A stretch of 64,000 bases of DNA. Origin: an uncultured delta proteobacterium. GTDB taxonomy: Bacteria > Desulfobacterota > Syntrophia > Syntrophales > UBA8958. The DNA lies in the NCBI GenBank assembly GCA_903885795.1, contig CAISJV010000019.1, forward strand, positions 62,001-126,000. The letters run 5' to 3'. The position numbers and the translations under genes are program-made. The notes beneath the pieces were generated by a model. The model saw only the letters and a list, made by a program, of their open reading frames with translations, was not told the origin of the DNA and made no database searches. Positions 1 through 64,000 of the stretch are shown here, in pieces (position 1 is the first letter of the stretch; each line of letters opens with the position of its first letter).

Positions 1-1
1 A

Positions 2-1627
2 TACGCCTGGCTCGCCACCAGCCTCTCCTACAAAGGGGAAGGTGGGGCGATCGTGCTCCAAAGAATCCTCATTCCCCTCCTCAAATCGGGCCGGGCAACG
101 GCATTTGTGGGTATTCTGACCTTCGTCGGCGTTTCCCTTCTCCTCGGAGACGGGGTCATCACCCCTGCCATCAGTATCCTTTCCGCCGTGGAGGGCATCG
201 ATATCATCCCGGGAATGGAAGGAACGGGGAGTCATGTTTTGCTTGCCATTGCCATGTGCATCACCGTGGTCCTCTTTCTATTTCAATATCGCGGCACAGA
301 CCGGATCGCCTGGGCCTTCGGTCCCGTCATGCTCATCTGGTTTATCGCCCTTGCCGCCTCGGGACTTGCCTCCATTCTTACCATGCCCGAGATCGTCAAG
401 GCCGTCAGTCCCTGGTACGCCATCAAGTTTCTCACCGAAAACGGGGTTGCGGGCTTCTTTGTCCTCTCCGAGGTAATCCTCTGTGCTACCGGAGGAGAAG
501 CCCTCTATGCAGACATGGGTCACCTCGGCCGCAAACCGATCGTCCATGCCTGGTATTTTGTCTGGGTCGCCCTGATGATTAACTATCTCGGCCAGGGGGT
601 CTTCGCCCTGCAACACCCGGAGGCAAAGGTAATGATCTTCGGAATGGTTCAACACCAGGCCCCTTTGCTATACATCCCCTTTCTTATCCTGGCCATCACC
701 GCCACCGTCATTGCCTCCCAGGCCATGATCAGCGGCGTTTTTTCCGTGGTCTATCAAGCGATCACGACCCGGGCCATGCCCCTGATGAAGATCAGCTACA
801 CATCCCGAGCCATGCAGTCTCAGATCTACATCGGTTCCGTGAACTGGATCCTTATGTTGGGAGTCCTGTTTATGATGATTGTCTTCCAGAAATCTTCGAA
901 CCTTGCCGCTGCCTACGGGATGGCCGTTACGGGCTCCATGACTATCACGGCCATCGTCATGACCATGGTTTTCTACCATAAGACCAAGTGGAAGGTTCCC
1001 ATCGCCGCCGCCGTCGCAGTTATAAATCTTATGTATCTGACGTCCACCTTCTACAAGTTCCCCCACGGCGCCTACTGGTCACTGGTCATTGCCGCCTTTC
1101 CCCTGGCGATCATGCTCATCTGGACCCAGGGTCAGAAACGTCTCTACCAGCGCCTTATGCCTCTTCCTTTCGATACCTTCCTGGTCAGTTATGAACAGGT
1201 GTACGGCAAAGGAAGGACCATCCCCGGGACGGCCCTCTTCTTCGTGCGCAGTCTGGACTTTGTCTCGCCCTATATCGTTCATTGCATCCTGAGCAGCAAT
1301 ATCATCTACGAGCGAAACATCCTCACCTCCATTATCCGGACAGATCAACCCTACGGGATGAAGGTCGATTACCGTCGGGATATAGGAACTGGTCTGGATT
1401 ACTTCGAAATACAAGCCGGCTACATGACCTTTGTCAATGTGGAGGCCCTTTTGAACCATTACGGGATCAAGGCAAAGATCATTTTCTACGGCGTGGAGGA
1501 CATCATTGCGAAAAACCCCGTCTGGTGGATCTTCAGCACGATCCGGAAGCAATCAACCAATTTCGTCCAGTTCTACAAGCTCCCCGCCAGCAAGCTCCAT
1601 GGCGTCGTCACCCGCATCGAAATGTAA
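2..1627 (+). CDS. kup: Kup-family potassium transporter, 5' end cut by window edge
   Basis: Membrane K+ uptake protein of the KUP/HAK/KT family, which imports K+ probably with protons. The frame is open from base 2, upstream of the first GTG at 53, and the residues there (Tyr-Lys-Gly-Glu-Gly-Gly) match the conserved loop that follows the second helix of Kup, so the true start lies before the window. About 540 residues are visible against roughly 620 in E. coli Kup. Many hydrophobic segments fill the first 370 residues, with the family motif GDGVITPAISILSAVEG near the visible N terminus, then a soluble C-terminal region of about 150 residues. A convergent tatA ends 9 bases downstream. Family assignment is firm; transport mechanism is by analogy. 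Confidence 0.95.
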   Translation, partial: YAWLATSLSYKGEGGAIVLQRILIPLLKSGRATAFVGILTFVGVSLLLGDGVITPAISILSAVEGIDIIPGMEGTGSHVLLAIAMCITVVLFLFQYRGTDRIAWAFGPVMLIWFIALAASGLASILTMPEIVKAVSPWYAIKFLTENGVAGFFVLSEVILCATGGEALYADMGHLGRKPIVHAWYFVWVALMINYLGQGVFALQHPEAKVMIFGMVQHQAPLLYIPFLILAITATVIASQAMISGVFSVVYQAITTRAMPLMKISYTSRAMQSQIYIGSVNWILMLGVLFMMIVFQKSSNLAAAYGMAVTGSMTITAIVMTMVFYHKTKWKVPIAAAVAVINLMYLTSTFYKFPHGAYWSLVIAAFPLAIMLIWTQGQKRLYQRLMPLPFDTFLVSYEQVYGKGRTIPGTALFFVRSLDFVSPYIVHCILSSNIIYERNILTSIIRTDQPYGMKVDYRRDIGTGLDYFEIQAGYMTFVNVEALLNHYGIKAKIIFYGVEDIIAKNPVWWIFSTIRKQSTNFVQFYKLPASKLHGVVTRIEM

Positions 1628-1636
1628 GTTTGATCG

Positions 1637-1837
1637 TCATTCACTCTTACCCTTGATTTTATTAGTTTCTGCCGCATTGTCCGATTTTATCTCCGGTTCA
1701 TCCATGGCTTTTTTAAATCCTTTGATCGCCTTGCCAAGGGAATCCCCGATACCACTGATCTTACCGGGGCCAAACACGATCAGGGCAATCAGAAGGACCA
1801 CCACCAGGTGCATGGGCTGAAACAATCCTTGAAACAT
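1637..1837 (-). CDS. tatA: TatA/TatE-type twin-arginine translocase subunit
   Basis: Small subunit of the Tat pathway, which forms the pore for export of folded proteins across the inner membrane. The 66 residues show the canonical layout: one N-terminal membrane helix (about residues 8-21), the FGPGKI hinge, an amphipathic helix with GDSLGKAIKGFKKAM, and a short charged tail. An AAGGAG ribosome site lies 8 bases before the ATG. No tatB or tatC is adjacent, so this is an isolated TatA-type gene; the gene upstream on the same strand is a 55-residue membrane ORF. The sequence cannot tell TatA from TatE. Confidence 0.9.
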   Translation of the reverse strand: MFQGLFQPMHLVVVLLIALIVFGPGKISGIGDSLGKAIKGFKKAMDEPEIKSDNAAETNKIKGKSE

Positions 1838-1943
1838 AATGTAATCTCCTTAAAAAGTAACCTCAATAAATCCCTCCCCCCGACCTTAATCAACAGGGGC
1901 GGGAGGAGGGCGGTCAAGGAGGGATCTTGACTCTTTTATAGCT

Positions 1944-2111
1944 CTATTTAATTGTTTTTGTGTTTTTATCCTCCCCCTTCATAAGAAAAACCTTCTTTCC
2001 CGGGGTTTCCTTTCTATAGCTTAAATGATTGGGCTTTTTACCCATCAATTTGGTTATGGAGATCAAAAGGGCGTACGATAAGAAAAGAATCAAGCTTGCG
2101 GCTTCATCCAT
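1944..2111 (-). CDS. hypothetical 55-residue single-span membrane protein
   Basis: Short ORF read directly from the minus strand. It starts at an ATG preceded by AAGGAG with a 10-base gap. Residues 5-20 form a hydrophobic helix (AASLILFLSYALLISI) and the remainder is strongly basic (KLMGKKPNH, RKETPGKK), which would place the tail in the cytoplasm. It lies upstream of tatA on the same strand, 106 bases away, so co-transcription is possible. No family recognised. It could be a chance ORF, but start signal, hydrophobic core and charge pattern argue for a real small protein. Confidence 0.45.
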   Translation of the reverse strand: MDEAASLILFLSYALLISITKLMGKKPNHLSYRKETPGKKVFLMKGEDKNTKTIK

Positions 2112-2251
2112 GACACGTTAGCTCCTTTCCCAGACTTTAAATGTTTATATTCTTAAATATATCAATCATTTACCGATAGCAATCTTCAAGGCCAGGTCAT
2201 AATTGGCAATACCGTAACTATTCTCAAGGGTTCACTGAAGATGGGGTAAAG

Positions 2252-2584
2252 TTATTGAAATGAATCCGGGGGCGCCCGGTCGGGTTGGAAAAACATACCA
2301 GGTGGGGAAGGAATCAAACGTTCGGCAGCCTGGCCCATATAGGTCCTGCCGGCAAGATGCAGGAATTGAAGGTCATCCTCAACTCTCCGCAGGTAATTGG
2401 GCGACTTACAGATGTGATCTTCGGAATTGCCGGGGTCATCATTGGACAATGTTTGGCTTAAGGTCGGAGTAACGGTCAGAAAGGCATTCTGCACCGCCAG
2501 GCCGTCGGTTACAACACCAACGGCAAAGAACAGCAGCAGTATCTGAAGCATTTGCGGGACAACCCGCCTTCGGAGCCACGACAT
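2252..2584 (-). CDS. hypothetical exported or membrane-anchored protein
   Basis: About 110 residues from an ATG at 2584, chosen because AGAGG lies 9 bases upstream; the frame stays open to 2617. The N terminus (MSWLRRRVVPQ followed by a hydrophobic run to about residue 30) reads as a signal peptide or membrane anchor. The rest is hydrophilic and rich in proline at the end, with one Cys and no recognisable motif. It lies about 100 bases downstream of mgtA on the same strand. Function unknown. Confidence 0.45.
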   Translation of the reverse strand: MSWLRRRVVPQMLQILLLFFAVGVVTDGLAVQNAFLTVTPTLSQTLSNDDPGNSEDHICKSPNYLRRVEDDLQFLHLAGRTYMGQAAERLIPSPPGMFFQPDRAPPDSFQ

Positions 2585-2690
2585 TTTGAACCCGCCTCTT
2601 TGAATGGTGAGGGGCATTATATAGTACCGTTTTCAGGAAAACAAGAACTTCTTTGCAACGCCCAGGATGACGATAATTTCCTCATCCATT

Positions 2691-5243
2691 TCACTCTCGG
2701 GCATAGTGCCGGAAGAACCATTGTTTCATCAATTCCACTGCCAACAGGTAAGCGACAAGCATGGCGGTCAGGATCAGGAAGAAGAAGGCCGGCGGCGCCA
2801 CAAAGCCGAGGTAAACACCGGCCGGGGTGAACGGCAGCAGCACGGCCACTGCTACCACTGCCAGCGAACAGGCGATCAGCCACGGGTTCGGACGGCTTTT
2901 GAAGGGGTTTTTACGGGTGCGGATGATGAAGATTACCAGCACCTGCGTGGCCATGGACTCAATGAACCAGCCGGTATGGAACAGCGCCTCTCCGGCATGA
3001 AAAAACGCCAGCATGATGTAGAAAGTGAGGAAATCGAAGATTGAACTGACCGGGCCGATAACCAGCATGAAGTTGCGGATGAAGTTCATATCCCAGTGCC
3101 GGGGATGACTCAGGTAATCATCATCCACGCGATCCAGGGGAATCGGCAGTTCCGATACGTCGTAGAGGAGGTTGTTCAGGAGAATCTGCACGGGCAACAT
3201 GGGGAGGAAGGGGAGGAAGAGCGAGGCCCCCGCCATGCTGAACATGTTGCCGAAATTGGAGCTTGTCCCCATCATGATGTATTTCATGATGTTGCCGAAG
3301 GTGCGCCGTCCCTCCAGAACGCCGGCATGGAGAACTCCCAGGTCGTGCTCCAGAAGGATCATGTCCGCTGCCTCTTTTGCCACATCCACAGCACTGTCCA
3401 CGGAAATGCCCACATCGGCCGAATGAAGCGACGGGGCGTCATTGATGCCGTCGCCGAGATACCCCACCACATGGCCGCGTCGTTTCAGGGCGAGGATGAC
3501 CCTGTTTTTCTGGGCGGGGGCCACGCGACAGAAGAGGTTCACCTGTTCCACCCGCGCCATGAACGCCTGATCATCCATCTGCTGGATTTCCGCGCCCGTA
3601 AGCACCCCGATGATAGGGATGCCGAGTTGGGTGCAGACATGCTGGGTCACCAGTTCGTTGTCGCCGGTGATGATCTTGACCGTTACCCGGTCGGCGGCAA
3701 GTCCGGCCAAAGCCACTTTGGCGCTCTCCTTGGGGGGATCGAGGAAGGCGGCGAAGCCTGCAAAGGTCAGCTCCGTTTCGTCGCTCACGACCGCATGGGG
3801 GTGGTCCATCCCCACTTGCCGTGAGGCGATTCCCAGGACCCGGAACCCCTCTTTACTGAGCTCTTCAAATTGCGCATTGACACTTCCGAGCGCCGCTTTA
3901 TCCAGGGGACGCAGGACGGCTTCCCCGTCCGCCTCGTAGCTGACCGACAGGCGCAGGATATCTTCGGGGGCCCCCTTCACGACGAGGAGCCTCGTCTTGC
4001 CATCGTCCAGGAGGACGGAAACGCGGCGGCGCTCGAAGTCAAAGGGCACTTCATCGATCTTGCGCCAGCGGCTCGCGTCGATTTCCTTATGCTCCAGAAT
4101 GGCGTCATCCAGAGGGCTTTTCACGCCGGTTTCAAAAAAACTGTTGAAATAGGCAAGCTCCAGAACGCGCTCACTTTCCCGTCCGAGGGGGTCCATGTGG
4201 CGCTCCAGGTGGATCCGGGCCTCGGTCAGGGTGCCGGTTTTGTCCGTGCATAAGACATCCATGCTCCCCAGGTTTTGTATTGCCGCCAACCGCTTGACGA
4301 TCACTTTACTTTTCGCCATGCGCAGCGCTCCCTTGGACAGGGTCACGGAGACCACCATGGGGAGAAGTTCCGGGGTCAGTCCCACTGCCAGGGCAACGGC
4401 AAACAGAAACGATTCGAGCCAGGGGCGGTGAAAGAAGGCATTAACCAGCAGGACAAACAGGACAAGGAGAATGGTCATGCGCATGATGAGGAACCCGAAA
4501 TGGCGCGTCCCCTGTTCAAAGGCGGTGGGCGGGGCCTTGGCAAGAAGGGTATCGGCTATCTCGCCGAGTTCCGTATTCTGCCCGGTGCGGCACATCAACA
4601 CCTTGGCTGAGCCGCTGATGACTGACGTCCCCAAAAGCACGGTATTGCCGGCCGAGAGGATCTCAACCTCGCCGGGCAATTCTCCGGGAACCTTTTCTAC
4701 GGGGTACGGCTCCCCAGTGAGAAGGGCCTGGTTGACGAAGAAGTCCCTTGCCTCCAATATCCGGCCATCGCAGGGAACCAGGTCGCCGGCGCTAAGAAGC
4801 GTCACATCTCCGGGCACCATCTCCGCAAGAGGTATTTCCAGGGGTTTGCCTTCCCGCAGCACCTTGCCGCGAATTGACACGGACTGGCGTAAACGTTCCG
4901 CCGCTTGTCCTGCCCGGTATTCCTGGACGAAATCGAGGGTCACACTGATAATGACGATGACGCTGATAATGAAGAAGCTGGCGGCGTCGCCGGTGAAGGC
5001 GGAAAGGGCGCTGGCGATGAGGAGAATTATGACGAGGGGATTTCTGAACTTGGACAGAAATTGAAGGAGGAGCGCCTGTTTTCGATCCCCATGAATCAGG
5101 TTGGGGCCGAAACGGATCAGGCGTGCAGCGGCCTCTGCGTTGCTCAGCCCGTCGGGGCTGGCTTGCAGCCGCTCCAAAAGCGTAGCAATCGGCAATTGCC
5201 AGAATGGAAACTCTTCTTTAGATTTAACAGTGGATGACGGCAT
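2691..5243 (-). CDS. mgtA: magnesium-translocating P-type ATPase (type IIIB)
   Basis: Inner-membrane Mg2+ importer driven by ATP hydrolysis. The 850 residues carry, in order, an N-terminal cation ATPase domain, the actuator motif LLTGEP (about 174-179), the membrane motif VGLTPELLP (about 287-295) typical of the Mg2+ subgroup, the phosphorylation motif DKTGTLTE with catalytic Asp 334, and the hinge GDGINDAPSLHSADVG. The MgtA family is usually around 900 residues, so this copy is slightly short at the N terminus. AGAGGAAG precedes the ATG. Only 38 bases separate it from the MFS gene upstream, leaving no room for the long Mg2+-sensing leader known from enterobacterial mgtA, and suggesting co-transcription with that gene. 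Confidence 0.93.
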   Translation of the reverse strand: MPSSTVKSKEEFPFWQLPIATLLERLQASPDGLSNAEAAARLIRFGPNLIHGDRKQALLLQFLSKFRNPLVIILLIASALSAFTGDAASFFIISVIVIISVTLDFVQEYRAGQAAERLRQSVSIRGKVLREGKPLEIPLAEMVPGDVTLLSAGDLVPCDGRILEARDFFVNQALLTGEPYPVEKVPGELPGEVEILSAGNTVLLGTSVISGSAKVLMCRTGQNTELGEIADTLLAKAPPTAFEQGTRHFGFLIMRMTILLVLFVLLVNAFFHRPWLESFLFAVALAVGLTPELLPMVVSVTLSKGALRMAKSKVIVKRLAAIQNLGSMDVLCTDKTGTLTEARIHLERHMDPLGRESERVLELAYFNSFFETGVKSPLDDAILEHKEIDASRWRKIDEVPFDFERRRVSVLLDDGKTRLLVVKGAPEDILRLSVSYEADGEAVLRPLDKAALGSVNAQFEELSKEGFRVLGIASRQVGMDHPHAVVSDETELTFAGFAAFLDPPKESAKVALAGLAADRVTVKIITGDNELVTQHVCTQLGIPIIGVLTGAEIQQMDDQAFMARVEQVNLFCRVAPAQKNRVILALKRRGHVVGYLGDGINDAPSLHSADVGISVDSAVDVAKEAADMILLEHDLGVLHAGVLEGRRTFGNIMKYIMMGTSSNFGNMFSMAGASLFLPFLPMLPVQILLNNLLYDVSELPIPLDRVDDDYLSHPRHWDMNFIRNFMLVIGPVSSIFDFLTFYIMLAFFHAGEALFHTGWFIESMATQVLVIFIIRTRKNPFKSRPNPWLIACSLAVVAVAVLLPFTPAGVYLGFVAPPAFFFLILTAMLVAYLLAVELMKQWFFRHYARE

Positions 5244-5281
5244 GGCAGCTTCCTCTAAATAATAAAAAATCCCGTTTCAAC

Positions 5282-6466
5282 TCATCTGAGATCTCTTCCG
5301 AAAACCCAGAAATAAATAGTCCCGGCGAGACCACACCCCGCGGCCGCCAGCAGGTTAACTGTCGGTGATATTTGCCAGAGAAACGCCCCACCCAAGGCGG
5401 CGGCGGAAACGATAACGTCCCGGACAAGATAGTAGAGCCCAAACATCCCTGCTTTATTGTCCTCCGGGGCAAGGTCCATGATCAGGGCCTTGCGGGTGGG
5501 CTCTCCGAACTCCTTGAGGCCCCGGATAATAAAGGCGATTACCATCATCGAAAAGGAGTGGGAGAAAAGCAGCACCAAGGGAAAGATGGTGAAGTTGAAA
5601 AAGGTGATGACGACAAAGTGTTTTTTTGTGCCCCCGTCGGCGAGGTAAGCAACGGGGATGTAAACGAGTACAGCCGTCGCCATCTCGATCGTCGTGAGAA
5701 CGCCAAACTGGACGGCACTGATGCTGTTCACCTTCATACACCAGATCACGACGAAAGCGTAGGGGATCTGCTCGGCGAAACGGATCAAAATATCGGAAAC
5801 AAGCAGGTTTTTGAGGGCCGGAGTCATGAAACGCCATAGCTTCGAGGGCCGTTTTTCCGGCTTTCCCCGGTACGGGTCGTCTTCGATCATTACCTGCTGC
5901 AGGACAAGGGAGACGAGTCCGAGGAGCAAGGCGGCAACAAAGGCCAGACGTATACCCGTCTTCTCGCCGTAGAAGGCAATCAGCACCCCGCCGATAATGG
6001 GACCCAGCGCCATGGGAATCCGCCGGACGAGAGAATGAACAGAGACCCCCATCGTCCGTTTGTCTGCAGGAAGGGCGCGGGATACGAGGCTCATCGTGGC
6101 GGGAAGGGAGATGGCCGTCCAGGAGAGGAAAAAGACGGAACCGATGATGACCGCCTGCCAGTAGGGGAAAAAGATGACGATCAGATACCCGAACATGGCA
6201 ATAAGGTTGAAGACAAAGAGGGCTTTCTTGTAGCCGAAGCGATCGCTCAGATAGCCGCCGGGGTAGGAGTAAAGGGCGGACAGCAGGTTGTCCATGGCAT
6301 TCAGGAAGCCAACGGACAAGATACCGCCGCCCAAGGCGAGGAGGTAGATGGGCAGGAACCGCTCCGCCATCTTCTCGCCCAGTCCCACCAGAACTACCAT
6401 GGCAAGGAGGGCGACGATGCTCTTTTTCAATCCAAAAAAATCGGCGAATTTACGCTGCCAGTTCAT
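5282..6466 (-). CDS. MFS transporter
   Basis: Major facilitator superfamily permease with about twelve hydrophobic segments over 394 residues. The loop between helices 2 and 3 has the family signature as GGYLSDRFGYKKAL. The start is taken as the ATG at 6466, which has GAGG upstream; the frame extends ten codons further to a TTG, but those would overlap the preceding gene. The gene begins 4 bases after the stop of the 83-residue ORF upstream and is followed by mgtA, so all may be on one transcript. Substrate not predictable. Confidence 0.85.
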   Translation of the reverse strand: MNWQRKFADFFGLKKSIVALLAMVVLVGLGEKMAERFLPIYLLALGGGILSVGFLNAMDNLLSALYSYPGGYLSDRFGYKKALFVFNLIAMFGYLIVIFFPYWQAVIIGSVFFLSWTAISLPATMSLVSRALPADKRTMGVSVHSLVRRIPMALGPIIGGVLIAFYGEKTGIRLAFVAALLLGLVSLVLQQVMIEDDPYRGKPEKRPSKLWRFMTPALKNLLVSDILIRFAEQIPYAFVVIWCMKVNSISAVQFGVLTTIEMATAVLVYIPVAYLADGGTKKHFVVITFFNFTIFPLVLLFSHSFSMMVIAFIIRGLKEFGEPTRKALIMDLAPEDNKAGMFGLYYLVRDVIVSAAALGGAFLWQISPTVNLLAAAGCGLAGTIYFWVFGRDLR

Positions 6467-6470
6467 GGCC

Positions 6471-6722
6471 TCATATCTTGGTGGACAATAGGTCAATGTC
6501 CAATATCATCGGTGCCCTTTTCCAATTGATACCGTCACCAACAGTTCCCTCAAGATCGTTGTATTGCCCCTGTATCTCTACGTTTGCGTCCCGGTATTCC
6601 GCAGCCAGCCTCTTCTGAAGTCGCTCTCCGATCATTTTCTTGATTGCCGTGGCGATAAGCCGGCTTGCTTCACGGGGTTCTACTTCCTCTTTCAAATTCT
6701 GATAAATTTCATCAGGCTGCAT
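6471..6722 (-). CDS. hypothetical 83-residue protein, third gene of a DUF4258/YgiT unit
   Basis: Small acidic-basic protein of unknown family. Its ATG lies inside the last codons of the YgiT-type gene (overlap of 11 bases), a typical arrangement for translational coupling. The N-terminal half (about residues 2-45) is charged and likely helical (KEEVEPREASRLIATAIKKM); the C-terminal half is less polar. No catalytic motif is visible. As the third member of a coupled toxin-antitoxin-like unit it may be an accessory or a second antitoxin component, but that is inference from position only. Confidence 0.6.
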   Translation of the reverse strand: MQPDEIYQNLKEEVEPREASRLIATAIKKMIGERLQKRLAAEYRDANVEIQGQYNDLEGTVGDGINWKRAPMILDIDLLSTKI

Positions 6723-6933
6723 AGCTGAGGATTTCCAATTCAGCATGATTATTAAGAGAGCCAATAATACCGTCAATCTTCTCCATAACGGCATCCTCAA
6801 GCAGGTATTCCCGGCAACTGCCGCACTGGAGAACCGGCAGATTCTTGATAATGACGATGGAATTGTCGTCTACTTTGAAAGGAAGACTCGTAATGCCCTC
6901 ATTATATTGTCCGCCGCACATGTAACAGTTCAT
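6712..6933 (-). CDS. YgiT-type zinc finger protein (MqsA N-terminal-like antitoxin)
   Basis: Seventy-three residues from the ATG at 6933, which overlaps the DUF4258 stop codon as ATGA and has GGAGGA just upstream. Two CxxC pairs (Cys3/Cys6 and Cys37/Cys40) make the zinc site of the MqsA N-terminal domain; the C terminus AELEILSYAA resembles other YgiT-type proteins. It lacks the helix-turn-helix half of full MqsA, so it is a short type that is normally paired with a DUF4258 protein, exactly as here. Likely the antitoxin of the pair. Confidence 0.85.
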   Translation of the reverse strand: MNCYMCGGQYNEGITSLPFKVDDNSIVIIKNLPVLQCGSCREYLLEDAVMEKIDGIIGSLNNHAELEILSYAA

Positions 6934-7247
6934 TTTCTCCTCCGTGTTTTTCCGTCCGCCTCCCAATTATTTGAATCAGGTTCGTAACAAGTTATAATAA
7001 TTATCTTATCATCCAGTTTGTCGATTGCTGTCAGAATATGAAATTTTTTCTTCCCGTGCTTCGCATAAACAAGATAACTTGGCAAGTACTTGTCTTCCGG
7101 GTACTCTTCGATTATCTCATATGTTTCAAGGGAAGACAAAATCTCCCGCCTGGGAATATGACGATCTTTTAATCTCATGTTGACATGATATGTCCAGTAC
7201 AAGCGACCGCTCTGAATGTGATTTTTAATAAAATCAAGTGCATCCAT
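6930..7247 (-). CDS. DUF4258 domain protein, probable toxin of a YgiT-paired module
   Basis: The 105 residues match the DUF4258 fold: an N-terminal helix with YWTYHVNMRLKDRHIPRREI, followed by beta strands with YLVYAKHGKKKFHILTAI and ending in CYEPD. DUF4258 proteins are relatives of the RelE/MqsR-like group and are commonly encoded directly before YgiT-type zinc finger genes, so a toxin role is inferred from family and context. The start ATG lies 10 bases downstream of the stop of a decayed restriction-modification gene tail; an AAGGAG is present but 13 bases away. Translationally coupled with the next gene. Confidence 0.8.
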   Translation of the reverse strand: MDALDFIKNHIQSGRLYWTYHVNMRLKDRHIPRREILSSLETYEIIEEYPEDKYLPSYLVYAKHGKKKFHILTAIDKLDDKIIIITCYEPDSNNWEADGKTRRRK

Positions 7248-7256
7248 TGATTATTT

Positions 7257-7506
7257 TCAACTCCTTTCCTCAACGATTTTGATTTCCTCTTCCTTCAGGC
7301 CGTAGAGTTCATAGACGAGGGCGTCGATCCGTCGGTCAATCGCTGACATATCTGCTCTGTAAATGATTTCGCACTCCAGAGATTTTGTTGATCCTCCGTC
7401 TTTGGATCCCTTAGCGTTTGTTTGCTGGAACTTATAAGTGGGACATGATTTCTATCGCAATATCGATTCTCATCCACTGACGCTTATTCGGAAGAACCAA
7501 AAAATT
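7257..7506 (-). pseudogene. decayed 3' end of a type IIG restriction-modification gene
   Basis: The minus strand encodes, ending at 7257, a stretch reading AIDRRIDALVYELYGL and then EEEIKIVEERS, nearly identical to the last 30 residues of the intact restriction-modification protein encoded at 8797. A 31-base block (7295-7325) is identical to 8832-8862. Upstream the frame is broken: the homologous frame opens only after a stop near 7430, and the adjacent frame holds a coding-like piece (LVLPNKRQWMRIDIAIEIM) that runs to the stop of the HXXEE gene. No start codon, no methylase motifs. Best read as what is left of a second copy after deletion. Confidence 0.7.
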
Positions 7507-8100
7507 CTATTGGCGTTTTAATTTGCTTAAGCGGCTTCTTGTTTTAAAGAACAATAATCCACATATTACTGCGCCCATAATAATCGAAAAAATCCAATCG
7601 TACCAATGAAAGAATTGAAGGGCTGTAATGAATGTTATTGTGCCAAGCGGTAGTAATAACACAGAATTTGTAATCAAACCAGGATTATAGGTGGGCTTAC
7701 CGGATTGAAAAACTATTGTATGCATAAAGTTGTTAATCGTTAACTCAAATAACATCATGGAAAAACCAATCCAGGGTGCAATATTGGCAAGAATAGCGCC
7801 GATAATTACCGCCGGCCATGCAATAACAATGTTTACCTGAAACACATAGCCTTCATCAAGTGGAAAATCGGGATCGGTTTTGGAACCAAAAGGAGATTTT
7901 AAATTGAAATATTCCTTAAAACTTAAAGGCGATAAAACATATTCTTCACATTCATGAATCATTAAAAAGGGCAAATGAAGCCATAAAAGAAATTGATAAA
8001 AAGACATAGAATTTCTATAATAAATTAGAATGACCAACAATACCGGGGCGATAAACAAATTTGCGCTTTGCCAGAACCAATTGACTTTTTGAATATTCAT
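7507..8100 (-). CDS. HXXEE domain membrane protein
   Basis: Integral membrane protein of 197 residues. The motif His49-x-x-Glu52-Glu53 sits at the end of the second hydrophobic segment and matches the HXXEE family of unknown function; several further hydrophobic segments follow, and the C terminus is basic. The ATG at 8100 is chosen over the upstream frame because a perfect AAGGAGG lies 5 bases before it. It sits between remnants of restriction and toxin-antitoxin genes. Family identity is well supported by the motif; the biochemical role of HXXEE proteins is not known. Confidence 0.8.
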   Translation of the reverse strand: MNIQKVNWFWQSANLFIAPVLLVILIYYRNSMSFYQFLLWLHLPFLMIHECEEYVLSPLSFKEYFNLKSPFGSKTDPDFPLDEGYVFQVNIVIAWPAVIIGAILANIAPWIGFSMMLFELTINNFMHTIVFQSGKPTYNPGLITNSVLLLPLGTITFITALQFFHWYDWIFSIIMGAVICGLLFFKTRSRLSKLKRQ

Positions 8101-8144
8101 AAAACCTCCTTCATCCAGCGCGCATGCCAATAGTTTTCATTCAT

Positions 8145-8227
8145 AGTGAAATCACATGCCGCAATGTTTTCATTGTTAAGGGAAAGACATGGACAGGCAT
8201 AGGAGGTGTAAAATAGCTCCTCGTCAG
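8145..8227. repeat. dispersed repeat, two modules (shared with 12.9 kb and 19.8 kb)
   Basis: Bases 8145-8187 align with 19820-19862 at about 36 of 43 positions, sharing CAATGTTTTCATT. Bases 8191-8227 align with 12920-12958, sharing AGGAGGTG and AAAATAGCTCC. Read on the minus strand this copy is open (ELFYTSYACP, then LSLNNENIAAC), and the 19.8 kb copy is open in the same frame at the aligned part, so the repeat may derive from coding DNA. It fills the space between the HXXEE gene and the broken toxin gene. Confidence 0.5.
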
Positions 8228-8259
8228 ATATAATTCATTTCCGCCACTGAGCATTTCTT

Positions 8260-8453
8260 TTAAGCTTTTCTTACAATTATCTCTTCGATTTCGCTTAGTA
8301 TGTCATTGATATTTCTTGATAAAGACTCTGCAATAGTATCAGACGGCAAATGAACATGATGGGGAAACGATGACAGTTTCTTGGCCCGCGGATCAGAAGC
8401 GAGGATTGAATCGAGTCCTCTATGTGGCGTATATATTTATTCAGTTTCGACAT
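8260..8453 (-). pseudogene. broken toxin gene, DUF6516/TumE-like
   Basis: The ATG at 8453 overlaps the end of the upstream antitoxin ORF, the usual coupling of such pairs, and encodes MSKLNKYIRHIEDSI. The frame then fails; the next frame continues with LASDPRAKKLSSFPHHVHLPSD and ends in NINDILSEIEEIIVRKA. The FPHH-H block followed by a final DIL-EI helix resembles the C terminus of DUF6516 (TumE family) toxins. The family is usually around 100 residues or more, so an internal segment is also missing. Frameshift plus probable deletion. Confidence 0.5.
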
Positions 8454-8715
8454 GGACACCTTCAAGGGCGAAAAGTTTTTTTTCAAGACGTGCCAGCGTC
8501 TCCAATTCTCCCTCCCATTCGATCATTTCCATATCGTCCACCTTACCGTAAAGAAGGTTCATGGTTTCCGAAAAACCATATTTTTCTTCAAAGTTCCTGA
8601 TTTTCGACCTGACGTTTTGAACTGTTTTTCTCAATCAATACGCCTCGTTTTGCAGCATGACGCCTATTCTTTCCGCCACCCATTGGTCACTTGTTTCAAT
8701 AATTACCCGCGTCAT
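8437..8715 (-). pseudogene. antitoxin-like gene interrupted by an in-frame TGA
   Basis: From the ATG at 8715 (GGGAGGG upstream) the frame reads 26 residues (MTRVIIETSDQW and on), meets a TGA at 8635-8637, and continues in the same frame with a TTG and 65 more residues containing KVDDMEMIEWEGELETLARLEKKL. Together these make a 91-codon gene split by one nonsense codon. The downstream piece could in principle restart at the TTG. The partner is the broken toxin gene that overlaps its 3' end. The function as antitoxin is inferred from size, charge and pairing. Confidence 0.5.
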
Positions 8716-8796
8716 ATGTCCCTCCCTGCTTGAAAAAATAATCAAAGACGAATTTAACTCTTAGATGCTTTATTTTAGCTGCTTTGCCATGACAAG

Positions 8797-11700
8797 TCAA
8801 TCAGCTTCGACGATGCGGATTTCTTCTTCCGTCAGGCCGTAGAGTTCATAGACGAGGGCGTCAATCCGCCGGTCAATAGTTGATATATCTGATTGATATT
8901 GTTTATGTTTTTCTGATGCTGCCTCTTCCTTTTCCGGCAACTCCTTAAGTTCACGGTGGAGGCGGAGTGTCTTTTCCACGCGGGCCACGATTTCGTCATG
9001 GCGGGCCTGGTCGGCGGGGTCGTCAGGGTCGATGACGCGGATGGGGATGGAGTTTATATATTGTCTTTTCCATCGAAAGTAGCCCCCTCTGATTTCTGAA
9101 CTCACCTTGGAAAACATAAAGGAAAAAAGCTTGGAATTCAGAATGCCTAACAGGTAAGAGGAGGTTGAACCGAGAATATATGCGGTGGTATCGCTGAATT
9201 GGCCATCATCTTCAAATGTGAACTGGCCATTTATGGCAATTTCGGCATAAACTATCTTAGGTTTCTCAAACTCCTGCCAATAGTCCACCGTATCCTGGAT
9301 TTCGTACCACGCGTAGGCCCCCGGTTTTCGTCCTGGCCAATCGGCGCCCCGCCAGTCTTTAGGTTTCGGCATGAGGCGCTCTTTAAACTGTCCCAGGTAT
9401 TTCTCGACGGCGGGGTAGACGGCGATATCGATGCCCCGCCGGGTGAAGATCAGGTATTGCCCGGCGACGAGCGGCTGATACCTTTTGATGTCCCGGCCCA
9501 GGAGGAAGGGCTTGATGACCTCGGCGCTCCGGGGGTCTTCCGCAACGAGGCGGTCCCGGGTCGCGGCGTCGATGACGAAGGCTGCATTCAAACCGGTCAG
9601 GACGCCCCGATAAATCTTGCCATCGACGTATTCCCCCAGGGGTTTGCCGATGCCCCGCAGTTTTGCGAGGAGGCCCTGCCCGGCCCCGCCCACGAGTGTC
9701 CAGCCGGAGTCGCCCAGACTGGAAAACTGAACCTCCACCGTCCCGGTCCTGGTCAGTTCCACCAGATCCAGGGCCTCCAGGGTGGAGACGGTACAGGCTC
9801 GGAAGCTCTCCCGCGGCGCCGTTGAGCCGTCGCCGGTGCTTTTTCCTTCGCGCCTGCGCGCCTGCCCTCCGCAAAGGGTGTTATCTTCCCCGCTGTCCCT
9901 CTCTATCTCCTCCTCTGTCCGCGCGGCGCCCTCCCCGGCACGACGCCGTGAAACCGCCCGGCCTTCCGCCCCGCGGGCGCGCCCGGGCGCCGCCTTGCGG
10001 ATGGTCACGATGCAGGGATAGGTCGTCGCCTCCGTGAAGACGGGGAGGTCGCCGAAATCGACGATCAATTCCAGCCCCTGATTCTTCAGCCATTTTCGCA
10101 GGGGCACCCCGTAACCGGCCCGCATCCACTTATTCGCCACGATGATGGAGAAACAGCCACCCGCGCCGAGAATGGCCAGACCCAGCTCGAAAAAATAGGC
10201 ATAGAGGTCGGCGACGCCGTGGTAAACTTCATAGCGTCCCCGGGCGTACCCCTTGAATTCCCCGCCCAGGAGTTCCTGCCGGATGTAGGGCGGGTTTCCG
10301 ATGACGACGTCGAAGCCAGTAAAATTGCCGTTTTTGTCCAGGACCTCGGGGAATTCATAGCGCCACTCGAAGGCGGCGCGGTAGATGGTCCGCTGCTTTT
10401 CCGCGATGAGCCGCCGCAGTTCTTCCGCCCGCACCTGGAGTTGCTCCCGCCGCTCCGCTCCCGCCCGGTCAAATTCAAAGATCGTCTGGGAGAGGTCGAA
10501 ATCCAGTTTCCGCAACATCTTCATGTCCGGATCGGTAGGGATGGAAAAGTCTTGCAGGTCCTCCTTCAGTTGGTCGATCTCCCGGCGGAGGAGGCCCTTG
10601 TTGGCGGGGGAGAGCTTGTAGTGAAAGACCATCTTCCGGTAACGGTCGGTCAGCGCCTTCAGTCGCCCCCGGTCTCCCGGCAGGATCTGATCCCCCCCGG
10701 CGAGGGCAAAACGGCTGATCAGGGAGTTGCCGCACTTGATGTTGATGTCGATATTGGGTAGGGTCTCCAGTTGCCCATAGTCGCTTTCCGCAGTGTAGTA
10801 GGCGTGCTTGAGGAGTTCGATCCAGAGGCGGAGCCGGCAGATGGAGACGGACTTGGTGTTGATATCGACGCCGAAGAGACAGCCTTCGATAAGTCGTTGT
10901 TTTTCGTGAAAAAGGGCTTCCTGGAGCTGCTGCAACGCCGGGATGGGACGGCCGTTTTTATTCAGGCGGTAGGCGAAAGGCCGGTCGTCGTCGTTGTCCG
11001 TAACGACGAGTTCGTCGTTCTCCACGGCGACAGTGTATTCCTTAATCCGCGTCCCGTCGGGATAGGAGAGAATCCCCAACTCCCCTTTCAGGGCGATGAT
11101 TTCGTTTAAGGCGGAGACGAGAAAGTGGCCGGAACCGACGGCGGGATCGCAGACGGTCAGGGAATCGATGACCCCGTTGGCCTGCCGCCGCGCCTCTGGG
11201 TCCGTAGGGTTGAGGCGCTCTTTGAGGTCGGCGCAGGTCTTGATCTTCTTCATTCCCGGCAGGCCCGAGGCACGGAATTTTTCCACCACCGCCTGCCGAA
11301 TCGCCTCCCGGCAGATGTACATGGTGATGAATCCGGGGGTGAAAAAAGATCCTTCCCGGTAGCCGTTTATCTTCTCAAAGATGAGGCCGAGGACGGCGGC
11401 ATTGATGATGGTCCGGGGCGTTTCGCGGATGCCGCCCGCCCCCTCGCCGCTGAAATCGAAGGCGTCGAGAAAGCGGAGGAGGTAGGCCAGGGTCGGGAGC
11501 GCTCCGGCGCTGCGTCGTCCCTCGTCATCCTTCAAAACCGTGGCGCTGTATAGGGGCAGCTCCAGGCGGTCCTTGAGATCGGCCACCCGGATGGTTTGCC
11601 GCTCCAGGTCCGTCGCCTCGAAAAGGGAACTGTTCAGATAGGGGACGGTCCCGTATTTTTCCGTTACGGACGCGCTGCGCTCCCCGGGGCGGACGGCGAG

Positions 11701-12867
11701 GACCTCAAAAAAGAGTTCTTCCAGTTCGTCAAAGTCCCGAAGACAGGGAGGTTGCAGAAAGGCATGGGCGCCGCCCGCGCTTTCATGCCAGGCCATGAGC
11801 CTCCCTTCCAGGAGCTTGAGAAAGAGGACCCGGTTGATCCAGGTAATACAGAGTTCCAGGGCGGTGCTGAAGAGGCGGTCTTCCGCGGCGGCGGCTGCCT
11901 CCCCTGCTGCCGTTCCTGCTTCCTCCTCACCGGACATCATCGACAACGGGAGGTGGGGCAAGCCTGAGTCCTGTCCCCCTTTGTCCTCCGTTCCTCTCTG
12001 TTCTCTTTCGAGAGCCCCTGCCCCCAGCGGTATAATCTGAACGGGTCCACCATGCCCCCGCACCCGCAAGACGTTGATGGTATTTTCCAGGAGCGATCCG
12101 GCATCCCGCCTGACCGGAGGTTTGCGGCCGATGAGCTTTCTCCCCCCTTCCTTGATCTCTTCCAGGCCGAGGATATGGAGCAGTTCGTTGTAGAACTCCC
12201 GGTTGAGGGTGTTGCTGTCATTGGGGAAGGGAAGCTTCAGAAGGTGGGGCGGGGAAAAGAGCTGGTAGAGGACGGTCAACTTTTCATCATCGGTCCCCGC
12301 GGGATTCCGGCTGAGTGTTTCGTATTGCCGCAGATCGACAACGGCGCAGGGTAGCGCGACTTCCAGACCCTCAAGAAAGGGGTGGACAATTTCTTTGTAA
12401 AAGGCGTCGGTCCGGGAGCTGATAAGGCGCTGGCGCTCCCAGTCCCGGAAGTTCCCGATCAGCTCTTTGCTGCCGTAGATATGGCGTTCAAAATCGGCGG
12501 CGTCGAAGATATACCAGGTGTGGATATTGCTGACGATTAGCCGGGTAAGGTGGATATTGCCGGCGGATCTTTCCCGGAGATAGTAAAGGATCAATTCGTG
12601 GAGGGCCTTGACGTTGGGATGCCCGGGGGAGACCATTTCCGCGACGTTCCCGGGACGTTTTGTCTCGATGATAACGGCAACGGGGTCGCGGGAACTTTTC
12701 CCCTTGTGGACGACCAGGTCCACGTCGCCCTTGGTGTTGATCTCGGCAATATCCCGATACCAGACGTCCTTGAGGAAATCGGCGACAATGTTTTTTAGAT
12801 GTTCCTCCCCCTCATCCGTGCGGAGGCGGTCAAAGAGGCGGGACAAACCGTTCTTGAAGACGTTCAT
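8797..12867 (-). CDS. single-chain type IIG restriction-modification enzyme (Eco57I-type methylase)
   Basis: Large protein of about 1,356 residues that should cut DNA and methylate adenine at its recognition site. N terminus: a PD-(D/E)XK-like nuclease with DVDLVV and, about 18 residues later, VIIETKRP (ExK). Middle: N6-adenine methylase motif I as DPAVGSGHF near residue 575 and motif IV as NPPYIRQE near 860. The C-terminal 450 residues resemble TaqI-type target recognition, with a final helix and ELYGLTEEEI. The ATG at 12867 is chosen; the frame is open to a TTG at 12942, but that stretch falls in a dispersed repeat. A charged, low-complexity insert lies between the NPPY motif and the recognition domain. 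No separate methylase or specificity gene is needed. Confidence 0.88.
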   Translation of the reverse strand: MNVFKNGLSRLFDRLRTDEGEEHLKNIVADFLKDVWYRDIAEINTKGDVDLVVHKGKSSRDPVAVIIETKRPGNVAEMVSPGHPNVKALHELILYYLRERSAGNIHLTRLIVSNIHTWYIFDAADFERHIYGSKELIGNFRDWERQRLISSRTDAFYKEIVHPFLEGLEVALPCAVVDLRQYETLSRNPAGTDDEKLTVLYQLFSPPHLLKLPFPNDSNTLNREFYNELLHILGLEEIKEGGRKLIGRKPPVRRDAGSLLENTINVLRVRGHGGPVQIIPLGAGALEREQRGTEDKGGQDSGLPHLPLSMMSGEEEAGTAAGEAAAAAEDRLFSTALELCITWINRVLFLKLLEGRLMAWHESAGGAHAFLQPPCLRDFDELEELFFEVLAVRPGERSASVTEKYGTVPYLNSSLFEATDLERQTIRVADLKDRLELPLYSATVLKDDEGRRSAGALPTLAYLLRFLDAFDFSGEGAGGIRETPRTIINAAVLGLIFEKINGYREGSFFTPGFITMYICREAIRQAVVEKFRASGLPGMKKIKTCADLKERLNPTDPEARRQANGVIDSLTVCDPAVGSGHFLVSALNEIIALKGELGILSYPDGTRIKEYTVAVENDELVVTDNDDDRPFAYRLNKNGRPIPALQQLQEALFHEKQRLIEGCLFGVDINTKSVSICRLRLWIELLKHAYYTAESDYGQLETLPNIDINIKCGNSLISRFALAGGDQILPGDRGRLKALTDRYRKMVFHYKLSPANKGLLRREIDQLKEDLQDFSIPTDPDMKMLRKLDFDLSQTIFEFDRAGAERREQLQVRAEELRRLIAEKQRTIYRAAFEWRYEFPEVLDKNGNFTGFDVVIGNPPYIRQELLGGEFKGYARGRYEVYHGVADLYAYFFELGLAILGAGGCFSIIVANKWMRAGYGVPLRKWLKNQGLELIVDFGDLPVFTEATTYPCIVTIRKAAPGRARGAEGRAVSRRRAGEGAARTEEEIERDSGEDNTLCGGQARRREGKSTGDGSTAPRESFRACTVSTLEALDLVELTRTGTVEVQFSSLGDSGWTLVGGAGQGLLAKLRGIGKPLGEYVDGKIYRGVLTGLNAAFVIDAATRDRLVAEDPRSAEVIKPFLLGRDIKRYQPLVAGQYLIFTRRGIDIAVYPAVEKYLGQFKERLMPKPKDWRGADWPGRKPGAYAWYEIQDTVDYWQEFEKPKIVYAEIAINGQFTFEDDGQFSDTTAYILGSTSSYLLGILNSKLFSFMFSKVSSEIRGGYFRWKRQYINSIPIRVIDPDDPADQARHDEIVARVEKTLRLHRELKELPEKEEAASEKHKQYQSDISTIDRRIDALVYELYGLTEEEIRIVEAD

Positions 12868-12916
12868 CTCCTCACGGGGGATGGATTTCCGCAGCCAGGA
12901 GCGGTTGATGGTCTTT

Positions 12917-12958
12917 TCAGGAGGCAGGCAAAGGAGGTGCAAAATAGCTCCCCGTCAG
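12917..12958. repeat. dispersed repeat, second module copy
   Basis: This stretch is about 85 percent identical to 8191-8227, sharing AGGAGGTG and AAAATAGCTCC; the GGAG and CTCC ends can pair. It lies just upstream of the restriction-modification gene, overlaps the longest possible start of that gene, and abuts the 24-base palindrome at 12960. Confidence 0.5.
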
Positions 12959-12959
12959 G

Positions 12960-12983
12960 GAGTGATTACAATTGTAATCACTC
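12960..12983. promoter_or_regulatory. perfect 24-bp palindrome upstream of the restriction gene
   Basis: The arm GAGTGATTACAA is followed immediately by its exact reverse complement, giving a 24-base perfect dyad in the 100-base gap between parB and the restriction-modification gene. AT-rich DNA lies on the promoter side (12990-13030). The position suits an operator controlling the restriction gene, or a binding site for the neighbouring ParB-like protein. It is not the standard parS sequence. The dyad is seen directly; the role is inferred. Confidence 0.6.
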
Positions 12984-13042
12984 TCATGTAATTAATATAA
13001 TTTATAAATTGACGATTATGACCTAAAAATTTTTAAAATCCG

Positions 13043-13876
13043 TCACTGCAATTCTTGCGAAGGCGGGGACTCAGCTCCCCCTGCTTCCCCCTCCCCTTCC
13101 ATACTGCCGGGGTCGATGGCAACCAGGAGATCCCGCGCTGTGACCCGAATATTGCGCAACGCCTGGGCGAAATCCTGACGATCAACCTCTTCCCATTCGC
13201 TGACCGGGAGGTCTACCAGACGGCCGTTGAGGGCGTCCACCTGTTTGATCATTGCTTGCGCTTTGGAAAGGCGGACCGGACCGGGCTTGCCGGCGCTCTG
13301 TTCCGCCGCGATACGCTGGGCTATCATCTTGTTGAAAGCATTCAGCATCCGCTGCTCCGTCTTGCATTTCACGACCTCCAGGAGGGCGGAGCGGGGGATA
13401 TTCGGGTTGCTCCGGCACCGCTCCCGGACATCGGCGGGGAGGCGGTTGAGGGAGACGATCTGGGCAATGGCGGGTTGGCTTTTCCCGATCATATCGCTCA
13501 GATTGTACTGGCTGTAACCCTTTTCCTTCATCAGCGTCTCCAGCGCCTCTGCTTCCTCTATGGGCGTCAGATCCACCCGCAGGAGGTTTTCGACCAGCGA
13601 TATTTCCCGATAATCACTATTGACGTAAATGCCGGGGATTGTCGCCAGACCCGCTATCTTTACCGCCGCCGCCCGCCGTTCTCCGGCGACGACAAACAAT
13701 TTGCCTTCTTCGTCCTGCCTAAATAAGATGGGTTCCAGGACGCCGTGCTTGCGGATTGACGCCGCCAATTCCTCAAGGCCGATCGGGTCAATGAATGTTC
13801 TAGGTTGCTGGGGGTCTGAAAGCAGATCGGCGGGGTTGATCTTATAGATCTTTCCCTTTGTAAATGTTGTGGCCAT
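13043..13876 (-). CDS. ParB/Spo0J-family DNA-binding protein, orphan
   Basis: The 277 residues show the ParB N-terminal domain with the CTP-binding motif GERRAAA (about 65-71) and ENLLRVDLTPIEEAEA (about 96-111), then a helix-turn-helix region (YSQYNLSDMIGKSQPAIAQIVSLNRLP). The C-terminal third is divergent and ends in an acidic, glycine-rich tail. AGGAGG lies 9 bases before the ATG. There is no parA next to it and no parS of standard sequence nearby; instead it is followed by a restriction-modification gene with a large palindrome between. It may be a ParB-like regulator rather than a segregation protein; that is inference. Confidence 0.88.
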   Translation of the reverse strand: MATTFTKGKIYKINPADLLSDPQQPRTFIDPIGLEELAASIRKHGVLEPILFRQDEEGKLFVVAGERRAAAVKIAGLATIPGIYVNSDYREISLVENLLRVDLTPIEEAEALETLMKEKGYSQYNLSDMIGKSQPAIAQIVSLNRLPADVRERCRSNPNIPRSALLEVVKCKTEQRMLNAFNKMIAQRIAAEQSAGKPGPVRLSKAQAMIKQVDALNGRLVDLPVSEWEEVDRQDFAQALRNIRVTARDLLVAIDPGSMEGEGEAGGAESPPSQELQ

Positions 13877-14500
13877 CGGTGGCGCCTCCTCTCAACGATT
13901 ATTTGACCGTATGATAGAGATAAAACATATAAAAGTCAAAGGAATAACTGGCCACGGAAGTTCTTTGCAACGTCCCATTAAAACGACAGGGCCGGAGCTC
14001 GGAAAAGGCGAAAGGTTTGGTCAGATAATCATCGCTTACTTTCGATTGCTAATCAATAACAGTTTTTTTTAACGTAACGTATTCATCTTCGACGTCCCAT
14101 ATTCAATTGTAAATAGAAATATCTTGTATTTTTATATTTTTACGATATAGTCTAACATGATAATTTACGTCATAGTGTAAACCTTCCCACAAACCATGTC
14201 GTCCTCCAATGTCAATAAGCGAGAGGATTATGATCATGGAAACGTTCGACCGATCTTCCTATCCTGATTCTCTTCATTCCGGCCACGGACATCCAAGGGA
14301 TTGGATTGCCAAGCCTTATTCGATCGTGTCCACCGGTGTCGTCGTTGCCGGGCAGATCGAACCCTTACTGGTGCGTCACCAATCAACCGCGGTGCTGAAC
14401 AGGATGTGGCAAGGGAGGGGACATGACACCAATTGTCACGGACACCCCCGGTCGTGGTTGTTATTGGTGTCTCGGTTAGCGGAAGAGGAATAATGCGCTC
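13877..14500. other. intergenic region with AT-rich block and an inverted repeat
   Basis: This is a 624-base gap between divergent parB and the histidine kinase gene. Bases 14040-14190 are very AT-rich and likely hold promoters. An inverted repeat of GACACCAAT (14425-14433) and its complement (14463-14471) with a 29-base loop lies 30 bases before the kinase start. Open frames exist on both strands from about 14209, but neither has a convincing protein sequence. Confidence 0.4.
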
Positions 14501-16420
14501 ATGAATAGTGGAGAAAAAAACAGAACTGAACAACACTCACGCGGCGACACCTACCGCCTGATACTGGTCGCGTTGGTTCTGCCGGCTGCTTTTTTGCTGC
14601 AGTGGATCTTCTGGAATTCATTTAAGCCGTTCGCCTGGATTTTCTTTTATCCCGCGGTCTTCTTTAGCGTCTGGATCGGCGGCCTGCGATGCGGACTGGC
14701 GTCCATCGTTTTCTCCAGTCTGGTGATCTGGTGGTTTTTCATTCCCAACCGCTACTCATTTATCATTGAGCAACCTGCATATGCTTTCACAATGGCAGTC
14801 TTTGTCAGCATGGGCATTCTGTTTTCCTTCACTTTTGAGCGGTTGCGGAAGGCCAACCGGCAGGTGACCGATGCGCTGGCAGCAGTCAGTGCCGCCAATC
14901 AGCATTTGGAGGAACGGGTCAGCAAACGGACGATCGAACTGGAGCGGACCTTTAATGCACTACGCGATAGTGAGGTCCGGTATCGCCGATTGTTCGAGCA
15001 CATGGCCGAAGGGTTTGCCTATTGCAGGATGATCTTCGAGAACGGCGAACCGCATGACTTCATCTTTCTTGCTGCCAACACCGCATTCGAGACCTTGACC
15101 GGGTTACGGAATGTAACCGGCAAAAAAGTCAGCGAGGTTATTCCGGGCATAAGAGAGGCCGATCCACAACTTTTCGATATCTACGCCAGGGTGTCCCTGA
15201 CCGGCAAACCAGAAAAGTTCGAGATGTTTGTCGAGGCCCTGAAGATGTGGTTCTCTGTCTCCGTGTACGGCCCTGAAAAAGAACACTTTGTAGCCGTATT
15301 TGATGTCATCACCGACCGCAAGCGAGCAGAGAAAGCATTGCAGGAGAGCGAGGAACGCTTCCGTGTTGCTCAGGAACTTTCACCGGACGGATTCACCATA
15401 TTACGACCTGTGCGCGACAGCAGAGGTCGTGTCATTGATTTCACTTGGGTCTATGAAAATTCCGCGATTGCTCGCCTGAACGGGACCGATCCCAACTCAA
15501 TAGTGGGAATGCGATTACTGGACTTGTTTCCCGGTCATCGCGGGACCGCTATCCTTGATACTTATCAGGAAGTAGCCGAATCCGGTGAATCCAGGATCAT
15601 GGAGGCTCAGTACCAGGGTGAAAGCATACCGACTCCCACTTGGTTCCGGCTCGTTGTCGTTTCGATGGGGAGTGACATCGCAATCTTGGCACAGAATATC
15701 ACTGAGCGCAGGCAGGCGGAGGAACAGATTAAATCCTCCCTCAAAGAAAAGGAGGTCCTCCTGAAGGAGCTCCAGCACAGGGTAAAGAATAATCTTCTTA
15801 CCATCTCGGGTGTCCTTGCCCTCCAGTTAGAGCGTATAAAGGACAGGGAGTCTAAGGATATCTTTATCACATGCATGAACCGAATCAAGGCAATGACAAG
15901 GATACATACCAGACTTTATAAGTCAGACAATTATTCTCTCATCAACTTCAAGGGGTATATAGAGGAACTTGTCTGGGAGCTTTCCCGCACCTACGGGTTC
16001 TCTCCTGAAAACATGATTACCAATATAGAAGATATCTCCATCGACATCAATACCGCAATCCCTACAGGTCTTATCGTGAACGAACTTGTCAGCAATGCCA
16101 TGAAACATGCATTCCCTTCCCTGGGTGCAGAGGACGGAGACAGAAAGGGCAAGATAACTATTACTCTGAAAGAGCGTCCGGCTCCCCAACCTGTCTTTGC
16201 AGGCGAAGCAATGACAGAAAACAGCGAAGCTCCACGCTCTCCACTTTTGATCCTCACCGTCTCAGACAATGGCATCGGGTTCCCTGCCGATATAGACTTC
16301 AGAAACACAGAATCGGTGGGACTTTCACTGCTTGTCAAACTGGTGGAGCAGATTAATGGGAGCATGGAATTAATACGGGAGAATGGCACTATATTCATCA
16401 TTACATTTTCCCGTGATTAG
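14501..16420 (+). CDS. membrane sensor histidine kinase (DUF4118-PAS-PAS-HisKA_2-HATPase)
   Basis: Inner-membrane sensor of 639 residues. The N terminus carries four hydrophobic segments (about 20-110) resembling the KdpD-type DUF4118 sensor, then a coiled linker, two PAS domains (about 160-275 and 285-405), a HisKA_2 dimerisation segment with phospho-acceptor in HRVKNN near residue 425, and an ATPase domain with N box NELVSNAMKHAF (about 526) and DNGIGFP (about 588). HisKA_2 kinases often act on stand-alone or output-fused receivers. The response regulator gene starts 12 bases downstream, so the two form a natural pair. Signal unknown. Confidence 0.9.
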   Translation: MNSGEKNRTEQHSRGDTYRLILVALVLPAAFLLQWIFWNSFKPFAWIFFYPAVFFSVWIGGLRCGLASIVFSSLVIWWFFIPNRYSFIIEQPAYAFTMAVFVSMGILFSFTFERLRKANRQVTDALAAVSAANQHLEERVSKRTIELERTFNALRDSEVRYRRLFEHMAEGFAYCRMIFENGEPHDFIFLAANTAFETLTGLRNVTGKKVSEVIPGIREADPQLFDIYARVSLTGKPEKFEMFVEALKMWFSVSVYGPEKEHFVAVFDVITDRKRAEKALQESEERFRVAQELSPDGFTILRPVRDSRGRVIDFTWVYENSAIARLNGTDPNSIVGMRLLDLFPGHRGTAILDTYQEVAESGESRIMEAQYQGESIPTPTWFRLVVVSMGSDIAILAQNITERRQAEEQIKSSLKEKEVLLKELQHRVKNNLLTISGVLALQLERIKDRESKDIFITCMNRIKAMTRIHTRLYKSDNYSLINFKGYIEELVWELSRTYGFSPENMITNIEDISIDINTAIPTGLIVNELVSNAMKHAFPSLGAEDGDRKGKITITLKERPAPQPVFAGEAMTENSEAPRSPLLILTVSDNGIGFPADIDFRNTESVGLSLLVKLVEQINGSMELIRENGTIFIITFSRD

Positions 16421-16432
16421 GAGAAAAGATCA

Positions 16433-18205
16433 ATGCGCGACCAACCAGAAAAACAGAAAACTATCCTCCTGGTAGAAGACGAAACGGTAATCGCCATGAT
16501 CGAGGAGCAGACATTAAAAAGCCACGGCTTCAATGTCATTATCGCTTCCAGTGGAGAAAAAGCTATCAATATAGTAAAGAATACCCCGGATATTGACCTC
16601 ATCCTCATGGACATCAACCTGGGGAAAGGGAAGATGGACGGGACAGTGGCGGCAGAGATCATCCTCAAGGAGCGTGACATCCCAGTCCTCTTCCTGTCTA
16701 GCTATACCCAGGCTGAAGTAGTTCAGAAGACAGAGCGGATCACCTCCTACGGGTACGTGGTAAAGGACTCCGGCGAGACCGTACTGATCACGTCCATAAA
16801 GATGGCATTCAAGTTATCTGATGCACACCAGAGACTGAAGGAGAGTGAGACGCGTTTCCGACGTATCTCGACGATGACTTCGGATATTACCTATTCCTGT
16901 CGTACCGAGAATGATGGCCGCTTTTCGATTGCCTGGATGACGGGCGCGGCAGACAGCATCACCGGCTACTCCAGTGAGGAGATCAAGGCGCAGGGCTGTT
17001 GGCGTTTCATGGTTATCGAGGAGGATATTGCTCTCTTTGAGGAAAATGTCATCGCCTTGGCCCCGGGTTCGCGGGGTTCATGCGAGCTTCGCATCCGGCA
17101 CAAAAACGGCGATGTTGTTTGGATCTCCTCCTTCGCGGAATGTGTTTCTGAAACACAGCTTCCAGGGTGTCTCTTACTCTATGGTGGCTTGGTGGACATT
17201 ACTGCCCGCAAGCAGCTAGAAAAGGCGTTACTGGAGAGCGAGACGCATTATCGATCTCTGGTCGAAGGCATTCCGGGCATTGTATATTCGTTCTCTAGCA
17301 AACGCGGCGGTGTGTACTACTCATCACACGTGACGAATTTGCTGGGCTATTCGCCGGAGCAGTTGTGTGCCCAGCCACTGCTGTGGCACAATTCGATTCA
17401 TCCGGACGATCTTCTACGCATAGAACAAGTCATTCGCGAGACAGCTGCGGGCAACCCGTTTCGCGTCGAATATCGCATCCGCGATGCACACGGCAACTGG
17501 CACTGGTTCGATGATCTTTCCTTTGGATACCAAATGGATGGCACTGATACCATTATTGACGGACTCGCGTTGGACATCACCGTCCGCAAGCAGGCTGAGA
17601 AAAAACTCCAAGATACCCTCGAAAGTCTCCGGAAGGCTTTTGGAACGACCATCCAAGTGATGGTGTCCGCCGTAGAGACAAGAGATCCCTATACCGCCGG
17701 TCACCAGAACCGGTCTGCGGACCTTGCCCGCGCCATTGCTGCGGAGATGGGACTATCTCAGGAAAGAATTGAAGGAATCAGGATGGCAGGTTCCATCCAT
17801 GACATCGGGAAACTGTCCGTCCCGGCGGAGATATTGGCCAAACCGACAAAACTGCCCGAACTCGAATTACGCTTGATTAAAGAACATGCCCAAAAAGGAT
17901 TCGAGATGCTAAAGGACGTGGAATCCCCCTGGCCCCTTGCGGAGATGGTCTATCAACACCATGAGCGGATGGATGGTTCCGGTTATCCAAGGCATCTGAA
18001 AGGGGAAGAAATTATCATGGAGGCCCGTATCCTTGCTATAGCGGATGTTGTGGAATCCATGGCATCGCACCGTCCCTATCGACCTGCCTTGGGATTGAAT
18101 GCGGCGCTGGAAGAGATCGAAAATAATAAAGGAACGATTTACGACGCCGATGCAGTGAATGCATGCCTGAGTTTATTCCGGGAGAAGGGTTATAAGCTCG
18201 AGTGA
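16433..18205 (+). CDS. response regulator with two PAS domains and HD-GYP c-di-GMP phosphodiesterase
   Basis: Cytoplasmic protein of 590 residues. Domains: receiver (about 5-125, phospho-acceptor Asp in LILMDINL near 58), two PAS domains (about 140-260 and 270-390), and an HD-GYP domain (about 400-585) with HDIGK near 457 and HHERMDGSGYP near 509, the full set of metal and GYP residues. It should hydrolyse c-di-GMP under control of phosphorylation, presumably by the kinase encoded just upstream. AGGAG precedes the ATG. A diguanylate cyclase gene follows, so synthesis and breakdown of the messenger are encoded side by side. Confidence 0.92.
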   Translation: MRDQPEKQKTILLVEDETVIAMIEEQTLKSHGFNVIIASSGEKAINIVKNTPDIDLILMDINLGKGKMDGTVAAEIILKERDIPVLFLSSYTQAEVVQKTERITSYGYVVKDSGETVLITSIKMAFKLSDAHQRLKESETRFRRISTMTSDITYSCRTENDGRFSIAWMTGAADSITGYSSEEIKAQGCWRFMVIEEDIALFEENVIALAPGSRGSCELRIRHKNGDVVWISSFAECVSETQLPGCLLLYGGLVDITARKQLEKALLESETHYRSLVEGIPGIVYSFSSKRGGVYYSSHVTNLLGYSPEQLCAQPLLWHNSIHPDDLLRIEQVIRETAAGNPFRVEYRIRDAHGNWHWFDDLSFGYQMDGTDTIIDGLALDITVRKQAEKKLQDTLESLRKAFGTTIQVMVSAVETRDPYTAGHQNRSADLARAIAAEMGLSQERIEGIRMAGSIHDIGKLSVPAEILAKPTKLPELELRLIKEHAQKGFEMLKDVESPWPLAEMVYQHHERMDGSGYPRHLKGEEIIMEARILAIADVVESMASHRPYRPALGLNAALEEIENNKGTIYDADAVNACLSLFREKGYKLE

Positions 18206-18270
18206 TATTTTATACGTAATTGCTTCTAATCCTCTTGTTATCTACGGAGCAACAAATTAGGGAAACAAAT

Positions 18271-19545
18271 ATGATGAACTCAAGATCAGCACATCTTAAG
18301 AAATATTTATTTACGCTTGTCCTGATCTGGACTTTAGGCATCATTGCATCTCTGGGATGGAATATATACCAGCTGAGACAGTCCATCCTGAGTATTGCAC
18401 GAACGAGTGCCGAGATCTCTTACAACAAAGATATCATCTATCGAAGATGGGTTTCAAAACAAGGGGGGGTGTATGTGCCAGTTTCAGAGATGACCCCTGC
18501 CAATCCTTACCTCAAGGTACCCAACCGCGACATCATGACTTCCGACGGTCTGTCGCTAACGCTGGTTAATCCGGCCTACATGACCCGCCAGGTCAATGAA
18601 CTAGCCCTGGAAATGAATCACTTCCAGGGACACATCACCAGCCTGAATCCTATCCGGGCCGAAAATCGTCCGGATCTTTGGGAGTCAGAGGCTCTGAAAT
18701 CCTTTGAGAGAGGAATGAAAGAGACCGGTTCCATCGAAATGGCATCGGGGAAAGAATATTTTCGTTTCATGCGCCCCTTTGTTACGGAAAAGGCCTGCCT
18801 GAAATGCCATGCCACCCAAGGATATAAAGAAGGGGATATTCGAGGGGGGATCAGTATATCAATCCCCATGGCACCCCTGAGGGCTATTGAGCGATCCCGT
18901 ATGATTGAATTAACACTCGCCCACAGTTTTCTATGGATAATTGGCCTATTCGGAATCGGTGCCGGTACACGGCGTTTGCAGAGCCAGACGCTTCTGCGTG
19001 AAAAACTTGAGGAAGACCTCCTTAACCTTTCGATAACAGATCCGCTTACTGGTCTGCATAACAGAAGGGGATTTTTATCTCTTGCGGTACAACAGTTAAA
19101 ATTATCGGACAGGAATAAGAGAAGAATGCAGCTTTATTTTGCTGACTTGGACGGGTTGAAATGGATCAATGATACGCTGGGTCATGATGAAGGAGATAAA
19201 GCGCTCATTGAAGCAGCAGCCGTATTCAAAGAGACCTTCAGAACCTCCGACATCATTGCGCGTCTGGGAGGAGATGAGTATGCCGTTCTTGCCGTTGATA
19301 TAAACGAAGCAAACTCCGAGATCTTTACTGCCCGGTTGCAGTCTCTGATTGACACACGAAACAATCAGGAAAACCGGAAATACAAACTTTCAATCAGTGT
19401 CGGCTGCTCTTACTATGATCCTGAAAATCCTTGTTCTATTGACGAACTCATGGCCTCTGCGGATAAATTGATGTATGAGCAAAAGCAAAACAAGAAGAAC
19501 CTTCTCCCGCAAGGGACCTCCCTTTCAAACGGCAATCTTCAATAG
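18271..19545 (+). CDS. diguanylate cyclase with Tll0287-like haem-binding sensor
   Basis: Membrane protein of 424 residues from the ATG at 18271; the open frame upstream to 18220 lacks a start signal. An N-terminal helix (about 11-31) is followed by a periplasmic Tll0287/DUF3365 domain whose CLKCH motif near residue 175 would bind a c-type haem, a second helix (about 210-232), and a GGDEF domain with DPLTGLHNRRG and an active RLGGDEY site near 333. It should make c-di-GMP in response to redox or gas ligands at the haem. The RxxD product-inhibition site is not obvious. It lies 65 bases after the HD-GYP gene on the same strand. Confidence 0.9.
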   Translation: MMNSRSAHLKKYLFTLVLIWTLGIIASLGWNIYQLRQSILSIARTSAEISYNKDIIYRRWVSKQGGVYVPVSEMTPANPYLKVPNRDIMTSDGLSLTLVNPAYMTRQVNELALEMNHFQGHITSLNPIRAENRPDLWESEALKSFERGMKETGSIEMASGKEYFRFMRPFVTEKACLKCHATQGYKEGDIRGGISISIPMAPLRAIERSRMIELTLAHSFLWIIGLFGIGAGTRRLQSQTLLREKLEEDLLNLSITDPLTGLHNRRGFLSLAVQQLKLSDRNKRRMQLYFADLDGLKWINDTLGHDEGDKALIEAAAVFKETFRTSDIIARLGGDEYAVLAVDINEANSEIFTARLQSLIDTRNNQENRKYKLSISVGCSYYDPENPCSIDELMASADKLMYEQKQNKKNLLPQGTSLSNGNLQ

Positions 19546-19666
19546 ACACGCCGTAATCTCTTTATCGCTTTAAGTGAACAAAATAACCAGCTATGTCTTT
19601 TAGGTCAAGCAGTTCGGGTTGAAAGCTACTATAAAAACTCGGCAGCTTCCCTTGTTGACTTAATAA

Positions 19667-19862
19667 TGAGAGCTTTGAAAAGCTACCTTGTATTGTCGCC
19701 CCGGCGAAAGCCGTGGTCCATAAAATTGTGAAATAACTGGATTATGAACATTAAACTTCGTTTTCCGGCTTTCGCCGGAATGACGATTTGCCGAGTATCC
19801 GGAGAAATTCAAAGCTCTCAGTGAAATTATCTGCCACAATGTTTTCATTATCAAGGGCAAGA
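19667..19862. repeat. palindromic repeat element with attached dispersed module
   Basis: A perfect 13-base inverted repeat, TGAGAGCTTTGAA at 19667-19679 and its complement at 19808-19820, bounds a 154-base element. Inside is a second dyad built on CCGGCGAAAGCCG and CGGCTTTCGCCGG, a common palindromic repeat core in proteobacteria. Immediately to the right, 19820-19862 matches 8145-8187. The block fills most of the gap between the diguanylate cyclase and dedA genes. No transposase is present, so it would be non-autonomous if mobile. Confidence 0.65.
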
Positions 19863-20016
19863 TGTTGCCGGAAAGATAAAATGCTTTGCATTAAGTTCTG
19901 CACCCTGATAGATTCGCCCCCTCGAAACATCGGGAAGGTCAGGGACAGATACCTTTTTCCTTAACAATAACAGGTAGCCGCCCCTGTTTTTATATCTGAC
20001 GTCTTGGAATCTTTTT

Positions 20017-20652
20017 ATGGATCTGCTGCTTACATTCATTGACATTTTTATTCACCTCGATCAGCATCTGATCTGGCTTATTCAACATTTCGGCGTCTGG
20101 GTTTATCTGATCGTCTTTATCATTGTCTTCTGTGAAACCGGTCTGGTCGTCACTCCATTCCTGCCAGGAGATTCCCTGCTTTTCGGCCTCGGCGCCCTGG
20201 CGGCCATCGGAGATCTTCATGTGTTATGGCTGTTTGTCCTCTTATCCGTAGCGGCAATTGCCGGTGATACGGTGAATTATTTCATTGGAAAATACGTGGG
20301 ACCGAAGGTGTTCCAGCAGGAGACAAGCCGCTTTTTCAAAAAGGAATATCTGGAGAGAACCCATCAATTTTATGAGAAATATGGGGGGAAAACAATTGTC
20401 ATCGCCAGGTTTATGCCCATCATCCGTACCTTTGCCCCCTTCGTCGCCGGGATCGGCGCCATGACCTATTCCAAGTTTATCATTTACAATATCCTCGGCG
20501 GCATCGCCTGGGTGGCCATTTTTATCTTTGGCGGGTACTATTTCGGAAATCTGCCCATGGTGAAGAACAACTTTACCCTCGTGATCATGGCCATTATCAT
20601 TATCTCCGTAATGCCCGGTGTCATCGAATACTTTCGCCAGCACCGCACTTAG
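20017..20652 (+). CDS. DedA-family membrane protein
   Basis: Inner-membrane protein of 211 residues of the DedA/SNARE-associated family, members of which flip polyprenyl phosphate or phospholipid carriers and support membrane homeostasis. Family marks visible are [17 protein letters not shown] (about 44-60), the reentrant region, and [16 protein letters not shown] (about 130-145) with the conserved Arg. Four or five hydrophobic segments. It stands alone, ending in a shared terminator with the convergent atoE gene. The exact lipid substrate is not predictable. Confidence 0.9.
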
Positions 20653-20685
20653 CAGCAGCTTACGAAACCATCATGTTTGGCCAAA

Positions 20686-20717
20686 AAAGGGGCACTGTAC
20701 AAGCACAGCGCCCCTTT
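20686..20717. terminator. hairpin terminator between dedA and atoE
   Basis: AAAGGGGC (20686-20693) pairs with GCCCCTTT (20710-20717), flanked by A-rich and T-rich runs, so it can end transcription from both convergent genes. Confidence 0.7.
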
Positions 20718-20751
20718 CCGTTTGTTTATACCTCGTCATTAATACCGATGA

Positions 20752-22170
20752 TCACTTGATGGGTGCGACAAACGGTATCTGCATGGCAAAGTACCAGCAC
20801 AGGAAAAAAACAATAGGGATGTGGACAAATAGCTGTAAGACAGCGTATCCGACCAGATCCCTGGCCTTTACGTGGAGGATACCGAGGAGGGGGAGCATCC
20901 AGAAGGGGTTCAGGAGGTTCGGCAGGGCCTCGGCGGCGTTATAGATCTGGACGACCCAACCCAGGTTGACTTGGTGCTGAATCGCCGCCTGGATGACGTA
21001 GGGCGCCTCGATGACCCACTTGCTCCCGCCGGAGGGGATGAAGACCCCCAGGACGGCCGAATAGACGGCCACGAGGAGAGAATAGGTGTTCGGAGTCGTG
21101 ATGGCCACGAAGAGATCGGCCAGCCACTTGTTGATCCCCGTACCGACGATCATACCAAAAATCACGGCATAAAAGGGAAACTGAATCAGCACGCCGCCGG
21201 TGGCCGGAACGGACTGGGCCACCGCCTTGAGAAACCGTTTAGGACGCCAGTGCAGAATCATACCTACGGTGATGAAGATCAGGTTATAATTATTGAGATC
21301 GAGGGCCGCAATGGGGCCCCGGGGCTCATTCTGAAACAGATCGAAAAGATACCACAGGAGCATCCCCCCAACGATGATGATCAGCAGGGGGCTGTACTCC
21401 AACCATTCCCCCGGTTTCTGGCGGGGTTCCAGGGTCTGATCGATGGGTTCGAACTTGAGACCGAACTGATCCACCGTCTTGGCCCGCTCCGCCGACGGCG
21501 CCGAGAAATAGGCCATGAGAACGGAAGCGGCGATGAGAACGACGATAAACCAGAAGTTAGGCCAGATGAACAGCGTCTGGGTCAGGGGAATCAAACCGCT
21601 GATTGCGTACAGCTTGGGGGGAATGGAACCTTTGGTGGCCATCATGAGGGCCGCCGATGACGAAAGACCCAGTGCCCAGACGGCCCCCAATCCCAGGTAA
21701 CCGGCGGCGCCGGCAGCCCGGTAGTCCAGGCCCTTGATGTTTCTTGACATCTCACGAACCAGCAGGCCGCTGAAGATCAGGCTCAAGCCCCAAGAGATGA
21801 GGGACGTAGCCATGGAAAAGAAGGCAACCCAGGCAATCGCCACCCGGGGATTGTCGGTAATGCGGGCCACCTTCTTGATTACCCAGTAAACGGCCGGAGT
21901 TGTCGCCACCACATAACCGCCGATAATAATCAAGGCCATCTGCATCGTGAAGGGGATGAGTATCCAGAAGGATTTGCCGCCCTCGACGGCCAGCTTGGAC
22001 GGACTCTCTCCAATGAGGAGCCCGAAACAAAAGACAAATACGATACCTAATAAAGCAAACACCCATGCATCGGGAAACCATTTCTCGCTCCAAGCGGCGA
22101 GCCCGAGACCAAAACGCTCCAGGACACTCTCCGCCGGCGCCTCTTTAGCCGCCTCTCTCTTTTCTGCCAT
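20752..22170 (-). CDS. atoE: short-chain fatty acid transporter, AtoE family
   Basis: Inner-membrane carrier of 472 residues with about eleven hydrophobic segments across its length; the sequence WGLSLIFSGLLVREM and SGGSKWVIEAPYV are characteristic of the AtoE family, which takes up acetoacetate or butyrate-like acids. In a fermentative or syntrophic host it may import or export short-chain acids. GGAGGAG precedes the ATG at 22170. A strong terminator-like hairpin lies in its leader (22203-22246), suggesting attenuation. No acyl-CoA transferase genes are adjacent. Confidence 0.88.
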   Translation of the reverse strand: MAEKREAAKEAPAESVLERFGLGLAAWSEKWFPDAWVFALLGIVFVFCFGLLIGESPSKLAVEGGKSFWILIPFTMQMALIIIGGYVVATTPAVYWVIKKVARITDNPRVAIAWVAFFSMATSLISWGLSLIFSGLLVREMSRNIKGLDYRAAGAAGYLGLGAVWALGLSSSAALMMATKGSIPPKLYAISGLIPLTQTLFIWPNFWFIVVLIAASVLMAYFSAPSAERAKTVDQFGLKFEPIDQTLEPRQKPGEWLEYSPLLIIIVGGMLLWYLFDLFQNEPRGPIAALDLNNYNLIFITVGMILHWRPKRFLKAVAQSVPATGGVLIQFPFYAVIFGMIVGTGINKWLADLFVAITTPNTYSLLVAVYSAVLGVFIPSGGSKWVIEAPYVIQAAIQHQVNLGWVVQIYNAAEALPNLLNPFWMLPLLGILHVKARDLVGYAVLQLFVHIPIVFFLCWYFAMQIPFVAPIK

Positions 22171-22202
22171 AGATTCTCCTCCTTATCTGATTTGTAGAAC
22201 CC

Positions 22203-22246
22203 AAAAAAAAGCTCCACGATCGATAATACGAATCGTGGAGCTTTTT
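22203..22246 (-). terminator. terminator hairpin in the atoE leader (possible attenuator)
   Basis: GCTCCACGAT (22211-22220) pairs perfectly with ATCGTGGAGC (22232-22241) around an 11-base loop; the A run at 22203-22210 gives eight U residues on the minus-strand transcript. It stands 33 bases before the atoE ATG, and no minus-strand gene ends upstream, since the next gene points away. It is therefore either an attenuator within the atoE leader or a terminator for an unseen small RNA. Confidence 0.65.
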
Positions 22247-22399
22247 GAGGGAAACTTTCTAACCATAAACACTCCTTGAAATGGATTATGGTGATAGACC
22301 CGGAAAAACATCTAATTTTCCCCACTTCTACATCATGACATCGCTATAGTCAAATAAAAATACTTGCATTACCCAACCGAGGCAGCTATTCGTTCCCCT

Positions 22400-23392
22400 A
22401 TGGATACCCAACAACGTAAAGTTCGCGTCGCCACCCTGTCCGTCGTCTCCAATGCGAGCCTGACCATCATGAAGCTGATCGTCGGGCTGTTCATCGGTTC
22501 CGTGTCCATCCTTTCCGAGGCAATGCATTCCGGCGTAGACCTAATTGCCGCCGTTATCGCCCTGTTTTCCGTCAAGACATCGAGCATCCCTGCCGACGCC
22601 CATCATCCCTTCGGCCACGGAAAAATCGAGAACCTTTCCGGGACAATCGAGGCGCTGCTGATCTTTCTCGCCGCCGGCTGGATTATGTCTGAGGCTGTAA
22701 AGAAACTCCTCCATCCGGAACCCATAGAGACCATTGGCTGGGGCATCGGCGTCATGCTCCTTTCTGCGGTTGTAAACCTCGGCGTTTCACACATGCTCTT
22801 CAAGGTGGGTCGGGAAACGGATTCCATCGCCTTGCAGGCCGACGCCTGGCACCTCCGGACCGACGTCTATACCTCCGCCGGGGTCATGACCGGCCTGGCT
22901 ATGATCTGGATTGCCGGAAGGCTCTTTCCGGCCATGAATCTCAACTGGCTCGATCCGGCGGCGGCAATCGGCGTCGCCTTCATGATCATCAAAGCCGCCT
23001 GGGACCTGACCAGACAGGCGGCCCGGGACCTGCTGGACGTCAATCTTCCCCCCGAAGAGGAGGCCTGGATCCGACAGCGCATCCGGGAACATCAGCCGGT
23101 GATCCACGGCTTCCATCAGTTGCGGACCAGGAAATCTGGTCACTTCCGCTTCGTCGAGTGTCACCTTAAAGTAGATCCCATGATGACTGTCCTGAGTTCA
23201 CACCAGATTACGGAAGACCTGACGGCGGCCATTGAAGAAAAATATCCGGACACGAGCGTCACGATCCACGTGGAGCCCTGCGACGGTCGCTGCGAGGAAA
23301 AGGCAAAATGCCTCGCCGGCTGCCTCCTGCCCGCGGCCAAACGCCGGGAGATCCAGGACGGGATCAAAAAATACGCCTTTGATTCAAGATGA
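22400..23392 (+). CDS. cation diffusion facilitator (CDF) metal exporter with Cys-rich tail
   Basis: Inner-membrane metal/proton antiporter of about 330 residues. The family is shown by the paired His-x3-Asp metal ligands in helices 2 and 5 (HSGVD and HLRTD), the loop HHPFGHGKIE, and a cytoplasmic ferredoxin-like domain in the last 110 residues. The ATG at 22400 is preferred; the frame opens at a TTG 12 codons earlier and neither has a strong ribosome site. The very C terminus adds a cysteine cluster (CDGRCEEKAKCLAGC), which is unusual and may bind an additional metal. It is divergent from atoE. Confidence 0.88.
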   Translation: MDTQQRKVRVATLSVVSNASLTIMKLIVGLFIGSVSILSEAMHSGVDLIAAVIALFSVKTSSIPADAHHPFGHGKIENLSGTIEALLIFLAAGWIMSEAVKKLLHPEPIETIGWGIGVMLLSAVVNLGVSHMLFKVGRETDSIALQADAWHLRTDVYTSAGVMTGLAMIWIAGRLFPAMNLNWLDPAAAIGVAFMIIKAAWDLTRQAARDLLDVNLPPEEEAWIRQRIREHQPVIHGFHQLRTRKSGHFRFVECHLKVDPMMTVLSSHQITEDLTAAIEEKYPDTSVTIHVEPCDGRCEEKAKCLAGCLLPAAKRREIQDGIKKYAFDSR

Positions 23393-23505
23393 CATGTTCT
23401 TCTTTTTCCATTGACAACGATCGAACATGTTGCCACGATAGCACCTGTGAAAGCGGGAAATTAAGGGCCATGCAGACAGCCGGAAAGTCTCTTTGAGGAT
23501 CGACG

Positions 23506-24558
23506 TTGAACCTGCCATTTTACCATACTGAAGAAGGAAAGAAACGCTTGAGGATCCTGGTTATCCTTGACGGGGTAATGATCATCCTGCTCTTGGGCAA
23601 TCTTGCCTGGATGGTTTTTGACTGGTTTTTTGCCTTCCCCCCCTTTCACGAATTCTTCCAGGCCAGTTTTCCCATTTTTTACCGGATTTATGAACCTGTT
23701 CATCTGAAATACTGGTCCTACGACCTGGTATTTACCACGATCTACCTCCTTGAATTTTTTCTGCGCTGGTGTCTGTCAGTCCTCTGGAAAGAATATCATC
23801 GTTGGTTTTTCTACCCCGCCATCCATGCTTATGACTTTATCGGTTGCGTTCCCGGTCCGTTCCGTTGGTTGAGACTCTTCCGGATCGTCGCCTTTTCCGC
23901 CCGCCTGAACAGGCTGGTCCGGATCGACAACATCGTCTTCAGAAAGTTTCATAAATACAGGGACATCCTCATGGAAGAGATTTCCGACCGCGTCGTGGTC
24001 AATGTCCTCACTGACATGCAGACAGAACTGCAAACGGGAACACCGCTATTCAAAAGGGTCATCCAGGAGGTAGTCAGGCCCAAGCGGCGGGCCCTGACGG
24101 AACTTCTCGTCGATAAGCTGCGGACTGTGGCCCGAGACATGAATGACATCTTCGATCAGGAAATGCGTCTCTACGTCGAAGGCTGTATCAGAAGGGCCTT
24201 AAACAGCAGCGATGATATTCGCCTGCTGGAAAAGATCCCCGGAGCGGGGAAAATGATCTCCCGGCGGGTCGAAAATATGGCGGCAGATATTGCCTTTAAT
24301 ACGGTCGAAAAGATTTTCAGGGACATTCACGCGCCGGAAAACGACCGGGTTCTCCATGAACTCGCCGGGAAGATCATTGACGGCATTCTGGCGGAAGCCA
24401 AAGGAGATTTAAATAGCGAAATGGTTGAAATCATCAATAAAACCATTGACGTAGTAAAAGAGCAGGTCGCTGAAAAACAATGGAAAATAAAAGAGTTACA
24501 AGAAAAAACGGCTTGTAAGAAACCGGTTCAAGGCCCCGACCATTCACCCGGTCTCTGA
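23506..24558 (+). CDS. voltage-sensor-like membrane protein with long helical C terminus
   Basis: Protein of 350 residues starting at a TTG preceded by TGAGGA. The N-terminal 150 residues contain about four hydrophobic segments, ending in an arginine-rich helix (FRWLRLFRIVAFSARLNRLVR) like the fourth helix of an ion-channel voltage sensor. No pore-forming pair of helices or selectivity filter follows. Instead the remaining 200 residues are hydrophilic and mostly helical. It may be a voltage-sensor domain protein without a pore; the call rests on the arginine spacing and helix count, so it is tentative. Confidence 0.6.
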   Translation: MNLPFYHTEEGKKRLRILVILDGVMIILLLGNLAWMVFDWFFAFPPFHEFFQASFPIFYRIYEPVHLKYWSYDLVFTTIYLLEFFLRWCLSVLWKEYHRWFFYPAIHAYDFIGCVPGPFRWLRLFRIVAFSARLNRLVRIDNIVFRKFHKYRDILMEEISDRVVVNVLTDMQTELQTGTPLFKRVIQEVVRPKRRALTELLVDKLRTVARDMNDIFDQEMRLYVEGCIRRALNSSDDIRLLEKIPGAGKMISRRVENMAADIAFNTVEKIFRDIHAPENDRVLHELAGKIIDGILAEAKGDLNSEMVEIINKTIDVVKEQVAEKQWKIKELQEKTACKKPVQGPDHSPGL

Positions 24559-24560
24559 AA

Positions 24561-24728
24561 TCAGAAACCGTCGAACTCACGGGAGATTGCGGTCACCTTG
24601 CCTTCCTCCCTAATTCCAATGATATCTTTAAATTCCCCCTCGAGGAGGGCAAGGGCGATCGCATAGGTGAGGTAAAATGACCTCTTCTTTTTCAACGTGA
24701 TCTTTCGCAAATTCGGCGCTCCTGAACT
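24561..24728 (-). pseudogene. coding-like remnant of unknown family
   Basis: The minus strand is open for 55 codons and reads as protein-like sequence (LTYAIALALLEGEFKDIIGI, then EEGKVTAISREFDGF), ending at 24561. No ATG or ribosome site is present at its upstream end. It lies just downstream of the binding protein gene. It may be the tail of a lost gene or a small protein starting at a TTG. Family not recognised. Confidence 0.3.
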
Positions 24729-24742
24729 TCAGTGCAACATGA

Positions 24743-25654
24743 TCATTTTATCTTGAAAAATTCCGGGAAATAACTCGTCGCGAAGGGATAATACTTCTTT
24801 ACCAGCCGCAGGTACGTACCGTCTTTCTTGATCTTTTTCATAAACTTATTGAATTCGCCAAGTAAAGCCGGTGAATCCTTGCTGAACGCCGCGGCCATAT
24901 CCTGCTTGTCGCTGATGGGGCCGATGATTTTGATCTTGCCGGGCCACTTCTGAAGGGCGACCAGGGCGTCCGGTACATCTAGCAGTGTCAGTTCGGATTC
25001 TCCCTTGATGACGGCCGGGGCAATATCATTAAGGGAACCGGGGAAAAGGGAAATCTTCGCCCCCGTTTTATCCAGATCATAGAGTGATGGATCCAGGCAG
25101 GTCTCTATCTTACCAATCAGGTTTTTCCCGTTAAGCAAACTTTTCACGGCGACAATATCCTTCTCAATTTCCCCCGTGGGTTTGATCGGTTTGAGCGGCG
25201 AATCCGCCCTCGCGATCAGCCAGACCTGATTAGGGAAGGTGGGAATGGAGAAATCCACGATTTTCTGTCGTCCCGGAATGACGGTAATACCGTTGGCCGC
25301 GACATCCCCCTTGACAGGGACGACCTCCGTGACTTCGACCGTGCTCCCCGACGGTTTTACTTTTTTACCGGTCAGGTCAATGAATATTTCCGGCCAGTCT
25401 GTTTTTACGTATTCGTATTTAACCCCGAGATGCTTGGCAAAAAGCTGAATCAGCTCAACATCCATACCGTCACCACTGCCGGTAACAAAGTTGGCATAGG
25501 GTATTCCGAGATGTCTGATGACCCCGCTTTTCTTAACGTCACGGAGGTCTCCTGCCGCTGCGGTGCTTCCTGCAGAAATCCACAATAGACACAGGATTGT
25601 GCAGAATACGACCAAAGTTCTTTTTTGTTTGTTTTTGCTGAGCATGCTGTTCAT
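24743..25654 (-). CDS. orphan family 3 extracellular solute-binding protein
   Basis: Periplasmic binding protein of 303 residues. The signal peptide spans about residues 1-34 (hydrophobic core then STAAAG). The mature part follows the SBP_bac_3 pattern seen in amino-acid ABC transporters and in sensor receptor domains: GMDVELIQLFAKHLGVKYEYV near the start and ANGITVIPGRQKIVDFSIP in the middle. No permease or ATPase gene lies nearby. The neighbour upstream is a broken response regulator, so this protein may once have served a signalling system rather than uptake. Confidence 0.82.
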   Translation of the reverse strand: MNSMLSKNKQKRTLVVFCTILCLLWISAGSTAAAGDLRDVKKSGVIRHLGIPYANFVTGSGDGMDVELIQLFAKHLGVKYEYVKTDWPEIFIDLTGKKVKPSGSTVEVTEVVPVKGDVAANGITVIPGRQKIVDFSIPTFPNQVWLIARADSPLKPIKPTGEIEKDIVAVKSLLNGKNLIGKIETCLDPSLYDLDKTGAKISLFPGSLNDIAPAVIKGESELTLLDVPDALVALQKWPGKIKIIGPISDKQDMAAAFSKDSPALLGEFNKFMKKIKKDGTYLRLVKKYYPFATSYFPEFFKIK

Positions 25655-25723
25655 GATTCCTCTCCTTTATTATGAGTTAAGCGGACCTGATTTCCCCAAT
25701 TTCAACATCCGCAGTTCGCACGA

Positions 25724-26336
25724 CTATGGAAGGCCCTCTGCACCATCCCCGTTTTCCATGATACCTTTAAATTCTATATCGAGGATAGTGAGGGCCTCCG
25801 TGAGGCGGTAGTGCTGAACCAGGCGATTCAGTTCCACCAGGACGGCCTCTTGGCCCTCGGGCCAACGCCTTTGCAGCAACGACCCCAGGATTTCCTTGCA
25901 GGGCCGGGTTTCCTCAGTCAGGCGATCCCGGTGTTTTTTCAGCAGCTCCAGATGGTTGCGGAGGCGGGCCTTGACAATGGCCGGGTTGAAGGGTTCGGTG
26001 ATGTAATCGAAGGCCCCCAGCTCCAGGCCGCGCCTCGTCGGCATCCTTGTTCAGGGCGGTAAGAAAGACGATCGGGATGTCCCGTGCGGTCGGATCATCC
26101 TGCAGGCGGCGGCAGACCTCGAAGCCGTCCATGCCCGGCATCATGATGTCCAGGAGGATCAGATCGGGCCGGGCTTTTTGCACGCTGACCAAGGCAGCGT
26201 CGCCGTAGGTGGCAACGCGGACGGTATAGTCTTCGCTCAGAGCCTCAAGGAGGATGTCGATGTTTGCTGCCGCGTCATCCATCACCAGCAGGGTAGGTCT
26301 TTGCTCCGTCACCGCTTCCGTTCCTTTTCTCTTCAT
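25724..26336 (-). pseudogene. frameshifted response regulator (receiver plus helical tail)
   Basis: One gene in two frames. From the ATG at 26336 a receiver domain runs through LLVMDDAAANID and LILLDIMMPGMDGFEV (intact phospho-acceptor) to FLTALNKDADE; near 26040 the frame shifts, and the next frame continues with RGLELGAFDYITEPFNPAIVK and a 70-residue helical tail ending at 25724. The join needs a one- or two-base change in a GC-rich run. The normally conserved Lys before Pro (KPF) is Glu here (TEPF), which argues for real decay rather than a sequencing error only. Confidence 0.7.
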
Positions 26337-26648
26337 CCGTTACCCATTATAGAATCATAATTACCGTGTCAAATATTTCTCTACTAACTTGGCTTGTGAG
26401 CACGGTGGTAGAAATAAGACCATCTGGAAGGATGGACTTCGATGGGTGTACGATAAAATCGTTGACTTTCCTCTGTTTTTGGTGATAGCGACTGGCCGTG
26501 CGTGGTTTTAGGGAGGGTGATTTTTCAGGATAATGATAAAGATGGGAAATCAGTCGGTAAGTGATTTCAATGGATTGTATCAATTGGCAGAATGGGGTTA
26601 ATCAAAGAAGATAGAAATTCGACTCTGTAAAGGATGGAGGGACAAGAA
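26337..26648. other. intergenic region, nothing recognised
   Basis: Gap of about 310 bases between divergent genes. A minus-strand frame at 26347-26583 has no ribosome site and no protein-like sequence. It presumably holds the promoters of both flanking genes, but no clear sites can be picked out. Confidence 0.3.
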
Positions 26649-27113
26649 ATGCTCAAGAAAACTAAATTCTGTTTATCAATAATGCTTTTTACACTTCTGT
26701 TTGCGACAGTTTGTCACGGGCAGGCTGTCTTTCTTGCAAGAAAAGCCCTGGGGGCCGTGCAACATCTGACCAGCTCCGTTACCGGCAGCAGCGGCGCAGC
26801 GCAGCAACAGGAAGTTGGTTCTGTTCTCCTGGAGGCCGATGCGAACAAGGTATACGCAACTGCCCTGCGGATCGTTCAGGAAAACCCGAAGCTCCATATC
26901 ATAACCAGGGATGATGGAAGTAAAAAAATCGATTTCACCGATGGCAAAAGGGAGGCGGTTATGATAGTTAGCCAACTACAGGATAATATTGCACAAATTC
27001 TCGTAAGTTCGGTTACTACATCGGGGAAGATGGAAGACCCTGCCTTTATTGTGAACGGTATCCTGCGAATATGCAAGGATATGAATATTCAATGCTCCCC
27101 GGCCACTAACTGA
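26649..27113 (+). CDS. hypothetical exported protein
   Basis: Secreted or periplasmic protein of 154 residues from the ATG at 26649, chosen because GGAGGG lies 6 bases upstream. A signal peptide covers about residues 1-24 (MLKKTKFCLSIMLFTLLFATVCHG). The mature protein has a short alpha/beta domain in which every strand is followed by a helix (VYATALRIVQENPKLHIITRDD, then REAVMIVSQLQDNIAQILVSS), reminiscent of small lipoproteins of the DUF3568 type. No cysteine at the expected lipidation site. A strong terminator follows. Confidence 0.6.
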   Translation: MLKKTKFCLSIMLFTLLFATVCHGQAVFLARKALGAVQHLTSSVTGSSGAAQQQEVGSVLLEADANKVYATALRIVQENPKLHIITRDDGSKKIDFTDGKREAVMIVSQLQDNIAQILVSSVTTSGKMEDPAFIVNGILRICKDMNIQCSPATN

Positions 27114-27303
27114 AGATACTTGAGCGGTCCTTATCTGTAACAGGACAAAGTTATCTTGACAGTAACAATTTCCGGATGCTTCGTTACAAAAGGGGGATAA
27201 TACCACCTCGCGCTGAAAAATCTGAACAGACATGCAGGGGCCGGGAGAGATCGCCACGTTACCAAGGGAACAGGAAACAGGTGGGATATGATTCTTGTCA
27301 TAG

Positions 27304-27348
27304 AAACAAACCGGAGATCAGCTATATATGGCCGTCTCCGGTTTGTTT
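27304..27348. terminator. strong hairpin terminator
   Basis: AAACAAACCGGAGA (27304-27317) is followed after 17 bases by its exact complement (27335-27348), a 14-base-pair stem. It lies between convergent genes (the exported protein gene and the FmdB gene), so it can serve both. Confidence 0.75.
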
Positions 27349-27370
27349 ATCCTTGACTTTAGAATGATTT

Positions 27371-27658
27371 TTATTCTGCGGTTTTAGTTTCTACGGATGA
27401 TTCCGTTTTCGTTGTTTCCGTAACCGTCGTATCGGTTGACACCGATTCTTCGTGCTTCGCCTCACTGTGCGGCGCCTTGACTCCACCGTAATCTGTGGCA
27501 TACCAACCGCTTCCCTTCAGGTGAAAAGAAGACAGGGACATCAGTTTTTGAACGGGTCCCTTGCAGAACTGGCAAGACTTGACGGCAGGATCCGTCATCC
27601 TCTGAAACAACTCAAAGTCCTTTCCGCACTTCCTGCATTTGTATTCATAAATTGGCAT
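27371..27658 (-). CDS. FmdB-family zinc ribbon protein
   Basis: Ninety-five residues from the ATG at 27658, preceded by GGGAGGG. The N-terminal 40 residues form the FmdB zinc ribbon with Cys8, Cys11, Cys29 and Cys32 (YEYKCRKCGKDFE ... CQFCKGP). A tail rich in Thr, Ser and Glu follows and is likely disordered. FmdB-type proteins are putative regulators, first linked to formamidase genes; a specific role is not established here. It starts 23 bases after the HExxH protein gene and may share its transcript. Confidence 0.85.
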   Translation of the reverse strand: MPIYEYKCRKCGKDFELFQRMTDPAVKSCQFCKGPVQKLMSLSSFHLKGSGWYATDYGGVKAPHSEAKHEESVSTDTTVTETTKTESSVETKTAE

Positions 27659-27681
27659 AAGCTGCCCTCCCAATCATTATT

Positions 27682-28227
27682 CTACGAAAATATTTCTCCG
27701 ATATGATAGCGACCACTGAAGCAATCCAGAACCAGTTTCAGGTCCGGATTCAGCGAGGATTGCAACATGTCGCGGGTTATACTGTGAACCTTTTCTTCCT
27801 CCTGTCGCTTCTCGTCGACAGAAAGATCAAATGCCGTCTGCCCGTTGTCAAAACGGATAACATGAACCAGTTCATGGGCCGCTATATAAAGCATTAGCGG
27901 GCTTAACCGGATAAAGGAGTGGGCCCGTTCCACGGCGTCGAGAATCCGGTCGTCCTGGAGACAGATCCGGTAAAAATGAAATCCCCGCTCCTGCCCCTGC
28001 TCCCCTTCATCCTTATGCTCATCTTTATGATAATGGTACTTACAGAGATGGGCAAAGGCACCTTTCCTGACCTCATGTTCTTCCAAGAACGCCAGGGTTT
28101 TCACGTCATAGCGATGGGCCTTGATCGTCTCCGGGCTCAGACGGAAATACCCGCTTGTCAGTCTCTCAGCATGCTGGAAGACCGAACCCGCCAGGGATAT
28201 TTGTGCAGGATTGAAATACCGGCCCAT
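27682..28227 (-). CDS. hypothetical protein with HExxH metalloprotease-like motif
   Basis: Cytoplasmic protein of 181 residues. The motif AAHELVHVIRF (His118, Glu119, His122) in a predicted helix is the zinc-binding signature of gluzincin-like peptidases. A His- and charge-rich loop (HYHKDEHKDEGEQ, about 65-77) precedes it. A third zinc ligand cannot be picked with certainty. No signal peptide. It lies between the mla operon and the FmdB gene on the same strand. Protease activity is possible but not shown. Confidence 0.6.
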   Translation of the reverse strand: MGRYFNPAQISLAGSVFQHAERLTSGYFRLSPETIKAHRYDVKTLAFLEEHEVRKGAFAHLCKYHYHKDEHKDEGEQGQERGFHFYRICLQDDRILDAVERAHSFIRLSPLMLYIAAHELVHVIRFDNGQTAFDLSVDEKRQEEEKVHSITRDMLQSSLNPDLKLVLDCFSGRYHIGEIFS

Positions 28228-28360
28228 CGCCCCTCACCACGATTCTGTCAAAATATACCGCCATTTGTTAACCCAAGTAAAAACCCCGTAATAAATACTG
28301 ACGGTGGCAATCTATGCATTTTCCCCAAATTGTCAAGAGATATCTTTATAAATGATTTCA

Positions 28361-29845
28361 TCACTTTGTCGGAATCGGGACCGATGTCAGTAGATATTTC
28401 AGGTCATCGTCCTCAAAACGGAGTGACACGCCGACATAGGGTGACTGGTTACTCTTGTTGATAAAATCATCCCATCCAGCGTTGAGATAGATATTCTTCA
28501 GGAGGCGCAATTCCCCCCCCGCCTTGAGGTGAGCATTACGGTCCGCAGCAAAATCGAAGGCCTCAAATGTCAGCTTCAGTCTATCCTTGAAGGACATGAA
28601 ATCGAGTCCCGCGCCTCCTGTGGATTCAAACACACCGCCGCGAATGACGAAGTCCTGGTAACGTTTGCCAATCTGGGCGTTAAAGAGAAGACCGCTCTTG
28701 TCCCATTCGGTAATCTGTGTGGTCGTACCGCCTTCGGGGGTGATATCCTTGACGGTCCGCCTTCCCCGAGGATCTGTAACCAGACCGAGGAGATAAAAAT
28801 AATCCTGTCGCGGCTGGATTCTCAGATCAAGGTAGCTTTTCGCATCGCTCTTCTCAGTGAGATATTCTCCCCGGTAACTAATAAAGGTCCGGAATTGATC
28901 GCTCTTATTAACAAACTTATTGATCCCGCCGAGGGTCTGATTAAGATTGTTGACCGTTTCGTCGTCATTGACGAGCTTCCCGAGGGTGCCCTGACCTTTG
29001 TTGATCTTATCCGAGACTTCCTGAAGACTGGCCATCGTCTTGTTCAAGCGGTCCGCCATCCCCTTGTCCTTAACAAGTTGCCCCACCGTCCCTTCCCCGC
29101 GACGGATACCGTCGGTAATGTCATTCAGAGAGGTAAAGGTCTTCTCCATCTGGCTGGAAGCCCCGCGCAGGCTCTCGATAACCTGGTTAATCTTGTCATC
29201 ATTCTGGACGACAACCCGGTTCAGGTTACCCGTCAACTGTTTCGTATTCTCCAGCATGGCCCTGAGTGTCGCTTCGTTATTCACCACGACGGCATTGAGA
29301 TTTTTCGTGAGAAGGCGGGTATTCTCCAGAATCGCCCCGATGGAGTCCTCACCCGTCTTCCCTCCCATGACCTTGCTCAGAGAACTCGATACCATCTTTA
29401 CATCGTCGGCAATAGACGCTAACTGATTGAGGAGTCTATCTACATCCGCCTGGCGCTCCACGCGGGAGATGCTCTCGCCGGCCTGAAGATAGGCGCCCCC
29501 TTGCGTCCCCGGGAGGATTTCAATATACTTGTCACCGAGAATGCCGTGTGTCTTAATCGCCGCCGTCACATCCTTTTCCAGCTTGACTTCAGCGGGTAGG
29601 CGCAGAGTGACAAGTGCCTTGCCGTTTTTCAGTCGGATCTTTTCCACCCGGCCGACCTCTACACCCGCAATCTGCACCGCGGCATCATGCGATAAACCGG
29701 CCGCATTATCGAATTCAACTTCCACCATGTAGCCGCGTTTGAAGGTAAACCCCCGTTGACCAACCTGGAAAGACATATAGCCAAGGACGATCAATCCGAC
29801 CAGAACGAACAGCCCCACCTTGGCCTCGGAACTAATTGAAAACAT
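28361..29845 (-). CDS. mlaD: MCE/MlaD-type substrate-binding protein of a lipid ABC transporter
   Basis: Periplasmic, membrane-anchored component of 494 residues. One N-terminal helix (about 10-27) precedes the MCE domain (about 38-117, with VGLIVLGYMSFQVGQ before it and DKYIEILPG inside). Next comes a long helical region with repeated units such as NTRLLTKNLNAVVVNNE and NTKQLTGNLNRVVVQND, and then a C-terminal beta-rich part of about 190 residues ending in LRFEDDDLKYLL, which resembles an outer-membrane beta structure. It binds phospholipid passing between membranes. E. coli MlaD has only about 180 residues, so this is the long form. Last gene of the mlaEFD set. Confidence 0.88.
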   Translation of the reverse strand: MFSISSEAKVGLFVLVGLIVLGYMSFQVGQRGFTFKRGYMVEVEFDNAAGLSHDAAVQIAGVEVGRVEKIRLKNGKALVTLRLPAEVKLEKDVTAAIKTHGILGDKYIEILPGTQGGAYLQAGESISRVERQADVDRLLNQLASIADDVKMVSSSLSKVMGGKTGEDSIGAILENTRLLTKNLNAVVVNNEATLRAMLENTKQLTGNLNRVVVQNDDKINQVIESLRGASSQMEKTFTSLNDITDGIRRGEGTVGQLVKDKGMADRLNKTMASLQEVSDKINKGQGTLGKLVNDDETVNNLNQTLGGINKFVNKSDQFRTFISYRGEYLTEKSDAKSYLDLRIQPRQDYFYLLGLVTDPRGRRTVKDITPEGGTTTQITEWDKSGLLFNAQIGKRYQDFVIRGGVFESTGGAGLDFMSFKDRLKLTFEAFDFAADRNAHLKAGGELRLLKNIYLNAGWDDFINKSNQSPYVGVSLRFEDDDLKYLLTSVPIPTK

Positions 29846-29859
29846 TCATACCTCCCTAC

Positions 29860-30606
29860 TTACATGATCCTGATCGGTCCCTCGATGCTGCCCGCAAGGA
29901 ACTGCACGATTACAGGATTATCTGACGCCCGGATTTCTTCGGATGTTCCATACGCAATAATGTCCCCTTCGTAGAGCATGGCAATCTTATGACCAATCCG
30001 GAAGATGGACTGAATATCATGACTGATGACGACACAGGTCAGGTTGAAGTTCTGCTGGGTCTCAATAATCAGTTGATTGATGGCCTCGGCCATGATCGGA
30101 TCGAGTCCCGTGGTTGGTTCATCAAAAAGAACAATCTGTGGATGCAGGGCAATCGCCCGAGCCAGGCCGACCCGTTTCCGCATGCCACCGCTCAGCTCTG
30201 ACGGCATCTTTTCCTCCACCCCCGTCAAACCCACTGCCCGGAGCCGGTCCGCAACAATCTCCCAAATTTCTTTTTCCTTTATCTTGGCGTGCTCACGAAG
30301 CGGAAAAGCGACGTTTTCACCCACGTTCATGGAATCAAAAAGGGCGGCTTCTTGAAAAAGCATCCCGAATTTCTTCCTTATTTCATTGAGTTCTTTGTCG
30401 TTGAGCTTCGTCATGTCCACACCATCGACGAGCACCTGCCCGGAGTCAGGCCTCATGAGTCCGATGATATGCTTGAGGAGCACACTCTTTCCCCCGCCGC
30501 TGCGCCCGATAATGACCGTGGTCTTACCATCTTCTATCTCCAGATTCAGCCCGTTGAGGACTTTCTGTTTACCAAAGGATTTATGGATGTCAACAAGTTT
30601 TATCAT
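29860..30606 (-). CDS. mlaF: ABC transporter ATPase MlaF
   Basis: Cytoplasmic ATPase of 248 residues that powers Mla lipid transport. Walker A is GRSGGGKSVLLKH (about 33-45), signature LSGGMRKRVGLARA, Walker B IVLFDEPTTGLDP, and the H loop lies in VVISHDIQ. The form GxSGGGKS and the ending are typical of the MlaF/Ttg2A branch. It sits 14 bases after mlaE and 14 bases before mlaD, giving the standard E-F-D order. Confidence 0.93.
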   Translation of the reverse strand: MIKLVDIHKSFGKQKVLNGLNLEIEDGKTTVIIGRSGGGKSVLLKHIIGLMRPDSGQVLVDGVDMTKLNDKELNEIRKKFGMLFQEAALFDSMNVGENVAFPLREHAKIKEKEIWEIVADRLRAVGLTGVEEKMPSELSGGMRKRVGLARAIALHPQIVLFDEPTTGLDPIMAEAINQLIIETQQNFNLTCVVISHDIQSIFRIGHKIAMLYEGDIIAYGTSEEIRASDNPVIVQFLAGSIEGPIRIM

Positions 30607-30618
30607 GAATCTTCACGC

Positions 30619-31398
30619 TTAAAACATCAGGGCCGTTAAAAAATAATCGCTGATGAGGATTGTAATGGAGGCCAGAACGACGGCTTCGGTGGTTGCCCGT
30701 CCTACACCTTCCGCGCCGCCACTGGTATTAAATCCCTTATAGCAGCCGACAAGGGACAGGATGAGACCAAAGCAGGCCGCCTTGATCAGACCGTTATAAA
30801 TATCATTCAATTCAACCATTTTCGTTATGTTCTTAATAAAAATACCGGAATTGATATTTAAAATCTGCACCCCCACAAAATATCCGCCGAGGATTCCGAC
30901 AAAGTCGCTGATAACAGTCAGAAAAGGAACCATGATGACGCCGGCGATAACACGGGGAACGATAAGATATTGCACGGGATTGGCAGCCATGACATAGAGG
31001 GCGTCGATCTGCTCCGTAACCTTCATGGTGCCAAGTTCTGCTGCCATGGCCGATCCGGCCCGGGCCGTCACCATCAGGGACGTAAGGACTGGCCCCAGCT
31101 CTCTCGTCATGCCGAGGGCCACCGCCGAACCTACCATACTCTCGGCGCTGAACATCCGGAAACCATGATAGCCTTGCAGGGCCATAACCATACCCGTAAA
31201 CATGCCCGTCAATACTACCACAAAAATAGAACGGACACCGACGAATTCCATCTGTTTGAAAATATTGCGCAGGCGCCAGGGAGGCCGGACCATCCAACTC
31301 AATACGGAAAGAAACAGGAGGATGATCCGGCCCATCTCTTCCACCGCGTGTAATACTGATTTCCCCAAAGAATCGAATATGGCTGCAAGGAGTCGCAC
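30619..31398 (-). CDS. mlaE: ABC transporter permease MlaE
   Basis: Inner-membrane permease of 259 residues with about five hydrophobic segments and the family stretch GMTRELGPVLTSLMVTARAGSAMAAELGTMKVTEQIDAL (about 125-165). It forms the channel of the MlaFEDB-like complex. The start directly abuts the stop of the first Ddl gene, so ligase and lipid transporter genes belong to one transcript. No mlaB or mlaC lies in the window. Confidence 0.93.
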   Translation of the reverse strand: MRLLAAIFDSLGKSVLHAVEEMGRIILLFLSVLSWMVRPPWRLRNIFKQMEFVGVRSIFVVVLTGMFTGMVMALQGYHGFRMFSAESMVGSAVALGMTRELGPVLTSLMVTARAGSAMAAELGTMKVTEQIDALYVMAANPVQYLIVPRVIAGVIMVPFLTVISDFVGILGGYFVGVQILNINSGIFIKNITKMVELNDIYNGLIKAACFGLILSLVGCYKGFNTSGGAEGVGRATTEAVVLASITILISDYFLTALMF

Positions 31399-32469
31399 TT
31401 ACAGAGGCCCTCTTTTACCGTTATGGGCTTTAATAGCCGCGTCAATGACCCGGCTGATGAAATCGGCCTGGGTAATGCCGGCGGCGGCGGCCTGATGAAA
31501 CAGTACCGTCGAAGGCGTCATCCCGGGCAGGGTATTGGGTTCAAGAACGGATACCCTCCCATCGGGACGGACAAACATATCAATGCGGGCGTAACCTTTG
31601 AGGTCCAGGACTTGGAAGGTTGCGATCGCCGTTTCCTGAATTTTTATCAGGACATCATCGGGAACCCTGGCCGGGGTCTTGTTTTCTCCCTGACCATACA
31701 GAAACTTGTCCTCCAAAGAAAGGATGTCGTCGGTCGGAACCGTCTCCGACGGTGTGAGAGCCAGCGGCGGATCGTCCCCCAGGACACCGCAGGTAACTTC
31801 CATTCCGGTGAGGAATTCCTCCACCAGAGCCACATTGTCCCAGGTGAAGGCGGACTCTATAGCCGCGGCGACTCCCTCAATGGAGACAACCTTTTTCACG
31901 GCGGTGCTGCACCCTTCCCTGGTAGGCTTGACAATACAGGGAAAACCTGTCTCTTTTTCCACCCGGGCAAGAATCTTTTCCCGCCCTACCCCATCCCATG
32001 TCTTCCTGAAAACTGGAATAGTCACGGGGACGTCAAGACCGCTCATGGACAGGATACGGCGGCAGACATATTTATCCATTCCCAGTGCCGAGGCAAGAAC
32101 CCCCGAACCCGTATAGGGAATATGCAATAACTCGAGGAGTCCCTGGATGCATCCGTCTTCCCCATACTTGCCATGCAGGCCAAGATAAACGAGATCGGTG
32201 CAGTCCTTCAGGGATTCATACGGAATCTGTCTGGCTTCCGTCTCCAGATCATCCTCGATGTCCCTGGTACTGTTTCTCATGAGGAGCTTCAAGGGAATAT
32301 CCCAGAGGCGGGCCTGAGAGTCCATAAACACTGCCAAGGGATCGAATCTTTTTCGATCCATCTTGCTGAATATATTCCGGCCGCTCTCCAGAGAAACTTC
32401 TTTCTCCGAGGATACCCCCCCCATGATAACCGCAACTCTGAGCTTTTTCGATATCATCTCACCTGCCAT
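31399..32469 (-). CDS. D-alanine--D-alanine ligase family protein (paralogue 1)
   Basis: ATP-grasp ligase of about 356 residues that would join two D-amino acids for peptidoglycan. The ATG at 32469 is preferred because the frame before it lies in an intergenic repeat. The metal-binding motif is canonical (LEPNTLPGMTP, near 311), as is GGVSSEKEVSLESG at the N terminus. The serine loop normally read EGSSVGV is EGCSTAV (near 188), and the omega-loop region reads EDKFLYGQGEN, without the Tyr of D-Ala-D-Ala enzymes. Its specificity may differ from D-Ala-D-Ala. It is translationally adjacent to mlaE and 105 bases after the second ligase. Confidence 0.85.
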   Translation of the reverse strand: MAGEMISKKLRVAVIMGGVSSEKEVSLESGRNIFSKMDRKRFDPLAVFMDSQARLWDIPLKLLMRNSTRDIEDDLETEARQIPYESLKDCTDLVYLGLHGKYGEDGCIQGLLELLHIPYTGSGVLASALGMDKYVCRRILSMSGLDVPVTIPVFRKTWDGVGREKILARVEKETGFPCIVKPTREGCSTAVKKVVSIEGVAAAIESAFTWDNVALVEEFLTGMEVTCGVLGDDPPLALTPSETVPTDDILSLEDKFLYGQGENKTPARVPDDVLIKIQETAIATFQVLDLKGYARIDMFVRPDGRVSVLEPNTLPGMTPSTVLFHQAAAAGITQADFISRVIDAAIKAHNGKRGPL

Positions 32470-32474
32470 AATCA

Positions 32475-32512
32475 ACCCCATCCCCACCCTGCCTTCCCCT
32501 TAAAGGGAGGGA
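32475..32512. repeat. short intergenic C/G-rich hairpin repeat
   Basis: A C-rich tract (CAACCCCATCCCCACCC) followed by CTTCCCCTTAAAGGGAGG, resembling the stretches at 49083-49127 and 49911-49947. It occupies the gap between the two ligase genes. Confidence 0.45.
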
Positions 32513-32592
32513 AACATGGAAACACTTCCCCAATTTATTCTCGCGGCGACGTGGAAATTGTCCGCATATTTCCCATATCGCCTATTGCCTTC

Positions 32593-33648
32593 TTAAAGCG
32601 GCCCTCTTTTCCCCTTGTGAATGGCGAGGGCGTTCTGAATCAATGCTGATATCATCATCGACGGCAACATCCCGGCGCTGGCCGCCTGCTCAAAAAAGAA
32701 TGAAGACGGGGCCATACCCGAGGATGAATTCGGATCGGTAATAAAAATCCTGCCATCATTCAGGTAGAAACCATCGATACGTCCGTAGGATCGAAAGCCG
32801 AGCACTTCAAAGGCTTTCGCTGCTTCCGCCTTGATTTTCGCCGCTGTTTCCAGGGGAATGTTTTTGGGCGGCGTGAATTTCCGGCAACGTCCCGGCATGT
32901 ACTTGTCGTCATAGGTGTAAAAGGCGCTCTGGGGATAAATCTCTGTCAGATCCAGGGGCGCGATCTCGCCTTCCCGCTCCAAAACGATACAGGAAAACTC
33001 GATGCCTTCGAGAAATTCCTCGATCAGCACCGCCCGGTCCCAGCGCAAGGCCTCTTTTATTACCCCATCCAGATCGGCCATATCAGAAATTTTGCCTACC
33101 CCGACACTCGATCCTTCCCGGACCGGTTTGACAAAAAAGGGCAGGACAAAATTTTCCCGCAACTTTTCCTGCACTCGCCCCGGCGCCCGCAACCATTCAT
33201 CTTCATAGACAACCATACTTTTCGGGACGTCAATCCCCGCCGCCGCCAATATTTTTTGCTGGATATGCTTGTCCATCCCCAGGGCGGACGCTAAAACCCC
33301 CGGTCCCGTATAAGGAATCCCGAGGAGTTCGAGGAGACCCTGGATACATCCGTCATCACCGTATTTACCATGGAGGGAAATGAAGGCAAAATCAATGTTC
33401 TCTTTCAACGCTTCATAGGGCATCCTCTTGGCTTCGCTTGCCAAACGTTCCGTAATATCGACAGTCGTATTCTGGGATACCAGTTGCCAGGGGATCTCCC
33501 AGAGACCACCATCGCCATCCATAAACAGCGGCGCTCCCTCGTAGCATTCCGGATCGAGATTGTCATAGACATTCCGACCACTGTTGAGGGATACCTCCCG
33601 CTCCGATGACATCCCCCCCAGGATGATACCCACCCGTAATTTGTTCAT
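32593..33648 (-). CDS. D-alanine--D-alanine ligase family protein (paralogue 2)
   Basis: ATP-grasp ligase of 351 residues, clearly related to its neighbour (both end in HKGKRGPL or HNGKRGPL). Here the serine loop is canonical (EGSSVGVGK, near 179) and the omega loop has the Tyr pattern (FYTYDDKYMPG), but the metal site reads ITDPNSSSGMAP (near 304) where EPNTLPGM is expected: Glu becomes Asp, and the Thr-Leu-Pro segment becomes Ser-Ser-Ser. It may be a less active or repurposed enzyme. The ATG at 33648 has AAGG just before it. It begins 17 bases after the alanine racemase gene. Confidence 0.85.
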   Translation of the reverse strand: MNKLRVGIILGGMSSEREVSLNSGRNVYDNLDPECYEGAPLFMDGDGGLWEIPWQLVSQNTTVDITERLASEAKRMPYEALKENIDFAFISLHGKYGDDGCIQGLLELLGIPYTGPGVLASALGMDKHIQQKILAAAGIDVPKSMVVYEDEWLRAPGRVQEKLRENFVLPFFVKPVREGSSVGVGKISDMADLDGVIKEALRWDRAVLIEEFLEGIEFSCIVLEREGEIAPLDLTEIYPQSAFYTYDDKYMPGRCRKFTPPKNIPLETAAKIKAEAAKAFEVLGFRSYGRIDGFYLNDGRIFITDPNSSSGMAPSSFFFEQAASAGMLPSMMISALIQNALAIHKGKRGPL

Positions 33649-33667
33649 CAACCTTAAGCTGCCTTTC

Positions 33668-35626
33668 TTAAGAATCCCAGACGAAGGTCACACCGCTGTT
33701 CGGAAAAATCCAGGTATGATTCGGAGCCCGGAGACGTATATATTTGCCTTTTTCCCGAATGACTTCCGGATAAGGGTGCTTGCCTGCGAAAAAACTCACC
33801 TCTCGGACATGCCGGAAACCCGTTTTCTCATAATTGAAGGAAATATCGAGTCCCCGGGTCGGATAGACAACATAGACGGAAAAAATGTTGTTCGTCCGGG
33901 ATTTCTTCGTAAATATCTCGATAGCCACTTCAACCTGGATATTGAGCTTTTCCCGCAGGGCCTCATGGCTGCACCAGACCTCATAACCCCGGGAGGTCAT
34001 TTCAGTGCGGATGATTGGAACATCAATGTCATCGATACTTACCCTGGCAACGCGAAAATCCCTCTCCATCACCAGATTTTCCCCCCGGCTCATAAGCCAG
34101 CGGTATTCACACCGGGGATCTTCAAAAAACGCGGCCAACTGTTCCTCATCAAAGGCACAGCCAATGACGAAAGCGTCGTTTTTCAATGATTTTTTATAAG
34201 AGACCCGGGTGGTTACATTCAAGGCATCTTCGCGTCGGGCCGCCTTTCCATCTTTCCCTGCATCGATCTCGGCGACGCTTATATCATAACGGAAGTCTTC
34301 CCGCAATTCCAACTGCCGATCCTCTTTTCCGAAGAGGGTCTCGAACATTTCGTAGTAGATTGCATCCCCTAATTCCTCGCTCCGGGCCCGGGTTTGAAAA
34401 CACTGACGAATGATGCTGTCGATCCTGTCGATAGACCGCTCTTCGTCAGGGATATAGATGCGCCTCAGCCTTGGCAGAATAGTGTCCGCCTTTCCCTTAT
34501 GGATAAACAACCGGGGCGCCCGCTTCCCTAGGGCACAAAGGATTTCATAGCTGATGCTACCCACACGACCGGCGATTTCATTGGCAGAGATTGATTCCTG
34601 TCCCTGCCGTCCCATGAGAACGACCTCGTCTCCAACCTGGCAATCCGTAATACCGCTCACATCTACAGTACACATATCCATGGAAACCCGGCCGATGACG
34701 GGTGCGCGCTTCCCCCGGATGAGAACCTCTCCCTGATTGGAAAGAATGACACCATAGCCATCGCCGTATCCTACCGGTATCGTTGCGATCCTGGTCGGCT
34801 TATCGGTGATGTAGGTACGATTGTAACCAATACTGTATCCCTTCGGAAAATCCTTCAGCAACACGATCCGCGTCTTGAAAGACATCACCGGCAACAGGTC
34901 CGCTTTGTCCCTTGTCTCCGGTGAAGGATAGATACCGTAGGACATGAGACCCGGCCTCACCATGTCGAGATTGAACTGGGGGTAGTTCAGGATGGCGCCG
35001 CTGTTGGACATATGCCGGATAGGAATACGGATTCCCGCCTCTTCCAGTTGCGCGAGAAGACGACTGAAAAGCTGTGCCTGCCCCTCGTTATACTCCAGAA
35101 GCGTCTCACTCGAGGAAAAATGGGTGAAAATCCCTTCTAGGATAAGATTCGGAAGGGCGAGGATATCCCTGATGGTCTGAAATGCCTCGTAGTAAATGGT
35201 CCCCCCACGTCCCATACCCGTATCCACCTCGACATGAGCCGGTATCCGGACATGGGCCTTCTCACAGCGATCCTGGAGGGATCTTGCAAAATGCAGGTCG
35301 GAGACGGAAGGGGTGAGATTGTACTTGATGATATCGCCGATTTCCCCTTCCGGTGAGGGGCTGAGGATTACGATTGGCGACATTACGCCGCTGACTCGGA
35401 GCTGGACGCCCTCATCGGCGTTGGCCACCCCAAGATAGACGGCGCCGTTTTTCAGGGCCACCTCGGCAATTTCGATGGCCCCGTGACCGTAGGCATCCGC
35501 CTTGACCACCTGGAGGATCTTCACGCCCGGTCGGACCAGACGCTTCATCTCCTTCCAGTTCCTGGCAAAATGATCCAGGTCAACCTCGACCCAACTCCGG
35601 TATTTATGAACTTCCTGATAAGGCAT
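33668..35626 (-). CDS. alr: alanine racemase fused to a C-terminal domain of unknown function
   Basis: PLP-dependent racemase making D-alanine for peptidoglycan. Residues 1-375 are a complete Alr: the PLP lysine in VVKADAYGHG (Lys42), HMSNSGAIL, GYNRTY with the second catalytic Tyr region, and RVSMDM. Normal Alr ends near 370 residues. Here about 275 further residues follow: a linker, a helix-rich segment with RQCFQTRARSEELGDAIYYEMF, then two beta-rich parts ending in WIFPNSGVTFVWDS. I do not recognise this domain. Two ligase genes follow, so the racemase feeds them directly. Fusion frame is continuous, with no sign of a frameshift. Confidence 0.92.
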   Translation of the reverse strand: MPYQEVHKYRSWVEVDLDHFARNWKEMKRLVRPGVKILQVVKADAYGHGAIEIAEVALKNGAVYLGVANADEGVQLRVSGVMSPIVILSPSPEGEIGDIIKYNLTPSVSDLHFARSLQDRCEKAHVRIPAHVEVDTGMGRGGTIYYEAFQTIRDILALPNLILEGIFTHFSSSETLLEYNEGQAQLFSRLLAQLEEAGIRIPIRHMSNSGAILNYPQFNLDMVRPGLMSYGIYPSPETRDKADLLPVMSFKTRIVLLKDFPKGYSIGYNRTYITDKPTRIATIPVGYGDGYGVILSNQGEVLIRGKRAPVIGRVSMDMCTVDVSGITDCQVGDEVVLMGRQGQESISANEIAGRVGSISYEILCALGKRAPRLFIHKGKADTILPRLRRIYIPDEERSIDRIDSIIRQCFQTRARSEELGDAIYYEMFETLFGKEDRQLELREDFRYDISVAEIDAGKDGKAARREDALNVTTRVSYKKSLKNDAFVIGCAFDEEQLAAFFEDPRCEYRWLMSRGENLVMERDFRVARVSIDDIDVPIIRTEMTSRGYEVWCSHEALREKLNIQVEVAIEIFTKKSRTNNIFSVYVVYPTRGLDISFNYEKTGFRHVREVSFFAGKHPYPEVIREKGKYIRLRAPNHTWIFPNSGVTFVWDS

Positions 35627-35692
35627 AAGTTTATTTCTTTCCCTATTATCTCGATAAAATCATAAATAAACTCGTAAAATTGGCCATAATCG

Positions 35693-35889
35693 ACGGCTTC
35701 GTAAAAAGATCCGCAGGCGAGGCGCGCACCGGCAAGGACTCATTGTTTTCTAATAAGCGCCCCGTCGCCCTGCCCAGGCAGGACTCCGTGATGCGCTCCC
35801 GGAACGCGAGGACTGAAGCGTACTTGGCGTACGCCGCAGGGACGAGTGATGCAGCGCAACGCAGCATCCGGGTCTTTTTACGAAGCCGT
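35693..35889. mobile_element. MITE-like element, copy 1
   Basis: Terminal inverted repeat of 17 bases, ACGGCTTCGTAAAAAGA at 35693-35709 and its exact complement at 35873-35889. The interior matches copy 2 (61728-61851) read on the other strand, with an extra block of about 70 bases in the middle. The right end touches the stop codon of the adenylate cyclase gene. No coding capacity, no transposase nearby. Confidence 0.7.
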
Positions 35890-38138
35890 TATTTTTTGGT
35901 CATGGTGAACACGCCATCCCACTCGCCTTCCGGGGGATGCCCCTTCAAGTCCTGGCAGCGCTGGATGTAAAGATTCGCCGGTGGATCATCGGGATGAACC
36001 TCCAGGACGCTTCTAAACGCCTCGATGCCTTCATCCCAGCGGGCCTGTTTGTATTTTTCCATACCTTCGTGAAAGCGTCTGATATACTCCTCATGTTCTG
36101 CCGCATCCTTCTTTTCACAGATCAACTCATAGATCTTGACGGGAAGCTTTTTACCCTTGACGCGCACGGAATCGAGCTCCCGGCAGAACATTTCTTCCTT
36201 TACGACCTCATAGGTAAATTCACTAAGCACGATATGGGTTCCATACTCCTTGTTGATCCCCTCGAGACGGGAGCTCAGGTTGACATGGTCACCCATGACG
36301 GTATAATCGAAGCGCATATTCGAACCCATGTTGCCGACTACCATGTCACCGCTGTTGATGCCGACACCGATATCCACATAGGGTCTTTCCTCCCTGGCCC
36401 ACCGCTCCTGAAGCACCTTCAGTTCCGCCATCATCTCCAGGGCGGTCCGGCAGCCGCGCAGGGCGTGGTCCGGCTGATCCAGCGGCGCGCCGAAGACGGC
36501 CATGATGGCATCGCCGATATACTTGTCGAGAAGCCCTTCATATTTGAAAACGATATCAGTCATAACCGTCAGGTACTCGTTCAGGAGTCTGACGAGTTCC
36601 TCGGGGGTCAACTTTTCCGAGATCGTCGTGAAGCCGCGAATGTCCGAAAACATGACCGTTAGGTTCTTCTTATCTCCACCTAATTTCAACTTAGTGGGGT
36701 CTTTCAGGATTTCCGTAATGACAGAAGCCGTCAGATAATACTGAAAGGCCCCACGAATCTTTTTCTTCTCCCGCTCTTCCGTAAAATACCGATATACCGT
36801 TATGACTAAATAAATCGTCATCATGGTCAACACGGGATAGATCATATTGAGCCAGGTATTGTATTTGGCGAAAATGACCGTATTAGCGACAACGAAACCG
36901 CCGGTGAGGAGCAGGGCAAGGATGATGCCCTGGACCGCCTTGATCCGCGGTACCGCGATCCCCATGATCATGCCGAACACGACAATATTACAGACATCAA
37001 TAAAGGTCGTCCATGACGACTGTTCCAGGAAATTCCGGTGCAGAATATTGTCGACTACCGTCGCATGCAGTTCCACCCCTGGATAAACGGGACTGAAGGG
37101 GGTCACCCGGAGATCGTAGATACCGGTGGCAGTGGCGCCGACAACTACGATCTTTCCCCTGAAAAGATCGGGGGAAAGACGACCGTTCAGGATGTCGGTG
37201 ATGGAATAGTGGGGAAAGGTCTTGGCCGGTCCCAGGTAATTGATCAGCAATCGTCCGCTTTCATCAGTGGGAATCCGTATATCTCCCAACATGATCCCGT
37301 CCACGCCGTAATCGGCAAGGTTGAGGACAATCATGGGAAAATCGAGATACTGCATCAGCAGGGCTATAGGCAGAGGATAAAAATAATTATCCTGAAATTT
37401 TATGACCAGCGGAGACCAGCGGATGACGCCGTCCGGATCGGGAAAAGCATTGAAATAGCCGCTGTTCTCTCCTGCTTCTGCAATCTCCTTGATGCTCGGA
37501 ACCGGGGCATAGGCCTGGATGATGTTGAATGTTCCCGTCTGGCCTTTCGCACGCACCATGGAATACATGGAACCGCCGATCAAGGCGGCACTGGCGTCAA
37601 TATATTCTTCACTGATAAAACCGACATCCTTTGCCGTCGTATGGAAAAAGTAACCAAGACTCACATTTTTTGCTTTTCCGATGGACTTGGCAAGAATAGC
37701 GTCGTTATCAGCCGCTTTTGCCTTATCCTCCAAAAGCGCTGTAAGGCGGTCATCCTGAATACCTATCTTTTTTGCATCCTTAAAGATTTCAGAGAGGGTC
37801 TGAATGCTTGCATTCTGTTCCGGCTCGGCAAAGACAATATCAAACCCCACAGCCTTGGCGCCGTAGCCCTTCAGGGTGTCGACAAGACGTGCAGTCACCT
37901 TCCTTGACCAGGGCCATCTGCCAATTTCGCTGAGGCTTTTTTCATCGACAGTGGCAATGACAACTTCCCCGCCCGTCGGCAACTGCCCCCGCGATACCAT
38001 CCGCAAATCCAGTGATTTTAACTCCATGAAGCGAAGAAAAGGCAGATCCATGAAGAACAGCGCCACGGCAACGATCACCAGAAAAATGGAAATCTTGATA
38101 GGTGAAAGGACCAGCAGTTTTTTCATCAGTTCCTTCAT
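35889..38138 (-). CDS. CHASE2-domain adenylate/guanylate cyclase
   Basis: Membrane-bound class III nucleotide cyclase of 749 residues. An N-terminal helix (about 14-32) leads into a periplasmic CHASE2 sensor (about 40-340), then three hydrophobic segments (about 350-425), a linker and the cyclase domain (about 460-650) with metal-binding FSDIRGF near 497 and GDAIMAVFG, the purine-site DYTVMGD and transition-state residues in NLSSRLE. All catalytic residues are present. A short tail with a TPR-like segment follows. ATG at 38138 has GGAGGG upstream. Product (cAMP or cGMP) is not certain but Lys/Asp at the purine site favours ATP. Confidence 0.9.
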   Translation of the reverse strand: MKELMKKLLVLSPIKISIFLVIVAVALFFMDLPFLRFMELKSLDLRMVSRGQLPTGGEVVIATVDEKSLSEIGRWPWSRKVTARLVDTLKGYGAKAVGFDIVFAEPEQNASIQTLSEIFKDAKKIGIQDDRLTALLEDKAKAADNDAILAKSIGKAKNVSLGYFFHTTAKDVGFISEEYIDASAALIGGSMYSMVRAKGQTGTFNIIQAYAPVPSIKEIAEAGENSGYFNAFPDPDGVIRWSPLVIKFQDNYFYPLPIALLMQYLDFPMIVLNLADYGVDGIMLGDIRIPTDESGRLLINYLGPAKTFPHYSITDILNGRLSPDLFRGKIVVVGATATGIYDLRVTPFSPVYPGVELHATVVDNILHRNFLEQSSWTTFIDVCNIVVFGMIMGIAVPRIKAVQGIILALLLTGGFVVANTVIFAKYNTWLNMIYPVLTMMTIYLVITVYRYFTEEREKKKIRGAFQYYLTASVITEILKDPTKLKLGGDKKNLTVMFSDIRGFTTISEKLTPEELVRLLNEYLTVMTDIVFKYEGLLDKYIGDAIMAVFGAPLDQPDHALRGCRTALEMMAELKVLQERWAREERPYVDIGVGINSGDMVVGNMGSNMRFDYTVMGDHVNLSSRLEGINKEYGTHIVLSEFTYEVVKEEMFCRELDSVRVKGKKLPVKIYELICEKKDAAEHEEYIRRFHEGMEKYKQARWDEGIEAFRSVLEVHPDDPPANLYIQRCQDLKGHPPEGEWDGVFTMTKK

Positions 38139-38266
38139 AGCCATCCCTCCGGAAAGAAGTATAATTAAATTTCTCTGATCCTAATGAAAACCATGTGTAT
38201 TGTCAAGGCAAATGGGCTTATGTCTTGACAAGATACGAATGTTGAGTTAAGGGACCACGTCATGAC

Positions 38267-38342
38267 GCCGATGTAGCTCAGCTGGTAGAGCAGCTGATTC
38301 GTAATCAGCAGGTCAGCGGTTCAAATCCGCTCATCGGCTCCA
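38267..38342 (+). tRNA. tRNA-Thr (anticodon CGT)
   Basis: The acceptor GCCGATG pairs with CATCGGC, with CCA encoded in the genome. The D arm reads AGCTCAGCTGGTAGAGC, the anticodon arm CTGATTCGTAATCAG with anticodon CGT, and the T arm CGGTTCAAATCCG. A TTGACA box at 38225 with a weak -10 18 bases on could be its promoter. A terminator follows at 38351. Confidence 0.93.
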
Positions 38343-38350
38343 GTAAAATC

Positions 38351-38385
38351 AAGGGGTTAGCCAACATCAGGTTAACCCCTTTTTC
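38351..38385 (+). terminator. terminator of the tRNA-Thr gene
   Basis: AAGGGGTTA (38351-38359) pairs with TAACCCCTT (38373-38381), followed by a T run. Confidence 0.7.
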
Positions 38386-38556
38386 TTTCGTTGCTACCCT
38401 CAGAAAACCTTTGTCGTGACCTCAAATGATCCTTGTCCTAATTATTTATTGCTTATTGAGTTCCGAACTGGCCTTGACTGTCGGGGTTTCTATCTTGGAC
38501 AAAATAACGTTCCCCATCTTTACCAGTCTTTGTGCCAAAACAGGAAAGCACTGATT

Positions 38557-39717
38557 TTAGAATGTGTAACCGGCCGTCAAATACAAAGAAGTCTGGGTAC
38601 TCTCAGCTTTTTGAGCCACTGTTCCTAATATGTCACCGTTGCCATAAACTTGGTATTGCTCGCCATCAACACTAATTTTGGTATAATGAAACCCGCCCTT
38701 CAAGAACCATGAAGGGGTAAATTTATAGTCTGCCGACACATCAATCATATATGCGTTTCCATTCATGTCGCCCGTCATGATTTTGCCACCATTCTCTCTT
38801 AAAAGGTGGTGATCCTCATCTTTGGCTTTAACAATCGGAGACCATGCAAAACTACCAGCCAAGGCAAATTTGTTATTAATTTGGAAATCTGTACCAATCT
38901 TCATGTATGGCATGCTGTAGGTCATCTCGTAGGTGATTCCTACTCGATTATCTCCATACACATCATAACCAGACAACCCGGAAGGTGAATATTGGTGGAT
39001 CAATTTCGCATCAAAATCAAACTTTTGATACTGGTAGCCAAGGCCCGCATAGAGAGACCAAGATTGCCGTCTCAAAAACTTCCATTCAAGATCAATATCA
39101 ATATTCAAGGCGCTAAATTTAGAGATATTTGACTCTGAGTAGACATCAAGCCGGCTTGGATTAGAATCGGTGACCCAGTCTGAATCTTTCATTTTGCCGC
39201 CGGGATCGCCGAGATTCTTCTTGAACACTCCGTTAATCCGCCATGAATCACCTATATTCAAACCTGCATCAATCCTGGCCAACCAGACATCTAAAGGCCA
39301 TTCAAGCTCGCTAAAAGGGAAGTAACCATCGTACTTTGTCCCGTTTGGAGCGGTAATTGGGTAACCAATCTGATAAGTAGTATTTCCTGACATTCTTTCT
39401 GTGCCTATGGCGATACTAAAGATTCCTTTCTTCACCTGACCTTCTGCTGCCTGTTTGAGCTCCCGTTTTGCATCAACGTCAGTATCTTTTATAAAAGAGA
39501 CCATGTCATTGAACTTACGGGATATTATTTTGCCATCTTTCGTTTCAATGCGGATATCGTCAGTGTTCATCTCAATAACTCTTCCGTATATGATGCTTCC
39601 ATCTTTAAATTGAACACCTTTAATGCTTTCTGTTTGTGCAAAAGAAAAGGTATGAAAAAATAGAACAGATGTGAGTATTATGACCCAGGCAAAGGCTTTT
39701 TTGTGGTACGATCTCAT
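38557..39717 (-). CDS. omptin-like outer membrane protease with N-terminal extension
   Basis: Protein of 386 residues from the ATG at 39717 (AAGGAGGG upstream; the frame runs 23 codons further). The signal peptide is about residues 1-27. A small beta domain (GVQFKDGSIIYGRVIEM, about 32-70) precedes a ten-strand beta-barrel-like region. Two sites match the omptin catalytic pairs: MKDSDW near 177 (Asp/Asp) and DEDHH near 300 (Asp/His), as do GGKMKDSDW and SNPSRLDVYSE around them. The protein ends in Phe, typical of outer membrane proteins. Omptins cleave peptides at the cell surface. The extra N-terminal domain is unusual for the family. Confidence 0.7.
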   Translation of the reverse strand: MRSYHKKAFAWVIILTSVLFFHTFSFAQTESIKGVQFKDGSIIYGRVIEMNTDDIRIETKDGKIISRKFNDMVSFIKDTDVDAKRELKQAAEGQVKKGIFSIAIGTERMSGNTTYQIGYPITAPNGTKYDGYFPFSELEWPLDVWLARIDAGLNIGDSWRINGVFKKNLGDPGGKMKDSDWVTDSNPSRLDVYSESNISKFSALNIDIDLEWKFLRRQSWSLYAGLGYQYQKFDFDAKLIHQYSPSGLSGYDVYGDNRVGITYEMTYSMPYMKIGTDFQINNKFALAGSFAWSPIVKAKDEDHHLLRENGGKIMTGDMNGNAYMIDVSADYKFTPSWFLKGGFHYTKISVDGEQYQVYGNGDILGTVAQKAESTQTSLYLTAGYTF

Positions 39718-39819
39718 ATTATGCTGCCCTCCTTTTGCTGAAAAGTGAACCTGCCTTAAAAAATGAGCCATCTTATGAGTTCTCACAAGCTAAAATAGGG
39801 AACGCTTCCCATTTTATCG

Positions 39820-42081
39820 CTACTTGGAATCCATTATCCAGACGCCATCCCAGTCCTCAGCAGGGGGAGTTTCTTTCCAGAAGACACAGCGGTCGGTATA
39901 CATCCGGCAGATTTCATCGGCCGGATTAAGCTCCTTCGCTTTGCCAAAAGACTGAATCGCCCGATCCCATTGCTGATTCCTGTATTTCTGAAGTCCTTCC
40001 TGAAAATAGTTTACCGATTCCATCAGGTTGGGGAAGCTCTCGGCGCTGTGGTAATCAAGAACTTCATAGACGCCGACCGTTTCCGTTTTACCCTTGACCA
40101 CTACCCGGTCAATCTCCCTGATTCGGTAGGTTCCCCGTAGACGCTTGTATGTATTTTCACTGATCAGGATACTGGCATGATACTTTTTACATAAGCTTTC
40201 CAGTCGCGATGCGAGATTGACGCCGTCCCCGATCAGGGTATAATCCATTCTTTTCGGCGAGCCGATATTACCCGAAACTATCACATCTGTATTCAGGCCC
40301 AGCCCCATCTTCACCGGTCGCTTTCCTTGAGAGACCCGTTCTGTATTCCAGTGATCAAGGGCGTTGATCATGGCAATAGCTGCACGCATGGCGCGGTCTT
40401 CGTCATCATCATGGGCAATCGGAATGCCGAAGGCGGCCATAATCGCATCCCCGATGAATTTGTCCAGCATCCCGCCCTCGCGCTGGATACATTCTACCAT
40501 GATTGTAAAATACTCATTGAGCAGGGATACTGTTCCCTGCGCCCCCAGTTCTTCGGTCAGGGTTGTGAACTGGCGGATATCAGAAAAGAGTATCGTGGCA
40601 AGGGCACTTTTCCCGCCCAGGATATCATCTCCTCCTTCCAGGAGCTGATCGGCAAGGCCCGGGTCCATGTATCTTGCCATGGTTGATTTTACGCGTTTTT
40701 CAGAGCTTATATCGTCCATGATGATCATGACGCCCAGTTTTTTTTTGTCTACGCTGGTCAGGGGAAGAATGGCGATATTAGCTGAAACCTTGTTCTCCCC
40801 GAATTCCAGTTCGGCGTCCATAGTCATTTCTGATTTTATCGTTTCATCCACGCGTTGGATCTTATCCATCAGCCAGACGTTCTTCCCCGAAAAGAAATCC
40901 CGAACCGCATGACCAATGATATCCTGAGCCTCAATCTGCATGATCCCGAGCCCTGCAGTATTACAGGTGATGATTTTCCCCTCCTCGTCGATGGTCATGA
41001 CGCCATTGGACATACTCTCGAGCATACTCTCACTGTAATTCTTCATGTTCTGGATGTCATCGAAGAGTTTGGCGTTCTCGAGGGCGATGGAGACCTGGGC
41101 GGTAAAGGCCCGGAGACGGGATTCATCGTCTTTAGTAAAAGGCCCTCCCCGCTTGTTAAGAATCTGGGTGACCCCGATGGTCTTCCCGCTCTTGTTCACG
41201 ACAGGAACACAAAGAATAGACCTGGTGAAGAAACCTGTTTTCCTGTCAAAAGCGGGATTGAAACGCAGGTCCGCGTAGGCGTGAGGGATATTGATCGTTT
41301 CTCCCGATTGGAAGACGGCCCCGGCAATGCCCATGTGATTGGGCAGGCGGATTGTCATAGCCCCCAGCCCCTCACCGACCATGGAAAACAATTCCTTCCG
41401 TTTTTCGTCATTAAGAAAGAGGGTCGATCGCTCGGAGTTAAGCATCCTGGTCGCCTCCGACATGACCTTGTTGAGAAGGCTCCCCAAGTCAATTTCCGCT
41501 GTCACATTGGAGACAAGATCGAAAAACTCCATCTCCTTAGCCCGGAACTTCCTCATCTTTTCGACAATCCCGATGCTCTGCAGGGTTATTGCCGCCTGGG
41601 TCGTCATCGATCCTAGAAGGCTCATATCCTCCTTGTTGAATCGCCCCTTTTTCTTATTTAGCATCTGGGCGGCCCCGATGATTTCACCTTTCATGGTGCG
41701 GATGGGCACACAGAGGATGCTCTTCGTTGTATAACCGGTTTTCTCATCCACAGAACGATTGAACCGTTCATCCTTGTAAGCGTCATGGACAATCATGCCC
41801 TCCCCGGTGGTGAATACATGACCGGCGATACCAGTATTGTTAATTATCCGGATTTCTCTCTGGAAGGTCCCTTGGGCAACCCGTGAGTATAACTCCCCTG
41901 TTTCTGCATCGTTCAGGAAAATTGTTCCTCTGTCGGCATGGATTTCCCTGGTGGTAATCTCTACGAGGACGTTGAGCATCTCATCAAGGGTCTCATAGGT
42001 CGCCATGGTTTGGGCAACATTTAGAAGCAGTTCCGCCTGGTGAAGCCTTACATCCTTAGTGAGAGAACTATCTTTTTTCAT
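39820..42081 (-). CDS. GAF-GAF-PAS adenylate/guanylate cyclase
   Basis: Soluble class III cyclase of about 753 residues. Two GAF domains (about 20-170 and 195-345) share the phrase RSILCVP, a PAS domain follows (about 360-470), and the cyclase domain (about 490-680) has FSDIRQF, GDAIMAAFG, DYTLIGD and NLASRLE, so metal, purine and transition-state residues are in place. The tail resembles that of the CHASE2 cyclase in the window (both end in a DWDGVW or EWDGVF phrase), so the two are paralogues. The ATG at 42081 overlaps the end of the coiled-coil gene, indicating translational coupling. Confidence 0.9.
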   Translation of the reverse strand: MKKDSSLTKDVRLHQAELLLNVAQTMATYETLDEMLNVLVEITTREIHADRGTIFLNDAETGELYSRVAQGTFQREIRIINNTGIAGHVFTTGEGMIVHDAYKDERFNRSVDEKTGYTTKSILCVPIRTMKGEIIGAAQMLNKKKGRFNKEDMSLLGSMTTQAAITLQSIGIVEKMRKFRAKEMEFFDLVSNVTAEIDLGSLLNKVMSEATRMLNSERSTLFLNDEKRKELFSMVGEGLGAMTIRLPNHMGIAGAVFQSGETINIPHAYADLRFNPAFDRKTGFFTRSILCVPVVNKSGKTIGVTQILNKRGGPFTKDDESRLRAFTAQVSIALENAKLFDDIQNMKNYSESMLESMSNGVMTIDEEGKIITCNTAGLGIMQIEAQDIIGHAVRDFFSGKNVWLMDKIQRVDETIKSEMTMDAELEFGENKVSANIAILPLTSVDKKKLGVMIIMDDISSEKRVKSTMARYMDPGLADQLLEGGDDILGGKSALATILFSDIRQFTTLTEELGAQGTVSLLNEYFTIMVECIQREGGMLDKFIGDAIMAAFGIPIAHDDDEDRAMRAAIAMINALDHWNTERVSQGKRPVKMGLGLNTDVIVSGNIGSPKRMDYTLIGDGVNLASRLESLCKKYHASILISENTYKRLRGTYRIREIDRVVVKGKTETVGVYEVLDYHSAESFPNLMESVNYFQEGLQKYRNQQWDRAIQSFGKAKELNPADEICRMYTDRCVFWKETPPAEDWDGVWIMDSK

Positions 42082-42493
42082 AACCCTCCAGCTTCTGGCG
42101 CAAAGTATAAATAGCATCCTGCAATTGTTGCATTTCTTCCCGATCAGCCCTGCGAATGGATGCTACTTCGTCTTCATATTGAATTTTTCTTCTTTCCATT
42201 TCGTACCTCATGGCATCAACCATGCCCCGCAATTGATTCGCCTCATCATGACTATCGGAGATAATTTTCTGCTTATCTCTGTCATGCTCGATGGCCATTT
42301 TTTCCATTGTGTTACGGAGTGAGTTTACCGTTTCCTTTAGTTGTTTGATATTATCATGGGTATCCGCCAAAGCCTTCTGAACAACGTTATCGCGCCCAAT
42401 CCTTTCCTTCTCGAGCTCTTCCCTGAGGGCGGCGATCGTTTCCTTCAGAAAACGGTTCTCCATCTGGGCCTGGTGGAGCTCATTCGATGTCAT
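42068..42493 (-). CDS. hypothetical coiled-coil protein
   Basis: The 141 residues are almost entirely a predicted coiled coil ([16 protein letters not shown], then heptad-like repeats through [18 protein letters not shown]). No other motif, no signal peptide. Its ATG overlaps the galE stop as ATGA, and its 3' end overlaps the start of the GAF cyclase gene by 14 bases, so all three are translationally coupled. It may be a scaffold or dimerisation partner for the cyclase; that is inference from the coupling. Confidence 0.75.
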
Positions 42494-43524
42494 GAAGTGC
42501 CCCCTGCATTCTTCTCAGGGTAGCCGGCGGGGTTGCGAGATTGCCAGTGCCAGCTGTCGGCGCACATGGCATCGAGTCCCCGGGAGGTTTCCCAGTTCAG
42601 GTTGGTTTTGGCAAGGCTCGAATCGGCATAGCAGACGGCGATATCACCAGGCCGGCGGTCAACAATGTCGTAAGGGATAGGCCGGCCGGATGCCTTTTCG
42701 AAGGCTTTGATCATCTCCAGAACGCTATATCCCCTGCCCGTACCAAGGTTATAGGTAGCTAAGGCCGTGTGTTGAAGGTTTTCCAGGGCCTTTAAATGGC
42801 CCAGTGCAAGATCCACGACATGGATGTAGTCCCGGACACCTGTACCGTCGGGAGTGTCGTAGTCATTCCCGAAGACGCTGAGCCGGGAAAGCTTGCCGAC
42901 GGCTACCTGGGAGATGTAGGGCATGAGGTTGTTGGGGACACCGGCGGGGTCTTCACCCATCAGGCCACTTTCATGAGCCCCCACGGGATTGAAATAGCGC
43001 AGGAGGATGATTTCCCAGGCGGGATCGGCAATTCGGAGATCCCGCAGGATATCCTCGATCATCAACTTTGTGCGGCCATAGGGGTTGGCAGGGGCCAGGG
43101 GAGATTCCTCCCTGATGGGGACCGCGGCGGGATCGCCGTAAACGGTTGCGGAAGAACTGAAGACGATCCGTTTGATCCCCCATGCAGCCATCTCCTCGCA
43201 GAGGGCAACGGTCGAGCCGAGGTTGTTGTCATAGTAATACAAGGGCCTGGCAACGGATTCCCCCACCGCCTTGAGGCCGGCAAAATGAATTACGGCGTCG
43301 CAGGGATGGGCGGCGAAAATGGCCTTCAGTGCAGTACGGTCCCGACAGTCAGCATGGTAAAAGATGGGCCGACGGCCGGTAATGGTTTCAATACGGTCGA
43401 GGACGCTGATCTTGCTATTGGAGAGATTGTCCGCAATTACGACACCATAGCCCGCCTGAAGAAGCTCCACGCAGGTATGACTGCCGATATAACCGGCGCC
43501 ACCGGTGACAAAAATTGTTTTCAT
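42490..43524 (-). CDS. galE: UDP-glucose 4-epimerase
   Basis: NAD-dependent short-chain dehydrogenase-type epimerase of 344 residues that interconverts UDP-glucose and UDP-galactose for surface polysaccharides. N-terminal NAD site [12 protein letters not shown], catalytic SSSATVYG and YGRTK (Tyr-x3-Lys), and [14 protein letters not shown] are canonical. The start is the ATG at 43524 (MKTIFVTGG). A long open frame continues upstream to 44205, but it is antisense to the Hsp20 gene and not coding. Heads a coupled group with the coiled-coil and cyclase genes. Confidence 0.95.
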
Positions 43525-43662
43525 GATAGATTGCCCCAAATAAATACTGCTCCGCATCCGCGGGAACAAAACTTTTTGCGAAACCACCGAGGAAGATTCA
43601 TACGGCAAATATGGAGACAGTGCAATACCTTTTTGCTCGGCAGGCAACCCTCTTGTTGCTTC

Positions 43663-43690
43663 TTGACAAGCCAAGATCATTGTATATGAT
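43663..43690 (+). promoter_or_regulatory. sigma-70-like promoter of the hsp20-lon operon
   Basis: TTGACA at 43663-43668 and TATGAT at 43685-43690, 16 bases apart, about 35 bases before the Hsp20 start. No CIRCE element and no clear heat-shock sigma-32 pattern is visible. Confidence 0.6.
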
Positions 43691-43725
43691 GGTGATGACA
43701 AATATGAAAGGGGATAGGGGTATGT

Positions 43726-44190
43726 ATGGGCTACATCAAAATCAAATTCAGGAACGATAGCGGCAAGTTCGAGCAGGAAATCCAGGATGTGCTGGATGAC
43801 ATGTTTCATATCGCCAGCCCCACATTTACCCTTTGTGAACATATCTGGCGTCCCCATACGGACATCTATGAGACACCTGATCTCATTATCGTCCTCCTTG
43901 ATCTGGCCGGGGTGGCCAGGGACGACATTCGTCTCGAGGTAAGCCGCAGGAGTATCAAAATCTCCGGAAAGCGGGATCAGCATTATCTTTCCGGAACGAC
44001 GCGCTACCATCTCGCGGAAATCCCTTACGGCTACTTTGAAAGGCATCTGGCCTTGCATGCGCCTGTGGATACAGAAACGGTCCAGGCGATTTATGCAAAC
44101 GGGCTTCTCGAAGTCCGCTTGGGAAAAATACCCGTGGAGCGGGAAAGGCGCATTCCCGTAATGGGGCCAAGAGGAGGAAACAACCCATGA
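43726..44190 (+). CDS. Hsp20/alpha-crystallin family small heat shock protein
   Basis: ATP-independent chaperone of 154 residues that holds unfolding proteins. The alpha-crystallin domain covers about residues 40-145 ([23 protein letters not shown] ... [12 protein letters not shown]), with the A-x-L-x-V-like groove pattern in GLLEVRLGK. The N terminus is short. The stop overlaps the lon start (ATGA), so chaperone and protease are translationally coupled, a sensible pairing for handling damaged proteins. Confidence 0.93.
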
Positions 44191-46538
44191 CGGATCAACA
44201 GACAACGAACGATATGAAGATCATTCACATCCCGGAAATGTTGCCGATTCTTCCCCTTTTCAATATGATCGTCTTTCCGAAGATGATGCTGCCACTGGAG
44301 GTTTTTGGAGATCAATCCCTGCAACTCGTTGATGAAGCCATGGCGAAGGACCGGATCATCGGGCTGGTTCTCGCAAGGAAATCGCCGCCCGAGACCACCT
44401 ATCAAGCCGAGGACTTCTACAGCATCGGGACAAGCGCCGTCATCCTGAAGATGGCCAAGACTTCAGAGAACAAAGCTCAACTTCTCGTACAGGGCATCGA
44501 ACGCTTCTACGTCAGAGAAATCGTGACCGGCAAACCATATCTTCAGGCCCGCATTGAATCTATTCAGGATCAGGAGAGTAAGGATATCGAAGTCGAGGCC
44601 CTCATGGCGAACCTTGTGGGACTCTTCGAACGGATCGTAAAACTGACCCCCTTCCTCCCCCAGGAATTCGGTTCCATGGCCAAGACCATTACAGATCCGG
44701 GCGTACTGGCCGATCTTATCGCCTCCATCATCAATGTCTCAACGGAAGAAAAACAGGCGATCCTGGAGCTGATCGATGTCAAGCAACGGCTTAGAGAGAT
44801 AACTCGCCTCGTCAATCATCAGGTGGAAGTCCTCGAACTGGGAGACAAGATCCAGTCTCAGGTCAAGGACGATATGGATAAGACCCAGCGCGATTATTAC
44901 CTGCGTCAGCAACTCGGGGCCATCAAAAAGGAACTTGGCGAGGAGGATGAAACAAAGGTGGAGGTGGATGAGTACCGGGAGAAACTGGCCAAGAAGGATC
45001 TCCCCGAGGAAGCAAAAAAGGAGGCGGACCGCGAATTGCAGCGCCTGGAACGTATGCATCCATCATCGGCTGAATACACCGTCGCCTCGACTTATCTGGA
45101 TTGGATTCTCACTCTGCCCTGGCGGGAGGGGACGGAGGATAATCTGGATATCAGGAAGGCCAGGAAGGTCCTGGAGGAAGATCACTATGGCCTGGAGAAA
45201 CCAAAGAAGCGGATCATCGAGTACCTTGCCGTCAGGAAACTGAAGTCCGACGCGAAAGGACCGATCCTCTGTTTTGTCGGCCCTCCCGGTACGGGAAAGA
45301 CGTCCCTGGGGCAGTCCATTGCCCGGGCCCTGGGAAGGAAGTTCGTCCGCATCGCCCTGGGAGGCGTCCGGGACGAGGCGGAGATTCGGGGACACCGGCG
45401 CACCTACATCGGCGCCCTCCCGGGCCGGATCATCCAGAGCATCCGCCGGGCAGAATCCAACAATCCCGTTTTCATGCTTGACGAGATCGACAAGGTGGGC
45501 AGCGATTTTCGTGGCGATCCCTCTTCGGCCCTCCTGGAGGTCCTCGATCCGGCCCAGAACTTCTCGTTTATGGACCATTATCTGGACATCCCCTTTGATC
45601 TGTCTCACGTCATGTTCATTACCACGGCGAACATTCTCGACACCATTCCGCCGGCCCTGCGGGACCGCCTGGAAATCATCGAATTAGTGAGTTACACCGT
45701 CGATGAAAAGCTCCACATTGCTGAAAAGTATCTCCTTCCCAGGCAGGTCGTGGAAAACGGCCTGCAACCGGAACAGATTTCCTTTACCAGGGGGGCCATC
45801 CGGCTAATTATCAGCAGCTATACCCGGGAGGCCGGAGTGAGAAACCTGGAACGGGAGATTGCCGCCGTCTGTCGGGGTGTGGCAAGTCAGGTAGCGGAAG
45901 GTGTTATGGAAAAGGCGACGATCCGGCATAAAGACGTTCACCGGTATCTGGGCCCGGAAAGAGTCACCTCGGAAATAACCGCCCGGACATCGAAGCCGGG
46001 CGTCGTCATGGGCCTGGCCTGGACACCGGTGGGGGGAGATATACTGTTCATCGAGGCAACAGCTATGAAGGGGAAAAAGGGTCTGACCCTGACGGGGCAA
46101 TTGGGGGATGTAATGAAGGAGTCGGCAACAGCGGCCCTTAGTTTCATCCGGACCAATGCCGAGGCCTTGGGCATAGCAAAGGATTTCTTTGAAGATGTGG
46201 ATATTCATATCCATGTTCCTTCCGGGGCCATCCCGAAAGACGGCCCCTCGGCAGGGGTAACGATCATGACGGCCCTGACATCGCTGCTGACCAACAAACT
46301 GGTGAAAAAGGATCTTGCCATGACGGGAGAAATCACCCTCCGGGGGCTGGTACTCCCGGTTGGGGGAATCAAGGAAAAAGTTCTCGCAGCCCACCGCGCC
46401 GGTGTTAAGACCATCATTCTGCCCAAGTGGAACAAGAAGGACCTCGCCGATATTCCCCCCAAGATTCGGAAGGATATCGACTTTCATCTCGTCGAAGACA
46501 TGATGGATGTCCTGAAAATAGCCCTTGAAAAGGGATAA
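44187..46538 (+). CDS. lon: ATP-dependent protease Lon
   Basis: Cytoplasmic AAA+ serine protease of 783 residues. The N-terminal substrate domain (about 18-210) is followed by a coiled linker, Walker [10 protein letters not shown] near 366, Walker B FMLDEIDK, and a C-terminal protease domain with the catalytic Ser in PKDGPSAGV near 688 and the Lys in [14 protein letters not shown] near 730. Length matches the bacterial LonA type. It is coupled to Hsp20. Twenty-five bases downstream begins the TolC-like gene, so read-through into the efflux operon is possible. Confidence 0.95.
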
Positions 46539-46563
46539 ATGAAACAAAGAGAGGTGTCGCAAG

Positions 46564-48051
46564 ATGATGATGCCAAAACCCGATAACGGTTCACTTGGTT
46601 TAAACTCCACATCCAGGGGAAGAAAGAAAGAGGGACTCCAGAAAGTGCCCTTGGTCAATTCTGGGAACATGGGAATCGCCGGGACATCTCCCTTCTTTCT
46701 GACCGTAGCCATCATGATCGTCCTTGGACTGGCGATGTCAGCAACTGCTCAGACCGGACCTCCAGAGAAATCGCCCGGCAAATTCACCCTGTCAAGCAGC
46801 ATCGATCTGGCCCTGAACCAGAGCATGGTCATCCAGGCGGCTAAGGAAGGGGTCAAGGGGGCAGAGGCCCAGAAGAAAGAGGCTTTCACGGGATTCCTTC
46901 CCAAACTGAGCACCTCCTACAGCTACATGCGGCTTAATGAAGCGCCCTGGGTAAATATGCCTCCGTCGTCAATAAACTCCCCCTTTGGTCCTCTGTCGAC
47001 TACGGGCGGTCAGGTTACCATGGGTACTCAGGACAACTACAATTGGGCGTTGGAAGTGCGACAACCAATCTTCGCCGGCGGTTCTATCGCTGCCAATTAC
47101 CAGGCCAACAAGAAAGGCGAAGACATTGCCAGGGTTGATGAATCAACCACGACCCAGAATATTGTCGAAGAGGTCAAGGCCTCTTACTTCCATATTCTCA
47201 AGGCCCAGAAGATTCTTGAAGTCGCCCGGCAAGCGGTGGAACAATTGAAGTCCCATCGCAACGAGGCACAGAACTTCTTCGATGTCGGCCTGATCCCGAA
47301 AAACGACCTCCTCCAGTCGGAGGTACAGTTGGCAAACGGCGAACACAACCTTGTCAAAGCGGAAAACAATGTTGAAATTGCCAAGGCCCGCTTCAATACC
47401 CTCCTGCGGCGCAACATCAACGATCCCGTCGAGGTGGAGGACATCTTGACTTACCGGCCCTTCGAGAAAACCGTCGAGTCCTGCTTTCAGACAGCTTTTG
47501 ATAAACGTCCCGAAATCAAGGCTTACTCCCTCAAGGTGGAGCAGGCCAAAGAGTACGTCAAGGTGGCCAAGGGTGACTTCTTCCCCACCGTCAGCGCCGT
47601 GGGACATTATGAGCGTTTCGGCGATTCGGGAAGTCTTCAAGGCAGCACGTACAAGAGCATGGAGACCTGGTATCTCATGGCCAGGGCCGATTGGGCATTC
47701 TGGGAATGGGGAAAGACGAAAAATCAGGTGGACTCCCGACAAGCAAGGCAAAATCAGACCACCAGCCTGCTGGCCCATGAAAAGGACAAGGTTGCCTTTG
47801 AAGTAAAAGCGGCCTATATCCTCGTCCGGGAATCGGAAAAGCAGGTATTTGTCGCCCAGAAATCAATCGATCAGGCGGAGGAAAATTTCCGTATCAACAG
47901 CGAGCGCTATAAAGAACAGGTCGCCACCTCAACAGATGTGCTGGACGCCCAGACCCTCCTCACCAAAGCGAAATCCGATTATTTCACGGCCCTGGGGGAT
48001 TATTTCATAAACCAGGCCCGTCTGGAGAGGGCAATGGGAGAAATCAAATGA
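46564..48051 (+). CDS. TolC-family outer membrane efflux protein
   Basis: Outer membrane channel of 495 residues. After a cytoplasmic-looking leader of about 45 residues comes a hydrophobic signal (SPFFLTVAIMIVLGLAMSATAQT), then two OEP repeats (about 75-270 and 285-485) rich in helical heptads, e.g. FDVGLIPKNDLLQSEVQLANGEHNL and QEQVATSTDVLDAQTLL-type patterns. The long N terminus is odd; a start within it at a later Met would give a normal signal peptide. The stop overlaps the next gene's ATG, so it belongs to the same efflux operon. Confidence 0.88.
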   Translation: MMMPKPDNGSLGLNSTSRGRKKEGLQKVPLVNSGNMGIAGTSPFFLTVAIMIVLGLAMSATAQTGPPEKSPGKFTLSSSIDLALNQSMVIQAAKEGVKGAEAQKKEAFTGFLPKLSTSYSYMRLNEAPWVNMPPSSINSPFGPLSTTGGQVTMGTQDNYNWALEVRQPIFAGGSIAANYQANKKGEDIARVDESTTTQNIVEEVKASYFHILKAQKILEVARQAVEQLKSHRNEAQNFFDVGLIPKNDLLQSEVQLANGEHNLVKAENNVEIAKARFNTLLRRNINDPVEVEDILTYRPFEKTVESCFQTAFDKRPEIKAYSLKVEQAKEYVKVAKGDFFPTVSAVGHYERFGDSGSLQGSTYKSMETWYLMARADWAFWEWGKTKNQVDSRQARQNQTTSLLAHEKDKVAFEVKAAYILVRESEKQVFVAQKSIDQAEENFRINSERYKEQVATSTDVLDAQTLLTKAKSDYFTALGDYFINQARLERAMGEIK

Positions 48052-49058
48052 AAAAAAGAGTGATTTTAGTCATCTTCATCATCCTGCTCCTCGGTGTGGG
48101 GGGCTACGTCTATTATGGACAATGGAAGAGCAAGAATAGCGAACTCTATTATTCCGGCGTCATCGAGGCCAAGGATGCGAAGCTGGCCTTCCAGGCTAAC
48201 GGGAGAGTGACAGTTGTTCATGTCAAGGAAGGACAGGCCGTCACGAAGGATCAGGTCCTGGCCGAACTCGACGCATCGGAATTACAGACCCGCTATAATC
48301 AGACTGAGGCCTCTCTCGATCGTGCCATTAAAGGCCAGCAACAGTTTGAGACGCTCCTCAACGTCTATAAGAGCACCCTTCCTGACGATGTCGTGCGGGC
48401 GGAGGCGAACGTATCCAGCGCCCGAAAGGTCATGGAAGATACGAGGAAGAACAAGGAACGTTATGACGCCCTGTATCAGCGGCGGGTTATCGCGCAAAAG
48501 GAATGGGACACCGTACGGCTTAATTATGAAACGGCGTCTTCCCGGCTGACGGAAGGGGAGGCCATTCTCCACCAGGCCAAGAGCAATCTGCAAAAAATTG
48601 AGATCACCAGGAAGGACATCGAAGCTGCCAAGGCTCAGGTCCAGTTTGCCAGGGCGGTGCGCGAGCAGGCAACCATCCAGACGGCGTACGCGAAATTGCT
48701 CGCCCCTTTCGAGGGCGTCATCACCAGCAGAAATATCGAACCCGGCGAGGTCGTATCTCCCAGCCGGGAGGTCTTTAACCTGGCAAATCTGTCCAATGTC
48801 GATCTAAAAATCTTCGTGGAAGAGACGGCCATCGGCAAGGTCAAACCTGGTCAGGCGGTGGATGTGAGAATCGACACCTTCCCGAATCGCACCTTCAAGG
48901 GAACTGTTTCCTTCGTATCCCCGGAAGGCGAATTCACCCCCAAGATCATCCAGACCCAAAAGGAGCGTGTGAAGCTCGTTTATCTGGTAAAGGTCTCTAT
49001 CCCGAATCCGGGCTACGAGTTAAAAACCGGCATGCCTGCCGACGCCTGGCTGAAATAA
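48048..49058 (+). CDS. HlyD/YbhG-type periplasmic adaptor
   Basis: Membrane fusion protein of 336 residues linking the inner-membrane ABC exporter to the TolC-like channel. One N-terminal helix (about 5-24) is followed by a lipoyl half (SGVIEAKDAKLAFQANGRV), a long coiled hairpin (about 80-200), the second lipoyl half (APFEGVITSRNIEPGEVV) and a beta-barrel domain (VDVRIDTFPNRTFKGTVSFVSPEGEF). The pattern is that of YbhG/EmrA-like adaptors. ATG overlaps the TolC stop (ATGA). Confidence 0.9.
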   Translation: MKKRVILVIFIILLLGVGGYVYYGQWKSKNSELYYSGVIEAKDAKLAFQANGRVTVVHVKEGQAVTKDQVLAELDASELQTRYNQTEASLDRAIKGQQQFETLLNVYKSTLPDDVVRAEANVSSARKVMEDTRKNKERYDALYQRRVIAQKEWDTVRLNYETASSRLTEGEAILHQAKSNLQKIEITRKDIEAAKAQVQFARAVREQATIQTAYAKLLAPFEGVITSRNIEPGEVVSPSREVFNLANLSNVDLKIFVEETAIGKVKPGQAVDVRIDTFPNRTFKGTVSFVSPEGEFTPKIIQTQKERVKLVYLVKVSIPNPGYELKTGMPADAWLK

Positions 49059-49082
49059 TTATAGACAGCGCCCTAGTCGTGA

Positions 49083-49127
49083 CACCAACCCATCACCACC
49101 CCAACCATCCCTTTGAAGGGGAGGGGG
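49083..49127. repeat. short intergenic C/G-rich hairpin repeat
   Basis: CCAACCCATCACCACCCC followed by CATCCCTTTGAAGGGGAGG, a palindrome of the same type as 32475-32512 and 49911-49947. Sits between the adaptor and the first ABC ATPase gene. Confidence 0.5.
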
Positions 49128-49144
49128 AAAGTTGGATTTTTTAG

Positions 49145-49948
49145 ATGAAACCAGAACAGGCATCTTCCTCTTTCGTAGCCATCGATCATGTCTCCATGCG
49201 CTTTGGAGAAGTTGAGGCCGTCCGGGACGTATCCATGCTGATCGAAAAAGGAGAAATCTTCGGCCTTGTCGGATCGGATGGGGCAGGAAAATCAACCCTC
49301 CTCCGGATGGTCGCCACGATGATCAAGCCGACTGCTGGCAGGATTCTCATCGCCGGCATGGACGTCGTATCCGAGAAGAGAAAGGTAAAAAATATTATCG
49401 GTTATATGCCCCAGCGTTTCGGACTTTATCCGGATCTGACGGTAGATGAGAATCTCCAATTCTTCATGGACATCTTCGGCATTCCCAGGGAAGAACGCAA
49501 AAAGAGGCGTGAAAAGTATCTGGGATTCTCCAACCTGCTGCCCTTTACCGATCGGCCGGCCGGCGCCCTCTCGGGGGGGATGAAACAGAAATTGGGGCTG
49601 GCCTGCGTGCTGATCCATGAGCCCAGTCTCCTTATACTGGACGAACCGACAAACGGCGTCGATCCCGTCTCCCGTCAGGAATTCTGGGATATTCTGGGTG
49701 AAATGCGCCGGGCGGGGATGACCATTATCGTTTCCACCGCCTATCTTGACGAAGGAGAAAAATGCAATGTTCTGGCGATGATGCACAAGGCGCAAGTAAT
49801 TGATATCGCGACGCCGGCGGCAATCCGCTCTTCCTTCCCTACCCTGGAGGCAGCCATGATCAGTCGTCTTGAGGAGGCGGATTCCGACATTGCGAAAGAT
49901 ACCTTTTTAGCTCACCCTCACCCTGGACCTCCCTCTGAAGGGGAGTGA
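49145..49948 (+). CDS. ABC transporter ATPase 1 (YbhF N-terminal-half-like)
   Basis: Cytoplasmic ATPase of 267 residues. Walker A is GSDGAGKST, signature LSGGMKQKL, Walker B LLILDEPTNGVDP. The switch histidine is replaced: the motif reads STAYLDEG, as in the N-terminal half of E. coli YbhF, so this domain may be hydrolytically weak and act with its partner. The last 13 or so codons (LAHPHPGPPSEGE) lie in an intergenic-type repeat that has extended the reading frame. The next ATPase starts within 6 bases. Equivalent to half of the fused YbhF. Confidence 0.9.
   Translation: MKPEQASSSFVAIDHVSMRFGEVEAVRDVSMLIEKGEIFGLVGSDGAGKSTLLRMVATMIKPTAGRILIAGMDVVSEKRKVKNIIGYMPQRFGLYPDLTVDENLQFFMDIFGIPREERKKRREKYLGFSNLLPFTDRPAGALSGGMKQKLGLACVLIHEPSLLILDEPTNGVDPVSRQEFWDILGEMRRAGMTIIVSTAYLDEGEKCNVLAMMHKAQVIDIATPAAIRSSFPTLEAAMISRLEEADSDIAKDTFLAHPHPGPPSEGE
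49911..49947. repeat. repeat captured in the 3' end of the first ABC ATPase gene
   Basis: CTCACCCTCACCCTGGACC followed by CTCCCTCTGAAGGGGAG, the third copy of the C/G-rich hairpin repeat. It encodes the final residues of the ATPase and supplies the ribosome site of the next gene (GAAGGGG). Confidence 0.5.
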
Positions 49949-49953
49949 AATAT

Positions 49954-50718
49954 ATGAACACATCCACAATCCGTCAATCGGAAAACGGCGATGCTATTCA
50001 GGTCAAAGACCTGGAGAAACGTTTCGGCAAGTTTGTGGCCGTAAACCGCGTGACCTTCAGCGTCCGGCGGGGAGAAATTTTCGGGTTTCTGGGTTCCAAC
50101 GGCTCCGGCAAATCAACGACCATTCGCATGCTCTGCGGCATCCTCACCCCCACGGCCGGTCAGGGAACTGTGGCCGGCCATGACATCTTCAGGGAACCGG
50201 AGGAAATCAAGCAATCTATCGGTTACATGTCCCAGAAATTCTCCCTTTACGAGGATCTGAGTCCCTTTGAAAATATCCGCTTTTATCTCGGCATATATAA
50301 CGTCTCCCCGGCCCTCTGGGCGGAGCGGATCTCCTGGATTCTGGACATGACCCAACTAGGCGACGTCCGCAACCGCCTGACCCGGGAACTGCCTCAGGGC
50401 TGGCGTCAGCGCCTCGCCCTCGGTTGCGCCCTGTTGCACAAACCGGATATTCTTTTCCTGGACGAGCCGACATCCGGCGTTGATCCCCTGACAAGGCAAC
50501 ATTTCTGGGACTTTATCCGTCAGTTGGCCTCCCAGGGTATCACTATTTTCGTTACTACCCATTACATGGACGAAGCCCGCCATTGCGAACGGATTGTCAT
50601 GATCAACCAGGGAGCCATCGTCGCGGCGGGAAGTCCGGACGAGATCATTCAGAAGGCATGCCCGGACCAGCCCGGGGCGGATCTTAACGACGCATTCATT
50701 ACCTTGATGAAAAACTGA
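49954..50718 (+). CDS. ABC transporter ATPase 2 (YbhF C-terminal-half-like)
   Basis: ATPase of 254 residues from the ATG at 49954 (GAAGGGG upstream; a GTG at 49945 is also possible). Walker A GSNGSGKST, signature LPQGWRQRL (the form found in the second half of YbhF), Walker B ILFLDEPTSGVDP, and an intact switch His in TTHYMDEA. It therefore carries the normal hydrolytic site that the first ATPase lacks. Acts with the two permeases encoded downstream to drive efflux. Confidence 0.92.
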   Translation: MNTSTIRQSENGDAIQVKDLEKRFGKFVAVNRVTFSVRRGEIFGFLGSNGSGKSTTIRMLCGILTPTAGQGTVAGHDIFREPEEIKQSIGYMSQKFSLYEDLSPFENIRFYLGIYNVSPALWAERISWILDMTQLGDVRNRLTRELPQGWRQRLALGCALLHKPDILFLDEPTSGVDPLTRQHFWDFIRQLASQGITIFVTTHYMDEARHCERIVMINQGAIVAAGSPDEIIQKACPDQPGADLNDAFITLMKN

Positions 50719-50720
50719 AA

Positions 50721-51854
50721 ATGAATCTTAGGAAGATCGCCGCCATTACCCGCAAGGAATTTTATCACCTGATCAGGGATTACCGGAGTCTTTACCTGGC
50801 CTTCGCCATACCCCTGATCCTGATCCTGCTGTTTGGTTACGCCCTGAGTCTGGACGTGGAAGACGTCCGGACGGTAGTTGTGGATTACGATGGAACCAAG
50901 CAAAGCCGGGACCTTGTCCGCCGCCTGGATGCTTCCCCCTATTTCCAAGTCGTCGCCCATCTGAAGAACTCCGCGGAGGCAGCTGATTGGCTCGATCACG
51001 GCTGGACAACGCTGGCGCTCATCATCCCCCCGGACTGGACGAGAAACATCCAGGCCGATCGGGAAGCGCCGCTGCAGGTCCTCCTCGACGGCAGCGATCC
51101 TAATTTTGCCAATATCTCGGCAGGCTACATAACTGCCTTCCTGGAGCGGGAAAACACCAAATATCTCCACAATTTTCTGAATCGCCAGGGTCAGGTACAG
51201 ATGAAACCGCCCCTTGAAGGCCGTATCCGCATCTGGTTCAACGAGGACCTGGAGAGCAGAAACTTCATTGTCCCCGGCATCATTGCCGTCATCATCATGA
51301 TTGTCGGGGCCATGCTGACGTCCCTGGTCATCGCCCGGGAGTATGAAAACGGGACCATGGAGACGATCAAGTCCCTCCCCATAAGCGCCGGGGAATTTAT
51401 CGTCGGCAAGGCCATACCCTATTTTTTTATCACCCTGGCCGACGTCCTCATCGCCGTCCTCATGGGACAGGTCCTTTTCGGGATCGTCATGAAAGCAAAT
51501 TTCTGGCTCATGATCACCGCTTCGTCCCTGTATCTGGCAGTTGCCATCACCCTGGGGCTCCTCATATCATCAGCCACAAAATCACAGCTCGTCGCCAATC
51601 AGGTCTCACCCCTGGTTACCTTTCTCCCTTCCATGCTCCTGTCCGATTTTGTATTTCCCGTCCTGAACATGCCCCAGGTTATCCAGACCATTACCTACAT
51701 CGTTCCGGCCCGGTACTTTATCGACATCCTGAAGGGCATTTACATGAAGAACCTTGATATCACCTATCTCTGGCCAAGTTTCGCCGTCCTTTTCGCCATG
51801 GCCGCAATCCTCGCCGTCCTCAATGTCGTCGTCCTGAAACGGGAGGGAATGTAG
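50721..51854 (+). CDS. ABC-2 type permease (YbhS-like)
   Basis: Inner-membrane permease of 377 residues: an N-terminal helix (about 25-45), a periplasmic domain of about 130 residues, then five hydrophobic segments (about 180-375) in the ABC-2 pattern (AREYENGTMETIKSLPISAGEFIVGK). Starts 2 bases after the ATPase stop. Resembles YbhS, which with YbhR forms a heterodimer exporting toxic compounds; the substrate here is unknown. Confidence 0.9.
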   Translation: MNLRKIAAITRKEFYHLIRDYRSLYLAFAIPLILILLFGYALSLDVEDVRTVVVDYDGTKQSRDLVRRLDASPYFQVVAHLKNSAEAADWLDHGWTTLALIIPPDWTRNIQADREAPLQVLLDGSDPNFANISAGYITAFLERENTKYLHNFLNRQGQVQMKPPLEGRIRIWFNEDLESRNFIVPGIIAVIIMIVGAMLTSLVIAREYENGTMETIKSLPISAGEFIVGKAIPYFFITLADVLIAVLMGQVLFGIVMKANFWLMITASSLYLAVAITLGLLISSATKSQLVANQVSPLVTFLPSMLLSDFVFPVLNMPQVIQTITYIVPARYFIDILKGIYMKNLDITYLWPSFAVLFAMAAILAVLNVVVLKREGM

Positions 51855-51855
51855 C

Positions 51856-52977
51856 ATGAGCTTCCTGCGGATACGGGAACTCGTCCGTAAAGAATTCATT
51901 CAACTATTCCGGGACAAGCGGAACCGCCCCATCCTGATCATGGCTCCCCTTATTCAGATCCTGATTTTCGGCTATGTGGTAAATTTTGACATCACCAGCA
52001 TCCGCGTCGCCCTCCTCGATCAATCACACACCGTGGAAAGCCGGACGATCGTTGATGCCTTCAGCGCCAACGGCATGTTTCAGATCAGCAATGTCGTCAA
52101 TGATCCCAAGGTGATGGAAGACCTGCTCCTGCGCGGGAAAGTGGACATCGGCATCAAGATCGGTCCCGACCTGAGCAGGAAGATCCGCCGGGGGGAAACG
52201 GCGGAAATCCAGATCCTCGCCGATGGCACGGTGAGCAACATGACGGCGATCCGGGTCTCTTACGTCATGACGGTCCTGGAACGCCTGAATCGCCAGTTCC
52301 TCAGAGACCTCTACCCCATACAGATGACATACGGCCGCATCGACGCTCGCCTCAGGACCTGGTACAATCCCAATCTCTACAGCCGGCATTTCTTCGTTCC
52401 CGGAATCGTCGCCTTTGTCGTCATGCTCATCTCGCTCCTCTTTACCTCCATGGCCGTCATCAAGGAAAAGGAGGGGGGAACCATGGAGCAGCTTATCGTG
52501 ACGCCCATGAAGCCTTATGAGCTGATCATGGGGAAAACCATTCCTTATATCATCATCTCCCTGATCCAGATGGTTATCGTGACCATCCTTGCCGTTTACT
52601 GGTTCGAGTTGCCCATCAGGGGAAGCCTGCCCCTGTTTTTCCTCGCCATCTGCCTGTTTCTCATCAGCACGATGGGGATCGGCCTGTTCATCTCGACCAT
52701 TTCGGCCACCCAGCAACAGGCCATGATGACGACCTTTTTCTTCATCCAGCCGTCGTTTCTCCTTTCCGGGTTTGTCTTTCCCATCACCAATATGCCGATC
52801 GTCGTCCAGTGGCTGACCTACCTGAATCCATTTCGCTACATCCTGGTGATCATCCGGGGCATCTTCCTCAAAGGAGTGGGCATGGACATCCTCTGGCCCC
52901 AGTATGTCGCCCTGACCATCCTGGGCCTGGCGGTCTTCACCGCCGCCGTCCTGCGCTTCCACAAGCGGCTGGATTGA
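51856..52977 (+). CDS. ABC-2 type permease (YbhR-like)
   Basis: Second permease of 373 residues with the same layout: one helix (about 28-46), a periplasmic part (about 50-175) and five C-terminal segments (KEKEGGTMEQLIVTPMKPYELIMGK motif). Paralogue of the gene just upstream, from which it is separated by 1 base. Last gene of the efflux operon tolC-hlyD-ATPase-ATPase-permease-permease. Confidence 0.9.
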   Translation: MSFLRIRELVRKEFIQLFRDKRNRPILIMAPLIQILIFGYVVNFDITSIRVALLDQSHTVESRTIVDAFSANGMFQISNVVNDPKVMEDLLLRGKVDIGIKIGPDLSRKIRRGETAEIQILADGTVSNMTAIRVSYVMTVLERLNRQFLRDLYPIQMTYGRIDARLRTWYNPNLYSRHFFVPGIVAFVVMLISLLFTSMAVIKEKEGGTMEQLIVTPMKPYELIMGKTIPYIIISLIQMVIVTILAVYWFELPIRGSLPLFFLAICLFLISTMGIGLFISTISATQQQAMMTTFFFIQPSFLLSGFVFPITNMPIVVQWLTYLNPFRYILVIIRGIFLKGVGMDILWPQYVALTILGLAVFTAAVLRFHKRLD

Positions 52978-53062
52978 GTTTTGCGACGCAAAGTATCCAT
53001 TGTTGAATGAGAGCCGGTGCGGAATACGCCCCATGGTCTTGGTCCACGAAAAACTCTACCCT

Positions 53063-54448
53063 CTATTCGTCCTGGTTGTTCGTTTTGGCGGCATAAGGGT
53101 TTTCACGACTTAAGCGGCTGCGAACGAAATCAATATTTGTACGGAGACCGTAGTAGTCGCTGGCCGGACTCTTTGGAAATTTCATTTCCAAGGTTTCACG
53201 CTCCATGGCATTGAGCCGCCGGACATACTCATCATGTCGTGCGAGGTCGTAGGATTGTGACAGCTCCTGTTCGAAGAACTTCAGCTCACCGTATATCTTG
53301 TTGATCCTGGTTTTCACCCGTTTGAACCTATATCTGGCCATTACCCTAAGCACCGGATAGGCAAAGGCAAAAAATGGCAGGAGCATGAAGAACACCCGAT
53401 CGATAAATTCCGCCAGCCAGAATGGCAGATAATTCATCAAAAAAGGAGGGCCATTTTGATGGAAATGAACCGCCACTTTGCTCTCCGGCACAAGAGGATC
53501 TTTGAAAGAAGGGAATTCGCCGCGGCGGGCAAAATAGCTTTCCTTTCCGTTGATTTCTTGAGCCGCCTTCATGAACAACATTTGAATCGCGGGATGCATC
53601 CGGTCATCAATCAACAGTTCGGTTGTCGTGGCTAACAACTGCGTATCCTGGGGAGGGAAATTGCGCACCAAATCAAAACCGCCTTTAGGTACCTTTAATT
53701 CCTCTAAAAACGGCAGTAACCGGGTGTACGCAGCCGCCCGTCGGAAGTTTGCCAGGCGAATTTCCGGATCCTTGATCAGGGTCTGAATATTGGCTGATTC
53801 AAGGCCGTCAGCCAGGAACACGGCGTCGATCTCCCCGCGCTGGAGGGCTTGCACTCCCTCGTGATTGGGCATGGTCAATAAGGTAGACGTAGGTGCAACG
53901 CCATTGAGTTCGAGAATATGCATCGCCTGCGTGTGCGTCCCGCTGCCCTCCGAGCCGATGGATATCCTCATTTTTAGAACACGATGGATATCCTCATCGT
54001 TTTCTGCAATAACCCCGCGGCGGTAAAAGAACCACACCGGTTCGTACTCGACGCTGCCGAGCGACAGGATTCCCGACGCATCGCCCGGCTTGAGAAGTCC
54101 TGCCTGAACGAAGGCTACCTGCACCGGGTCTCGGCGATCTTTCAGTTTAGCCAAATTTTCCTGGGCGCCGTGCGTTGGGACCAACTCAAGGGTAACACCG
54201 TGTTCACGGAAAAATTCAACATATTTTTGTGCCAGCGCCAGGTAAGATCCGCCCTTCCCGGAGGCCATAAGCACAAGCTTCGGCGGCGCCGGCTTTGCGA
54301 ACCAGATGGCAAGTCCCAGCGCGGCAATCAATAAGAGGAGGAGCGGCCACATTTCACGGACAAACTTTTGCCAGCTCTTCAACTCCCAGACGATCGTTTC
54401 ATGAAACGCGCTGGCGTATCTCCACAAATTTTCCTTAAAGCTTCCCAT
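53063..54448 (-). CDS. TAXI-family TRAP solute-binding protein, membrane anchored
   Basis: Protein of 461 residues from the ATG at 54448; the frame extends upstream to a TTG but that part looks non-coding. A membrane helix at about residues 33-52 leads into a TAXI domain (about 60-325) with GGSYLALAQKYVEFF and IGSEGSGTHTQAMHILELNG, the ligand-binding core. A second hydrophobic segment (about 345-375) and a charged coiled tail follow. Normal TAXI proteins are free in the periplasm after signal cleavage, so the two membrane segments and the cytoplasmic tail are unusual. No TRAP permease gene is present. It may be a receptor rather than a transporter part. Confidence 0.8.
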   Translation of the reverse strand: MGSFKENLWRYASAFHETIVWELKSWQKFVREMWPLLLLLIAALGLAIWFAKPAPPKLVLMASGKGGSYLALAQKYVEFFREHGVTLELVPTHGAQENLAKLKDRRDPVQVAFVQAGLLKPGDASGILSLGSVEYEPVWFFYRRGVIAENDEDIHRVLKMRISIGSEGSGTHTQAMHILELNGVAPTSTLLTMPNHEGVQALQRGEIDAVFLADGLESANIQTLIKDPEIRLANFRRAAAYTRLLPFLEELKVPKGGFDLVRNFPPQDTQLLATTTELLIDDRMHPAIQMLFMKAAQEINGKESYFARRGEFPSFKDPLVPESKVAVHFHQNGPPFLMNYLPFWLAEFIDRVFFMLLPFFAFAYPVLRVMARYRFKRVKTRINKIYGELKFFEQELSQSYDLARHDEYVRRLNAMERETLEMKFPKSPASDYYGLRTNIDFVRSRLSRENPYAAKTNNQDE

Positions 54449-54892
54449 GTTGTTTAATTGATAATTGATTTGAGTGGCACTGTCTACCCCGACGCCATCT
54501 TTTTGATGTTTGTTCTCTCCGTTTACCACCTGGTTTTCAAGTGGTGCCAATGTATCTTAACAATTGCTGGCTCGACCTTGCACACTTTCTAATATCAGTC
54601 AATCATAGATCACAGGTGCGGTCTCAATGCTTACCCCTTGTCGCATCGCCATGCCGGAAGATCTCGGCGTCATCAATTTTAACCATATGGCATCATTTAA
54701 GCGTAAACTGACGCTGAGGGTACTAAAAGCTATGGAGACTTTCGTAGTCATAAAAAGGGCTTCGCTTTTTCATAACCTTTGTTGTACAATTCAGCCATTG
54801 TATTCGAGTAACTGTGGAAACCGAAGGCTGATGATTTCAGCTTGGGATCCCCTTAGTGGCTATTTGCGAGATTGCCTTTGAGGAATGCTTCG
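54449..54892. other. intergenic region with a weak hairpin
   Basis: About 440 bases between divergent genes. AAAAAG (54752-54757) and CTTTTT (54765-54770) can form a small AT-rich hairpin around GGCTTCG. A plus-strand frame at 54627 does not read as protein. Promoters for both flanking genes should lie here but cannot be pinned down. Confidence 0.35.
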
Positions 54893-55792
54893 ATGCAGGA
54901 AACAGGCAAAGCTCTGAAACCCATCCTCGATTATTTGCTGGAGAAGCGGGGCTTTGATTTTTCAGGTTATCATCATCCCATGTTGGGGCGTCGCATCACT
55001 AAACGTTTGTTCGCCACATCTTCCGAAAATTTCGGCGAATATCTTTCCTATCTGCAAGAAAATTCCGATGAACTGGACCACCTCATTGATGTCATCACCA
55101 TAAATGTAAGCCGATTTTTCCGGGACACCCTGACCTTTGAGCTGATCGCCGACCGAATCCTGCCGGCTATGATCCTGGAAAAGACCCGTTTGCATGATAA
55201 TTCTCTCCGGATCTGGTCCGCCGGCTGCGCCAGGGGAGAAGAACCCTATTCCCTGGCAATTCTCGTCCAGGAATTGCTTCGCAAGGAAGAGAAAACAGGG
55301 GAAGCTTCCCGGAATAATGAAGGCGTGTTCGCAGGAAATAAATACGAAAAGAGTCCCCCCTTTTCCGTGCACATATTTGCCACCGACATCGACGGCAAAA
55401 CTTTGAAGGACGCCGAGAAGGCCGTCTATCCCCTGGCCAGTGTCGAAAACATCAAACACCGGCTCTTGACAAAATATTTCACACCCGATGGAACGTCCTT
55501 CCGGTTGCTTCCGGAAATCAAAAAGCTGGTCCATTTTTCCCCTTATGACATGCTGGATAAAAAATGCGGCGTTCCTCCGGAAAGCGTTTTCGGTGCTTTC
55601 GATCTCGTCCTCTGCCGCAACCTCTTGATCTACTTCAACATTGAATATCAGGAGACCATCTTTGCCAAACTATACCACTCGCTCTCCCAGAATGGTTATC
55701 TCATTCTCGGGGAGGCGGAGGCGCCAATCATGACTTATCGGCATCATTTCAGCCGGGCTTTTGAGTTCAGCCCGATCTACCGGAAAAGATAG
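54893..55792 (+). CDS. CheR-type protein-glutamate methyltransferase
   Basis: SAM-dependent methyltransferase of 299 residues that methylates receptor glutamates. The N-terminal helical domain (about 5-80) and the catalytic domain (about 90-290) are both present, with SAM-binding IWSAGCARGEEPYSLAI and the FDLVLCRNLLIYF segment typical of CheR. An insert of about 25 charged residues lies between the two halves of the fold. The ATG at 54893 has GAGGA 9 bases upstream; the earlier TTG in frame lacks one. No cheB, cheA or receptor gene is adjacent; the gene 18 bases downstream is a hybrid kinase. Confidence 0.9.
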   Translation: MQETGKALKPILDYLLEKRGFDFSGYHHPMLGRRITKRLFATSSENFGEYLSYLQENSDELDHLIDVITINVSRFFRDTLTFELIADRILPAMILEKTRLHDNSLRIWSAGCARGEEPYSLAILVQELLRKEEKTGEASRNNEGVFAGNKYEKSPPFSVHIFATDIDGKTLKDAEKAVYPLASVENIKHRLLTKYFTPDGTSFRLLPEIKKLVHFSPYDMLDKKCGVPPESVFGAFDLVLCRNLLIYFNIEYQETIFAKLYHSLSQNGYLILGEAEAPIMTYRHHFSRAFEFSPIYRKR

Positions 55793-55810
55793 GAGGAGAA
55801 GGGGGAAACG

Positions 55811-58800
55811 ATGAAACTGAAGGATCTGAAGATCGGCACACAACTGAAAATCGGTATGGGCGCCATCCTGCTGTTCGTGGCGCTCCTCGGGGCGGTGGCC
55901 TGGTACCAGGCGGAGAGTCTGTGGCAGGAGACGGAGGGCCTCTACAAGCATCCCCTCATGGTCCGCAGGGCTCTCGACAAACTCACAGTTGACATTCTCT
56001 CCATGCACCAGAACATGAAGGATCTGGTTCTGTCTGTGAATGATCAGGAGAGACAATCCGCCATTCGAGATATCGCTACCCGCGAAGCAGAAGCCATCCA
56101 GCAGTTTGACATTCTCTATGACCGCTATCTAGGGGACAGGAAGGACATCGACGAAGCCCGCACTGCCCTCGCGCAGTGGAAATCCATCCGGGAGGAGACT
56201 ATTCGTCTCTTGCGGGCCGGAAAGAACGTCGAAGCGGCGAACCGCACTAAATCGAGCGGCGTTGATGGCAGTCATATGGAAAAGCTGATGGATGAGATCC
56301 AGGATATCAGTGATTTTGCCAAGAACAGGGGGGACCAATTTTACGCAGCCGCCAAGAAGGAAAAAGATGCATTAATGGGGCGGCTGGGGATGGTCCTCGG
56401 CGTTATTCTCCTGCTGACGCTAGGCGTCGGCTATCTCCTGTTGAAAAACATCAAGAAACCGATAAAGGAACTGGCCGCGGCAGCGGATCTGTTCCGCCAG
56501 GGCAAAATGGATGTCCGCAGCGGGTATGCTTCTGCAAATGAATTCGGGACCCTCGCGGCCTCGTTCAACGCCTTGGCCGAAACGGTACAGACGGAATGGC
56601 AAAGCAGAGAGTCCGCCACCCGGATAGCCGAGGTCATGCTCCAGCAAGAAGACATGCGGGCCTTCTGCCAAGCATTGCTTAAGGATTTGCTCACAGAAAC
56701 GGGGTCCCAGATCGGAGCGATCTATATTCTGAACGAGGAGAAAACCGATTATGAGCATTTTGAATCCATCGGCCTTGCCCCCGCCGGCCGCACCTCCTTT
56801 GCCGCCACCAGTTTTGAAGGCGAGTTCGGCGCGGCGCTGGCCACGGGGCAGATCCAGCGCATTACCGACATTCCGGTGGATGCGCGCTTCACCTTCGCCA
56901 CGGTAGGCGGGGATTTCCAGCCCCGGGAGATCATCACCATTCCCATCTCCGGGAACGGGGAGATTGCGGCGGTGATTTCCCTGGCCAGCATCCGGAGCTA
57001 TCCCGCGTCGGCAGTGCGTCTGGTGAAAGAGATCTGGTACGTGCTGACTGCCCGCTGGAACGGCGTCCTGTCGTTCAGAAAAATCCGCGCCTTTGCGGAA
57101 CAACTCGAACAACAGAATATGGAGCTCCAATCCCAGCAGGAGGAATTGGAGGCCCAGGCGGAGGAACTACAAAAACAGTCGGAAGAACTACAAAAACAGA
57201 CAGAGGAATTGCTGGAGCAAAATGCCGAGCTGGGACAGCAGCGGCTGGCGGTTGAAGAGGCAAGCCGTCTGAAAAGCCAGTTTCTCTCGAATATGAGCCA
57301 TGAACTGCGCACCCCCCTGAACTCCGTCATGGCCCTCTCCCGCGTCCTCATGATGCAGACCCGGACAAAGCTCAGTGATGAAGAGGTCAACTATCTGGAA
57401 ATCATCGAGCGGAACGGAAAAAACCTCCTCGCCCTGATCAACGATATCCTGGACCTCTCCAAAATCGAGGCCGGCAGGATGGACGTAAGCCCAAAACCTT
57501 TTTCCCTCGGCCAGGCACTGGAAAATATTCTGGAAAGTATCACTCCCCTCGCAGGGGAAAAGCAGCTTGAGATCCAGCAGGATGTCCCCGCGGATCTTCC
57601 ACTTCTCGAAAGCGATGAGATAAGAGTGTCGCAGATCCTGCAAAACCTCGTTGCCAATGCCGTCAAATTTACCGATGCGGGCGGGCTCAACGTTTCGGTA
57701 CAGACCAGTCAGGAAAAAATCTCCGTCCGAATTGCCGATACGGGCATCGGCATCGCGGCAAACGACCTCCCCTACATCTTTGACGAATTCCGGCAGGTGG
57801 ACGGGACATCGGCAAGAAGGCATGAAGGGACGGGACTGGGACTTGCCATCGCCCGCAAGGCGGCCCGGATGCTGGGCGGTGATATCGCCGTGGTCAGTGT
57901 CCCGGGAAAGGGATCCACATTCACCCTGACCCTACCCCTTACCTGGCAGGGGACAGCCCCCGTCTACGAACCTATTGTCAGAAGACAGCCTTCGGGCGTG
58001 AAATCTGCGCGCAAGACCATTCTCGTCGTTGATGATGAACCGGAGATGGCAGCGATGATTTCCCGCTATCTTCTCCAGGAAGGGTACAACACGGTCACGG
58101 CCACATCGGGCTCGGAGGCGCTGAAGCTCGCCGCCCGGGAGCTGCCTTTCGCGATCACCCTCGATATCATCATGCCCGACATGGACGGATGGGAGGTGCT
58201 GCAAGAACTCAAGAAAAACCCTGAAACAAAAGATATTCCCGTCATTATCGTCTCCATCTCGGAGAATATGGAAACCGGATTTGCCCTCGGCGCCGTGGGC
58301 TATGTCACGAAGCCCGTTTCCAAAAAACTTCTCGTCTCTGAGATTCAGAAGATCGGCAAACCGGGAACCCGTTCGATCATGATTGTGGATGACAATGATC
58401 TGGACCGCCAGCTAATCAGGCGAATCATTGAAGAGGAAGGATTGAAGCCCATCGTGGCTGAGGGTGGCGCTATTTGCCTGGAATTGATTAAAAAACAGAT
58501 CCCCGATGTCCTGGTCCTGGATTTGATGATGCCGGAACCGGACGGATTTGCCGTCCTGGAGAGAATTCGCAGCAACCCCAATACCCGTGACCTGCCTGTC
58601 ATCGTCGTCACGGCCAAGGACCTGACGGAAGGGGATCGGAACAAATTGAGGGGGAATGTTTCTTCCGTGCTGGGGAAAAGCGCCGCCACATCGGAGACTC
58701 TGCTCGTGGAAATCAAAAGAATCCTGATGGATCTGGAGGGCCTTCCGAAACACCCCGGGTCTGAAAAAACGGCGGCCCCACCCCGGATTCTCCTGGTCGA

Positions 58801-59617
58801 GGACAACGAGGCAGCGATCATCCAGGTCAAAGCGGTTCTCAACGCTGCCGGTTATGTCGCCGATGTGGCCAGAGGCGGGCAGGAGGCATTTGACTACGTT
58901 TCCCATACCATCCCGGACGGCATCATTCTGGATTTGATGATGCCGGGGATCGACGGTTTTGAGGTGTTGGAAAAGATCCGGGGCAAACAGGCAACAGCAA
59001 AGATACCAGTCTTGATCCTTACGGCCAAGAGCCTGACCCCGGAGGATTTCAAGAGGCTTAGCGCCAACAATATCCAACAGCTCGTCCAGAAGGGGGATGT
59101 GGACCGGGAAATTCTGTTATCGAAAATCGGCGCCATGCTCAATACCCATTCGGGACGACCGGCGAGGCTTCATGACAGCGCCGGCAGAAAAGAAACCGCC
59201 CCCTCCCCGGACGTTATTAAGCCGGCAATTAAACACATTGAACGTCATGCCGGCCCCCCCACGATCCTGATCGTGGAAGACAATGCCGACAACATGACCA
59301 CCATCAAGGCGGTTTTGCAGAACCGCTACCGGATCCTCGAAGCGACGGACGGCGAAGAAGGCCTGCGAATGGCCGCGGAGGCGAGGCCCGACATGATCCT
59401 CCTCGACATGGCCCTGCCGAAAATGGATGGTTATACCGTAGTGCGGCTTATCAAGGCCAACATGGAACTCAGCCTGATACCGGTGCTTGCCATGACCGCC
59501 CGGGTCATGAAAGGGGACCGGGAAAAGATTCTCGATGCAGGCTGCGATGATTACATCGCCAAGCCGATCGATCCGGAGGGCTTCCTGAAAAAAATTGCTG
59601 ACTGGATGAAAAGATGA
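55811..59617 (+). CDS. hybrid sensor histidine kinase with four receiver domains
   Basis: Membrane protein of 1,268 residues. One helix (about 14-32), a periplasmic four-helix sensor (about 33-195), a second helix (about 197-216), HAMP (about 217-270), GAF (about 275-420), a long coiled coil with repeats of EELQKQSEELQKQTEELLEQ (about 430-485), HisKA with SHELRTP, HATPase with DTGIGI and GTGLGL, and then four receivers in series (about 735-850, 855-970, 990-1105, 1145-1265). The phospho-acceptors are LDIIMPDMDG, LDLMMPEPDG, LDLMMPGIDG and LDMALPKMDG. The second and third receivers lack the usual terminal KP motif. Encoded next to CheR. Confidence 0.93.
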   Translation: MKLKDLKIGTQLKIGMGAILLFVALLGAVAWYQAESLWQETEGLYKHPLMVRRALDKLTVDILSMHQNMKDLVLSVNDQERQSAIRDIATREAEAIQQFDILYDRYLGDRKDIDEARTALAQWKSIREETIRLLRAGKNVEAANRTKSSGVDGSHMEKLMDEIQDISDFAKNRGDQFYAAAKKEKDALMGRLGMVLGVILLLTLGVGYLLLKNIKKPIKELAAAADLFRQGKMDVRSGYASANEFGTLAASFNALAETVQTEWQSRESATRIAEVMLQQEDMRAFCQALLKDLLTETGSQIGAIYILNEEKTDYEHFESIGLAPAGRTSFAATSFEGEFGAALATGQIQRITDIPVDARFTFATVGGDFQPREIITIPISGNGEIAAVISLASIRSYPASAVRLVKEIWYVLTARWNGVLSFRKIRAFAEQLEQQNMELQSQQEELEAQAEELQKQSEELQKQTEELLEQNAELGQQRLAVEEASRLKSQFLSNMSHELRTPLNSVMALSRVLMMQTRTKLSDEEVNYLEIIERNGKNLLALINDILDLSKIEAGRMDVSPKPFSLGQALENILESITPLAGEKQLEIQQDVPADLPLLESDEIRVSQILQNLVANAVKFTDAGGLNVSVQTSQEKISVRIADTGIGIAANDLPYIFDEFRQVDGTSARRHEGTGLGLAIARKAARMLGGDIAVVSVPGKGSTFTLTLPLTWQGTAPVYEPIVRRQPSGVKSARKTILVVDDEPEMAAMISRYLLQEGYNTVTATSGSEALKLAARELPFAITLDIIMPDMDGWEVLQELKKNPETKDIPVIIVSISENMETGFALGAVGYVTKPVSKKLLVSEIQKIGKPGTRSIMIVDDNDLDRQLIRRIIEEEGLKPIVAEGGAICLELIKKQIPDVLVLDLMMPEPDGFAVLERIRSNPNTRDLPVIVVTAKDLTEGDRNKLRGNVSSVLGKSAATSETLLVEIKRILMDLEGLPKHPGSEKTAAPPRILLVEDNEAAIIQVKAVLNAAGYVADVARGGQEAFDYVSHTIPDGIILDLMMPGIDGFEVLEKIRGKQATAKIPVLILTAKSLTPEDFKRLSANNIQQLVQKGDVDREILLSKIGAMLNTHSGRPARLHDSAGRKETAPSPDVIKPAIKHIERHAGPPTILIVEDNADNMTTIKAVLQNRYRILEATDGEEGLRMAAEARPDMILLDMALPKMDGYTVVRLIKANMELSLIPVLAMTARVMKGDREKILDAGCDDYIAKPIDPEGFLKKIADWMKR

Positions 59618-59710
59618 TGTTGGTCATACCGTGGCAATCTGATAATATGGGCATACCATACTGGTTTTTTTCATAAGTTGAGCTTATGGTAACGGGAGGT
59701 TCGCAAGGGG

Positions 59711-60091
59711 ATGAAGATGAAGCTCAGTGTCAAAGACTTCGATAGGGCGGTGAAACGGGCCATCGATCGCATACCGGAGGAAATTCGCATTCGCCTGGAT
59801 AATATCGTGATTTCCGTCCGGCCACGTCCATCCCGTGACATGATCAGGGAAATCGCGCTACCACCCGACGACCCGCTCTTCGGCATCTATTGTGGCATTT
59901 CCCTGCCGGAGCGGTCTGAAACCAACCCGCCCCTCTTCCCGGACACCATTTTCATCTTTCAGGAACCCCTGGAAGATGCCTGCCTAAGCTTGGCGGAACT
60001 AGAGGAGGAGATCGAAATTACCGTCGTCCATGAAATCGCCCATTTCCTCGGCATGACGGAAGAACAGCTTGCGGCGCTGGGATACGAATAG
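59711..60091 (+). CDS. small zinc metallopeptidase-family protein
   Basis: Cytoplasmic protein of 126 residues of the minimal metalloprotease (zincin-1, PF06262) family. The zinc motif HEIAHFLGM has His107, Glu108 and His111 near the C terminus, preceded by acidic EELEEEIEITVV. No signal peptide. AAGGGG precedes the ATG. It lies just after the hybrid kinase gene but separated by about 90 bases. Protease activity is known for few family members; substrate unknown. Confidence 0.85.
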   Translation: MKMKLSVKDFDRAVKRAIDRIPEEIRIRLDNIVISVRPRPSRDMIREIALPPDDPLFGIYCGISLPERSETNPPLFPDTIFIFQEPLEDACLSLAELEEEIEITVVHEIAHFLGMTEEQLAALGYE

Positions 60092-60105
60092 AAGAAAAAA
60101 GGTAT

Positions 60106-60230
60106 TTCGGATTCGAAAGCAAAGATGAAATCGAGGCGGCAAGGAAGAGGCGACGCAGACGTCTATGGAAATAGGTCGAGGAGCCGATGACGAAGCCAAC
60201 GAAGATAGCGCTTTGCCTTAGAATCCGAAT
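60106..60230. repeat. imperfect inverted repeat, about 125 bp
   Basis: Ends TTCGGATTC (60106-60114) and GAATCCGAA (60221-60229) are complementary, and GCAAAG and CTTTGC just inside also pair. The interior is purine-rich and non-coding. Occupies the gap before the tRNA-Ser genes. No second copy was seen. Confidence 0.4.
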
Positions 60231-60235
60231 GAGAA

Positions 60236-60270
60236 AGGCGGGGTAAATGAACGTATCACCTACCCCGCCT
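60236..60270 (-). terminator. terminator of the tRNA-Ser genes
   Basis: AGGCGGGGTA (60236-60245) pairs with TACCCCGCCT (60261-60270). On the minus strand it follows tRNA-Ser(GGA) directly and ends in a T-rich stretch. Confidence 0.7.
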
Positions 60271-60276
60271 CTTATC

Positions 60277-60368
<92 letters not shown>

Positions 60369-60433
60369 GGGTCTTCTATGATAAACTCACAAAAAGCCTT
60401 ACAAACACACCTTCTGTTATGCTATTTTTTTAA

Positions 60434-60527
60434 TGGCGGAGAGAGGGGGATTCGAACCCCCGTGGGAGCTTTGGGCCCCCAAATCGATTTCGAGTCGATC
60501 CCGTTACGACCACTTCGGTACCTCTCC
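60434..60527 (-). tRNA. tRNA-Ser (anticodon CGA)
   Basis: Minus-strand tRNA of 94 bases. Acceptor GGAGAGG/CTCTCC with a wobble pair, encoded CCA, anticodon arm ATCGACTCGAAATCGAT giving CGA, long variable arm, T arm GGGGGTTCGAATCCCCC. Lies 65 bases upstream of tRNA-Ser(GGA), so the pair may be one transcript. Confidence 0.93.
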
Positions 60528-60560
60528 GCATGGAGCTTTCTGTATTCGAAGCGGTGCGGG

Positions 60561-61025
60561 TTATAACCTCTTTCGTTGAAAAAAGCTACTCAAAATTTCA
60601 GCACACCGTCCTTCCATAACACCCCCGGTAAAATTCACGATATGATTCAGGCGCGAATCATCGAAGACGCGGCTGACGGAAACAACGGCCCCCCCTTTAG
60701 GGTCACTCGCTCCGAAGACCACCCTTTTGATTCGGGCATGAATGACGGCGCCGGCGCACATTAGACAGGGCTCCAGGGTCACATACAACGTCATTCCCGA
60801 CAATCGGTAATTCCCTGTATACTGGGCTGCGGCACGAATGGCAAGGATCTCGGCGTGGGCCGTCGGATCGTTCAAAGCGATGGGGCGGTTGTGAGCCCGG
60901 GCAATAATCTGGTTATCGCTAACAATAAGCGCCCCGACGGGGACCTCCCCTTCCGCAGCGGCAACAGCCGCCTCCGCCAAGGCCAGGACCATGAAGCGCG
61001 CATCTGCCTCCCCATGTGGTGTCAT
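60561..61025 (-). CDS. tadA: tRNA-specific adenosine deaminase
   Basis: Zinc enzyme that converts the wobble adenosine of tRNA-Arg(ACG) to inosine. The 154 residues carry TAHAEIL (zinc His57, proton-shuttle Glu59) and EPCLMCAGA (Cys87, Cys90). The ATG at 61025 is chosen because GAGGTG lies 5 bases upstream and the distance from it to FMVLALAEA fits the family; the frame stays open to 61067. It is immediately upstream of two serine tRNA genes on the same strand, so processing and tRNA genes may share a transcript. Confidence 0.93.
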   Translation of the reverse strand: MTPHGEADARFMVLALAEAAVAAAEGEVPVGALIVSDNQIIARAHNRPIALNDPTAHAEILAIRAAAQYTGNYRLSGMTLYVTLEPCLMCAGAVIHARIKRVVFGASDPKGGAVVSVSRVFDDSRLNHIVNFTGGVMEGRCAEILSSFFQRKRL

Positions 61026-61131
61026 CGTCACCTCGGCGCCTGTGTAATTATCAGCGTTTTGCGCCATATAGATAAAGTCTATTACTTCATTTTTATTGAT
61101 TTATTCTTCAGTGTTGATTTATGATGATTCC

Positions 61132-61725
61132 ATGAAGCCTTTCTGGAAATCTAACCGGTTGCCGCTGCAAAAGGCCTTTATCACGGCCGTCCTTATTTCC
61201 CTTGCCTCGCATGTACTGGTCCTTTCCATGCCTGTCATCGGCGAGAAACCCTCTTCCCGGACGCGGGACGGCGGGCTGCTGACCGTACACCTGACCGAAC
61301 CCATTCCCGCTCCTCAGGAAAAAGACGATAAGAAAGAACCGGTTACGGTAAAGAAACAACCGGTGCAGACGGCGTCAGCAGCAACCGAGACGGTTGCCAG
61401 AGAAGACACCGTTAATCTGGGTAGCCAAGACAGCCGTTACCGCTCCTATCTTCTCAAGATCCGGAAGCAGATTGAAAGCCAATGGAAATACCCCCAGGCC
61501 GCTCTTCAGAGGAAGGAAAAAGGCTCGACAACGGTCAGATTTTCCATCGATCACAACGGTGCTTCATCCTCTCAGGACGTCGTTTCTTCTTCAGGTTCAC
61601 AACTTCTTGATGAATATACACTTTCGGTTATTCGCACCGCCGCGCCCTATGATCGCCTGCCGGTCGACATGGGTCTCTCAAAACTCCACATCGTGGCTGT
61701 ATTCCATTACCGATTGGCGGAGTAA
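61132..61725 (+). CDS. TonB-family energy transducer
   Basis: Protein of 197 residues from the ATG at 61132. One N-terminal helix (about 13-32) is followed by a Pro/Lys-rich periplasmic linker (EPIPAPQEKDDKKEPVTVK) and a C-terminal TonB domain (about 105-195) with KIRKQIESQWKYPQAALQR and GSQLLDEYTLSVIRTAAPYDRLP. It transmits the proton-motive force to outer membrane receptors. No exbB/exbD is adjacent. It runs divergent from tadA, 100 bases away, and a MITE-like element starts 2 bases after its stop. Confidence 0.88.
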   Translation: MKPFWKSNRLPLQKAFITAVLISLASHVLVLSMPVIGEKPSSRTRDGGLLTVHLTEPIPAPQEKDDKKEPVTVKKQPVQTASAATETVAREDTVNLGSQDSRYRSYLLKIRKQIESQWKYPQAALQRKEKGSTTVRFSIDHNGASSSQDVVSSSGSQLLDEYTLSVIRTAAPYDRLPVDMGLSKLHIVAVFHYRLAE

Positions 61726-61727
61726 TG

Positions 61728-61851
61728 ACGGCTTCGTAAAAAGATCCGGATGCGGCGTTGCGCTGCATCATTCGTCACTGCGGCGTACGACAAGTACGCC
61801 TCATTCCTCAGGATTGGCGCGCCTTGCCTGCGAATCTTTTTACGAAGCCGT
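61728..61851. mobile_element. MITE-like element, copy 2
   Basis: ACGGCTTCGTAAAAAGA (61728-61744) and its exact complement (61835-61851) flank a 124-base element. Its interior matches copy 1 (35693-35889) in opposite orientation over both flanks, lacking the central 70 bases. It begins 2 bases after the tonB stop and may also act as its terminator. Confidence 0.7.
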
Positions 61852-61897
61852 CGATAGCAGCCAAATTTTTGGCTTCTTACTGGTTCATCAATAATGA

Positions 61898-63505
61898 TCA
61901 AAGGTCGGAAATCAATGCCGTCAATTGCCTGTTCAGTTCCAGGATTCGTTCCCTGACATCCGACTGTTCCACCCACCCTTTCGCCTCAATCCGCGACTGA
62001 CGTTCACGGAGCTGATTCAGGCGATTTTCCATGTCCAGAATGATAAAATTCCAGTCAATCCGGGCAACAGCCTGTTCCGGAGCGGCCACGCGTTCGACCG
62101 CTTCCCCTGGTTTCAGGGTTATTTCCTCGAGATAGTCGGGAATGGTAACAGGAAAACCATAACGTTCGTGAATCAGTCCGGCAAGGGTCTGCTGGGCCGA
62201 GTATTCACCGTGAATGAGAAAGACCTGTAATGCTTGGGACCGGAAATGCCCCAGCCACTCCAGAAGCTGACTCTGCCCGGCGTGAGCGGAAAAGCCGTTT
62301 ATGGTAAAAATGCGCGCCTTAACCGCCACATCTTCATTAAAGATCCTGATCATCCTGGCTCCCTCCACTATTCGCCGCCCCGTGGTTCCCTGGGCCTGAA
62401 AACCTACAAAGACCACGCTGGCCCCTTCCCGCCAGAGATTGTGGCGGAGATGATGCCGAATCCGGCCCGCATTTGCCATGCCGCTTGCCGAAACAACCAC
62501 GGCCGGCCCGGTAGAGGTGTTTATTTTCATGGACTCCTCGGTGCTGCGGGTGAAATGGAGTTGGGGGAAGGTCAGGGGATCCTCTCCCTTCTTGAGAAGG
62601 CCTCTGGCCTCCTCATCAAAATAGTTTGTATATTTTCTAAATATCTCCGTAGCCTGGGTGGCCAGGGGGCTGTCCACATAAACAGGCATATCCTTGGGAA
62701 GGCGGCCATCCCTGTCCAGCATGTGCAGGCAGTAAAGCAATTCCTGGGTTCTTTCCACGGCAAAGGACGGGATGATCACCTTTTCCCTTTTACGGTAACT
62801 GTAGGCGATGGCCTCCGCTAACTCGTTGAGGCTATCCGTCTCGTTCTTGTGATCCCGGTTACCATAGGTTGACTCCATGAAAAGATAGTCCGCCGCCTCG
62901 ATCACTGTGGGGTCATTGATGATGAGCTGGGCGGGTCGGCCGACATCCCCGGAAAAAACGAGTTTCGATACTTTCCCGTTTTCCGTTATCCCCAATTCCA
63001 GGATGGAGGCCCCAAGAATATGACCGGCATCTCGGAAGGTGGCCGTCAAACCAGCAAAGGGTGTTATCGGCTGATCATAGTCAACTGCCTTGAAATACTG
63101 GGTAACTTCTTCAGCTTCCTTCCGTGTGTAGAGAGGTTCCACATCATTCTCACCCTGACGAAGATGTTTGCGAGTTTTCCATTGGGCCTCCATCTCCTGA
63201 ATGTGGGCGCTGTCCAGAAGCAGGATTTTCAAAAGATCAACTGTAGGGGGCGTCGCATAGATCGATCCGCGGAAGCCTTCCTTGACGATCCTGGGCAATA
63301 AACCAGCATGATCAATATGTGCGTGGGTCATAAGAATGCATTCGATCTTCGCGGCGTCATAGATCTTCGTCTCCCAATTGCGCTTCTCGATCTCCCCATT
63401 GCCTTGATGCATCCCGCAGTCGATGGCGAAGCGGTGTCCTCCCGCCTCCATGATGAAACAGGAACCCGTCACCGTTCTTGCCGCCCCCATGAATTTCACC
63501 TTCAT
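61898..63505 (-). CDS. beta-CASP metallo-beta-lactamase fold hydrolase
   Basis: Cytoplasmic RNA-processing-type hydrolase of 535 residues. The metallo-beta-lactamase core has THAHIDHAGL (His61, His63, Asp65, His66) and later DAGHILGA, SGDVG and GFSAHAGQ, which with the beta-CASP insert (about 210-400, including SFAVERTQELLY and SGMANAGR) place it with RNase J/YsnT-like or CPSF73-like bacterial ribonucleases. The C-terminal 80 residues are a coiled coil (MENRLNQLRERQSRIEAKGW). AAGGAT precedes the ATG. Target RNA unknown. Confidence 0.9.
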   Translation of the reverse strand: MKVKFMGAARTVTGSCFIMEAGGHRFAIDCGMHQGNGEIEKRNWETKIYDAAKIECILMTHAHIDHAGLLPRIVKEGFRGSIYATPPTVDLLKILLLDSAHIQEMEAQWKTRKHLRQGENDVEPLYTRKEAEEVTQYFKAVDYDQPITPFAGLTATFRDAGHILGASILELGITENGKVSKLVFSGDVGRPAQLIINDPTVIEAADYLFMESTYGNRDHKNETDSLNELAEAIAYSYRKREKVIIPSFAVERTQELLYCLHMLDRDGRLPKDMPVYVDSPLATQATEIFRKYTNYFDEEARGLLKKGEDPLTFPQLHFTRSTEESMKINTSTGPAVVVSASGMANAGRIRHHLRHNLWREGASVVFVGFQAQGTTGRRIVEGARMIRIFNEDVAVKARIFTINGFSAHAGQSQLLEWLGHFRSQALQVFLIHGEYSAQQTLAGLIHERYGFPVTIPDYLEEITLKPGEAVERVAAPEQAVARIDWNFIILDMENRLNQLRERQSRIEAKGWVEQSDVRERILELNRQLTALISDL

Positions 63506-63635
63506 ATCCTTGTTCTCCTCTTCATGTCGGTCATTTTGATATGTTTCCCGGCTTTTTCCCTTATGTCATCCCCTGCTTAATTGCAATGAGATTCACCCCG
63601 TGAAAGGAACGGAAATATGTGCTAAGGGTATGGTC

Positions 63636-64000
63636 ATGACAGAATCGATCATTGAAGCCCTGCAGATCAGAAAAACTTATGGCCAGCTTGTCGCCGTCGA
63701 TGATGTCTCCTTTGCCATCGCCAAAGGGGGATGCTTCGGTATCCTTGGACCCAATGGCGCCGGCAAAACAACGACCATCCGCATGATCTATGGATTTTCC
63801 CCGCTGACTGCAGGCGTCCTCAGAGTATTCGGGCTGGACGTCTCGCATCATGCCCGGGCGATCAAAGCCCGCATCGGTGTCTGCCAGCAGGACAATACCC
63901 TTGATCCCGACTTGACCATTATCCAGAATCTGACTGTCTTCGCCCGCTATTTCAATATTCAAAAGCCCCTGGCAATCAGGAAAGCCGAGGAGTTGCTTCG
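63636..64000 (+). CDS. ABC transporter ATPase, 3' end cut by window edge
   Basis: First 121 residues of an ABC-2 or NodI-like ATPase, read from the ATG at 63636 with AAGGG 7 bases upstream. Walker A GPNGAGKTTT is present, and QQDNTLDPDLTIIQNLTVFARYF matches the Q loop and following helix of drug or lipooligosaccharide exporters. The rest lies outside the window. It is divergent from the metallo-hydrolase gene. Permease genes would be expected downstream. Confidence 0.85.
   Translation, partial: MTESIIEALQIRKTYGQLVAVDDVSFAIAKGGCFGILGPNGAGKTTTIRMIYGFSPLTAGVLRVFGLDVSHHARAIKARIGVCQQDNTLDPDLTIIQNLTVFARYFNIQKPLAIRKAEELL

Follow-up and report, generated by a model that had tools for sequence, protein, structure and literature searches.

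Two Ddl Paralogues Follow an Alanine Racemase Gene

Analysis of the window, a stretch of 64,000 nucleotides of contig CAISJV010000019.1 from an uncultured member of the order Syntrophales, revealed two adjacent genes for paralogues of D-Ala-D-Ala ligase (Ddl), here called P1 and P2, together with an alanine racemase gene:

31399..32487, minus strand: P1 (Ddl paralogue 1), full-length open reading frame of 362 aa; GTG start, internal ATGs possible
32593..33651, minus strand: P2 (Ddl paralogue 2), full-length open reading frame of 352 aa; TTG start, or ATG at 33648
33668..35626, minus strand: alanine racemase with a 277-aa C-terminal extension; TIGR00492, 356 bits (cut-off 168)

The racemase gene lies directly upstream of P2, and the order of transcription on the minus strand is racemase, P2, P1 and then mlaE-, mlaF- and mlaD-like genes, putative names that come from reading the translations. 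A gene for a HExxH protein comes after mlaD. The racemase probably supplies the D-Ala used by P1 and P2.

P1 and P2 share about 44% identity. Each scored above the cut-offs of three NCBIfam Ddl subfamilies (for NF002528, with a cut-off of 262, P1 reached 274.4 bits and P2 271 bits), and both Pfam Ddl domains, PF01820 and PF07478, were found above cut-off in either protein. In their own genome they are the sole strong PF07478 matches, among which no third, ordinary Ddl was found; five weaker matches of 24–46 bits fall in longer open frames of 487–1073 codons. The predicted models (mean pLDDT 84.9 for P1 and 87.8 for P2) aligned to Salmonella DdlA with Z scores of 40.7 over 334 residues and 38.0 over 333 residues, respectively; each protein is thus predicted to adopt the full Ddl fold.

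Each Paralogue Has Lost Conserved Residues That the Other Keeps

Residue numbers are those of E. coli DdlB throughout. The active-site motifs of the two proteins in the window are the following:

31897..31917, minus strand: P1 phosphate-loop motif EGCSTAV; Cys replaces Ser150
31681..31722, minus strand: P1 omega loop LSLEDKFLYGQGEN; Phe at the Tyr216 position
31507..31542, minus strand: P1 metal and second-substrate loop EPNTLPGMTPST, containing EPNTLPGM; unaltered
33097..33117, minus strand: P2 phosphate-loop motif EGSSVGV; unaltered
32890..32922, minus strand: P2 omega loop FYTYDDKYMPG; Tyr216 retained
32701..32736, minus strand: P2 metal and second-substrate loop DPNSSSGMAPSS, DPNSSSGM; E270D, P275S and T278A

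P1 carries the changes Ser150 to Cys, Gly153 to Ala, Tyr210 and Tyr212 to Leu, Tyr216 to Phe and Ser281 to Thr, and its metal site is intact. In P2 the metal ligand Asn272 is retained and the place of Glu270 is taken by Asp, a similar residue. Window P1 is therefore without S150, G153 and Y216, and window P2 without E270 and P275. The motifs quoted in the original prediction (EGCSTAV and EPNTLPGM for P1, EGSSVGV and DPNSSSGM for P2) were read correctly. Its suggestion that the P1 omega loop, through GQGEN, recalls ligases making D-Ala-D-X products needs one correction: the key change in this loop is Tyr216 to Phe (in KFL) together with the two Tyr to Leu changes at 210 and 212, and not GQGEN itself.

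We compared these changes across relatives, using 67 P1 and 52 P2 sequences, all distinct, from Syntrophales. The reference group consisted of 49 ordinary Ddls, namely those with similarity to P1 or P2 among the retrieved loci (13 from Syntrophales without the pair, 24 from Patescibacteria, 10 from other bacteria and two from E. coli). VanA, which has E215 and V216, was kept apart from it. Rows covering less than 80% of the query and copies contained in another row were excluded from the residue tables, as were, for the Syntrophales groups, rows at 55% identity or below.

In the ordinary Ddls S150, G153, Y216, E270, N272, P275 and G276 were invariant (49/49). Syntrophales P1 had C150, L210, L212, F216 and T281 in 67/67 sequences each and A153 in 63/67, while E270, N272, P275 and G276 were unaltered in all 67. 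Syntrophales P2 kept S150 and G153 in 52/52 and Y216 in 51/51 (one row being unreadable at this position), and had D270, A278 and a Ser or Ala in place of P275 in all 52. Five split pairs from Patescibacteria showed a related pattern. Their P1 had F216, E270, N272 and P275 in 5/5 and C150 and G276 in 3/5 each; their P2 retained S150 and Y216, kept E270 in 5/5 and carried L63, H272, T275 and I276, each in 5/5. Overall, with the 12 fusion halves of each type described below included, Leu210 and Thr281 were present in 84/84 P1 sequences, with Glu270, Asn272 and Pro275 intact, and P2 had Ser150 in 69/69, Tyr216 in all 68 readable rows and no Pro275 in any of the 69; Asp270 was found in 64/69 and His272 in the remaining five. 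E15, K97, K144, K215, R255 and D257 were present in every readable row of both paralogues.

Recent decay, in which function is being lost from one copy or from both following duplication, was the alternative implied by the original prediction. The paralogue-specific losses do hit otherwise invariant residues, and a few copies have stops or breaks in the assemblies: a single stop inside the match was flagged in P1 of G004 and in P2 of G040 and G070; in G052 and G074, P1 was found as two pieces. However, dN/dS against five relatives was 0.074–0.128 for P1 and 0.074–0.112 for P2, so that both genes are under similar, strong purifying selection. Most of the changed residues are near-invariant throughout the order, identical or corresponding changes are found again in a second phylum, and relatives whose P1 and P2 both retain all motifs were not seen. 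Both motif changes are thus conserved and no product of chance, and decay is ruled out as a general account by dN/dS and near-invariance; we regard it as extremely improbable.

The substitutions in P1 point to a second alternative. In lactic acid bacteria, Phe or Tyr at position 216 sets depsipeptide versus dipeptide activity, according to PMC5996685. Ser150 and Tyr216 are described as conserved in Ddls that make D-Ala-D-Ala only, and DdlB changed at both gained weak D-Ala-D-Lac activity (PMC7691350). P1 is altered at both of the positions linked to depsipeptides in these two papers, with F216 in 84/84 and C150 in 82/84 sequences, and could therefore make another ending. P1 and P2 might accordingly be two homodimeric ligases, P2 making D-Ala-D-Ala and P1 making D-Ala-D-lactate or another D-Ala-X product; a different end made by one of them had also been raised in the original prediction. 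We consider this unlikely. The altered metal loop of P2 would be odd for the main Ddl of a cell, and against Van and D-Lac models P1 scored far below all cut-offs among the best 25 of 33 families (for NF000206, 181.5 bits against a cut-off of 550). The occurrence of a VanX-type peptidase does not track that of the pair: PF01427, a family broader than VanX, was present in 12 of the 47 genomes carrying P1 or P2 versus 7 of 13 without, among the matches listed. A Van-like system was rejected on this missing link to the pair. Further evidence against two separate products came from the distribution of the genes, given below.

The Pair Occurs in Two Phyla and Forms Two Separate Groups

The P1–P2 pair spans the order Syntrophales and is patchy in Patescibacteria. 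Within the phylum of the window a close match was found in 8 of 395 genomes (its own included), every one from its own order, and was absent from eight other genomes of that order in the same 395-genome sample. In Patescibacteria the same tandem pair was present on contigs L102 and L103 and also in G088, G110 and G150; it occurred in 4 of 145 sampled genomes, counting that of L103. In the class to which the L102 genome belongs, that genome was the only one of 233 sampled with the pair, and no further pair was found. Both proteins of the L103 pair fall below the cut-offs of the three Ddl subfamilies. One Patescibacteria locus (L150) has the order alr-P2-deformylase-P1, and other pairs in this phylum appear to lie among murein genes, as far as their neighbours can be read. 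Two single Ddl matches (L206 and L207) from the class of G080 carry ordinary motifs.

In a first tree of 94 rows, P1 of both phyla formed one group (support 100/96) and P2 another (98/91, with one fusion row, see below, inside), and the remaining ordinary rows were grouped with 100/100. A second tree of 77 rows, which included the fusions and about half the rows that had represented Syntrophales and ordinary Ddls in the first, again separated P1, P2 and ordinary Ddl, with support of 98/94, 96/88 and 100/100. With this second tree unrooted, P1 and P2 may or may not be each other's nearest relatives; a quick FastTree run placed them together. The split between P1 and P2 is old and crosses phyla.

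P1 and P2 Are Retained Together and Replaced Together

We searched 80 relatives, including the source genome of the window, for each type of Ddl, with matches listed to about E 3e-13. Both P1 and P2 were found in 54 genomes, P1 only in four, P2 only in three, an ordinary Ddl in 13 and no Ddl type in six. No genome of the 80 had an ordinary Ddl together with P1 or P2 among the matches listed. In each of the seven one-sided genomes the contig with the gene ends within about 1.4 kb of the site expected for the partner, and in one of them (G012) the contig carrying the racemase also ends at the partner's expected place. Of the 54 genomes with both genes, 42 have P2 immediately upstream of P1 in the same orientation, at a distance of 10 to 1350 bases, and 11 have the two on different contigs. 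G013 also retains both genes, on a single contig but separated by about 378 kb. Of three genomes examined among those with no Ddl type, two (G054 and G065) have contigs that stop at the racemase or inside it; in the third, G020, no Ddl was found in the 2.4 kb of contig beyond the racemase.

The Patescibacteria genomes gave a similar picture. No Ddl besides the pair was found in those of L102 and L103. The 15 further genomes of this phylum with a pair or a fusion contained two extra matches above 50 bits: one of 98 bits in G088, by sequence a distant Ddl-like ATP-grasp protein, and one of 78 bits in G1017, within a protein of two other ATP-grasp modules.

A replacement can be seen within a single genus (g22). 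The genome of G044, a single contig of 3,179,300 bases, has the order cyclase-alr-P2-P1-mlaE-mlaF-mlaD. Three other species (G028, G055 and G063) have alr, one ordinary Ddl and a HExxH protein in a row; this HExxH gene is the one that comes after mlaD in the window. Neither the cyclase nor the mla genes were found next to the ordinary Ddl of these three species, and the flanks shared across the swap are the racemase side and the HExxH gene only. The single ordinary Ddl in the place of the pair is an argument that P1 and P2 jointly carry out the function of one Ddl.

These data also bear on the idea of two homodimeric ligases with different products. In the three species the racemase is followed by one ordinary Ddl with Tyr216, and any second product would accordingly be dispensable to them; yet, contig ends aside, neither P1 nor P2 was seen to be lost alone in the 61 genomes that have either, among the matches listed.

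P2 and P1 Are Naturally Fused in Some Patescibacteria

Six Patescibacteria open reading frames of 775–814 codons encode two Ddl modules in a single chain. A wider search of 379 sampled Patescibacteria genomes identified 12 full fusions of about 800 residues and one fragment at a contig edge. The order was P2 followed by P1 in 12/12, matching that of the split genes. All 12 N-terminal halves were P2-like (S150, Y216, D270 and N272, with P275 replaced), and all 12 C-terminal halves were P1-like (C150, L210, F216 and T281, with E270, N272 and P275 intact). The C-terminal halves retained G153, and G276 was replaced by Ala in 6/12. Both halves sit on long branches in the 77-row tree. The original prediction that each paralogue lacks what the other keeps therefore holds in two bacterial phyla, in split as well as fused form, and the natural fusion of P2 with P1 suggests that the two work jointly.

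Three other long frames had been considered. One (L146), taken at first as MurC-Ddl, was rejected as such; it is a P2–P1 fusion whose first half groups with P2 and whose second half groups with P1, and it was left out of the residue table that gave the Syntrophales and split-gene counts. The frames at G013 and L095 were rejected as racemase-Ddl or racemase-P2 fusions, as their upstream parts look out of frame by eye.

A third alternative is that P1 is the sole working ligase and that P2, a Ddl-derived protein with a task of its own, acts as a D-Ala sensor or as some other D-amino-acid ligase without binding P1. The metal ligands of P1 and the altered metal loop of P2 (69/69) would fit such a division, as would the H63L and N272H changes found in addition in 5/5 split P2 of Patescibacteria. 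Nevertheless, P2 is fused to P1 in 12 genomes of this phylum, P1 is present without P2 only at contig ends among the matches listed, and P1 and P2 alike are missing from the three species of g22 that have an ordinary Ddl. We therefore consider an independent P2 quite improbable, more so than two ligases with different products.

A Putative Two-Part Ligase

Taken together, P1 and P2 probably constitute one two-part D-Ala-D-Ala ligase that replaces the ordinary, single-gene homodimeric Ddl. We infer physical pairing, P1 as the catalysing subunit and D-Ala-D-Ala as the product. The likeliest arrangement would be a P1–P2 heterodimer formed through the usual Ddl dimer interface. With its ATP and metal site intact, P1 would make D-alanyl phosphate and act as the main catalytic subunit. 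P2, which retains the Glu15-Ser150-Tyr216 set around the second substrate and has an altered metal loop, would be needed as a partner, either to position substrate or to control P1 from the other side of the interface; alone it would be at most weakly catalytic. In some Patescibacteria both parts would reside in one polypeptide.

According to PMC6899670, contact in known Ddl dimers is made via helices 3, 4 and 5 and a portion of helix 8, with several of the contact residues close to the binding pockets. The conserved interface residues named there, which we mapped to DdlB G70, G74, V88, A92 and D96, are mostly retained in Syntrophales P1 and P2 and less so in the split P1 of Patescibacteria.

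A mixed dimer, one of the possibilities raised by the original prediction, gains indirect support from the co-retention of both genes, from the ordinary Ddl at the racemase in congeners and from the natural P2–P1 fusions. Fusions, co-retention and the swap are the strongest points in favour of this arrangement. Other observations speak against a two-part reading. Each protein seems to have the full Ddl fold and has most of the catalytic residues, and each might therefore be active alone. To our knowledge, every subunit in known Ddl structures holds its own complete active site, so the changes in P1 and P2 cannot simply be pooled into one site. The E270D change in P2 is conservative, with N272 retained in Syntrophales and in the fusions, and a fusion can also link enzymes that act side by side. 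The long branches of the fusion halves, the few gene copies with stops or breaks, G020 with no Ddl found beyond its racemase and the incompletely shared flanks of the swap likewise count against it.

Relation to Known Ligases

Ddl is a textbook cell-wall enzyme, a target of D-cycloserine, and has been studied as a homodimer. P1 and P2 resemble ordinary Ddls of the DdlA/DdlB type (TIGR01205, NF002528) in fold, length, domains and core catalytic residues, and likewise adjoin an alanine racemase. An ordinary Ddl, however, is one homodimeric enzyme that retains all motif residues, whereas here there are two diverged genes or a P2–P1 fusion, and each part is without conserved residues that the other keeps. 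E. coli also has two paralogues per genome, but DdlA and DdlB are encoded by unlinked genes and, unlike P1 and P2, each retains S150, Y216, E270, N272 and P275. With the LmDdl2-type D-Ala-D-Lac ligases of lactic acid bacteria (Phe at 261), P1 shares the Phe at the Tyr216 position, which P2 is without, and, in most sequences, the replacement of Ser150 by Cys. P1 differs in having a partner, in its occurrence apart from a VanX-type peptidase and in falling outside the ordinary Ddl group, in a tree that held VanA and no LmDdl2-type sequence.

Plants offer a comparison for the P2–P1 fusion: according to PMC9954125, their DDL is a fusion of two DDL enzymes throughout the lineage, with two Ddl modules per protein. 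Moss Ddl is reported in PMC9434261 as closest to the Fibrobacteres-Chlorobi-Bacteroidetes group. The fused plant enzyme may be a relative of the P2–P1 device or a parallel case.

Among titles and abstract openings of the open-access literature, we found no report of a two-part bacterial Ddl. What appears new here is that a single Ddl has seemingly been replaced by two unlike partners, which are fused in distant relatives. It is possible, if short of probable, that this is the first known obligately two-part Ddl, with neither subunit active by itself and with acyl-phosphate formation and second-substrate handling on unlike subunits, split or fused, in place of the ordinary homodimer. Annotations of "Ddl present" in these organisms conceal two proteins that may be useless singly. 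If the two-part reading is true, it would bear on the reason for the fused double Ddl of plants and would provide a natural means of separating the two half-reactions of Ddl. It would also illustrate one way of dividing an essential enzyme, in a form present throughout an order and in a second phylum.

Genes between and around the paralogues

P2 and P1, the two diverged tandem Ddl paralogues, are separated in several members of the Syntrophales by a further ORF, roughly 262-279 codons long. Judged by eye from its sequence, the product of this ORF resembles a protein that is secreted or sits in the outer membrane. The window has no such intervening ORF, and the gap between P2 and P1 is about 100 bases there. 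At two Patescibacteria loci (L150 and L152), a peptide-deformylase-like gene, its identity read from the translation, separates the paralogues.

Positions within each locus (contig stretch):
L042 4126-4956, intervening ORF
L049 4170-4955, intervening ORF
L054 4154-4960, intervening ORF
L067 4138-4974, intervening ORF
L069 4163-4957, intervening ORF
L150 4946-5482, peptide-deformylase-like gene
L152 6128-6679, peptide-deformylase-like gene

In genome G1017, an 811-codon frame with two ATP-grasp modules lies within 7 kb of a P2-P1 fusion gene. Both modules are ATP-grasp domains other than P1 or P2, the second distantly Ddl-like.

L237 (G1017, C39:29500-33500), locus with the 811-codon frame

Neither the pair nor an ordinary Ddl was among the matches listed for G020 (96% complete), and likewise for G034, G039 and G075; on G020 contig C67 (L240), no Ddl was found in the 2.4 kb beyond the racemase.

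The alanine racemase carries a C-terminal extension without Pfam matches.

Window 33671-34501, minus strand, racemase C-terminal extension (277 residues)

By sequence match, the extension is present in 74 of the 80 relatives, accompanying the pair in some and an ordinary Ddl in others.
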